Shown here: positions 1 through 33,540 of the stretch, in pieces | Layout: every line of letters begins with the position of its first letter | Position numbering within the stretch: position 1 is the first letter of the stretch | Source: Ectothiorhodospiraceae bacterium | GTDB lineage: Bacteria > Pseudomonadota > Gammaproteobacteria > Nitrococcales > Halorhodospiraceae | Direction of reading: 5' to 3' | Assembly: GCA_003552625.1 (NCBI GenBank) | Contig: PUNM01000123.1 | Span: 1 to 33,540 of the forward strand | DNA length: 33,540 bases | The notes under the pieces: model-generated | Databases searched by the model: none | Told to the model about the DNA's origin: nothing | What the model saw: the letters and a program-made list of their open reading frames with translations, nothing else | Translations under genes and position numbers: made by a program

Positions 1-424
1 AGGTCAGGCGCATGGCCGACTCGGCCGCGTCCGCCGTCTGCCCCTCATCGATGAACGGGTTGTCCTGGAAGTGCCAGACCGGCTCGGCAATGCTCCAGAA
101 CAGCAGGCCGATGCCCATGCCCGCGCCAAAGAGCATGGAGAACCAGGCGAAATAGCTGAACTCCGGCGGCCGGTCGTCGTCACCGAGCTTGAGGTCGCCG
201 AAGCGGCTGAACATCAGGAAAAGCGCAAATAGCAGGAAGAAGGCGACGACCCCGATGTAGTACCACTTGAAGGTATCGAGGACCCAGCCGCTGACCCCTT
301 CGAAGACCGTCTCGGCGTACTCCGGATCCCAGGTACCGAAGATCAGGAACCCGAGCACGATCAGCACGGCCGTGCCGGTCAGCGGGACGTTCAACCCTTT
401 CAGCGGGCCTTTCTGTGCGCGCAC
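1..424 (-). CDS. BCCT-family betaine/choline/carnitine transporter, N-terminal part
   Basis: The gene runs off the left edge; about 141 N-terminal codons are present. The translation has a first membrane segment near residues 13-31, a second near 49-70, then a charged loop and the family hallmark GAGMGIGLLFWSIAEP near residues 100-115. In BCCT carriers the Gly-Met-Gly-Ile stretch lies in the substrate/sodium-binding helix and is typical of sodium-coupled betaine members. The start is taken as GTG at 424 because a GGGGGGA purine run sits about 6 bases upstream; the ATG three bases further upstream is in another frame and gives only a nine-codon peptide. Known role of the family: uptake of glycine betaine or related compatible solutes under osmotic stress. 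The substrate cannot be read from this fragment. A small gene of unknown function ends 22 bases upstream on the same strand, suggesting co-transcription. Confidence 0.93.
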   Translation of the reverse strand, partial: MRAQKGPLKGLNVPLTGTAVLIVLGFLIFGTWDPEYAETVFEGVSGWVLDTFKWYYIGVVAFFLLFALFLMFSRFGDLKLGDDDRPPEFSYFAWFSMLFGAGMGIGLLFWSIAEPVWHFQDNPFIDEGQTADAAESAMRLT

Positions 425-446
425 GTCATGTCCCCCCGGGCTGCCC

Positions 447-1016
447 TTAGAAGTACTCTTCGCCGACGTGGTCGCCGTAACCACCGACAGCCCGATAGAC
501 GACGTCGCCCCGAGCGTTCTCCCGGTGGTCCACCAGCGAGACGGTGGGCTGGCGATTCACCGCGGTACGCTGACCCAGGTAGATGCAGACGGGAACCCCG
601 ATATTCGTCGTGCCCACGGTGATCCACAGCCGGTTGAAGCCGAAACCGCCGCCGACAAAGTCGAGCTGGGTCAATGCCTCGTCGAAACCGCCGACGAAGT
701 AGTTCCGCTGCTCCCGGCTGGCGAAGATGTGGACGCGGATGTAGGCGTGGATGAGCTCATTGACCAGTTCCGGCAGCCGGAATTCCCCGGTGACCTCGGC
801 CCCTTCGTGGTGCTCGGCGAACGGATCCACGTGTACGGTGAGATCTTCCGGCTGCGGGTTAAACCGCGGCAGATACCGCACATAGGCCGAGGTATCGGCC
901 AGGGTATACCGCACCCGGACGATGCGCATACGGTCCACGACATCCTGGACCGTCAGCTGAGTGGGGTCCGGATGGGCATCCGGGCGCCACTCGGTCTGCT
1001 CTTGCTCTTCAGCCAT
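447..1016 (-). CDS. Hypothetical protein upstream of BCCT transporter
   Basis: A 189-residue soluble protein that I do not recognise. The start is the ATG at 1016, preceded by GGAGGG five bases upstream; longer in-frame extensions have no ribosome site. It has no signal peptide or membrane helix, only one cysteine, and an acidic N-terminus rich in Glu, Asp and Gln (MAEEQEQTEW). The centre alternates beta-like and amphipathic stretches (for example VNELIHAYIRVHIFAS) and the C-terminal third is Gly-rich, ending GGYGDHVGEEYF. The stop lies 22 bases before the GTG start of the BCCT carrier, so the two are probably one operon. That suggests a role linked to the transporter (accessory or osmotic sensing), but this is inference from position only. 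Coding is supported by the good ribosome site, and the long readings on the opposite strand are not convincing. Confidence 0.75.
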   Translation of the reverse strand: MAEEQEQTEWRPDAHPDPTQLTVQDVVDRMRIVRVRYTLADTSAYVRYLPRFNPQPEDLTVHVDPFAEHHEGAEVTGEFRLPELVNELIHAYIRVHIFASREQRNYFVGGFDEALTQLDFVGGGFGFNRLWITVGTTNIGVPVCIYLGQRTAVNRQPTVSLVDHRENARGDVVYRAVGGYGDHVGEEYF

Positions 1017-1093
1017 GATCCCTCCAGCGTGTGGCAATGCGCGGATGGTAATGCATCGCCAGCCAGACACCCAAACCATTCGCACTCAAGCCG

Positions 1094-1122
1094 TTGCGGC
1101 GGCAGCATTCCCCCACTATCAT
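1094..1122 (+). promoter_or_regulatory. Sigma70-like promoter for the 1130 gene
   Basis: TTGCGG at 1094-1099 and TATCAT at 1117-1122 are separated by exactly 17 bases. Transcription would begin about 1129-1130, which is the A of the first plausible ATG (1130). The transcript may therefore be leaderless. No ribosome-binding purine run precedes either ATG (1130 or 1136), which fits this reading. Confidence 0.45.
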
Positions 1123-1129
1123 CCTGCCT

Positions 1130-2404
1130 ATGGTCATGACCACCGTGAGCGTCCTGGCAACGGTCATTGCCGGGCTGATCCTGATGATCGCCGCCGCCGT
1201 GGAGCGCCAGGCGGAGGGCTTCGGAGCCCGTGTGGCCAGTGAGGTCAAGTACTGGCAACGGGGCGCCTTCTCGCTTTTTTTTATCACCCTGATCCCGGCC
1301 TTTATCAGCCGCCCGACGCCGGAGCTGGCCGAGGCGGTCTATGACAGCCTCAGTGCCCTCGCGCCGTTCTTCCTGCTTCTCGGCCTGCTCTGCTTCATTG
1401 CCAGTCTCAGCAAGCTGATACCGGCCTGGCGGCGCCACCAGGCGCAGCGTGCGGAAGCGGCGCGCCGCCGCGAGATCGCCGCCCGCGGCGGGCCCTATCC
1501 GGAGCTCTCGGCGGCGGTGGTCCACAGCATCCGCCAGTGCCTGCCGGATATGGACGTCCAGGCCGACCGCCGCGATGAGCAGGGCAACCACGCCAACCTG
1601 ATCGCCGAATCCGAGCAGGAGAAGCAGCGCTACATCGTCTACGCCCTGCCCCGCGAGCACCTCCACCGCCCCGGGGGCGCCGGTCTCAACCCGAATGCAC
1701 TGAACCGGGCCTGCAACGTCGCGGCCGCCTTCGATGGCCGACCGATCCTGTGGGCGCCGCTGCCCCAGCACGGGACGCCACAGGGTTACTACGCCACCCA
1801 CGACTCGGAGCTGCGCCCCTACGTGGTGGAGGGCAAGGACATCCACCTGGCCGAAGCCATCAAGAAGTTCGAGCTCACAGCCCGCTCGGAGCGCCGCCGC
1901 CGGGAGGCCCGCGAGGCCGCCCGCGCCGCTGAGGAGGGCGATCCGCGCTACCACGTGCCGGTGCGCAGCGAGACGCCCGCGCAGCGGGCTCGGCAGCAGC
2001 ACGACCGGGAGAGCTGGGAGCGCTTCAACGTGCTCGCTCCACGCCACCCGCACATGCGCGAGGTGGTCGAGCGGCGCACCCGCCTCCTCTGCGACCGCTG
2101 CCTGAACCGCCTGCCGGAAGAAGGGGGCAAGGTCGTGCCCACGGATCACGATCACATCTGCAAGAACGACGCCTCGGTGCGGATGGTGCTCGACGAAAGC
2201 AACGAGCCGATCACCCAGACGATGCCGGACTGCGGCCAGTGCCACTACGAGAACCCGGAACTCTACGAGGAGTGCGTCAGCCGCCTGACCCTGGTCCACC
2301 CCGGGGAGTGCCCCCCCTCTCCGGACGACCCGGAAGAGCAGCAGCGCCAGGCCGACTACGAGCACCGCCAGCGCATGGCGGAGCTGGAGCGCTCACTCAA
2401 GTAG
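1130..2404 (+). CDS. Hypothetical membrane protein with C-terminal Cys-rich region
   Basis: A 424-residue protein of no family I recognise. Three hydrophobic segments occupy about residues 2-22, 42-58 and 75-97. A long charged cytoplasmic-type region follows, with an Arg/Ala-rich helix near residues 235-270 (probable coiled coil). The C-terminal quarter holds a CDRC pair, a later single Cys, a second pair CGQC, and a further Cys, a layout that could bind zinc. The stop overlaps the end of tmcA on the other strand by 12 bases. A start further upstream (TTG at 1094) is rejected because that triplet is the likely -35 box; ATG 1130 or 1136 is preferred. GC-rich third positions and a clean promoter support it as a real gene over the 470-residue reading on the opposite strand. 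Function unknown. Confidence 0.72.
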   Translation: MVMTTVSVLATVIAGLILMIAAAVERQAEGFGARVASEVKYWQRGAFSLFFITLIPAFISRPTPELAEAVYDSLSALAPFFLLLGLLCFIASLSKLIPAWRRHQAQRAEAARRREIAARGGPYPELSAAVVHSIRQCLPDMDVQADRRDEQGNHANLIAESEQEKQRYIVYALPREHLHRPGGAGLNPNALNRACNVAAAFDGRPILWAPLPQHGTPQGYYATHDSELRPYVVEGKDIHLAEAIKKFELTARSERRRREAREAARAAEEGDPRYHVPVRSETPAQRARQQHDRESWERFNVLAPRHPHMREVVERRTRLLCDRCLNRLPEEGGKVVPTDHDHICKNDASVRMVLDESNEPITQTMPDCGQCHYENPELYEECVSRLTLVHPGECPPSPDDPEEQQRQADYEHRQRMAELERSLK

Positions 2405-4474
2405 ATCGGCGACGGCCGCACGCAGCCGTGCCAGCGCCTGGCGCCGCCCGCTGACACCCAGCCACTCGGCCGTCTCGGCCCACTCCCGATGTTGCAGGAC
2501 CTTCCCGATCAGGGCCGGCTCACACCCGCGCATGCGCCCCACCGCAGAAACTGCGCCGGTGAGCAGCAACCCTGCCAACACCTGGAGCGCAGGCAGGGCC
2601 ACCGCGTAATCGCGCTGGGCGTGGGCGAAGCCGGCGAGTTCACGGCGCTGCCAGTCGCGCAGCGCGACCCCGCCTCCGCTCCGGGCAGCGGCGAAGAGCT
2701 CCATGGCGACCTCGGGCTCGAGGCACCGCAGCGGCTCGCCAAGCAGCGCTGGCGCCGCCTGCCCGAGCCGGTCCCCGCCGGCCTGGACCCAGCCCGCACC
2801 GGTGCGATCCAACCCCTGGGCCATAACGGCAGAGTGCTCGCCGCTGGCCGGATCCCGGCGCGCGCCGATGGCTACCGTCTCCAGGCCGCAAGCGGCCCAG
2901 AACCGCACCAGCTCCGGGGTGGCGCCGAAGCTCGTCCCGACCAGGGCGCAACCGCGCCGCTTGCCCTCGTTGAGAACGGCCTCGACCAACCGGGCGCCCA
3001 GCCCGCAGCGCCTCAGTTCCGGATGCACGGCGATGCGCAGGATCCGCAACGCCCGGCCGGTGGGCGCCGTCTCCAGACCGGCGTGAGTGGCAAGGATCTG
3101 CGGCAGCAAGTGTCCCTGGGGACGGCGACGGCCCGCCCAGACCTCCCGCGCAAGCCCCGGCTCCAGCCCCCCTTCACGGGCCGCGAGGACGACGCCGACC
3201 ACCCCCTGCGCAGCGACGGCCAGGAACAGCTCCACATTCGGGGCGTCGAGCAGCTGGCGCAGATCCAGCGGGCGGGTGCGGTAGTGAGCGGCAATGAGCA
3301 GCCCGAAGACCTGCCGCAGCCGCCGCTCGTCGGTGAGCAGTGTATCGGGGTCGTACCGGGCCACCCGGACGGCCGCCACATCGGGCAAGGCGGTCAGCGA
3401 GACCGGCTCAGCATCCAGGCAGAGCGCCCGGCTGACCCAGGCCTCCAACGGATCGCCGGATGCCCAGCGGACCGGGGTCTTGAGGGCCACGGCCCGCCAC
3501 TGCGGCGCTCGACGCTCCAGGATCGGCTGGAAGCGCAGCTCGAAGCCGCGGCCGCTGCCCTCGTAGCCGTGGACGGTGGTCGCAAAGGCGACCCGCGGGG
3601 CCGCGGCCAGCAGGCGACCGAGCAGCGCCACCGGCAGGCCGGCGGCCTCGTCGATCACCACCAGATCCGCCGGCGTCTTCGTGGTAGCGAGGGTCTCCGC
3701 CTCCCGGTACTCCACCCGCGCTGTCCCGATCACCACCGCGCGCCGGCCGTCTGCCTCTCCCTGGGCCTGTGCCGCGGCGTGGCGGAGCACGGGCTCGGCG
3801 GCTTGCAGCCGCGGGGCCGTGACCCAGACCCGCTGTACCCGGCCTTGGCGCGCCAGCTCGCCAATGGCAATGCCCAGCGCCGCCGATTTGCCGCGTCCCC
3901 GATCAGCGCGGAGCACCACCGGCCGCCGGCGGTGTCCAGTGACCACACGCATCACTGCCTCCACCGCCTGGCGCTGATCGTCGCTCCAGCACCCGTAGGG
4001 CAGCCCCCTCTCCGCAGCGGGCCACGGGCCCGGGGTCAGATCCGGCAGCGCATCGTCCGGGGCGATGCGTTCCACATCCGGCGTCGCGGCAAGCTGCGCG
4101 ATCAGGCGGGTGACGAAGCGGCCGGCGGCGTCCCGGCGCAGGTAGCCCGCGGGGATCAGCCGATTGAGGACCGGATCCGGATGATCGGACCACTCCGTCC
4201 ACGGCGGGACCAGGAGAACCAGCAACCCGCCGCCGCGGACCGATCCAGCCGCGGCGCCGAGCGCATCGGGATCGAAGCCGGCGTGGGCGTCGAGGACCAC
4301 GATATCCACCGTCGCCCCCAGAACCTGGCGAAAGGCGTCAGCGGCGTGGCTCACGACGCCTGCCGGCGCGCCCTCCCCGATCCAGCGCACATCGGCGTGC
4401 GCCGGAAGTTGCCGGGCCGCGACGGTGCGCCCCCAGTCTGCCGGACCGGCGAAGACCACCGTCCGGCGTGTCAC
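2393..4474 (-). CDS. tmcA: tRNA(Met) cytidine acetyltransferase TmcA
   Basis: Makes N4-acetylcytidine at the wobble position (C34) of elongator tRNA-Met, using acetyl-CoA and ATP. About 693 residues, near the E. coli length of 671. Domains in order: N-terminal domain with VDIVVLDAH near 56-64; RNA-helicase-like ATPase with Walker A RGRGKSA near 192-198 and Walker B VVIDEAA near 272-278; GNAT acetyltransferase around 365-555 with the acetyl-CoA loop RRCGLGARL and the family stretch VGTSFGATPELVRFWAACG; then a C-terminal tail domain. The start is taken as GTG 4474, which overlaps the hrpA stop as GTGA and has GGGAGG just upstream; GTG 4489 is an alternative. This overlap indicates translational coupling to hrpA. 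Confidence 0.93.
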   Translation of the reverse strand: MTRRTVVFAGPADWGRTVAARQLPAHADVRWIGEGAPAGVVSHAADAFRQVLGATVDIVVLDAHAGFDPDALGAAAGSVRGGGLLVLLVPPWTEWSDHPDPVLNRLIPAGYLRRDAAGRFVTRLIAQLAATPDVERIAPDDALPDLTPGPWPAAERGLPYGCWSDDQRQAVEAVMRVVTGHRRRPVVLRADRGRGKSAALGIAIGELARQGRVQRVWVTAPRLQAAEPVLRHAAAQAQGEADGRRAVVIGTARVEYREAETLATTKTPADLVVIDEAAGLPVALLGRLLAAAPRVAFATTVHGYEGSGRGFELRFQPILERRAPQWRAVALKTPVRWASGDPLEAWVSRALCLDAEPVSLTALPDVAAVRVARYDPDTLLTDERRLRQVFGLLIAAHYRTRPLDLRQLLDAPNVELFLAVAAQGVVGVVLAAREGGLEPGLAREVWAGRRRPQGHLLPQILATHAGLETAPTGRALRILRIAVHPELRRCGLGARLVEAVLNEGKRRGCALVGTSFGATPELVRFWAACGLETVAIGARRDPASGEHSAVMAQGLDRTGAGWVQAGGDRLGQAAPALLGEPLRCLEPEVAMELFAAARSGGGVALRDWQRRELAGFAHAQRDYAVALPALQVLAGLLLTGAVSAVGRMRGCEPALIGKVLQHREWAETAEWLGVSGRRQALARLRAAVADLLE

Positions 4475-7400
4475 GCCACCTCCCGCCACAGGGCATGCAG
4501 GCGCTTCTCAGAGACCTTCTCACGCGCCCCGACCTCCTGGGCGAAGAGCGACACCCGGTACTCCTCGAGCAGCCACCGCAGCTGCTCCAGGGCGGGATCG
4601 GTGACCTGGCGTTCGGCACGGGCGGCCCGTCGCTGGTGAACGGCTTCATGCCACGGCCGGATCGCCCGTAAAGGTGCACGGTCCTTGCTCGGATCGAGCC
4701 GAAGCTTTTCGATGCGCCGCTCCAGTCCGCGCAGATACCGCGGCAGCGCTTCCTCGAGCAGGTGCGCCGGAAGACCCTCCAAAAAGCCAGGGTAGACCAG
4801 GCTGCTCAGGTGCTCATCGATATCCCTCAAGCTCTCGAGCAACGCCGGGCTGTTGAGGCTCTTCAACGCCTTGCGGATGCCCTGGTAACGGGTGAGCACA
4901 TCGTCCAGCGCGCGACACAGGCGCTGCGCGGTCGGCACCAACTCGCCGCGGCCTGCCGCCAGCCGCTCTTCGAAAGTGGCCGCATCCCGCGGCGCCCCCT
5001 CGGCGAGGAAGCACCGGTCGAAGGTCGCCCGCAGAAGGGTCTCGCGCAGGGCATCGTCGCTCCCCAGACCTCGGTACTTCAGGCGCAGAGCCTTGAGCTC
5101 ATCCAGCTTGCGCAGCGCCCGCACCTGCTGCGGCAACGCCAGCATGAAGAGCCGACGCGCACCGTCGCGGGTCTCCCGTTCGGCGACCTCCGGGGCATCG
5201 AGCAAAAGCCGCGTCACCGACTCACCCGCATCGCGCAGGGCCGGGTAGCCGTGGAAACGAACACCCGCCTCCTCCAGCGTCACGGACGCTGGCAAATCAC
5301 CGACCTCCTCCCAGCGCGTAATCCCTTCCCGGTACCAGTCGTCGCCCGGGCCGGTGCCGCCGGCGGCAGCAAACTCCTCACTGGCGGTGGCCGCCAGGCC
5401 CGACTGCAATGCCGTCAGCTCCCGCCCCTCCTGAAGCGTCTGGCCGTCGCGGTCAACAACCCGGAAGGCCATGCGCAGATGATCCGGTAATTCGACCGCA
5501 TCCAGCGCCCCCGGGGGCAGCTCCACGCCGGTGATCCGCTGCAGGTGGCGCGCCACCGCATCCGTCAGCGCCCCTTCCCGGTGCGGTACCGCCTCGAGCA
5601 CGGCGCGCGCGAAATCCGGCGCCGGCACAAAGTGCTTGCGCAATGCCTTGGGCAACCCGCGGATCAGCGCCGTGACTTTCTCCTCCAGCAACCCCGGAAC
5701 GAGCCACTCGAACGGCTCCGGGGGGAGTTGGTTGAGCGCCGCCACCGGGACGACCGCCGTCACGCCGTCGCGCTGGCTTCCTGGCTCCAGGTGGTACTCC
5801 AGGGCGATCTCCACTCCTGCCACCTGGATCCGGTCCGGATACTGCTCAGCGCTGATCTCTTCCGGATCCCGGCGCATCAACGCCTCGCGGGTCATGTAAA
5901 GGCAGTACGGATCCTTGCGCTCGACCCCCTTCCGCCAGCGCTCGAATCCGGCGGCATCGCGGACCTTCTGCGGCAGGCGCTGATCGTAGAAGGCCACCAG
6001 CTGCTCTTCGTCAACAAGCACATCCCGGCGGCGCGCCTTCGCCTCAAGCCGCTCCACCTCGTCGACCAGGGCCTGGTTGTGGGCCAGGAACGCACCATGG
6101 CTGCGGATCGCCCCCGCCACCAGGCCATCCCGGATGAAGAGCCGCCGCGCCTCGGCCGGATCGATGCGGCCGTAGTCAACCTTGCGTCCGGAGACCAGGA
6201 CCAAGCCGTAGAGCGTCACTTGCTCCTCGGTCACCACCCGACCCGCCCGCTTCTCCCAGCGCGGTTCCCCATAGCTGCGGGAGACCAGATGGGGAGCGGC
6301 CTGTTCGATCCACTCGGGCTCCACCTCGGCCACGGTGCGCGCGAAGAGGCGGCTCGTCTCCACCAGCTCGGCGGCCATGACCCACTTGACCTTGCGCCGC
6401 GCAAGCCCCGACCCCGGAAAGATCTGCAGCTTCACTCCGCGCGGGCCGAGATAGGTCCGCTCCTCATGGTGGTGCGCAACCTGGCTAAGCAGTCCACTGA
6501 GAAGCGCACGGTGGACCGGTTCGTACTGGTCACTCAGCCCCTCCTGCCCCCCTTCCCGCGGCGCCACCGGTGTGCTGCTGCTCTTGGCCTCGGATGCCTC
6601 GGCCTCCTGGAGCATCTGCGCCAGCTGGCGCCGGACATCCCCCCACTCACGCATCCGCTGCGGTGCCAGAAAGTGCTCCCGGCACCAGTCGGTCAACTTG
6701 CGCCGCGAGAGCTGCCGACGCTGCTGCTGATAGTCCTCCCAGAGCCGTATCAGCGCCGCGAAGTCACTCTTCGGGTCGTGCCAGCGGGCGTGTGCCCGGT
6801 CGGCGGCCTCCTGGGCCTCCATGGGCCGCTCCCGTGGGTCCTGGATGGACAGGGCGGCGGCAACGATGAGCACCTCCCGCTCGACCCCAGACTCCCGTGC
6901 CGCCAGAAGCATGCGGCCGATGCGCGGGTCCGCCGGGATGCGCGCCAGGCGGCGACCGAGAGCGGTCAGCTCCCGATCAACATCGACGGCGCCCAGTTCG
7001 AAGAGCTGGCGAAGGGCATCGTTGACGTAGCGCCGCTCCGGCGGCTCAATGAAGGGGAAACGCTCAATGTCCCCCAGGCCCATCGCCTTCATCTGCAGGA
7101 TGACCCCGGCGAGGTTGGTGCGCAGGATCTCCGGGTCCGTAAAGCGCGGCCTGCTTTCGTAGTCCTCTTCGCTGTACAGGCGGATACAGATCCCCGGCGC
7201 CTCGCGCCCGCAGCGACCGGCGCGCTGATCCGCCGATGCCTGGGCGATCGGCTCCACCGGCAGGCGGGAGACTTTGGTGCGGTGGCTGTAGCGGCTGATC
7301 CGCGCCCGCCCGGTATCGACCACGTACCGGATCCCGGGCACCGTCAGCGACGTCTCCGCGACATTGGTGGCGAGCACGACCCGGCGCCGACCGCCCGGCC

Positions 7401-8400
7401 GAAACACGCGCTGCTGCTCCTGGCTCGAGAGGCGGGCATAGAGAGGCAGAATCTCGGTTGCGCGCGGCGGGTTTTTGCGCAAAGCCTCGGCGCATTCACG
7501 GATCTCGCGCTCGCCGGGGAGAAAGACCAGGGAATCGCCGCTGCCTTCGCGGGCGAGTTCGTGGACAGCCTCGCAGACCGCTTGAGGCTCATCGACGCCG
7601 TCGCGTTCCTCGAAGGGCCGATACCGGACCTCCACCGGGTAAGTGCGCCCGGAGACCTCGTAGACCGGGGCGCCATCGAAGTGGCGCGAAAAGCGCTCCG
7701 GGTCGATGGTGGCCGAGGTGACAATCACCTTGAGGTCCGGACGGCGCGGCAGCAGGCGCTTGAGGTAGCCGAGGATGAAGTCGATGTTCAGGCTACGCTC
7801 ATGGGCCTCGTCGATAATCAGCGTGTCGTAGGCATCGAGGTGACGATCCGACTGGATTTCGGCGAGGAGCATTCCGTCGGTGAGCAGCTTGACCCGGGTG
7901 GCGTCGCTGACCTGGTCGGTGAACCGGACCTTGTAGCCGATGGCATCACCGACCCGGGTGTCCGTCTCCGCGGCCAGGCGCTCGGCCAGTGAGCGGGCCG
8001 CAATACGTCGCGGCTGGGTATGGCCGATCACTCCCCGGGCTCCGAGACCCAGCTCCAGACACATCTTCGGGAGCTGGGTGGACTTGCCCGAGCCAGTGGC
8101 GCCACAGACCACCACCACCTGGTGGTCGTGGATCGCCTCGAGCAATTCCTCGCGGCGCTGGACGACGGGCAGATCGGGGTCGTAGGCCAGCTGGACGTGG
8201 GCGGCCTGGCGAGCCTCTACCTGACGCTCTGCCGCCGCGACCTGCTGGCGCAACCGCTCGAGTCCGCGATCAAAAGGCTTGCCCTGCCGGGCGCGACGCT
8301 CCAGACCCGCCAGACGCCGGCGAAGGTCCGCACGCCGCGGACCGTAGGCGCCCTCGATGCGCACGCGCAGGTCGCGTAGCGATTGCGGGACGCCGGCCAA
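4471..8400 (-). CDS. hrpA: ATP-dependent RNA helicase HrpA (DEAH box)
   Basis: A 3'-to-5' DEAH-box RNA helicase; in E. coli HrpA resolves stalled or collided ribosomes and processes some mRNAs. The length, about 1309 residues, matches the 1300-residue E. coli protein. Motifs seen: Walker A GATGSGKST near residue 100, LIIDEAHERS near 194-203, TSAT near 228-231, motif V/VI with ATNVAETSLTVPGI and QRAGRCGRE, then the helicase-associated and OB-fold region and the long HrpA-specific C-terminal half. The start is uncertain. TTG at 8400 lies eight bases after the yfcE stop, with GAGGAG about 11 bases upstream; a longer reading back to 8562 would run inside yfcE and shows no family similarity. The gene overlaps tmcA by four bases. 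Confidence 0.95.
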   Translation of the reverse strand: MAGVPQSLRDLRVRIEGAYGPRRADLRRRLAGLERRARQGKPFDRGLERLRQQVAAAERQVEARQAAHVQLAYDPDLPVVQRREELLEAIHDHQVVVVCGATGSGKSTQLPKMCLELGLGARGVIGHTQPRRIAARSLAERLAAETDTRVGDAIGYKVRFTDQVSDATRVKLLTDGMLLAEIQSDRHLDAYDTLIIDEAHERSLNIDFILGYLKRLLPRRPDLKVIVTSATIDPERFSRHFDGAPVYEVSGRTYPVEVRYRPFEERDGVDEPQAVCEAVHELAREGSGDSLVFLPGEREIRECAEALRKNPPRATEILPLYARLSSQEQQRVFRPGGRRRVVLATNVAETSLTVPGIRYVVDTGRARISRYSHRTKVSRLPVEPIAQASADQRAGRCGREAPGICIRLYSEEDYESRPRFTDPEILRTNLAGVILQMKAMGLGDIERFPFIEPPERRYVNDALRQLFELGAVDVDRELTALGRRLARIPADPRIGRMLLAARESGVEREVLIVAAALSIQDPRERPMEAQEAADRAHARWHDPKSDFAALIRLWEDYQQQRRQLSRRKLTDWCREHFLAPQRMREWGDVRRQLAQMLQEAEASEAKSSSTPVAPREGGQEGLSDQYEPVHRALLSGLLSQVAHHHEERTYLGPRGVKLQIFPGSGLARRKVKWVMAAELVETSRLFARTVAEVEPEWIEQAAPHLVSRSYGEPRWEKRAGRVVTEEQVTLYGLVLVSGRKVDYGRIDPAEARRLFIRDGLVAGAIRSHGAFLAHNQALVDEVERLEAKARRRDVLVDEEQLVAFYDQRLPQKVRDAAGFERWRKGVERKDPYCLYMTREALMRRDPEEISAEQYPDRIQVAGVEIALEYHLEPGSQRDGVTAVVPVAALNQLPPEPFEWLVPGLLEEKVTALIRGLPKALRKHFVPAPDFARAVLEAVPHREGALTDAVARHLQRITGVELPPGALDAVELPDHLRMAFRVVDRDGQTLQEGRELTALQSGLAATASEEFAAAGGTGPGDDWYREGITRWEEVGDLPASVTLEEAGVRFHGYPALRDAGESVTRLLLDAPEVAERETRDGARRLFMLALPQQVRALRKLDELKALRLKYRGLGSDDALRETLLRATFDRCFLAEGAPRDAATFEERLAAGRGELVPTAQRLCRALDDVLTRYQGIRKALKSLNSPALLESLRDIDEHLSSLVYPGFLEGLPAHLLEEALPRYLRGLERRIEKLRLDPSKDRAPLRAIRPWHEAVHQRRAARAERQVTDPALEQLRWLLEEYRVSLFAQEVGAREKVSEKRLHALWREVA

Positions 8401-8408
8401 CGGCGGGG

Positions 8409-8948
8409 TTACTCCTCGTCGTTGCTGGTGATCGCCCGATACTTGCGCGGTGGCAGCTGCACCGACTCCACCGACCAGGCCGACTCCCCGCACTCGAGCA
8501 GCAGCATGGATGGGCCCTCCTTGACGCGGACGCGGCCGGCCGCACCGGGGTTGAGCACCCACGGCTTGTCGTCGTCGTCGATCACCAGCTCATGGCTGTG
8601 ACCAAAGACGATCGCCCGGACCTGAGGGAACGCAGCGCGGAGCAGTTGATGCCGGCGCGCCACAGGCTCGTACCCGTCGCCGTGGACCACCGCCAACTGC
8701 CCGCCGGGCAAATCGAGGATCGAGGAACGCGGCAGATTCTCGAGCATATGCACCTCGTGGGAAGGCCATGTATCGGGCCCATCCACGTTGCCGCGAACCG
8801 CGACCACCTCTTCCCGCGGCTGCATGGAGCAGAGAACGTCCGCACCGCCGATATCGCCGGCGTGCACCGCCACGTCGCACTCGGCGATATGGTCGGAGAT
8901 GCGGGGATCGAGGAAGCCGTGGGTATCGGCGATGATACCGACTCGCAT
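8409..8948 (-). CDS. YfcE/MJ0936-family metallophosphoesterase
   Basis: A 179-residue calcineurin-like phosphodiesterase of the small YfcE type, probably a two-metal enzyme acting on phosphodiesters; the physiological substrate is generally unknown. Metal-binding motifs are in the right order: ADTHG (Asp8, His10), GDIGG near 31-35, GNVDG near 53-57, VVHGD near 87-91 and GHSH near 116-119. The ATG at 8948 is preceded by GGGAGG with a five-base gap. The gene sits 28 bases after thrH and eight bases before the proposed hrpA start, so it belongs to the thrH-yfcE-hrpA-tmcA run. The last 15 residues lie outside the usual fold. Confidence 0.9.
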   Translation of the reverse strand: MRVGIIADTHGFLDPRISDHIAECDVAVHAGDIGGADVLCSMQPREEVVAVRGNVDGPDTWPSHEVHMLENLPRSSILDLPGGQLAVVHGDGYEPVARRHQLLRAAFPQVRAIVFGHSHELVIDDDDKPWVLNPGAAGRVRVKEGPSMLLLECGESAWSVESVQLPPRKYRAITSNDEE

Positions 8949-8976
8949 GGGGACCTCCCAGCCAGGATGGCCCTGG

Positions 8977-9585
8977 TCAAACGGCCGCGAAAGCCGTATC
9001 CAGCTCTCGGCGCAACGCGCTGTAGTCGTTGGTCACCGGAAACTGCGGGAATTGCTCCGCGATCTCCGGCGGCGGACAGAAGAAAATCCCCTGGTGCGCC
9101 GCCGCAAGCATTCGGGTGTCGTTGTAGGAATCCCCGGCCGCGGCTGTCCGGAAATTGAGTCCGCGCAGCGACTCCACGGCCTGGCGCTTGTGATCCTCAA
9201 GCCGGATGTGGAAGTCGGTGATCCGGCCGTTATCCGCGACCTCAAGGCTGTGGCAGAAGAGCGTCGGCCAGCCGAGCTGCGCCATCAAAGGCCGCGCAAA
9301 CTCGTAAAACGTGTCGGACAGGATGATCACCTGATAGTCAGCACGCAGGCCGTCGAGGAACTCACGCGCACCGGGAAGCGGTTCAAGCCGGGCCACCACG
9401 GACTGAATATCGGCCAGACCGAGGCCGTGGCGATCCATATCCGCCAGACGCATGGTCATCAGCTCGTTGTAATCCGGCACATCCCGCGTGGTAGCCCGGA
9501 AGGCGTCGATGCCGGTGATGTCGGCGAGGTTGACCCAGATTTCGGGCACCAGAACGCCTTCCAGATCCAGACAGACGATATTCAA
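8977..9585 (-). CDS. thrH: ThrH-type phosphoserine phosphatase / homoserine phosphotransferase
   Basis: A HAD-superfamily enzyme closely resembling Pseudomonas aeruginosa ThrH, which dephosphorylates phosphoserine and can pass the phosphate to homoserine. At 202 residues it is near the 205 of ThrH. Motifs: nucleophile region CLDLEGVLVPEIW near 5-17 (Asp7; the second acid is Glu, as in ThrH), TTRDVPDYNELM, ILSDTFYEF (motif II) and AAGDSYNDTRML (motif IV). The start is TTG 9585 with GGGAGGG about eight bases upstream; no ATG is available, and a longer reading would begin in the leader. It is the first gene of the thrH-yfcE-hrpA-tmcA run and may supply the serine-synthesis phosphatase where SerB is absent, which cannot be judged here. 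Confidence 0.92.
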   Translation of the reverse strand: MNIVCLDLEGVLVPEIWVNLADITGIDAFRATTRDVPDYNELMTMRLADMDRHGLGLADIQSVVARLEPLPGAREFLDGLRADYQVIILSDTFYEFARPLMAQLGWPTLFCHSLEVADNGRITDFHIRLEDHKRQAVESLRGLNFRTAAAGDSYNDTRMLAAAHQGIFFCPPPEIAEQFPQFPVTNDYSALRRELDTAFAAV

Positions 9586-9609
9586 ACGCTTTCCCTCCCG
9601 GCGAGACCC

Positions 9610-9628
9610 CCCGGGACAGCAGCCCGGG
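9610..9628 (-). promoter_or_regulatory. Hairpin in thrH leader
   Basis: CCCGGG at 9610-9615 and CCCGGG at 9623-9628 can pair around a seven-base loop. The hairpin would lie in the thrH leader, about 25 bases before the TTG start. There is no U-run, so it is not a clear terminator; it could affect ribosome access or mRNA stability. Confidence 0.3.
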
Positions 9629-9647
9629 CCGCGCATCAGCGGCGGCC

Positions 9648-9676
9648 AATCTATTCATTCTGCCGCCGGCGTGCAA
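9648..9676 (-). promoter_or_regulatory. Candidate promoter for thrH-yfcE-hrpA-tmcA
   Basis: On the minus strand TTGCAC (9676-9671) and TAGATT (9653-9648) are 17 bases apart. Each hexamer is only a partial match to consensus, but spacing and position suit a transcript starting near 9641, about 55 bases before thrH. Confidence 0.35.
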
Positions 9677-9800
9677 GCGATTTCCTGCGCCGGGCGGAAG
9701 AATCTAGCGTTGACCGGGGACAACGTCGATAATGGGGGCGCTTGCCGCCGGGAGAGCGGCACCGGAACAGCAAACCAATTGGTTAAGGAGGCGACACCCC

Positions 9801-10487
9801 ATGAGCGATCGCTACACTGACAGCCGCGTGCTGACCGGCGAAGAGCGTTCTGCCCAGAATGCACGGGCGCTGGCCACCAACCGGCTGATTCGCAACACTT
9901 ATCTCCTGCTGTCGCTGACCCTGGCGTTCAGCGCGGCTACCGCCGGCTTTGCGGTACTCTCCGACGCCCCGCGGCTCAATATCTTCGTCGTCCTGGGCGG
10001 CTTCTTCGGCCTGCTCTTCCTGACGCAGTACCTGCGCAACAGTGTCTGGGGGCTGGCCTCGGTCTTTGCTCTTACCGGCTTCATGGGCTACACGCTGGGC
10101 CCGATCATTAATCTCTACCTGGGGCTGCCCAACGGCGGACAAACGGTGATGACCGCCTTCGGCGGTACCGCTGCGATCTTTATCGGCCTCTCCGCCTACG
10201 CGTTGGCCAGCCGCCGCGATTTCAGCTTCATGCGCGGCTTCCTGTTCGCGGGCATCCTGGTGGGCTTCGTGGCCGCGCTCGCCGCCTACTTCCTGCAGAT
10301 GCCGGGCCTGTCGCTAGCGGTCAGCGTCATGTTCATGATCCTCATGAGCGGGCTGATCCTCTACCAGACCAGCGAGATGGTGAACGGCGGCGAGGACAAC
10401 TACATCATGGCCACCGTCACCCTCTACGTTGCGCTCTACAACCTCTTCACCAGCCTGCTCCATCTCCTCGGGCTGGCTAACGAGTAA
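9801..10487 (+). CDS. Bax inhibitor-1/YccA family membrane protein
   Basis: A 228-residue inner-membrane protein with about seven hydrophobic segments starting near residue 30, of the Bax-inhibitor-1 fold. The E. coli relative YccA binds and restrains the membrane protease FtsH; other members act as pH-sensitive calcium leak channels. The C-terminal end TLYVALYNLFTSLLHLLG is the family signature region; the preceding IYQTSEM-like stretch (here ILYQTSEMVNGGEDNYI) carries the conserved acidic residues. The ATG at 9801 follows AAGGAGG with a strong ribosome site. It is followed by a GC-rich hairpin (10501-10526) and cysB. It is probably a YccA homologue, but BI-1 subtypes are hard to separate by eye. 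Confidence 0.9.
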   Translation: MSDRYTDSRVLTGEERSAQNARALATNRLIRNTYLLLSLTLAFSAATAGFAVLSDAPRLNIFVVLGGFFGLLFLTQYLRNSVWGLASVFALTGFMGYTLGPIINLYLGLPNGGQTVMTAFGGTAAIFIGLSAYALASRRDFSFMRGFLFAGILVGFVAALAAYFLQMPGLSLAVSVMFMILMSGLILYQTSEMVNGGEDNYIMATVTLYVALYNLFTSLLHLLGLANE

Positions 10488-10500
10488 GTCCGGGGCACCC

Positions 10501-10526
10501 GGTGGGGGCCGAATCGGCCCCCCACC
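10501..10526 (+). terminator. GC-rich hairpin between the BI-1 gene and cysB
   Basis: GGTGGGGGCCGA pairs with TCGGCCCCCCACC around a one- to three-base turn, with one bulged C. The stem is long and very stable, but no U-run follows (CTGTCC), so it may be a weak terminator or an mRNA 3'-end stabiliser, or part of the cysB leader. Confidence 0.5.
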
Positions 10527-10557
10527 CTGTCCAGCCCGCAAGAGACGCACACCCCCG

Positions 10558-11538
10558 ATGAAGCTCAATCAGTTGCGCTATATCCACGAGGTTGCCAATC
10601 GTGGCCTGAATATTTCCGCCGCTGCCGAAGCGCTCTATACCTCGCAGCCGGGCATGAGCAAGCAGATTCGCGCCCTTGAGGAAGAGCTTGGGGTAGAGAT
10701 CTTCGCGCGCAGTGGCAAGCACCTGACCCAGGTGACACCGGCCGGAGAGCAGATCCTCGAAGCGACGGCCCGACTACTGCAAGAGGCACGGAATATCCGC
10801 GCCATCGCGGACGACTTCGTCGCCGAGAACCGGGGCCATCTGTCGCTCGCCACAACCCAGACCCAGGCCCGGCACGCCCTGCCGCGGGTTGTTCAAGACT
10901 TCCGGCAGCGCTTCCCGAACGTAGCCCTGCACATGCACCAGGGCACGCCGATGCAGATCGCCGAGCTGGCCGCCCGCGGCCAGGTGGACTTCGCCATCGC
11001 GACCGAGGCCATCGAGCTTTTTGACGATCTCGTCATGCTGCCCTGCTACCGCTGGAACCGCTGCGTGGTCGTCCCCGAGGACCACCCGCTGGCTCAACAG
11101 CAGGGCCCGCTCACCCTCGCCGACCTGGCGGCCCACCCGCTGGTAACGTACGTCTTCGGCTTTACCGGACGCTCCAAACTCGACGAGGCCTTTCAAGCTG
11201 CCGAACTGGAGCCGGAGGTCGTCTTCACCGCCACGGACGCGGAGGTCATCAAGACCTACGTCGGACTGGGACTGGGGGTGGGGATCATCGCGCGGATGTC
11301 CTTTGACGCAACCCACGACCAGGGGCTGATCGCCCTGGACGCCAGCCACCTCTTCGAACCCAGCGTGACCAATATCGGGTTCCGACGCGGGACCCACCTG
11401 CGCGGGTACATGCTGGAGTTCATCGAACTCTTTGCGCCCCACTTGACGCCGGAGGTCGTCGATCGTGCGCTGCAGGCGCGCTCACCCGATGAGCGGGCAC
11501 GGTTGCAGCAGGAGCTGGAAGCGGCGATGGCCGGATAG
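10558..11538 (+). CDS. cysB: LysR-type transcriptional regulator CysB
   Basis: Regulator of sulfate assimilation and cysteine synthesis; in enterics it needs N-acetylserine or O-acetylserine to activate. At 326 residues it matches E. coli CysB (324) nearly end to end. Seen: N-terminal winged helix-turn-helix with SAAAEALYTSQPGMSKQIR near residues 19-37, IFARSGKHLTQVTPAG, and the ligand-binding domain with TTQTQARHALP, LHMHQGTP, LVTYVFGFTGRS and FTATDAEVIKTYVGLG, all CysB hallmarks. The start ATG 10558 gives the canonical MKLNQLRYI. It lies 70 bases downstream of the BI-1 gene, with a hairpin between, and its stop faces serS ten bases away. Autoregulation is usual in the family, but no site is identified here. 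Confidence 0.97.
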   Translation: MKLNQLRYIHEVANRGLNISAAAEALYTSQPGMSKQIRALEEELGVEIFARSGKHLTQVTPAGEQILEATARLLQEARNIRAIADDFVAENRGHLSLATTQTQARHALPRVVQDFRQRFPNVALHMHQGTPMQIAELAARGQVDFAIATEAIELFDDLVMLPCYRWNRCVVVPEDHPLAQQQGPLTLADLAAHPLVTYVFGFTGRSKLDEAFQAAELEPEVVFTATDAEVIKTYVGLGLGVGIIARMSFDATHDQGLIALDASHLFEPSVTNIGFRRGTHLRGYMLEFIELFAPHLTPEVVDRALQARSPDERARLQQELEAAMAG

Positions 11539-11547
11539 GCGGGACCC

Positions 11548-12873
<1,326 letters not shown>

Positions 12874-12897
12874 CTACGAACCGAGCGGTCGGTTACG

Positions 12898-14184
12898 CTA
12901 CTCGTCGCGGGCGCGCAGGCGCAGGAATCGCTGCCGGATCCGCTCCTCAAGGCCGCGGTCGCTGGGTTCGTAGTAGCGCCGGCCGGCCAGTGCATCGGGT
13001 AGATACTGGACACCGGCGGCGTAGGCCTCCGGCTCATCGTGGGCGTAGCGGTACCCGGCGCCAAAGCCCTGGCTCTTCATCACGCCGGTCGGGGCGTTGC
13101 GCAGATGCATCGGCACCTCGAGCGAACCGTGACTCCGGCAGTCGTTCTCCGCCGCCTGCCAGGCAGTGTAGACCCGGTTGCTCTTCGGGACAGAGGCCTG
13201 ATAGGCCACCACCTGGGCGAGCGCGAGTTCCCCCTCCGGCGAACCGAGGCGTTCATAGGCCGCCACGCCGTCGAGCGCGATCTGTAGTGCCCGCGGATCG
13301 GCATTGCCGATATCCTCCGAGGCAACCCGGATCAGCCGGCGCCCGAGGTAGAGTGGATCGCAACCGCCATCCAGCATGCGCGCGAGCCAGTAAAGCGCAC
13401 CATCGGGATCAGACCCCCGTATCGACTTGTGCAGCGCCGAGATCTGGTCGTAGAAGTCATCGCCCCCTTTGTCGAACCGCCGCGTGCTGCCTCCTGCCAC
13501 GGCCTCGCCGACCACGCTTTCGTTGAGCACCCCCTCGACGGCGAGATCGGCGGCAATCTCCAGAGCGGCCAGCAGGCGGCGGGCATCACCGTCAGCAGCA
13601 CGCAGCAGGAGGCTGCGCCCGCTCACCGTGACTTCCAGCCGGCGGCCGCCGAGCCCTCGCTCCGGATCCTGCAGGGCCCGCTCGAGCAGCGCGTCCAGCG
13701 CGGCGTCGTCCAGGGCCCGGAGCATGTAGACCCGCGCCCGTGAAAGGAGTGCCTTGTTGAGCTCGAACGAGGGGTTCTCCGTGGTCGCTCCCACGAAGAT
13801 GACGGTCCCGTCTTCCACGTACGGCAAAAAGGCATCCTGCTGCGCTTTATTGAAACGGTGGACCTCATCGACAAAGAGCACTGTACGCCCATCGGCTGCT
13901 CGCACCTGCTCGGCCTCGGCCATGGCCGCGCGGATCTCCTTGACTCCGGAGGTCACCGCCGAGAGGGTCAGAAAGCGTGCCTCGGCGTGATCAGCGACCA
14001 AGCGCGCCAGGGTGGTCTTGCCACTACCCGGCGGCCCCCAGAGGATCATGGAGTGCGGGCGCCCGGCCCGCACGCTCTCGGCCAGGGCGCGGCCGGTACC
14101 GAGCAGATGCCCCTGCCCCGCCAGTTCGTCGATGCTGCGCGGGCGCATCCGCTCAGCGAGCGGAATGCCACGATCAATGCTCAC
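12898..14184 (-). CDS. rarA: Replication-associated recombination protein RarA (MgsA)
   Basis: AAA+ ATPase of the clamp-loader type that acts at stalled replication forks. At 428 residues it is near E. coli RarA (447). Motifs: Walker A GPPGSGKT at about 50-57, Walker B FVDEVHRFN at about 104-112, sensor 1 GATTENPSFELN, then a C-terminal tetramerisation part with KSIRGSDPDGALYWLARML and ASEDIGNADPRAL. The GTG start at 14184 overlaps the lolA stop as GTGA, so translation is probably coupled to lolA. A six-base-pair hairpin (12879-12894) directly follows the stop but has no U-run. Confidence 0.96.
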   Translation of the reverse strand: MSIDRGIPLAERMRPRSIDELAGQGHLLGTGRALAESVRAGRPHSMILWGPPGSGKTTLARLVADHAEARFLTLSAVTSGVKEIRAAMAEAEQVRAADGRTVLFVDEVHRFNKAQQDAFLPYVEDGTVIFVGATTENPSFELNKALLSRARVYMLRALDDAALDALLERALQDPERGLGGRRLEVTVSGRSLLLRAADGDARRLLAALEIAADLAVEGVLNESVVGEAVAGGSTRRFDKGGDDFYDQISALHKSIRGSDPDGALYWLARMLDGGCDPLYLGRRLIRVASEDIGNADPRALQIALDGVAAYERLGSPEGELALAQVVAYQASVPKSNRVYTAWQAAENDCRSHGSLEVPMHLRNAPTGVMKSQGFGAGYRYAHDEPEAYAAGVQYLPDALAGRRYYEPSDRGLEERIRQRFLRLRARDE

Positions 14185-14813
14185 CGCAGTGCCTCGTCGG
14201 CCTCCGCCTCGTAGACATCGACCCCGTCCGGGACTTCAAAACGGAAGCGTTCCTCGTCCACCGCTTCGTTGATCCGGACGTCGCTCAGCTCCACCCGGGT
14301 CACCTGACCGAGGGCGTCGTCGACCTCAAGCGCCGACGGCCGGCCCTCCTCGAGGCCGAGCCGCGCCTCGTCGAAGGTCTCACCACCCCCCTTCGGCGTA
14401 AGGCGCACGTAATCGTCGGTCTCCTCCAGTTCAAAGGCTTCCGCGAGGGCGTCGAAGTCGCCGGCCAGTAGCTGTGCCGGAGCCGAGCCCAGCACCTCGC
14501 GCTGCGGCCGCACGGTGACTTGATCCAGCTCCACATCGTGAACCCACAGCCGCTCCCCGTCGGCGACAATCTCCTGAGCAAAGGGACCGGCGTACGACCA
14601 GTGAAAGCGATCCGGCCGAAGGATGGCAAAATCGCCCTCCGACTCCTCAACCACCTGGCCGCGGTCATCTAGCGTGTACTGACGGAACGTGCCCTGGACC
14701 GTCTCCACATCCGTGTAGTAAGCCTCCAGAGCGGCCAACTGCCCCGCCTGTGCGGCTGAGCAAGGAATCAGAACAGCGATCAGCGCCGCTGCAGCGAGCG
14801 CATTGCGCAACAT
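14181..14813 (-). CDS. lolA: Outer-membrane lipoprotein carrier LolA
   Basis: Periplasmic chaperone that carries lipoproteins from LolCDE in the inner membrane to LolB in the outer membrane. 210 residues with a signal peptide of about 23 residues ending AAQA. The mature part has LolA features: VQGTFRQYTLD, GDFAILRPDRFHWSYAGPF, ADGERLWVHDVELDQVTVRP, then the Arg/Glu-rich C-terminal half. The ATG at 14813 follows GGGAGG with an eight-base gap. The last residues are acidic. In most relatives lolA lies directly behind ftsK; here an opposite-strand diguanylate cyclase separates them. The stop overlaps the rarA start. Confidence 0.94.
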   Translation of the reverse strand: MLRNALAAAALIAVLIPCSAAQAGQLAALEAYYTDVETVQGTFRQYTLDDRGQVVEESEGDFAILRPDRFHWSYAGPFAQEIVADGERLWVHDVELDQVTVRPQREVLGSAPAQLLAGDFDALAEAFELEETDDYVRLTPKGGGETFDEARLGLEEGRPSALEVDDALGQVTRVELSDVRINEAVDEERFRFEVPDGVDVYEAEADEALR

Positions 14814-14917
14814 CAGGGGTACCTCCCGGCATGAATCCAATCCGCGGCGACGCGGGATTGAGCAGGATACCGCCGAACCCGTTCGGCCGTCATCTGCAGC
14901 CGGATACGCTCGATTTA

Positions 14918-14935
14918 AATAAGAAAAGGTATGAT
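14918..14935 (+). promoter_or_regulatory. AT-rich promoter region of diguanylate cyclase gene
   Basis: A short AT-rich island in a GC-rich background includes TATGAT at 14930-14935, a good -10 box. No clear -35 box is visible at the right distance. Transcription starting about 14942 would put the TTG start (14976) about 34 bases downstream, behind GGAGGG, and would exclude ATG 14931 as a start. Confidence 0.35.
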
Positions 14936-14975
14936 ATCCTGCATGGGATTTCGACCCCCGGGACGGAGGGACCGC

Positions 14976-16169
14976 TTGAAGATCGCCTCTGCCGATTTCA
15001 CCACCCTCCTGCGCGCCCGTTTGCGTACGGTGCTCGGCGAAATACCCCGCGACGACTGGGCACGCTTGCTCGAGCCCAGCAGCCACGACACCCTTCTGGA
15101 GCACCAGCGGGCGCGCGGGATAATCGGCCGCGTCCGGCTCATCGCCCTGCTCTTCGCGGTCCTGACGCCCTTCTGGATCGCGGTGGACTGGCTCGTCTTT
15201 CCGCGGGCAATCACGGAGCTGCTCGCCGGAGCGCGACTCTTAACCAGCCTTGCCTTCCTCGCCCTGGCACTGAACCTGCGCACCGGCAACGATATCGGCC
15301 GCGCGTGGATCGCGCTCGGGATGCTCTTCGCGATCCCCACGGTCTTCTACGTCTTCACCCACACGCTGCTCGCCGGACAGGAGATGGATGGCGCCGCCCA
15401 GGCGGTGGCGGCCGGTTACGCCTTCCTGCCCTTCGTCATGATGGCCGGGCTCAGCGTCTTCCCGCTCACGGCGCTGGAGGCGGCCGTCTATTCCGCACCC
15501 CTGCTGGCGGCCAAGGGCGTACTCGCCTACTTCGACGTCCAGACTATGGAGTGGAGCGCGCACTTTAGCTCTCTGTGGCTGCTGGGCCTGATCACGCTGG
15601 TCGCCACCTCGGCGAGCATGAGCCAGCTCCACTTCATGTCCCAGCTTGTCGAGCGCTCTTCCCGGGATCCACTCACCGGCTGCATCAACCGCGCTCACGG
15701 CGAAGAGCTTCTCAAGATCCAGGCTGCCGTCGCCCGGCGCCAAAAGACCGACCTGACCATCGCCTTCATCGACCTGGACCGCTTCAAGGCGGTCAACGAC
15801 GTCTACGGTCACGATATCGGCGATGCAGTGCTCTACCAGGCCGCAAGCGGCATCCGACGCAGCCTGCGCAGCTCGGATCAGCTCCTGCGCTGGGGTGGTG
15901 AGGAGTTCCTGATCCTCTTTCCCGGGACGCCCGCTGCCGGCGCCGAGAAGGCGCTGAGCCGCCTGTTGGCCAGCGGTCTGGGTCGTCGCCCGGACGGCGG
16001 GGCCCTGACAGCCAGCGCAGGGGTCGCTGAACTCTTTGAGCCGGCTTCCGCCGGCTCCGTCGAGGAGATGCTGCAAGTGGCCGATCAGCGCATGTATGAA
16101 GCCAAGGCCGCAGGGGGCGGCCGCGTCCAGCGACACGACGCGCAAGGCGCTGGGGCCGGCGCCGCTTAG
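14976..16169 (+). CDS. Membrane-bound diguanylate cyclase (GGDEF domain)
   Basis: Synthesises cyclic di-GMP from two GTP. 397 residues with this start. Five to six hydrophobic segments lie between about residues 53 and 215, forming a membrane sensor module that I do not recognise by name. The C-terminal GGDEF domain (about 228-385) has DPLTGCINRAH, FIDLDRFKAVNDVYGHDIGD, an intact active site GGEEF near 307-311 and the inhibitory RxxD (RSSD near 298-301), so activity and product inhibition are expected. TTG 14976 is chosen because GGAGGG lies six bases upstream; ATG 14931 falls in the -10 box and ATG 14943 has no ribosome site. It is transcribed opposite to its neighbours and splits the usual ftsK-lolA order. 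The C-terminal tail is Ala/Gly-rich. The signal sensed is unknown. Confidence 0.92.
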   Translation: MKIASADFTTLLRARLRTVLGEIPRDDWARLLEPSSHDTLLEHQRARGIIGRVRLIALLFAVLTPFWIAVDWLVFPRAITELLAGARLLTSLAFLALALNLRTGNDIGRAWIALGMLFAIPTVFYVFTHTLLAGQEMDGAAQAVAAGYAFLPFVMMAGLSVFPLTALEAAVYSAPLLAAKGVLAYFDVQTMEWSAHFSSLWLLGLITLVATSASMSQLHFMSQLVERSSRDPLTGCINRAHGEELLKIQAAVARRQKTDLTIAFIDLDRFKAVNDVYGHDIGDAVLYQAASGIRRSLRSSDQLLRWGGEEFLILFPGTPAAGAEKALSRLLASGLGRRPDGGALTASAGVAELFEPASAGSVEEMLQVADQRMYEAKAAGGGRVQRHDAQGAGAGAA

Positions 16170-16206
16170 ACCGTTCGCGCGGGGCGCCGCCCCCCCAACC
16201 GAGGCA

Positions 16207-18633
16207 TCACGATGCATCGGGCGGCGGCGGGGCGAGAACCTCTCGTCCGCCGTTCGACTGCAGCGGACCGACGACCCCGGCCGCTTCCATCTCCTCAACC
16301 AGCCGCGCCGCGCGGTTATAACCGATCTTCAGACGGCGCTGCACCCCGGAGATGGAGGCCCGGCGCGTCTCCGTGACGATCCGCACAGCGTCATCGTAGA
16401 GCGGATCGCTCTCGCCGCCACCACCTGAGCCGCCCCCCTCGCCGGGGATTCCGGGAAGCGGTGCAGTCTCGGACGTATCGCTGAGGATCTCGTCCACATA
16501 CTCCGGCTCACCGACTGCCTTGAGGTGCTCCACCACCCGGTGGACTTCGGCATCGGAGACAAAGGCGCCGTGCACACGCTGCGGCACGCCGCTGCCGGGC
16601 GGGACGTAGAGCATGTCGCCGTGGCCAAGCAGAGCCTCGGCACCCTGCTGATCGAGGATGGTCCGTGAATCCACCTTCGAGGAGACCTGAAAGGCGATGC
16701 GTGTCGGGATGTTGGCCTTGATCAGGCCGGTAATCACATCAACGGAGGGCCGCTGCGTCGCCAGGATCAGATGGATGCCGGCAGCGCGCGCCTTCTGCGC
16801 CAGCCGGGCGATGAGTTCCTCCACCTTCTTGCCGACGATCATCATCATGTCGGCCAACTCATCCACGACCACCACGATAAAGGGCAACTCCTCAAGTTCC
16901 GGCGCCTGCGGCGTCGCATCGTCGAGTGTCTGCTCGGCGGGATCGCCGGCATCGAACAGGGGATCGCGCAGCGGCTCGCCGGCCTCACGCGCCTCGCGCA
17001 CCTTTCGGTTGAAGCCGTTCACATTGCGCACGCCGAGGGCGGCCATCAGCCGGTACCGGCGCTCCATCTCGGCAACGCACCAACGCAGGGCGTTAGCCGC
17101 GTCGTTCATGTCGGTCACCACCGGCGCCAGTAGGTGCGGGATCCCGTCGTAGACCGACAGCTCCAGCATTTTGGGATCGACCATGATCAACCGGGTCTGC
17201 TCCGGGGCATTGCGGTAGAGCAGGGACAGAATCATGGCGTTGATCCCAACGGATTTGCCTGACCCGGTTGTACCGGCGACCAACAGATGGGGCATTTTGG
17301 CCAGATCGGCGACAACCGGATTGCCGCCGATATCCTTACCCAGGGCGACGGTCAGCGGCGCATCGGAGCGCGCATACTCCTGCGAACCGATCAGCTCGGA
17401 CAGCGCGATTACATCCCGCTGCTCGTTGGGGATCTCCAGCCCCACCGTGGACTTGCCCGGTATCACCTCAACCACGCGCACCGAGATCACCGACAGTGCC
17501 CGGGCCAGATCCTTCGCCAGGTTGGAGATCTGGCTCACCTTGACGCCAGCGGCGGGAAGAAGCTCAAAGCGGGTAATGACCGGACCCGGCTGCACCGCTT
17601 CGACCTGGACCTGAACCCCGAAATCTCCCAGCTTCTCTTCGAGCTGCCGGGACATGGTGGCGAGAACGTCCTGGCTGTAGCCCCCCTTGCCCGCAGGCGC
17701 GGGATCGAGAAGATCGCCCGGCGGCAGAGGTGAAGCCGGATCCGCGGGACCGCGCGGGCGCCGGCGCTTGGTCCGCTGCCCGGCCCGGGACGCAGGCGGA
17801 TCGGGGCTCGGATCCGGCGATGCAGCGCTGGGCGCGGGTTGCGCTGGAGCCGGGGTGGAGGTGCCCTCAAGCAGTGCGGGTTTGCGCGGGGCCTTGAGCA
17901 GCGGCCGACGCGCGGCGTCGCTGCGCTCATGGCTCCGCTGGCGGGCTTGCTGGGCCGCCTCGCGGCGCCGCTCACGCCAGCGCCCGAAGCGGGCCACAAC
18001 CCGGCCCGAAAAGCGGGTAAAAGCCGCAAACGCCCGGCTCAGCAACGCCATCGTGCCGCGACCGACCCACTCGCTGACGGCCAGCCAGGAGAGGCCGGTG
18101 GCCAGCGTCAGAGCGGCCAGAAAGACCACCGCAGCCATGAGCGAGGCGCCGGTGAAACCGAGCCATCCCTCGATCCAGTCCGCGCTCAAGTCCCCGAGCA
18201 GCCCTCCGGCACCCAGCGGCAGCTGCCCGGCCTCGAGGTGGAGGGTCGACAGCGCCGCCCCGGAGAAAAGCGCCAGGACCAACCCCACGGTCCGGACGGC
18301 AAGGGCCAGGCCGTCAAAACGGGGCGCGTCGAGTAACTGGAAAACCCGATAGGCGCTCCAGCCCATGAACAGGGGCACCAGGTACGCGAGATAGCCGAAA
18401 AGCAGAAGCGCGATGTCCGCAAACCAGGCGCCGGCAATACCGCCCAGGTTACCGATCTGCGCGCTCGGCCGGACGCTGCTCCAACCCGGATCCTGGGGCT
18501 GATAGCTCCACAGGGCAAGCAGCATGAAGGCCGCCACGCCGGCGAGCAGAACCATCGCGGCCTCACGCAGGCGGCGCCGGAGCTGATGGCCAAGGAGCGG
18601 CTCCTCGGCAGTGGATTCGTCACGCTCCGCCAC
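16207..18633 (-). CDS. ftsK: DNA translocase FtsK
   Basis: Septum-anchored DNA pump that clears chromosomes and activates XerCD recombination at dif. 808 residues, a short-linker FtsK compared with E. coli (1329). The N-terminal domain has four hydrophobic segments between about residues 25 and 190. A basic, then Pro/Ala/Ser-rich linker follows (about 210-320). The motor has Walker [18 protein letters not shown] and Walker [15 protein letters not shown]. The C-terminal gamma winged-helix domain ([20 protein letters not shown]) reads polar KOPS sequences. The GTG start at 18633 has an AAGAGAGGCG purine run about ten bases upstream. It is divergent from aat and convergent with the diguanylate cyclase (37-base gap). 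Confidence 0.96.
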
Positions 18634-18802
18634 AGGCTTATCGCCTCTCTTCCAGGGTCAATCCTCTATTGTCAGCGACGGTCCGAGGCGCAGCAAGCGC
18701 GGACCCTCTCGTTGCACGCGGACACAGTTCAATTCCCTGGCCGCGGCGCACGGCGCTATCATGGGGATCAGCACTCGTCCGGCGCCGGAGGTCGGTGCGC
18801 CC

Positions 18803-19564
18803 ATGCGGCGGCTACGTTGGCTCAACGAAAACTTACCGGATGAACCCTTCCCGGCGGTCGATGAGGCCATGGAGGAGCCGAACGGCCTTCTCGCCGTCGG
18901 AGGCGATCTCACCCCGGAGCGGCTTACCGCTGCTTATCGTCAGGGGATCTTCCCCTGGTACGGGGAGGGCCAGCCGATCCTCTGGTGGAGCCCGGACCCC
19001 CGGGGCATCTTCCTGCCGGGGGATTTCCACGTCAGCCGCAGCTTTCGCCGACGGCTCAACCAAACCCGGCTCCGTGTCACCCTTGACGAGGCGTTCGAAG
19101 CCGTCATCGCCGGTTGCGCAAGCCCACGACCGGATCAGGACGGGACCTGGATTACACGGGAGATGATCGCCGCCTACATTGAACTCCACTACCTCAACCG
19201 CGCCCACTCTGTAGAAGTCTGGCTCGAGGATGAACTCGTCGGCGGTGTCTACGGAGTCGCGCTCCACGGCGCATTCTTTGGGGAGTCGATGTTCAGCCGC
19301 CGGCCCGAAGCGTCCAAGATCGGCCTCGCCTACCTGACCGCCCAGCTCTGGCGCTGGGGGTTCCAGCTCTTCGACTGCCAGATGAGCAACCCACACCTGG
19401 AGCGCCTGGGCATCCGGGAGGTTCCACGCCGCGAGTATCTCCAGCGGCTGGGGTCGGCTATGCTGCAACCGCATCAGCCGGCACCCTGGCGGTTCGACAG
19501 CGACCTGAATCCCGCCGCGGAACACGCGGCCTGGGCCCGCTGGCACAGGGAGGATCCGCCATGA
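18803..19564 (+). CDS. aat: Leucyl/phenylalanyl-tRNA--protein transferase
   Basis: Transfers Leu or Phe from tRNA to proteins with N-terminal Lys or Arg, making ClpS-recognised N-degrons. 253 residues with ATG 18803, compared with 234 in E. coli. Family motifs: [65 protein letters not shown] and [18 protein letters not shown] 18803 is chosen for GGAGG about 11 bases upstream; the in-frame ATG 18761 overlaps a TATCAT -10-like box (18757-18762) and has no ribosome site. The stop overlaps the bpt start as ATGA, so aat and bpt are translationally coupled. Confidence 0.95.
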
Positions 19565-20286
19565 CTCATGAGACCGCCAGCGCCGGCCGATCCATCTTGC
19601 TACGCACGGATCCCCATGAGTGCGCCTACGTGCCGACGCGCACCGCACGGCTCGAGTTCCTCTCGCCGACTACCCCGCTCGACGGCCACGCCTACCAACG
19701 CCTGCTGGAGCAGGGGTTCCGGCGGAGCGGGCCGTATGTCTACCGTCCAGCCTGCCCGACTTGCTCGGCCTGTCAGTCGCTGCGTATCCCCACGCGCCAT
19801 TTTCGGGCCCGCCGCCGTCACCGGCGTTGCCTGCGGGATAACGCCGACCTTCGCGTCCACCGCGCGCCTCCCCGGATCAAGGACGAACATCTGGCCCTCT
19901 ACCGGCGCTACCTGCGCCACCGCCATCCGGACAGCAGCATGGGCGAGCCCGACTGGGCGGAGGCCCAGGGGTTTTTGACCGCCTCTTGGTGCCCGACGGT
20001 CTTCTACGAACTCCGCACCCCGGATGACGCCCGGTTGCTGGCGGTCGCCGTCACGGACATCCTCCCCAGCGCCTTTTCCGCGGTGTATACCTTTTTCGAT
20101 CCGGACCTGGCCCACCGCGGCCTCGGCAACCTGGCCATCCTGCTGCAGCGCGCGGAGGCGGCCCGCCTGAGCGCGCCCTATTTGTATCTCGGCTACTGGA
20201 TCCACGATGCGCCGGTCATGGCGTACAAGGCCGAATTCCGCCCCCATGAAGTCTTCACTCCACAGGGCTGGCGGCCCGTCGAGTAA
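19561..20286 (+). CDS. bpt: Aspartate/glutamate leucyltransferase Bpt
   Basis: Attaches Leu from Leu-tRNA to proteins with N-terminal Asp or Glu, turning them into ClpS substrates. 241 residues, the expected length. The N-terminal domain has the family's Cys-rich stretch [13 protein letters not shown] near residues 60-72; the C-terminal transferase domain resembles eukaryotic arginyl-transferase ATE1, with [37 protein letters not shown] and the ending [22 protein letters not shown]. The ATG at 19561 overlaps the aat stop by four bases. A nine-base-pair hairpin follows, then infA. Confidence 0.95.
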
Positions 20287-20297
20287 CGACGCCACGC

Positions 20298-20335
20298 CGC
20301 AAGGCGAATCCAGAGCTTGCCGCAGCCGCCTTGCG
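20298..20335 (+). other. Hairpin after bpt
   Basis: CGCAAGGCG (20298-20306) pairs with CGCCTTGCG (20327-20335) around a 20-base loop. There is no U-run, so it is an uncertain terminator or mRNA stabiliser; it overlaps the infA -35 box. Confidence 0.4.
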
Positions 20336-20345
20336 CCGGTATAGT
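20317..20345 (+). promoter_or_regulatory. Sigma70-like promoter for infA
   Basis: TTGCCG (20317-20322) and TATAGT (20340-20345) are 17 bases apart. Transcription would begin near 20352, giving a leader of about 66 bases before the infA ATG. IF-1 would thus be expressed independently of aat-bpt. Confidence 0.55.
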
Positions 20346-20417
20346 TCGCGCGTTTAGAGGCCCATGGGTTGCTGGGCCCGCGGGACGGACCGACAGCGAC
20401 CAGGAATCGAGAGGCGC

Positions 20418-20636
20418 ATGGCGAAGGAAGACTCCATCCGGATGCAGGGCGTGATTGTCGACACCCTGCCCAATACAATGTTTCGCGTTGAACTGGAGAA
20501 CGGACACGTCGTCACGGCCCATATCTCCGGCAAGATGCGCAAGCACTACATCCGCATCCTCACCGGTGACAAAGTGACGGTCGAGTTGACCCCGTACGAT
20601 CTGAACAAGGGGCGAATCGTCTACCGGGAGCGCTGA
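20418..20636 (+). CDS. infA: Translation initiation factor IF-1
   Basis: Binds the ribosomal A site during initiation and assists IF-2 and IF-3. The 72 residues align almost without change with E. coli IF-1: [31 protein letters not shown] and [16 protein letters not shown], a single S1/OB fold. The ATG at 20418 follows a GAGAGG purine run. It lies between bpt and the convergent clpA, the same neighbourhood as in E. coli (clpS-clpA-infA-aat), though no serine tRNA gene is visible in the 89-base gap to clpA. Confidence 0.98.
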
Positions 20637-20684
20637 TCCGCGCGGCCCGCCGCACTACGGTTACGCGAGCGGCTTACGCTGAGC

Positions 20685-20718
20685 AACGGGCTCGGGGAAG
20701 ACAATCCCCGAGCCCGTT
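20685..20718. terminator. Perfect 13-bp hairpin between infA and clpA
   Basis: AACGGGCTCGGGG (20685-20697) and CCCCGAGCCCGTT (20706-20718) form a perfect 13-base-pair stem with an eight-base loop between two convergent genes. Neither side has a clear U-run, but the stem can form in both transcripts, so it probably serves as a shared 3' end. Confidence 0.7.
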
Positions 20719-20725
20719 GGCGCGT

Positions 20726-22996
20726 TCAGGCACCCTCAGTGTCCCGCTCACGGACGTGGATGGCTAGCTCGCCATCCTCCACCGTGACCTCGACCTCGCC
20801 GCCGCCAGTCAGGTCTCCAAACAGCAATTGCTCCGCGAGGGGCTTCTTGATGTGCTGCTGGATCACACGCCCCATCGGTCGCGCACCCATCTGCGGGTCG
20901 TAACCCTTCTCGCCGATCCAGCGCCGCGCATCGCCATCCACGACCAGAGTGACGCGCTTTTCGGCCAGCTGCACGGACAGCTCCCGGATGAACTTGTCCA
21001 CCACGCGCTGCACCGTATCCTGGTCCAGCGGCTGGAACTGCACCACGGCATCGATCCGGTTGCGGAACTCCGGCGTAAAGGTGCGACGGATCGCTTCCAT
21101 GCTGTCCTGGACGCTGCTCTCCGTCGTAAACCCGATCGAGCGCTTGCTCATCTCCTCCGCACCCGCATTGGTGGTCATCACCAGCACGACGTTGCGGAAA
21201 TCCGCCTCCCTTCCGTTGTTATCGGTCAGGGTGCCGTGGTCCATGACCTGGAGCAGGAGATTGAACACATCCGGGTGCGCCTTCTCGATCTCGTCGAGCA
21301 GCACCACGGAGTGCGGATGCTTGATCACCTCCTCGGTGAGCAGCCCGCCCTGGTCGTAGCCTACGTACCCCGGCGGCGCCCCGATAAGCCGCGAGACGGC
21401 GTGGCGCTCCATGTACTCCGACATGTCGAAGCGGATCAACGGGACCCCGGTGAGTTCAGCGAGCTGCCGGGTGACCTCGGTCTTGCCGACACCGGTGGGC
21501 CCGGCGAAGAGGAAGCTTCCCACCGGGCGATCCGGAGTGCCGAGCCCTGCGCGCGACATCTTGATCGTCGCCGCGAGGTTCTCGATCGCCTCGTCCTGGC
21601 CGAAGATCAGCCCCTTGAGTTCGCTTTCCAGATTCTCGAGGACCTTCATGTCCTGGGTCGAGACTCGCTTGGGGGGGATGCGGGCAATCTTGGCCACAAT
21701 CGACTCAATATCCGGCAATCCCACGGTCTTGCGCCGCTTCGAGCGCGGGCGCAGGCGCAGGCGCGCACCCGCCTCATCGATGACGTCGATGGCCTTGTCG
21801 GGAAGCCGCCGGTCATTGATGTACTTGGCCGAGAGTTCAGCCGCTGCCTGCAGCGCCGGCTCGGTGAAGCGAACGTTGTGGTGCTCCTCGAAGCGGCTCT
21901 TGAGCCCTTTCAGGATCTGCACGGTGTCTTCCACCGAAGGCTCGCTGACGTCGATCTTCTGGAACCGGCGGGCCAGCGCCCGGTCCTTCTCGAAGATGCT
22001 GCGGTACTCCTGATAGGTGGTCGACCCGATGCAGCGCAGTTCACCGGAGGCGAGCATCGGCTTGATCAGGTTCGAGGCATCCATGACCCCACCCGAGGCG
22101 GAACCCGCCCCGATGATGGTGTGGATCTCGTCGATGAAGAGAATCGAGCCCCGGTCTTTCTTCAACTGATGAAGCAACGCCTTGAGACGCTTCTCGAAAT
22201 CCCCGCGATACTTCGTCCCGGCGACAAGTGCCCCCAGATCGAGCGCATAGATCGTGCTCTCCTTGAGAACATCCGGCACCTCGCCATCGACGATCTGCTT
22301 GGCCAGCCCCTCGGCGATCGCGGTCTTGCCGACGCCGGCCTCACCCACGAACAGCGGGTTGTTCTTGCGCCGCCGGCAGAGCACCTGCACCGTGCGTTCG
22401 ATTTCGTAGCGACGGCCGATCAGCGGATCGATCTGCCCGGAGCGTGCACGGGAGTTGAGGTTCGTGGCGTACTGCTCAAGGGGCGAGCCGCCCTGGGCCG
22501 TCTCGGCAGCGCCCTCTTCTTCGGCCGGTCCGCTCTCTTCCTTACCCATGTCCTCCTCGCCTCCTACCGACGAGATGCCGTGGGAGATGTAGTTCACCAC
22601 GTCGAGACGGGAGATGTTCTGCTTGTGCAGGAAATAGACAGCCTGCGACTCCTGCTCGCTGAAGATGGCCACGAGGACGTTGGCCCCGGTGACCTCACGC
22701 TTACCGGAGGACTGGACATGCAGGATCGCCCGCTGCAGCACCCGCTGAAAGCCGAGCGTCGGCTGCGTCTCACGGCTGTCGTTCACCGGCAGCAGGGGCG
22801 TGGTCTCCGCCAGGAAGGCCTGCAGGTCCCGGCGCAGGCGGTCGAGGTCAGCCCCGCACGCCTTGAGGACCTGCGACGCCGCCGGATTGTCGGTCAGAGC
22901 CAGCAGTAGATGCTCCACGGTCAGGAACTCGTGGCGCTTCTCCCGGGCGTCCTTGAAGGCCAGATTGAGAGTGAACTCTAACTCTTTGCTCAGCAT
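20726..22996 (-). CDS. clpA: ATP-dependent Clp protease ATP-binding subunit ClpA
   Basis: Hexameric AAA+ unfoldase that feeds substrates, including ClpS-delivered N-degron proteins, into ClpP. 756 residues, matching E. coli ClpA (758). N-terminal Clp repeat domain (about 1-140), an acidic linker (about 145-170), the first AAA+ module with [14 protein letters not shown] near 217-230, [11 protein letters not shown], and the second module with [47 protein letters not shown] and [13 protein letters not shown] 22996 is preferred over ATG 23002 because GAGG lies nine bases upstream of it, against only three for the other. It is 82 bases downstream of clpS on the same strand. Confidence 0.97.
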
Positions 22997-23078
22997 GCCC
23001 ATTTACCTCGACTGGGGCTTAACCGGAGACCACCGCTTGATTGGACCGGACCGGAGGCGCCGCGGTTCCTGGAACCCT

Positions 23079-23402
23079 TCAAGCTTCTTCCATCGTACAC
23101 AGTAATGGATGTTCGTGCTCCCGTGCGTAGTCGTTGACCTGCGAGACCTTGGTCTCGGCGATGTCGCGGCTGTAGACGCCGCAGACCCCCTTACCACGAG
23201 TATGGACGTGAAGCATGATCTGCGTTGCCTGACTGCGGTCCTTATTGAAAAACCGCTGGAGGACCTCGACGACAAAATCCATCGGCGTGTAGTCGTCGTT
23301 GAGCAGTACGACCTTGTACAGGGGCGGCCGCTTCAGCGACGGCTTGGCCGCTTCGACGTCGGGCCCCTGGGGCTCGTCTTCCTTGTGCGGTTCGTCGGTC
23401 AT
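23079..23402 (-). CDS. clpS: ClpS adaptor protein
   Basis: Recognises N-terminal Leu, Phe, Tyr and Trp and hands such proteins to ClpA. 107 residues from ATG 23402. An unstructured acidic N-terminus (about 1-28) precedes the folded core with [16 protein letters not shown] (the Asp pair and Met of the binding pocket), [18 protein letters not shown] (pocket His) and the family ending [16 protein letters not shown] 23411 would add three residues but falls in the likely promoter start region. The gene has its own promoter (23414-23443) behind the isocitrate lyase terminator, so clpS-clpA form a unit. Confidence 0.95.
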
Positions 23403-23413
23403 CGCTCCCATTC

Positions 23414-23443
23414 TATATAGTGGCGGCGCACCCATCCAATCAA
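23414..23443 (-). promoter_or_regulatory. Promoter for clpS-clpA
   Basis: On the minus strand TTGATT (23443-23438) and TATATA (23419-23414) are 18 bases apart. The start point would fall near 23407, only about five bases before ATG 23402, so the mRNA would have almost no leader. Confidence 0.55.
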
Positions 23444-23470
23444 GAGATCAACCGGTACAATCCCCCCCCT

Positions 23471-23510
23471 ACCGCAAAAAGGCCCGGGGCGGCGATGCCG
23501 TCCCGGGCCC
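23471..23510 (-). terminator. Rho-independent terminator of isocitrate lyase gene
   Basis: Read on the minus strand, GGCCCGGG (23509-23502) pairs with CCCGGGCC (23488-23481), with an inner CGGC/GCCG helix, and TTTTT follows directly (23480-23476). This is a textbook intrinsic terminator separating the isocitrate lyase gene from clpS. Confidence 0.9.
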
Positions 23511-23538
23511 GTCGGACACTCCCTGACCGGCAAGTGCG

Positions 23539-24807
23539 CTAGAACTGCTCTTCCTCCGTCGAGCCTTTCAGCGCCGTGACCGAGGACTGCCCGCCCTGGA
23601 TGACGTTGGTCACCTGATCAAAGTAGCCGGCACCGACCTCGCGCTGGTGGCGGGTCGCCGTGTAGCCGTGCTTCTCCGCCGCAAACTCGGCCTGCTGCAG
23701 CTCCGAGTAAGCCTCCATCTGCCGCTCCTTGTAGCCGCGCGCCAGCTCGAACATCGAGTAGTTCAGCGAGTGGAAACCGGCCAGGGTGATGAACTGGAAC
23801 TTGAAGCCCATCGCACCCAGTTCGTCCTGGAAATTGCGGATGGTCTTATCGTCCAGATTCCCTGCCCAGTTGAAGGACGGCGAACAGTTATAGGCCAACA
23901 GCTTGCCCGGATACTTCTCGTGGATCGCCTGCGCGAAATCCCGAGCGAAGCCCAGATCCGGCTTGCCGGTCTCGCACCAGATGACGTCGGCGTAGGGGGC
24001 GTAGGCCAAGCCGCGGCTGATCGCTTGCTCGGCGCCGGGCTTGGTGCGGAAGAAGCCTTCGGAGGTGCGCTCACCGGTGATAAACGGCTTGTCGTTGTCG
24101 TCAACATCGGAGGTGAGCAGATCAGCCGCCTCAGCGTCGGTCCGCGCGACCAGGATCGTCGGCACATCCATGGTATCGGCCGCTAGGCGCGCGGCAATCA
24201 GCTTCTGCACCGCTTCCTGCGTGGGCAGAAGCACCTTGCCACCCATGTGGCCACACTTCTTGACCGATGCAAGCTGATCCTCGAAGTGAACCCCAGCCGC
24301 GCCGGCTCGGATCATGCCTTTCATCAGCTCGAAGGCGTTGAGCACACCGCCAAAGCCCGCCTCGGCGTCGGCGACAATGGGCTTCATGAAGTCGAACGGC
24401 TCATTGCCCTCGGCGTGATTGATTTCATCGGCACGCAGCAACGCGTTGTTAATGCGATCAACAACCGCCGGCACCGAGTTGGCCGGGTAGAGGGACTGAT
24501 CGGGATACATCGTCTGCCCGAGGTTCGCATCCGCCGCTACCTGCCACCCGGAGAGGTAGATCGCGTTGAGGCCGGCCTTGACCTGCTGCAGCGCCTGGTT
24601 GCCGGTCAGCGCGCCGAGCGCGTTGACGTACGGCATCTCGTGCATGTAGCGCCACAGCTTCTCAGCCCCTTGCCGGGCGAGGCTGTACTCAACTTCGACC
24701 GTGCCGCGCAGGCGTACCACTTCATCCGCCCCGTAGCCGCGCTGCACACCCTTCCAACGCGGGTTCTCCGCCCAGTCGCGCTCGATCGCCGCTTGATCTT
24801 TCAACAT
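23539..24807 (-). CDS. aceA: Isocitrate lyase
   Basis: First glyoxylate-bypass enzyme: splits isocitrate to succinate and glyoxylate, so acetate can be used as a carbon source. 422 residues, close to E. coli AceA (434). Seen: [49 protein letters not shown], and the catalytic-loop motif KKCGHMGGK with Cys near 185, then [24 protein letters not shown] and the C-terminal [17 protein letters not shown]. The start is ATG 24807 with GGGAGG nine bases upstream. A strong promoter at 25018-25046 suggests a leader of about 200 bases with hairpins. A LysR regulator is divergent. Malate synthase is not in the window. Confidence 0.97.
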
Positions 24808-24921
24808 TCCGTACTGCCTCCCAAATCGGGCTGGTGGTCCAGGCCACCAAGTCAACCAGTGTTTTCGTGCGTATCCTGCCGGGGCCTCCGGCCGGCGCGC
24901 GGTTGCCCTCTTGGGGCATCA

Positions 24922-24945
24922 CTCCGGGACGGGGTTATCCCGGAG
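24922..24945 (-). promoter_or_regulatory. Hairpin in isocitrate lyase leader
   Basis: CTCCGGGA (24922-24929) and TCCCGGAG (24938-24945) form an eight-base-pair stem with an eight-base loop. It lies inside the predicted long leader, about 115 bases before the start codon. There is no U-run, and its role is unknown. Confidence 0.4.
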
Positions 24946-25002
24946 CCGAGGACCACTGCCGCTACGCCGCCCGCGTCAGGCGCGGGTGTGGCGCCCTGTC
25001 GC

Positions 25003-25017
25003 CGACGACGGTCGTCG
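25003..25017. promoter_or_regulatory. Inverted repeat at the isocitrate lyase transcription start
   Basis: CGACGAC-G-GTCGTCG is a perfect 7+7 inverted repeat directly downstream of the -10 box (25018-25023), so it spans the predicted start point. It is a plausible operator; the protein that binds it is unknown. Confidence 0.4.
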
Positions 25018-25046
25018 ATAGTATGGCGCACCGCATCATTTGACAA
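25018..25046 (-). promoter_or_regulatory. Promoter for isocitrate lyase gene
   Basis: On the minus strand TTGTCA (25046-25041) and TACTAT (25023-25018) are exactly 17 bases apart, a strong sigma70-type pair. The start point would be near 25011, giving a leader of about 204 bases. The same -35 position reads TTGACA on the plus strand (25040-25045), so the divergent LysR gene may share control from this site. Confidence 0.6.
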
Positions 25047-25101
25047 GGTTGCTGAAACTATATTGCATATTGATTCCGCCAATGCCGAACACTGAGACGC
25101 C

Positions 25102-26106
25102 GTGGAAACTTTGGAAACGGAATCCCCACGCCATTACTACCGGCACAACCGCCTCAAGCAACTGCGGGCCTTCTGCCACGCGGCGCAAGAGCGAAGCATC
25201 TCGCGGGCCGCCGAGCGTCTTGAGCTCAGCCAGCCCTCCGTGAGCCTGCAGATCCAGGCCCTGGAGCGCGAACTCGGGATCACACTGTTCGAGCGGCGTG
25301 GCCCGCGAATCCGCCTCACCCCGGACGGGGAGGCTCTTTACGAAGAGGCCGCACCGCTGGTGGAGGGCATCGATGCCCTGCCCGAACGTTTCGTCGCCCG
25401 CAACCGTCGCCAGCAACTAGGCCATCTGGATATCGCCGCGGGCGAGTCGACCTCGCTCTACGTGCTGCCCGACCTGCTGCGCACCTTCATGGAGCGCCAC
25501 CCCAAGGTTCACGTACGGCTGCACAACCTGATCGGCGAGGAGCAGATCCACGCCGTCCAGCAGGACCGCGTCGACATCGCCGTCGGCTCCAGCCTCGACC
25601 TTCCGGAGGACGTGGTTTACAAGGCGACGTATACCTACGACCTCAAGCTGATCACTCCACTCGACCACCCCCTCGCCGAGAAGCCGGAGATCACCCTGGA
25701 GGATCTCGGCGCCGGGGAATTGATTCTGCCTCCCCGACAACTCACCACGTGGCGACTGGTCAATCTCGTCTTCCAGCAGCACAGCATCCCGTATCAGGTC
25801 CGCCTGGAGGTTGGGGGCTGGGAGATCATGAAACGCTATGTGGAACTCGGTTTCGGCATCGGGATCGCGAGCGCCATCTGCCTGACCGGCGGCGAACGCC
25901 TCGCGATCCGCGATCTCCCCGAGGTCTTCCCGCAGAGGACCTACGGCGTCATGCTCCGTCGCGGACGGTATCTCTCTCCCCAGGCGCGGCGCTTCCTGGA
26001 GTTGATGGACCCGCAGACCTTCGCCAACGCCGAGGAGTGGGACGCCGTCCCCGGCAGCCGGGAGAGTGTCCTCGTGCCCGGGCGGAGCGTGGAAAGCGAT
26101 CGCTGA
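25102..26106 (+). CDS. LysR-family transcriptional regulator divergent from isocitrate lyase
   Basis: 334 residues. N-terminal winged helix-turn-helix at about 18-77 with SISRAAERLELSQPSVSLQI and LFERRGPRIRLTPDG, followed by a two-lobe ligand domain with STSLYVLPDLLRTFMERHP, VDIAVGSS and VELGFGIGIASAI. It resembles the CysB/Cbl subgroup in overall pattern but lacks the CysB-specific ligand motifs of the cysB gene in this window, so its inducer is not known. The start is GTG 25102, with only a weak ribosome site. The divergent layout with the isocitrate lyase gene, sharing a 294-base control region, is the usual LysR arrangement and makes it the likely glyoxylate-bypass regulator (inference). 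The C-terminal 30 residues are a non-conserved tail. Confidence 0.92.
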   Translation: METLETESPRHYYRHNRLKQLRAFCHAAQERSISRAAERLELSQPSVSLQIQALERELGITLFERRGPRIRLTPDGEALYEEAAPLVEGIDALPERFVARNRRQQLGHLDIAAGESTSLYVLPDLLRTFMERHPKVHVRLHNLIGEEQIHAVQQDRVDIAVGSSLDLPEDVVYKATYTYDLKLITPLDHPLAEKPEITLEDLGAGELILPPRQLTTWRLVNLVFQQHSIPYQVRLEVGGWEIMKRYVELGFGIGIASAICLTGGERLAIRDLPEVFPQRTYGVMLRRGRYLSPQARRFLELMDPQTFANAEEWDAVPGSRESVLVPGRSVESDR

Positions 26107-26185
26107 CAAGCGAACCCTCTTTGGCCGCCGACGCCATGTGGTAACCTGTCGCGCTGAAACGCTGGATCTGGTTCGAGCCCCGCCC

Positions 26186-27331
26186 ATGACGAAGAACCCC
26201 GAACGCATTGTCGTCGGCCTTTCCGGCGGAGTGGACTCCGCCGTCGCCGCCCTGCGGCTGTTGCGCGCCGGCTACCGGGTCGAGGGGCTTTTCATGAAGA
26301 ACTGGGAGGACGACGACACCCTCACCCGCTGCAGCGCCGAGGACGATATTGCAGCGGCTCGTGCGGTGGCGGAACACCTCGGTATCGACCTTCACCACGT
26401 CAACTTTGCCGCCGCCTACCGCCGGGAGGTCTTCGAGCACGCGCTCGCCGAACTGCGCCAGGGGCGCACTCCCAACCCGGATATCCTCTGCAACCGCCAC
26501 ATCAAGTTTCACCGCTTCCTGAACTACGCCTTGCATCACCTGGGTGCGGACGCGGTAGCGACCGGCCATTATGCGCGGCTCGACCACCAGCCGGACGAAC
26601 CGCCGGCGCTGCTGCGGGGCGTTGACCACGGCAAGGATCAGTCGTATTTCCTCGCCGCCGTCGATCCCAGCGCACTGCACCACGTGCGCTTCCCCCTCGG
26701 TGACACCCCCAAGGACTCGGTCCGGGAGGAGGCCCGTGCCGCCGGGCTGCCGAACTTCGATCGACCCGACAGCACGGGGATCTGCTTTATCGGCGAGCGG
26801 GATTTCACCGCATTCATGCAGCGTTACATCACACCGGCTCCGGGGCCCATCATCGATGAGCACGGGGACGTCATCGGGGAGCATCAGGGGCTCGCCTTCT
26901 ACACCCTCGGCCAGCGCCGCGGCCTCGGGATCGGTGGCGCAGCAGCCCACGCTTCCGCCCCCTGGTACGTGGCTGCCAAAGACGGGGAGCGCAATGCCCT
27001 GATCGCGGTCCAGGGCCACGATCACCCCTGGCTGCAGAGCCGCAGCGTCAGCACCGAGGATTTCCACTGGCTCGCCTCGCCCCGGGAGGGGCGGCTGGAG
27101 GCCCAGGTTCGCTATCGCCAGCAACCGCAGAGCGGACGGCTGGTCGCCCAAGGGGATGGATCCGTGGCCTTCTTTTTCGATCGTCCGCAGCGGGCCGCAA
27201 CCCCTGGACAGCAACTGGTGATCTACGATCGGGACCGGTGCCTTGGGAGTGGCGTCATCGCCAGTACCGAGCCGCTCGACACGTCCGGTCTGGCGGGACA
27301 TCGGGAACAAAATTCCACGGAGGCGGTTTGA
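26186..27331 (+). CDS. mnmA: tRNA-specific 2-thiouridylase MnmA
   Basis: Places sulfur on U34 of tRNA-Lys, -Glu and -Gln, taking it from the TusE relay. 381 residues. Seen: PP-loop SGGVDS at about 13-18, GLFMKNWEDDD, TPNPDILCNRHIKF with Cys near 101, the second catalytic region STGICFIGERDF with Cys near 199 (the same spacing as E. coli MnmA), and the C-terminal beta-barrel with HQGLAFYTLGQRRGLGIGG. The start ATG 26186 gives a normal N-terminus; a weak promoter-like pair (TTTGGC and TAACCT near 26120-26147) lies upstream. The stop overlaps the hflD start by two bases. Confidence 0.96.
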   Translation: MTKNPERIVVGLSGGVDSAVAALRLLRAGYRVEGLFMKNWEDDDTLTRCSAEDDIAAARAVAEHLGIDLHHVNFAAAYRREVFEHALAELRQGRTPNPDILCNRHIKFHRFLNYALHHLGADAVATGHYARLDHQPDEPPALLRGVDHGKDQSYFLAAVDPSALHHVRFPLGDTPKDSVREEARAAGLPNFDRPDSTGICFIGERDFTAFMQRYITPAPGPIIDEHGDVIGEHQGLAFYTLGQRRGLGIGGAAAHASAPWYVAAKDGERNALIAVQGHDHPWLQSRSVSTEDFHWLASPREGRLEAQVRYRQQPQSGRLVAQGDGSVAFFFDRPQRAATPGQQLVIYDRDRCLGSGVIASTEPLDTSGLAGHREQNSTEAV

Positions 27332-27957
27332 CGAGCACGAAACACGAGGAGCAGGCGCTGACGCTGGCCGTGATCTTCCAGGCGGTGCAGTGCATCCGCG
27401 AGGTCGCTCATCACGGGGATACTGAGACGGCGCGCTACGAACCACTGATCGAAGGCCTGCTCGGCGAATACCGCGGCTCAACCGAAGAGCTCTATGGTGT
27501 AAACCGCCTGGCCCCGGGGCTGCGCCGGGTTGTCGAGCAACTGGAGAACCCACAGGAGCCCGACACCACGCGCTACGTCGCCAGCATCCTCCACCTTGAG
27601 CGGCGGCTGATGAAACGGCGGCCGGTCCTCGAGCAGATCGCCGAAGGCATCGAACAGGCTCGCAGCCAGGTGGACTACTTCGGCGCCTCGACCCACACCA
27701 GTGTCATTCGCAGTATTGGCGACCTCTACAGCCAGACGATCAGCGAGATGGGCCCCCGTTTGATGATCCGGGGCGAGCAGCAGCACCTGGAGAATGAACG
27801 CAACGCCGCCTTGATCCGCGCCCTGCTGCTCTGTGCCATCCGCGGGGCCAGCCTCTGGCGCGACAATGGAGGCGGCCGCCTCACGCTGCTCTTTCAACGC
27901 CAGGGGATCGCCCAGGCAAGCCGCAACCTCCTCGACGCGCTACCGACAGAGGCGTGA
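27328..27957 (+). CDS. hflD: HflD-family protein
   Basis: A peripheral membrane protein with no enzyme activity known. In E. coli HflD affects lysogeny by binding phage lambda CII, and it sits next to mnmA there as well. 209 residues (E. coli 213). Mostly helical, with ALTLAVIFQAVQCIREVAHHG, LERRLMKRRP and the C-terminal ALLLCAIRGASLWRDNGGGR that is typical of the family. The TTG start at 27328 overlaps the mnmA stop and follows GGAGG by four bases, so translation is probably coupled. The next gene is acnA rather than purB as in E. coli. Confidence 0.9.
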   Translation: MTSTKHEEQALTLAVIFQAVQCIREVAHHGDTETARYEPLIEGLLGEYRGSTEELYGVNRLAPGLRRVVEQLENPQEPDTTRYVASILHLERRLMKRRPVLEQIAEGIEQARSQVDYFGASTHTSVIRSIGDLYSQTISEMGPRLMIRGEQQHLENERNAALIRALLLCAIRGASLWRDNGGGRLTLLFQRQGIAQASRNLLDALPTEA

Positions 27958-27964
27958 GGATGTA

Positions 27965-27992
27965 TTACCATGGATTTAGAAAAACATAAGAT
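27965..27992 (+). promoter_or_regulatory. Promoter-like pair before acnA
   Basis: TTACCA (27965-27970) and TAAGAT (27987-27992) are 16 bases apart in the only AT-rich stretch of this gap. The transcript would start near 28000, about 20 bases before the acnA ATG and its GGAGGG ribosome site. Confidence 0.45.
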
Positions 27993-28021
27993 ACGCTGAT
28001 CGCAACACGACCGGAGGGACC

Positions 28022-30766
28022 ATGACGGACAGCTTCAACTCCCGGAGCACCCTGCAGGCCGGGGACACAAACTACGAGATCTTCAGTCTCGATGGACCGC
28101 GGCGCGAGTATGATGTCGATCGCCTGCCCTACTCCCTGAAGATCCTGCTCGAGAATCTGCTGCGTACCGAGGACGGCGTCAACGTCACCCGGGAGCACAT
28201 CGAAGCGGTCCTCAACTGGGACCCCAAAGCAGTCCCCAAGGATCAGATCGCCTTTACGCCGGCGCGCGTGGTACTCCAGGACTTCACCGGCGTCCCTGCG
28301 GTGGTCGATCTGGCGGCCATGCGCGATGCCATGAAAGACCTCGGGGGTGACCCGAGTAAGATCAATCCGCTCTCCCCGGCCGACTTGGTCGTCGACCACT
28401 CGGTGATGGTGGACCACTTCGGCAATCGCCAGGCGCTCAAGCTCAATACCGAGATCGAGTTCCAGCGCAACCGCGAGCGCTACGAGTTCCTGCGCTGGGG
28501 ACAGACGGCCTTCTCGAACTTCCGCGTGGTGCCGCCGGGCACCGGTATCGTTCACCAGGTCAACCTGGAATACCTGGGCCAGGTTGTGTTCCGGAACGAC
28601 GACGGCCAGACACCGCAAGCCTACCCGGACACGCTGGTTGGCACCGACTCGCACACAACCATGATCAACGGCCTCGGCATCCTCGGCTGGGGCGTCGGCG
28701 GAATCGAGGCCGAAGCAGCCATGCTCGGCCAGCCCATCAGCATGCTCGTGCCCGAGGTGGTCGGCTTTCAGCTCGAGGGCAAACTTCCCGAAGGCGCTAC
28801 GGCCACCGACCTGGTGCTTACGGTCACCGAAATGCTGCGCAAGAAGGGAGTGGTCGGGAAGTTCGTGGAGTTTTATGGCGACGGCCTGGACCACCTCCCG
28901 CTGGCGGACCGGGCGACCATCGCCAACATGGCCCCCGAATACGGCGCCACCTGCGGTATCTTCCCGATCGATCAGGAGACGCTCAATTACATGGAGCTCT
29001 CCGGCCGCGAGCCGGAGCTCATCGAACTGACCGAGAAGTACGCCAAGGCCCAGGGTATGTGGCGGGAGACCGGCGGTCGCCACGCCGAGTACTCCGACAC
29101 CCTGAGCCTCGATCTCGGCACGGTGGTACCGAGCCTCGCCGGGCCCAAGCGGCCGCAGGACCGGGTCGCACTGACCGACGCCAAGGCGAACTTCCTCAAG
29201 ACCCTCGACGAGTACCTGGAGGCTCACCATGCTCTTCCGGCTACGGCCGAGGAGTCCAACTTCGCCGACGAGGGCGGCCATACCGCCCCGGGTACGAGCA
29301 ACGCCCATGAGCGCGGCTCCGTAGAGGTCGAGATCAACGGCCGCAAGGAGCAGCTCAAGCACGGAGCCGTGGTCATCGCCGCAATCACCTCCTGCACCAA
29401 TACCTCGAACCCGGCAGTGCTCGTCGCCGCCGGCCTGCTGGCACGTAAAGCGCGGGAGCGCGGTCTCGTGCCGAAACCCTGGGTCAAGACCAGCCTTGCG
29501 CCCGGATCCCAGGTCGTTCCGGCCTATCTGGACAAGGCCGGCTTGCTCGACGATCTCGATGCCCTCGGCTTCTCCGTCGTCGCCTTCGGCTGCACCACCT
29601 GCATCGGCAACTCAGGGCCGCTGCCGGAGGCGATCTCCGAAGGCATCCGCGAAGGCGACCTGTGCGTCACTTCCGTGCTCTCGGGCAACCGGAACTTCGA
29701 GGGGCGGATCCACCAGGACGTCCGCGCCAACTATCTCGCCTCGCCGCCGCTGGTTGTCGCCTACGCGCTTGCGGGGACCATGGCTTGCGATCTCTACAAC
29801 GAGCCTCTGGGCACCGACAGCGATGGGCAGCCCGTTTACCTGAGCGACATCTGGCCGTCCCAGCACGAGATCGCAGACCTCGTCCGGGGCAACATCTCGG
29901 CGGAGATGTACCGCAAGCACTACGCCAACGTCTTTGAAGGCGATGAGACCTGGCAGGCTATCGACGTTCCGGAGGGCGAACTCTACGACTGGAGGCCCTC
30001 CACTTACGTCAAGAATCCGCCTTACTTCCAGGGGATGAGCCGCCAGCCCGCGGCGCTTAACGACATCCGCGGCGCGCGCTGCCTGGTCTACGTGGGTGAC
30101 TCGATTACCACCGACCATATCTCCCCTGCGGGGGCCATCCACCCCGAAAGCCCGGCTGGACAGTATCTCCAGGAGCAGGGCGTGGAACCGAAGGACTTCA
30201 ACTCCTACGGCTCACGCCGCGGCAACCACGAAGTCATGATACGCGGCACGTTCGCCAACGTGCGCCTGCGCAACAAGATGGCGCCGGGCACCGAAGGAGG
30301 CTGGACGACACACGTTCCGAGCGGCCAGCAGATGGCGGTCTACGACGCCTCCATGCAGTACCAGCAGTCGGGTACGCCGCTGGTGGTACTGGCAGGCAAG
30401 GAATACGGCACGGGCTCGTCCCGCGATTGGGCGGCGAAGGGGACGAACCTCCTGGGGATCAAGGCGGTCATCGCCGAAAGTTACGAGCGCATCCACCGCT
30501 CCAACCTGGTCGGCTTCGGTGTCCTGCCGTTGCAATTCCGCGACGGCGAGAACGCCGAAAACCTCGGGTTGACCGGTCACGAGGCCTTCGACGTCATTGG
30601 AATCACCGAGCAACCGGAACAGGTGGACGTTATCGCCCGCCGGGATGATGGGGCCGAAGTGCGCTTCAAAGCTCGTGTCCGGGTTGATACCCCGCAGGAG
30701 TGGGCCTATTACCGGCACGGCAGCATCCTGCACTACGTGCTGCGGACCCTGGCGAGAACAGCCTGA
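28022..30766 (+). CDS. acnA: Aconitate hydratase AcnA
   Basis: Citrate to isocitrate isomerase of the citric acid and glyoxylate cycles, with a [4Fe-4S] cluster. 914 residues, the AcnA/IRP1 type. The cluster ligands are Cys458 ([10 protein letters not shown]), Cys524 and Cys527 ([13 protein letters not shown]), with the same spacing as E. coli AcnA. Other motifs: [36 protein letters not shown] and, in the mobile C-terminal domain, [16 protein letters not shown] and [19 protein letters not shown]. An acidic insert near residues 403-432 ([12 protein letters not shown]) is variable in the family. The ATG at 28022 follows GGAGGG. It supplies isocitrate to the isocitrate lyase encoded 3 kb away. 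A hairpin lies 16 bases after the stop. Confidence 0.98.
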
Positions 30767-30782
30767 GGCCCGGAAGGTGTGT

Positions 30783-30819
30783 GTGCTCGCCGCTTCCTAC
30801 CTCCGGAGGCGGCGAGCAC
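30783..30819 (+). terminator. Hairpin downstream of acnA
   Basis: GTGCTCGCCGC (30783-30793) pairs with GCGGCGAGCAC (30809-30819), an 11-base-pair perfect stem whose loop contains CTCCGGAG. No U-run follows, so it may be an incomplete terminator or mRNA 3' stabiliser; the main terminator is 140 bases on. Confidence 0.6.
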
Positions 30820-30959
30820 GGCTCCGTACCCAACCGGCCGCGCGCGCCGGTCGTAAATCAGCGTATTGGCAGGGCTGGAGGCACCGTAAAGAGCACACCC
30901 TTGCCTGAACCGCAGGGGCTGACGGTGCAACGCGGTGTCGCAACGGAAAGTACCGACAA

Positions 30960-30985
30960 AAAAACGGGGCATTTGCCCCGTTTTT
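30960..30985. terminator. Bidirectional intrinsic terminator between acnA and pufA
   Basis: CGGGGC (30965-30970), loop ATTT and GCCCCG (30975-30980) are flanked by an A-run on the left and a T-run on the right. In both directions the transcript therefore ends in a hairpin with a U-tract, closing acnA on the plus strand and pufBA on the minus strand. Confidence 0.93.
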
Positions 30986-31016
30986 CTTCACCCTTCGCGT
31001 TCGAGGGTGCTTCCCG

Positions 31017-31057
31017 GGGGGACCTCTCCTGGCCCGGAGGCCTAGGGAGAGATCCCC
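31017..31057 (-). promoter_or_regulatory. Strong hairpin downstream of pufA
   Basis: A GGGGACCTCTCC-type arm (31017-31033) pairs with GGCC-TAGGGAGAGATCCCC (31039-31057) around CGGA, with one wobble and a small bulge. It lies about 20 bases after the pufA stop. In known puf operons a hairpin at this position, between pufA and pufL, protects the pufBA part of the mRNA; here no pufL follows. Confidence 0.75.
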
Positions 31058-31075
31058 GATATCCGGGCCGGGGTG

Positions 31076-31267
31076 TTAGACCTGCCGATGCAGGGCCTCC
31101 ACCTCTTCAGCCGTCTCCGTGACGGAGCCGACCGCGGTACCCTCGAGCCAGTTAAAGCGCTCGGTGCTGAGCAGGATGAAGTGGATCAGCAGGGCCAGGA
31201 CGGCCAGCCAGGCACCAATGCCGATCAGCACACGGCGCGGATCAAACAGCTTCCAGATTCTCCACAT
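31076..31267 (-). CDS. pufA: LH1-type light-harvesting alpha subunit
   Basis: Single-span antenna peptide that binds bacteriochlorophyll and carotenoid in the photosynthetic membrane. 63 residues: N-terminal [12 protein letters not shown], a membrane helix from about 13 to 36 with His29 as chlorophyll ligand, then FNW with Trp40. Trp at His+11 is the LH1-type hydrogen-bond partner of the pigment's acetyl group. A hydrophilic tail of about 22 residues follows, ending LHRQV. The ATG at 31267 follows pufB by 12 bases and its AAGGAG ribosome site overlaps the pufB stop, so the pair is coupled. No reaction-centre gene follows; a hairpin and a terminator do. Confidence 0.96.
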
Positions 31268-31279
31268 GGTTCAGTCTCC

Positions 31280-31507
31280 TTAACCAGCGATCGGGGCAAT
31301 GGACTGGACAGCGGCGGTCACGTTGTGAGCGCCCTCGATCAGGGAGCCGTAGCCCTCGGCACCCGGAATCCACGGACGCCAGGCCCAAGCGAGGAAGTGC
31401 GCCACGACGGCGACCGCCGTGAAGATCAGGAAGCTCTGCATAAAGATGCTGTGGAACTCCTTAGCTTCCTCATCGCTAAGGCCCGTCAGCGACATGTTAT
31501 CGGCCAT
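31280..31507 (-). CDS. pufB: LH1-type light-harvesting beta subunit with C-terminal extension
   Basis: Antenna beta peptide of 75 residues. Conserved pattern: [17 protein letters not shown] with His19, a membrane helix with His37 (AVVAHFLAW), the standard 18-residue spacing, and Trp46 at His+9, as in LH1 beta chains. The usual beta chain ends soon after WRPWIPG-EGY; here about 22 further residues follow ([20 protein letters not shown]), mildly hydrophobic and of unknown role. The ATG at 31507 has GGAGG nine bases upstream. It is first in a two-gene unit with pufA and divergent from a MotY-like gene across a 335-base gap rich in hairpins. Confidence 0.96.
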
Positions 31508-31540
31508 ACGTTTCGTCCTCCGTTCAGCGTTTCAGCCGGT

Positions 31541-31619
31541 ACCGCGCTCAACCCCCGCGCGGTAGGGGGTGTCGCCCACGCTAACGTGGGACTTTCCGTT
31601 GGACCGGATTGCTCCGGTC
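31541..31619 (-). promoter_or_regulatory. Three tandem hairpins in the pufB leader
   Basis: Three perfect stems follow one another just upstream of pufB: 31541-31547 with 31557-31563 (ACCGCGC/GCGCGGT), 31575-31580 with 31585-31590 (CCCACG/CGTGGG), and 31602-31608 with 31613-31619 (GACCGGA/TCCGGTC). A fourth weak one lies near 31631-31648. They would sit in the pufBA mRNA leader and may stabilise it or tune translation. The rest of the 31508-31842 gap holds no gene I can support. Only a weak minus-strand promoter-like pair (TTCGCA 31695-31690, TTACAA 31672-31667) was found, and no TGT-N12-ACA repressor site was seen. Confidence 0.6.
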
Positions 31620-31842
31620 GACCCCCGGGTTCTTCGGTTTCCGCGAAGCCCCGAGGCGAATTCGTGTTGTAAGGTACGCAGCGTTTCTTTGCGAATCCTC
31701 GTTCTCCACGATTGCTTGAGACAGTAACGCAAGGAAGGGGGGGTTGTGTGGTGGCGTATAACCGCACCCCGTTCTTCTCCTTGGCCTCGGCTCCTTCCCC
31801 AGCGCTTCAGTCCCCCGCAAACGTGCCGATAGCGAGGATATG

Positions 31843-32808
31843 ATGAAACATGCGACCCGCATCCTGGCAATTGTTGGCGCGGCGACTGCGGCAATTAGCG
31901 CTACCCCGGGCCTTGCTCAAAGCGACCAGACCTTTCGCGCGGATCCCCACTCAGCGCGCTGGCACGCCTTTGAGGGACGCTCGGGCTGCCACATCGCCCA
32001 CGAGGTTCCCAACCAGGGGGTTGCGCTAATCAGCTATCGCAAAGACGGCCGTCAATACCTGAGTTTTTTTGCCGACCGGCCACCGCGGAACGAGCAACGC
32101 GGTGATCTCTATATCGGCCTGCCCCCATGGGCCGGCGATGAACGAACCCATGTGGAACCGGTGCGGCTGCATGATGCCGAACGTACAATCCGTTTCAGTC
32201 AGCGCACAAGCCAGCGGCTTATTGCCGCACTGCGCAGCGGTCAGGAGCCGCAAATTCGTTACCCTGCCGGATACAGTGGAGAAACGCAGTGGGTCGGCCT
32301 TTCTCCGGCGGCATTTCAACACGCCCACCAGGTGTACCGGGCCTGTATTCAGCGCCACGAGCGCGTGGATGCGACAGCAGCCACACGGGGAGCGGTGATT
32401 CCCGGAGCCACCGGTGAGCCCACCGCCGATGCCGCAGGACCCGTCTGGGAGGGACAGCTCCCACGCCTGCCGCGCGGCCCCCGCGCCGAGGTGTATTTCG
32501 CCACAGCCAGCGACGATCTTACCCGGGACGCCATCGAGCGGATACGCGGCTTCGTCCGCGAGGTGGAGGACAACCCGCACTGGGGGGTCGTCCTGTCGGT
32601 GGGCTACGCCGACACCCGTGGCGGGGAAGCCATCAATGAAGAACTTGCACTAGCGAGAGCGGAATCGGTACGCGATGAGTTGGTACGGCTCGGATTACCC
32701 GAGGGCAGAATCGAGGTCGAAGCGCGGCTTCTCGATCCGGAAGAGATGGAACAGGATACCTACGAACTGGCCACCAATCGCCGGGTCGAATTGCGCACCG
32801 CTTTGTAG
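31843..32808 (+). CDS. motY: MotY-like flagellar T-ring protein (OmpA-type C-terminal domain)
   Basis: 321 residues. A signal peptide of about 25 residues (ending GLA before Gln) leads to the periplasm. The N-terminal domain (about 30-165) follows the pattern of Vibrio MotY: a Trp, a Cys in SGCHIAHEVPNQGVALISY, a GLPPW stretch, and a second Cys near residue 165 (YRACIQRHER) that may pair with the first. The C-terminal domain (about 210-320) is an OmpA-type peptidoglycan-binding fold with YFATASDDL, VGYADTRGGEAIN, LARAESVRDELVRLGLP and NRRVEL. In Vibrio MotY is part of the T ring that holds stator units at the motor; it is also found with proton-driven motors. ATG 31843 is preferred over 31840 for GAGG spacing. 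No other flagellar gene is in view. Confidence 0.82.
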   Translation: MKHATRILAIVGAATAAISATPGLAQSDQTFRADPHSARWHAFEGRSGCHIAHEVPNQGVALISYRKDGRQYLSFFADRPPRNEQRGDLYIGLPPWAGDERTHVEPVRLHDAERTIRFSQRTSQRLIAALRSGQEPQIRYPAGYSGETQWVGLSPAAFQHAHQVYRACIQRHERVDATAATRGAVIPGATGEPTADAAGPVWEGQLPRLPRGPRAEVYFATASDDLTRDAIERIRGFVREVEDNPHWGVVLSVGYADTRGGEAINEELALARAESVRDELVRLGLPEGRIEVEARLLDPEEMEQDTYELATNRRVELRTAL

Positions 32809-32881
32809 CGAAAAAATGCCGCGCTGAAAAGCTGATCATCGCCATTCCGCCCCTCAAGAAACCGGAAGAAGCGAATCCCCC

Positions 32882-33310
32882 ATGCCCCGGCTGAACATCG
32901 AGCTGCCCGAAACACTGCCTTTTTACACGGAACTGACCGTCCGGATCGACGACATCAACTACGGTCACCACCTCGGACACGACAGCCTCGTATCACTACT
33001 CCACGAGGCCCGCCTGCGCTTTCTCCGCCACCACGGCTTCAGCGAGGCCGACTGCGGCGACGGCTCCGGCATCGTGCTCGCCAGCCTCGAGGTCGCCTAC
33101 CAGGCAGAAGCCTTCCTGGGCGATACCTTGGTCATTGCAGTGGGCGTGGATTCACTCGGGCGCAGTGGTGCCGATCTACTCTACGCCGTTCACCGGGAAA
33201 GCGACCGGCAACCGATCGCCCGCGCCCGCACGGGAATCGTCTTCTTCGATTACCAAACGCGCCGGCCCAGACGCGTCCCGCAGGCGTTCCGTGAACGCTT
33301 CGGGGCCTGA
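32882..33310 (+). CDS. Hotdog-fold acyl-CoA thioesterase (4HBT family)
   Basis: 142 residues of the YbgC/FadM-type hotdog fold. The N-terminal strand ELTVRIDDINYGHHLGHDSLVSLLHEAR is the family's active-site segment (Asp/Asn and His before a long helix). Next come GIVLASLEVAYQAEAFLGDTLVIAVGVDSLGRSGADLLYAV and ARARTGIVFFDYQTRRPRRVP, which matches the usual C-terminal strand. The expected reaction is hydrolysis of an acyl-CoA; the substrate is not evident. ATG 32882 has only a weak purine run upstream. It may be co-transcribed with the MotY-like gene (73-base gap). A hairpin spans its stop codon. Confidence 0.88.
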   Translation: MPRLNIELPETLPFYTELTVRIDDINYGHHLGHDSLVSLLHEARLRFLRHHGFSEADCGDGSGIVLASLEVAYQAEAFLGDTLVIAVGVDSLGRSGADLLYAVHRESDRQPIARARTGIVFFDYQTRRPRRVPQAFRERFGA

Positions 33311-33316
33311 GCCCCG
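33301..33316. terminator. Hairpin over the thioesterase stop codon
   Basis: CGGGGC (33301-33306), loop CTGA and GCCCCG (33311-33316) place the TGA stop in the loop. There is no U-run on the plus strand. It could act at the 3' end of both the thioesterase gene and the convergent stress-protein gene. Confidence 0.4.
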
Positions 33317-33337
33317 AGCGTCCGCGCTGCCCCGCCA

Positions 33338-33540
33338 TCAGCCAAGGCCATCCCCGTAGAGCAGGACGTCACATTCCAGCTGCTGCGCAAGGCGACGAGC
33401 GACACTGCCAACGAGAGCGCCGCGCCATCCCGAGAGCCCCCGGGTGCCCATGGCGACCAAATCCGTGCCGCGCTCCTCTACAGCTGCAAGCAGACTCTTC
33501 ACCGGCTGGCCCGCCCGCGCCTCGTAGCGGTTGACCCGCC
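33338..33540 (-). CDS. Universal stress protein family, C-terminal part
   Basis: The gene runs off the right edge; the last 67 codons are present. They include VKSLLAAVEERGTDLVAMGTRG and then the nucleotide-binding pattern G-x2-G-x9-G-S (GTRG, nine residues, GS) of ATP-binding UspA proteins, followed by VARRLAQQLECDVLLY, the usual final helix and strand. The stop TGA is at 33340-33338. UspA-like proteins act in stress resistance in ways that are mostly unclear. It converges with the thioesterase gene, 27 bases apart. Confidence 0.9.
   Translation of the reverse strand, partial: RVNRYEARAGQPVKSLLAAVEERGTDLVAMGTRGLSGWRGALVGSVARRLAQQLECDVLLYGDGLG

Follow-up and report, generated by a model that had tools for sequence, protein, structure and literature searches.

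Isocitrate lyase lets bacteria grow on acetate. In the accessible text of one source (PMC9755347), accounts of how the glyoxylate bypass is controlled deal mainly with the IclR, RccR and RamA/RamB systems: Escherichia coli aceBAK is under IclR, a repressor, and RccR of Pseudomonas fluorescens and RamB/RamA of Corynebacterium are aceA regulators that are not of the IclR type. Shewanella aceBA provides an example of multi-input bypass control in a gammaproteobacterium, with LiuR, TyrR, HexR, PdhR and PsrA as predicted regulators; no LysR protein is among these five in the available part of the source (PMC3223726).

Three LysR regulators resemble the one reported here by description, as given in the accessible portions of the respective papers. 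RipR of Salmonella binds isocitrate and is linked to the glyoxylate cycle, but unlike the icl regulator it controls itaconate-degradation genes (PMC9637912). Deletion of gvmR in Burkholderia pseudomallei lowers the aceA transcript, but GvmR acts on many genes (PMC5964159). TtdR of Pseudomonas umsongensis has glyoxylate-cycle genes in its region, but it neighbors glyoxylate carboligase and has its role in ethylene glycol metabolism (PMC13357446). No description of an isocitrate lyase gene paired divergently with a LysR regulator was found in the accessible open-access literature, subscription journals lying mostly outside that search.

Divergent pairs of a LysR regulator and its target generally show a box near -65 and negative autoregulation. 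The icl/lysR locus has the same gene order, a T-N11-A dyad on the regulator side and a box upstream of the target promoter. It differs from the usual LysR pairs in that the target is isocitrate lyase and in that one palindromic -35 serves both promoters. The locus may point to a little-studied mode of control of the glyoxylate bypass.

The divergent genes

The window, i.e. the whole stretch of DNA analysed (33,540 nucleotides), carries icl and lysR in divergent orientation (Table 1). The icl product is an isocitrate lyase (AceA), scoring above the curated cut-off (786.6 vs 562 bits). The lysR product displays both domains of a LysR-type regulator, HTH_1 (PF00126, 81.5 bits) and LysR_substrate (PF03466, 149.7 bits). 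The mechanical GTG start of lysR at 25102, which gives an intergenic span of 294 bp, is probably not the real start. TTG 25111 is likelier because start codons of relatives align there: in an alignment of nine loci of the family, this column reads ATG in G009 and GTG in G008 and G011.

Table 1. Positions of genes and sequence elements at the icl/lysR locus (window coordinates)
Feature	Position	Strand	Remark
icl (aceA), isocitrate lyase	23539..24807	-	ATG at 24807; NCBIfam PRK15063 786.6 bits, cut-off 562
Probable icl Shine-Dalgarno, GGGAGG on minus strand	24817..24822	-	direct sequence reading
Hairpin in predicted icl leader	24922..24945	-	genus-level feature only
Perfect inverted repeat CGACGACGGTCGTCG	25003..25017	.	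near predicted icl start
icl -10 hexamer TACTAT	25018..25023	-	
Conserved spacer and -35 block GCACCGCATCATTTGACAA (GCRNYGCANCAWTTGACAA)	25028..25046	.	sequence conservation
lysR -35 hexamer TTGACA	25040..25045	+	overlaps icl -35
icl -35 hexamer TTGTCA	25041..25046	-	
Predicted LysR-regulator box	25056..25084	+	28.9 bits by matrix (own site in training set)
Weak lysR -10 candidate TTGCAT	25063..25068	+	spacing 17, 3/6 match
lysR, LysR-type regulator	25111..26106	+	likely TTG start 25111; mechanical GTG start 25102

The regulator had been called CysB-like in the earlier note. A remote kinship holds, CysB chains 4gwo and 1al3 being the closest solved relatives by sequence, but identity with CysB does not: the regulator gives 151.4 bits with the CysB family model (cut-off 402) and 134.5 with CysB (cut-off 436), far below both. 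It is not CysB, since a true CysB is encoded elsewhere in the window, by the second LysR gene at 10429-11538 (526.8 bits). In the alignment the CysB stretch TTHTQ, its effector loop, reads AGEST in the regulator. T213, W237, E238 and Y278 (TTG-started numbering) are among the positions at which at least 96% of 115 lysR orthologues agree, and CysB carries different letters at the first three of them. The Rubisco operon transcriptional regulator 5y2v, a LysR protein of a carbon pathway by name, gives a score similar to that of CysB; its sequence is distant and its target different. An AlphaFold model of the regulator, built from seven sequences, had a mean pLDDT of 46 and was discarded.

The earlier note also held that control here is not the enteric IclR scheme, and this agrees with the absence of the IclR_C domain from all three genomes searched in the genus (the window's own, 93.6% complete, and two single-contig genomes); the domain was detected in 8 of 14 controls. 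IclR-type control of icl therefore appears unlikely at this locus. IclR acting on aceBAK is likewise a case of local control of the bypass, but by a repressor of an unrelated regulator family. RccR is a HexR homologue of the RpiR family, and the RpiR-type HTH (PF01418) was not found in the three genus genomes either (8 of 14 controls positive); nor was the AceK domain. With IclR and RpiR domains absent from the three genomes, who controls acetate assimilation in this genus becomes a testable question.

Conservation of the pair in relatives

Of 59 genomes, 46 have a lysR orthologue (E-value = 1e-40 or better) and 45 have icl (1e-60 or better), the window's own genome included in both counts. 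Conservation of the divergent pair had been set as a check in the earlier note: icl and lysR are adjacent and divergent in 40 of the 41 genomes with both genes, own included. The one exception, G017, has icl and lysR near the ends of two contigs. A contig search gave six relatives: four from the Ectothiorhodospiraceae, at 70-89% identity, and two drafts of Halorhodospira sp., at 81-82%. A plasmid search gave only LysR proteins with less than 60% identity.

The gene order clpA-clpS-icl/lysR-mnmA-hflD-acnA (20726-30766 in the window) is retained in most of 19 loci examined. This places an aconitase gene a few kb downstream of the regulator.

Retention of a gene block around the pair could mean that icl and lysR stay together by shared descent of a stable block, with no regulatory link between them. 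This is very improbable in our judgement. The icl-lysR gap varies from 83 to 703 bp across loci while the promoter-box stretch is conserved, and the box is missing too in three of the four genomes without an intact lysR. Further, at loci elsewhere in the class the regulator often lies by aceB-icl or icl with no mnmA or clpA in the fetched stretch. Control of icl by the LysR protein is favoured instead by the conserved divergence, the conserved box and the fixed layout. The earlier proposal of a control region common to the two genes is supported.

Promoters and the common -35

The icl promoter with a -35 common to an opposite-strand TTGACA, as claimed in the earlier note, is present, and its -35/-10 block is conserved in relatives. 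TTGTCA-N17-TACTAT (minus strand, 25046 to 25018) and the plus-strand TTGACA form one palindromic TTGACAA/TTGTCAA, i.e. a -35 of the form TTGNCAA common to both promoters. The icl -10 of the window matches 4/6. A promoter scan of 22000-28000 gave 1 site vs 0.8 (sd 0.8) in shuffles. None of the features listed in the earlier note is clearly above chance in the window alone; it is the relatives that separate them.

The 26 aligned loci that lie outside genus g10 all have TTGACA and TTGTCA without a mismatch, although the anchoring expression requires the CAA end of the -35, so that conservation there is partly built in. All 26 also carry an icl -10 of at least 4/6, with a spacing of 17 in 10 loci and 18 in 16 (best of three spacings, 16-18), and 15 carry a lysR -10 of at least 4/6. 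Genus g10 has exact -35 hexamers in 0 of 14 loci in both directions, the icl side reading TTGTGC or similar; its icl -10 reaches 4/6 in 9 of the 14 loci and its lysR -10 in one. Five lysR loci gave no anchor match: G012, G031, G039, G033 and G043. The variants of G033 (CTGACAA) and G043 (TTGACAA), missed by the anchor expression, are excluded from the counts, as is G010, where the anchor matched and the icl -10 and spacer are absent. The aligned loci share an indel-free stretch. From the icl -10 it runs through a spacer rich in G+C, then TTGACAA and some ten bases that vary, to a box rich in A+T with the form CAATnTTnAATATTG-N7-CAAT.

Two further elements of the earlier note fared less well. 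A perfect inverted repeat is indeed found at 25003-25017, the start point on which it was said to sit being itself a prediction. It is not conserved, even within the genus, and 7.2% of 1000 first-order resamplings of the region contain a repeat with 7-bp arms and a loop no longer than 1. The repeat is probably due to chance, and its role as an operator was rejected. The long leader with a hairpin is likewise present. The hairpin is seen in 7 of 9 same-genus leaders (folds judged by eye); G002 and G008, whose leaders are short, lack it. It holds at the level of the genus only. Among 1000 first-order resamplings, 7.5% contain a hairpin with arms of 8 bp and a loop no longer than 10.

The predicted LysR box

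On the lysR side, conservation is highest in a predicted LysR box, which was absent from the earlier note. The box carries a T-N11-A dyad, ATTGATTCCGCCAAT (ATTG-N7-CAAT), at 25069-25083. Only 4 of the 7 pairs of the dyad are formed in the window, and it is not noticeable without the relatives. Between regulator and divergent target, where a dyad of the LysR type is expected, it is conserved in relatives.

With an icl start predicted 7 bp past the -10, the center of the box (25076) falls 65 bp upstream of it. A position of about -65 is the usual one for the recognition site of LysR activators. The candidate lysR -10 falls within the box as well. The dyad expression matched at a single offset from the icl promoter in 29 of 40 aligned loci and had no match anywhere in the other 11.

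The box pattern, with 2 mismatches allowed, has one match in the window's own genome and none for the reversed control; a genome-wide box regulon was rejected, the single match being at the icl/lysR locus itself. A search of 27 genomes yielded 22 matches, 18 at the icl/lysR locus and 4 elsewhere, each of these four with 2 mismatches; the reversed control yielded 1. Seven of the 27 genomes show no match, among them G001, G005 and G022, which bear the cassette. A matrix trained on 26 loci of the order found no site of 8 bits or more in 6 kb at the malate synthase G gene of the own genome. The box is the putative binding site of the LysR protein. FinR was considered as the family of the regulator and rejected, its site as given in the accessible text of PMC5302815 being dissimilar to the box.

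It is probable, though well short of certain, that lysR encodes a local activator of icl that represses itself. A LysR tetramer would occupy the box, with one dimer at the ATTG-N7-CAAT dyad, at about -65 of icl, and the second on an ATATTG repeat on the side of the -35. Once activated by a bound metabolite, it would help RNA polymerase to start at the weak icl promoter TTGTCA-17-TACTAT. Since the box overlaps the likely lysR -10, lysR may limit its own synthesis, and the one palindromic -35 for icl and lysR suggests that only one polymerase could be accommodated at a time. The common -35 would make the locus a clean case for polymerase competition between divergent promoters. The signal would probably be a metabolite of the isocitrate/glyoxylate node, because the neighbor genes point there and an isocitrate-binding LysR protein, RipR, is known; isocitrate is a first guess.

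A conserved spacer block

The spacer between -35 and -10 of a sigma-70 promoter needs no sequence conservation of the kind seen here. The block GCRNYGCANCAWTTGACAA is exact at the locus in 18 of the 22 genomes of the order searched and has one mismatch in G003; it is not found at the locus in G010, G012 and G031. It is exact as well at the lysR locus of 5 genomes of the class. The icl/lysR locus is the only match in the own genome, and no exact match outside the locus was found in 28 genomes. With 1 or 2 mismatches there are 42 matches elsewhere vs 11 for the reversed control, so further, looser sites may exist.

One reading is that the block is a second operator; another, that it is a second contact of the LysR tetramer. 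The latter is disfavored because the block survives in relatives that lack lysR (G002, exact; G003, one mismatch).

Natural losses and rearrangements

An intact lysR is missing from four genomes, G002, G003, G053 and G049, and the icl frame is open in all four. G002 and G003 belong to the genus of the window and have icl but no lysR, either at the locus or genome-wide at E-value = 1e-40. In G053, of another genus, most of lysR is gone together with the box. The box is lost with lysR in these three genomes (best scores -4.2, -1.4 and -0.9 for G002, G003 and G053); G002 retains the promoter block, and G003 and G053 retain it with one -35 change. G049, of the same genus as G053, keeps the box (18.9) beside a C-terminal lysR remnant. 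The loci of G049 and G053 (L089 and L090) both show lysR as C-terminal remnants, and only that of G049 still has the box.

Other genomes have exchanged one partner of the pair. In G013 the divergent slot is filled by an isocitrate lyase of another subfamily, with promoter and box kept (score 26.7, the site being in the training set). G014, G020 and G023 have the second isocitrate lyase subfamily in the slot, without lysR and without the box. In G010, lysR has no adjacent icl; the ATTG-N7-CAAT dyad is kept with a matrix score of 4.2, and the icl -10 and spacer are absent. In G012, G031 and G039 there is no cassette and lysR adjoins a RibA-like gene, which we take to be of the GTP cyclohydrolase II type; best scores are -10.4, -12.9 and 4.5, with a weak dyad at lysR in G039. 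The other isocitrate lyase of these three genomes and of G010 shows no box of 8 bits or more in the fetched stretches. On these sequences, box and regulator tend to come and go together; the exceptions are G049 (box kept, lysR a remnant) vs G012, G031 and G039 (lysR kept).

The second isocitrate lyase subfamily (557 aa, about 30% identical) occupies the chromosomal AceA slot at L093 (8918-10588) and L221-L223, and occurs there with or without the regulator. The RibA-like gene is codirectional with lysR and upstream of it where icl is missing (L092, L094, L095).

Because icl stays open in the four genomes without an intact lysR, the regulator is dispensable and could be a repressor, blocking icl at the box and the common -35 until a metabolite releases it. 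The four genomes keep most of the core promoter together with icl, which is easiest to understand if loss of the regulator leaves icl on, and the -10 hexamers of G002 and G003 are near consensus (TAGAAT and TAAAAT). We regard repression of icl as unlikely, however. With its center near -65, some distance from the start of icl, the box has the layout of LysR activators, and a 4/6 match like that of the window's icl -10 is expected where a promoter depends on activation. In G003, the better -10 may just as well compensate for loss of the activator. Activation by the LysR protein with repression of its own gene is thus still preferred. For the question of how acetate assimilation is controlled, the locus offers a candidate operator, a candidate regulator and natural deletion lines.

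Distribution in the Gammaproteobacteria

A lysR orthologue (E-value = 1e-70 or better) is found in 72 of 369 genomes of the class, the own genome, G013 and G015 included. Glyoxylate-bypass genes (aceA, aceB, glcB or the second isocitrate lyase) are neighbors in 39 of the 69 other loci. The upstream neighbor is aceB or aceB-icl in 17 loci, icl in 18, the second isocitrate lyase in 1 and glcB in 3; the remaining loci have icd (2), pps (9), an rnfB-like gene (7), or another or no neighbor (12). These labels were assigned by hand from a tblastn table, within 4.5 kb upstream. The icl neighbor of L187 is only 48% identical, and for L202, L211 and L212, counted among the 12, upstream sequence is short or missing.

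The order-trained matrix was applied upstream of lysR at 68 of the 69 class loci outside the order, one having too little sequence. It gave 15 bits or more in 25 of 68 and 8 or more in 42 of 68; the other 26 thus show no clear box by this matrix. As background, 2633 control windows give 10 and 52 at these two thresholds, and 2040 resampled upstream sequences give 4 and 138. A box of at least 12 bits is found at 4 of the 9 pps loci and 4 of the 7 rnfB-like loci. With the box in about half of these loci, the signal may extend beyond the glyoxylate bypass.

The box might serve only autoregulation of lysR, with icl under some other control, e.g. through the conserved spacer block. The spacer block is kept in the lysR-less G002 (exact) and G003 (one mismatch) and absent in G010, which has no adjacent icl. 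In G010 it is lysR that retains a dyad, and at part of the pps and rnfB-like loci lysR likewise has the box. Yet in G012 and G031, lysR is intact downstream of the RibA-like gene and the box is absent. In no aligned locus is the dyad spaced differently from the icl promoter, the 11 loci off the common offset being unmatched, and bypass genes are the neighbors in more than half of the class loci, as counted above. A box for lysR alone is accordingly a quite doubtful reading, and a box through which the LysR protein activates icl and limits its own synthesis is kept as the preferred one.

In a tree built from 115 orthologues plus two paralogues from the own genome, icl- or glcB-adjacent loci fall on early branches; its root rests on two very long outgroup branches and calls for caution. 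One nested group holds all 9 pps loci and 6 of the 7 rnfB-like loci. Tentatively, and with more doubt than confidence, the LysR family could be an ancestral switch of the bypass in many Gammaproteobacteria; in the order of the window, transcription of icl and of its activator would be mutually exclusive through one palindromic -35, with a second input through the conserved spacer.

Orthologues near a PEP synthase or RnfB-like gene are seen at L155, L157, L160, L163, L164, L166, L170, L173, L196 and L205.
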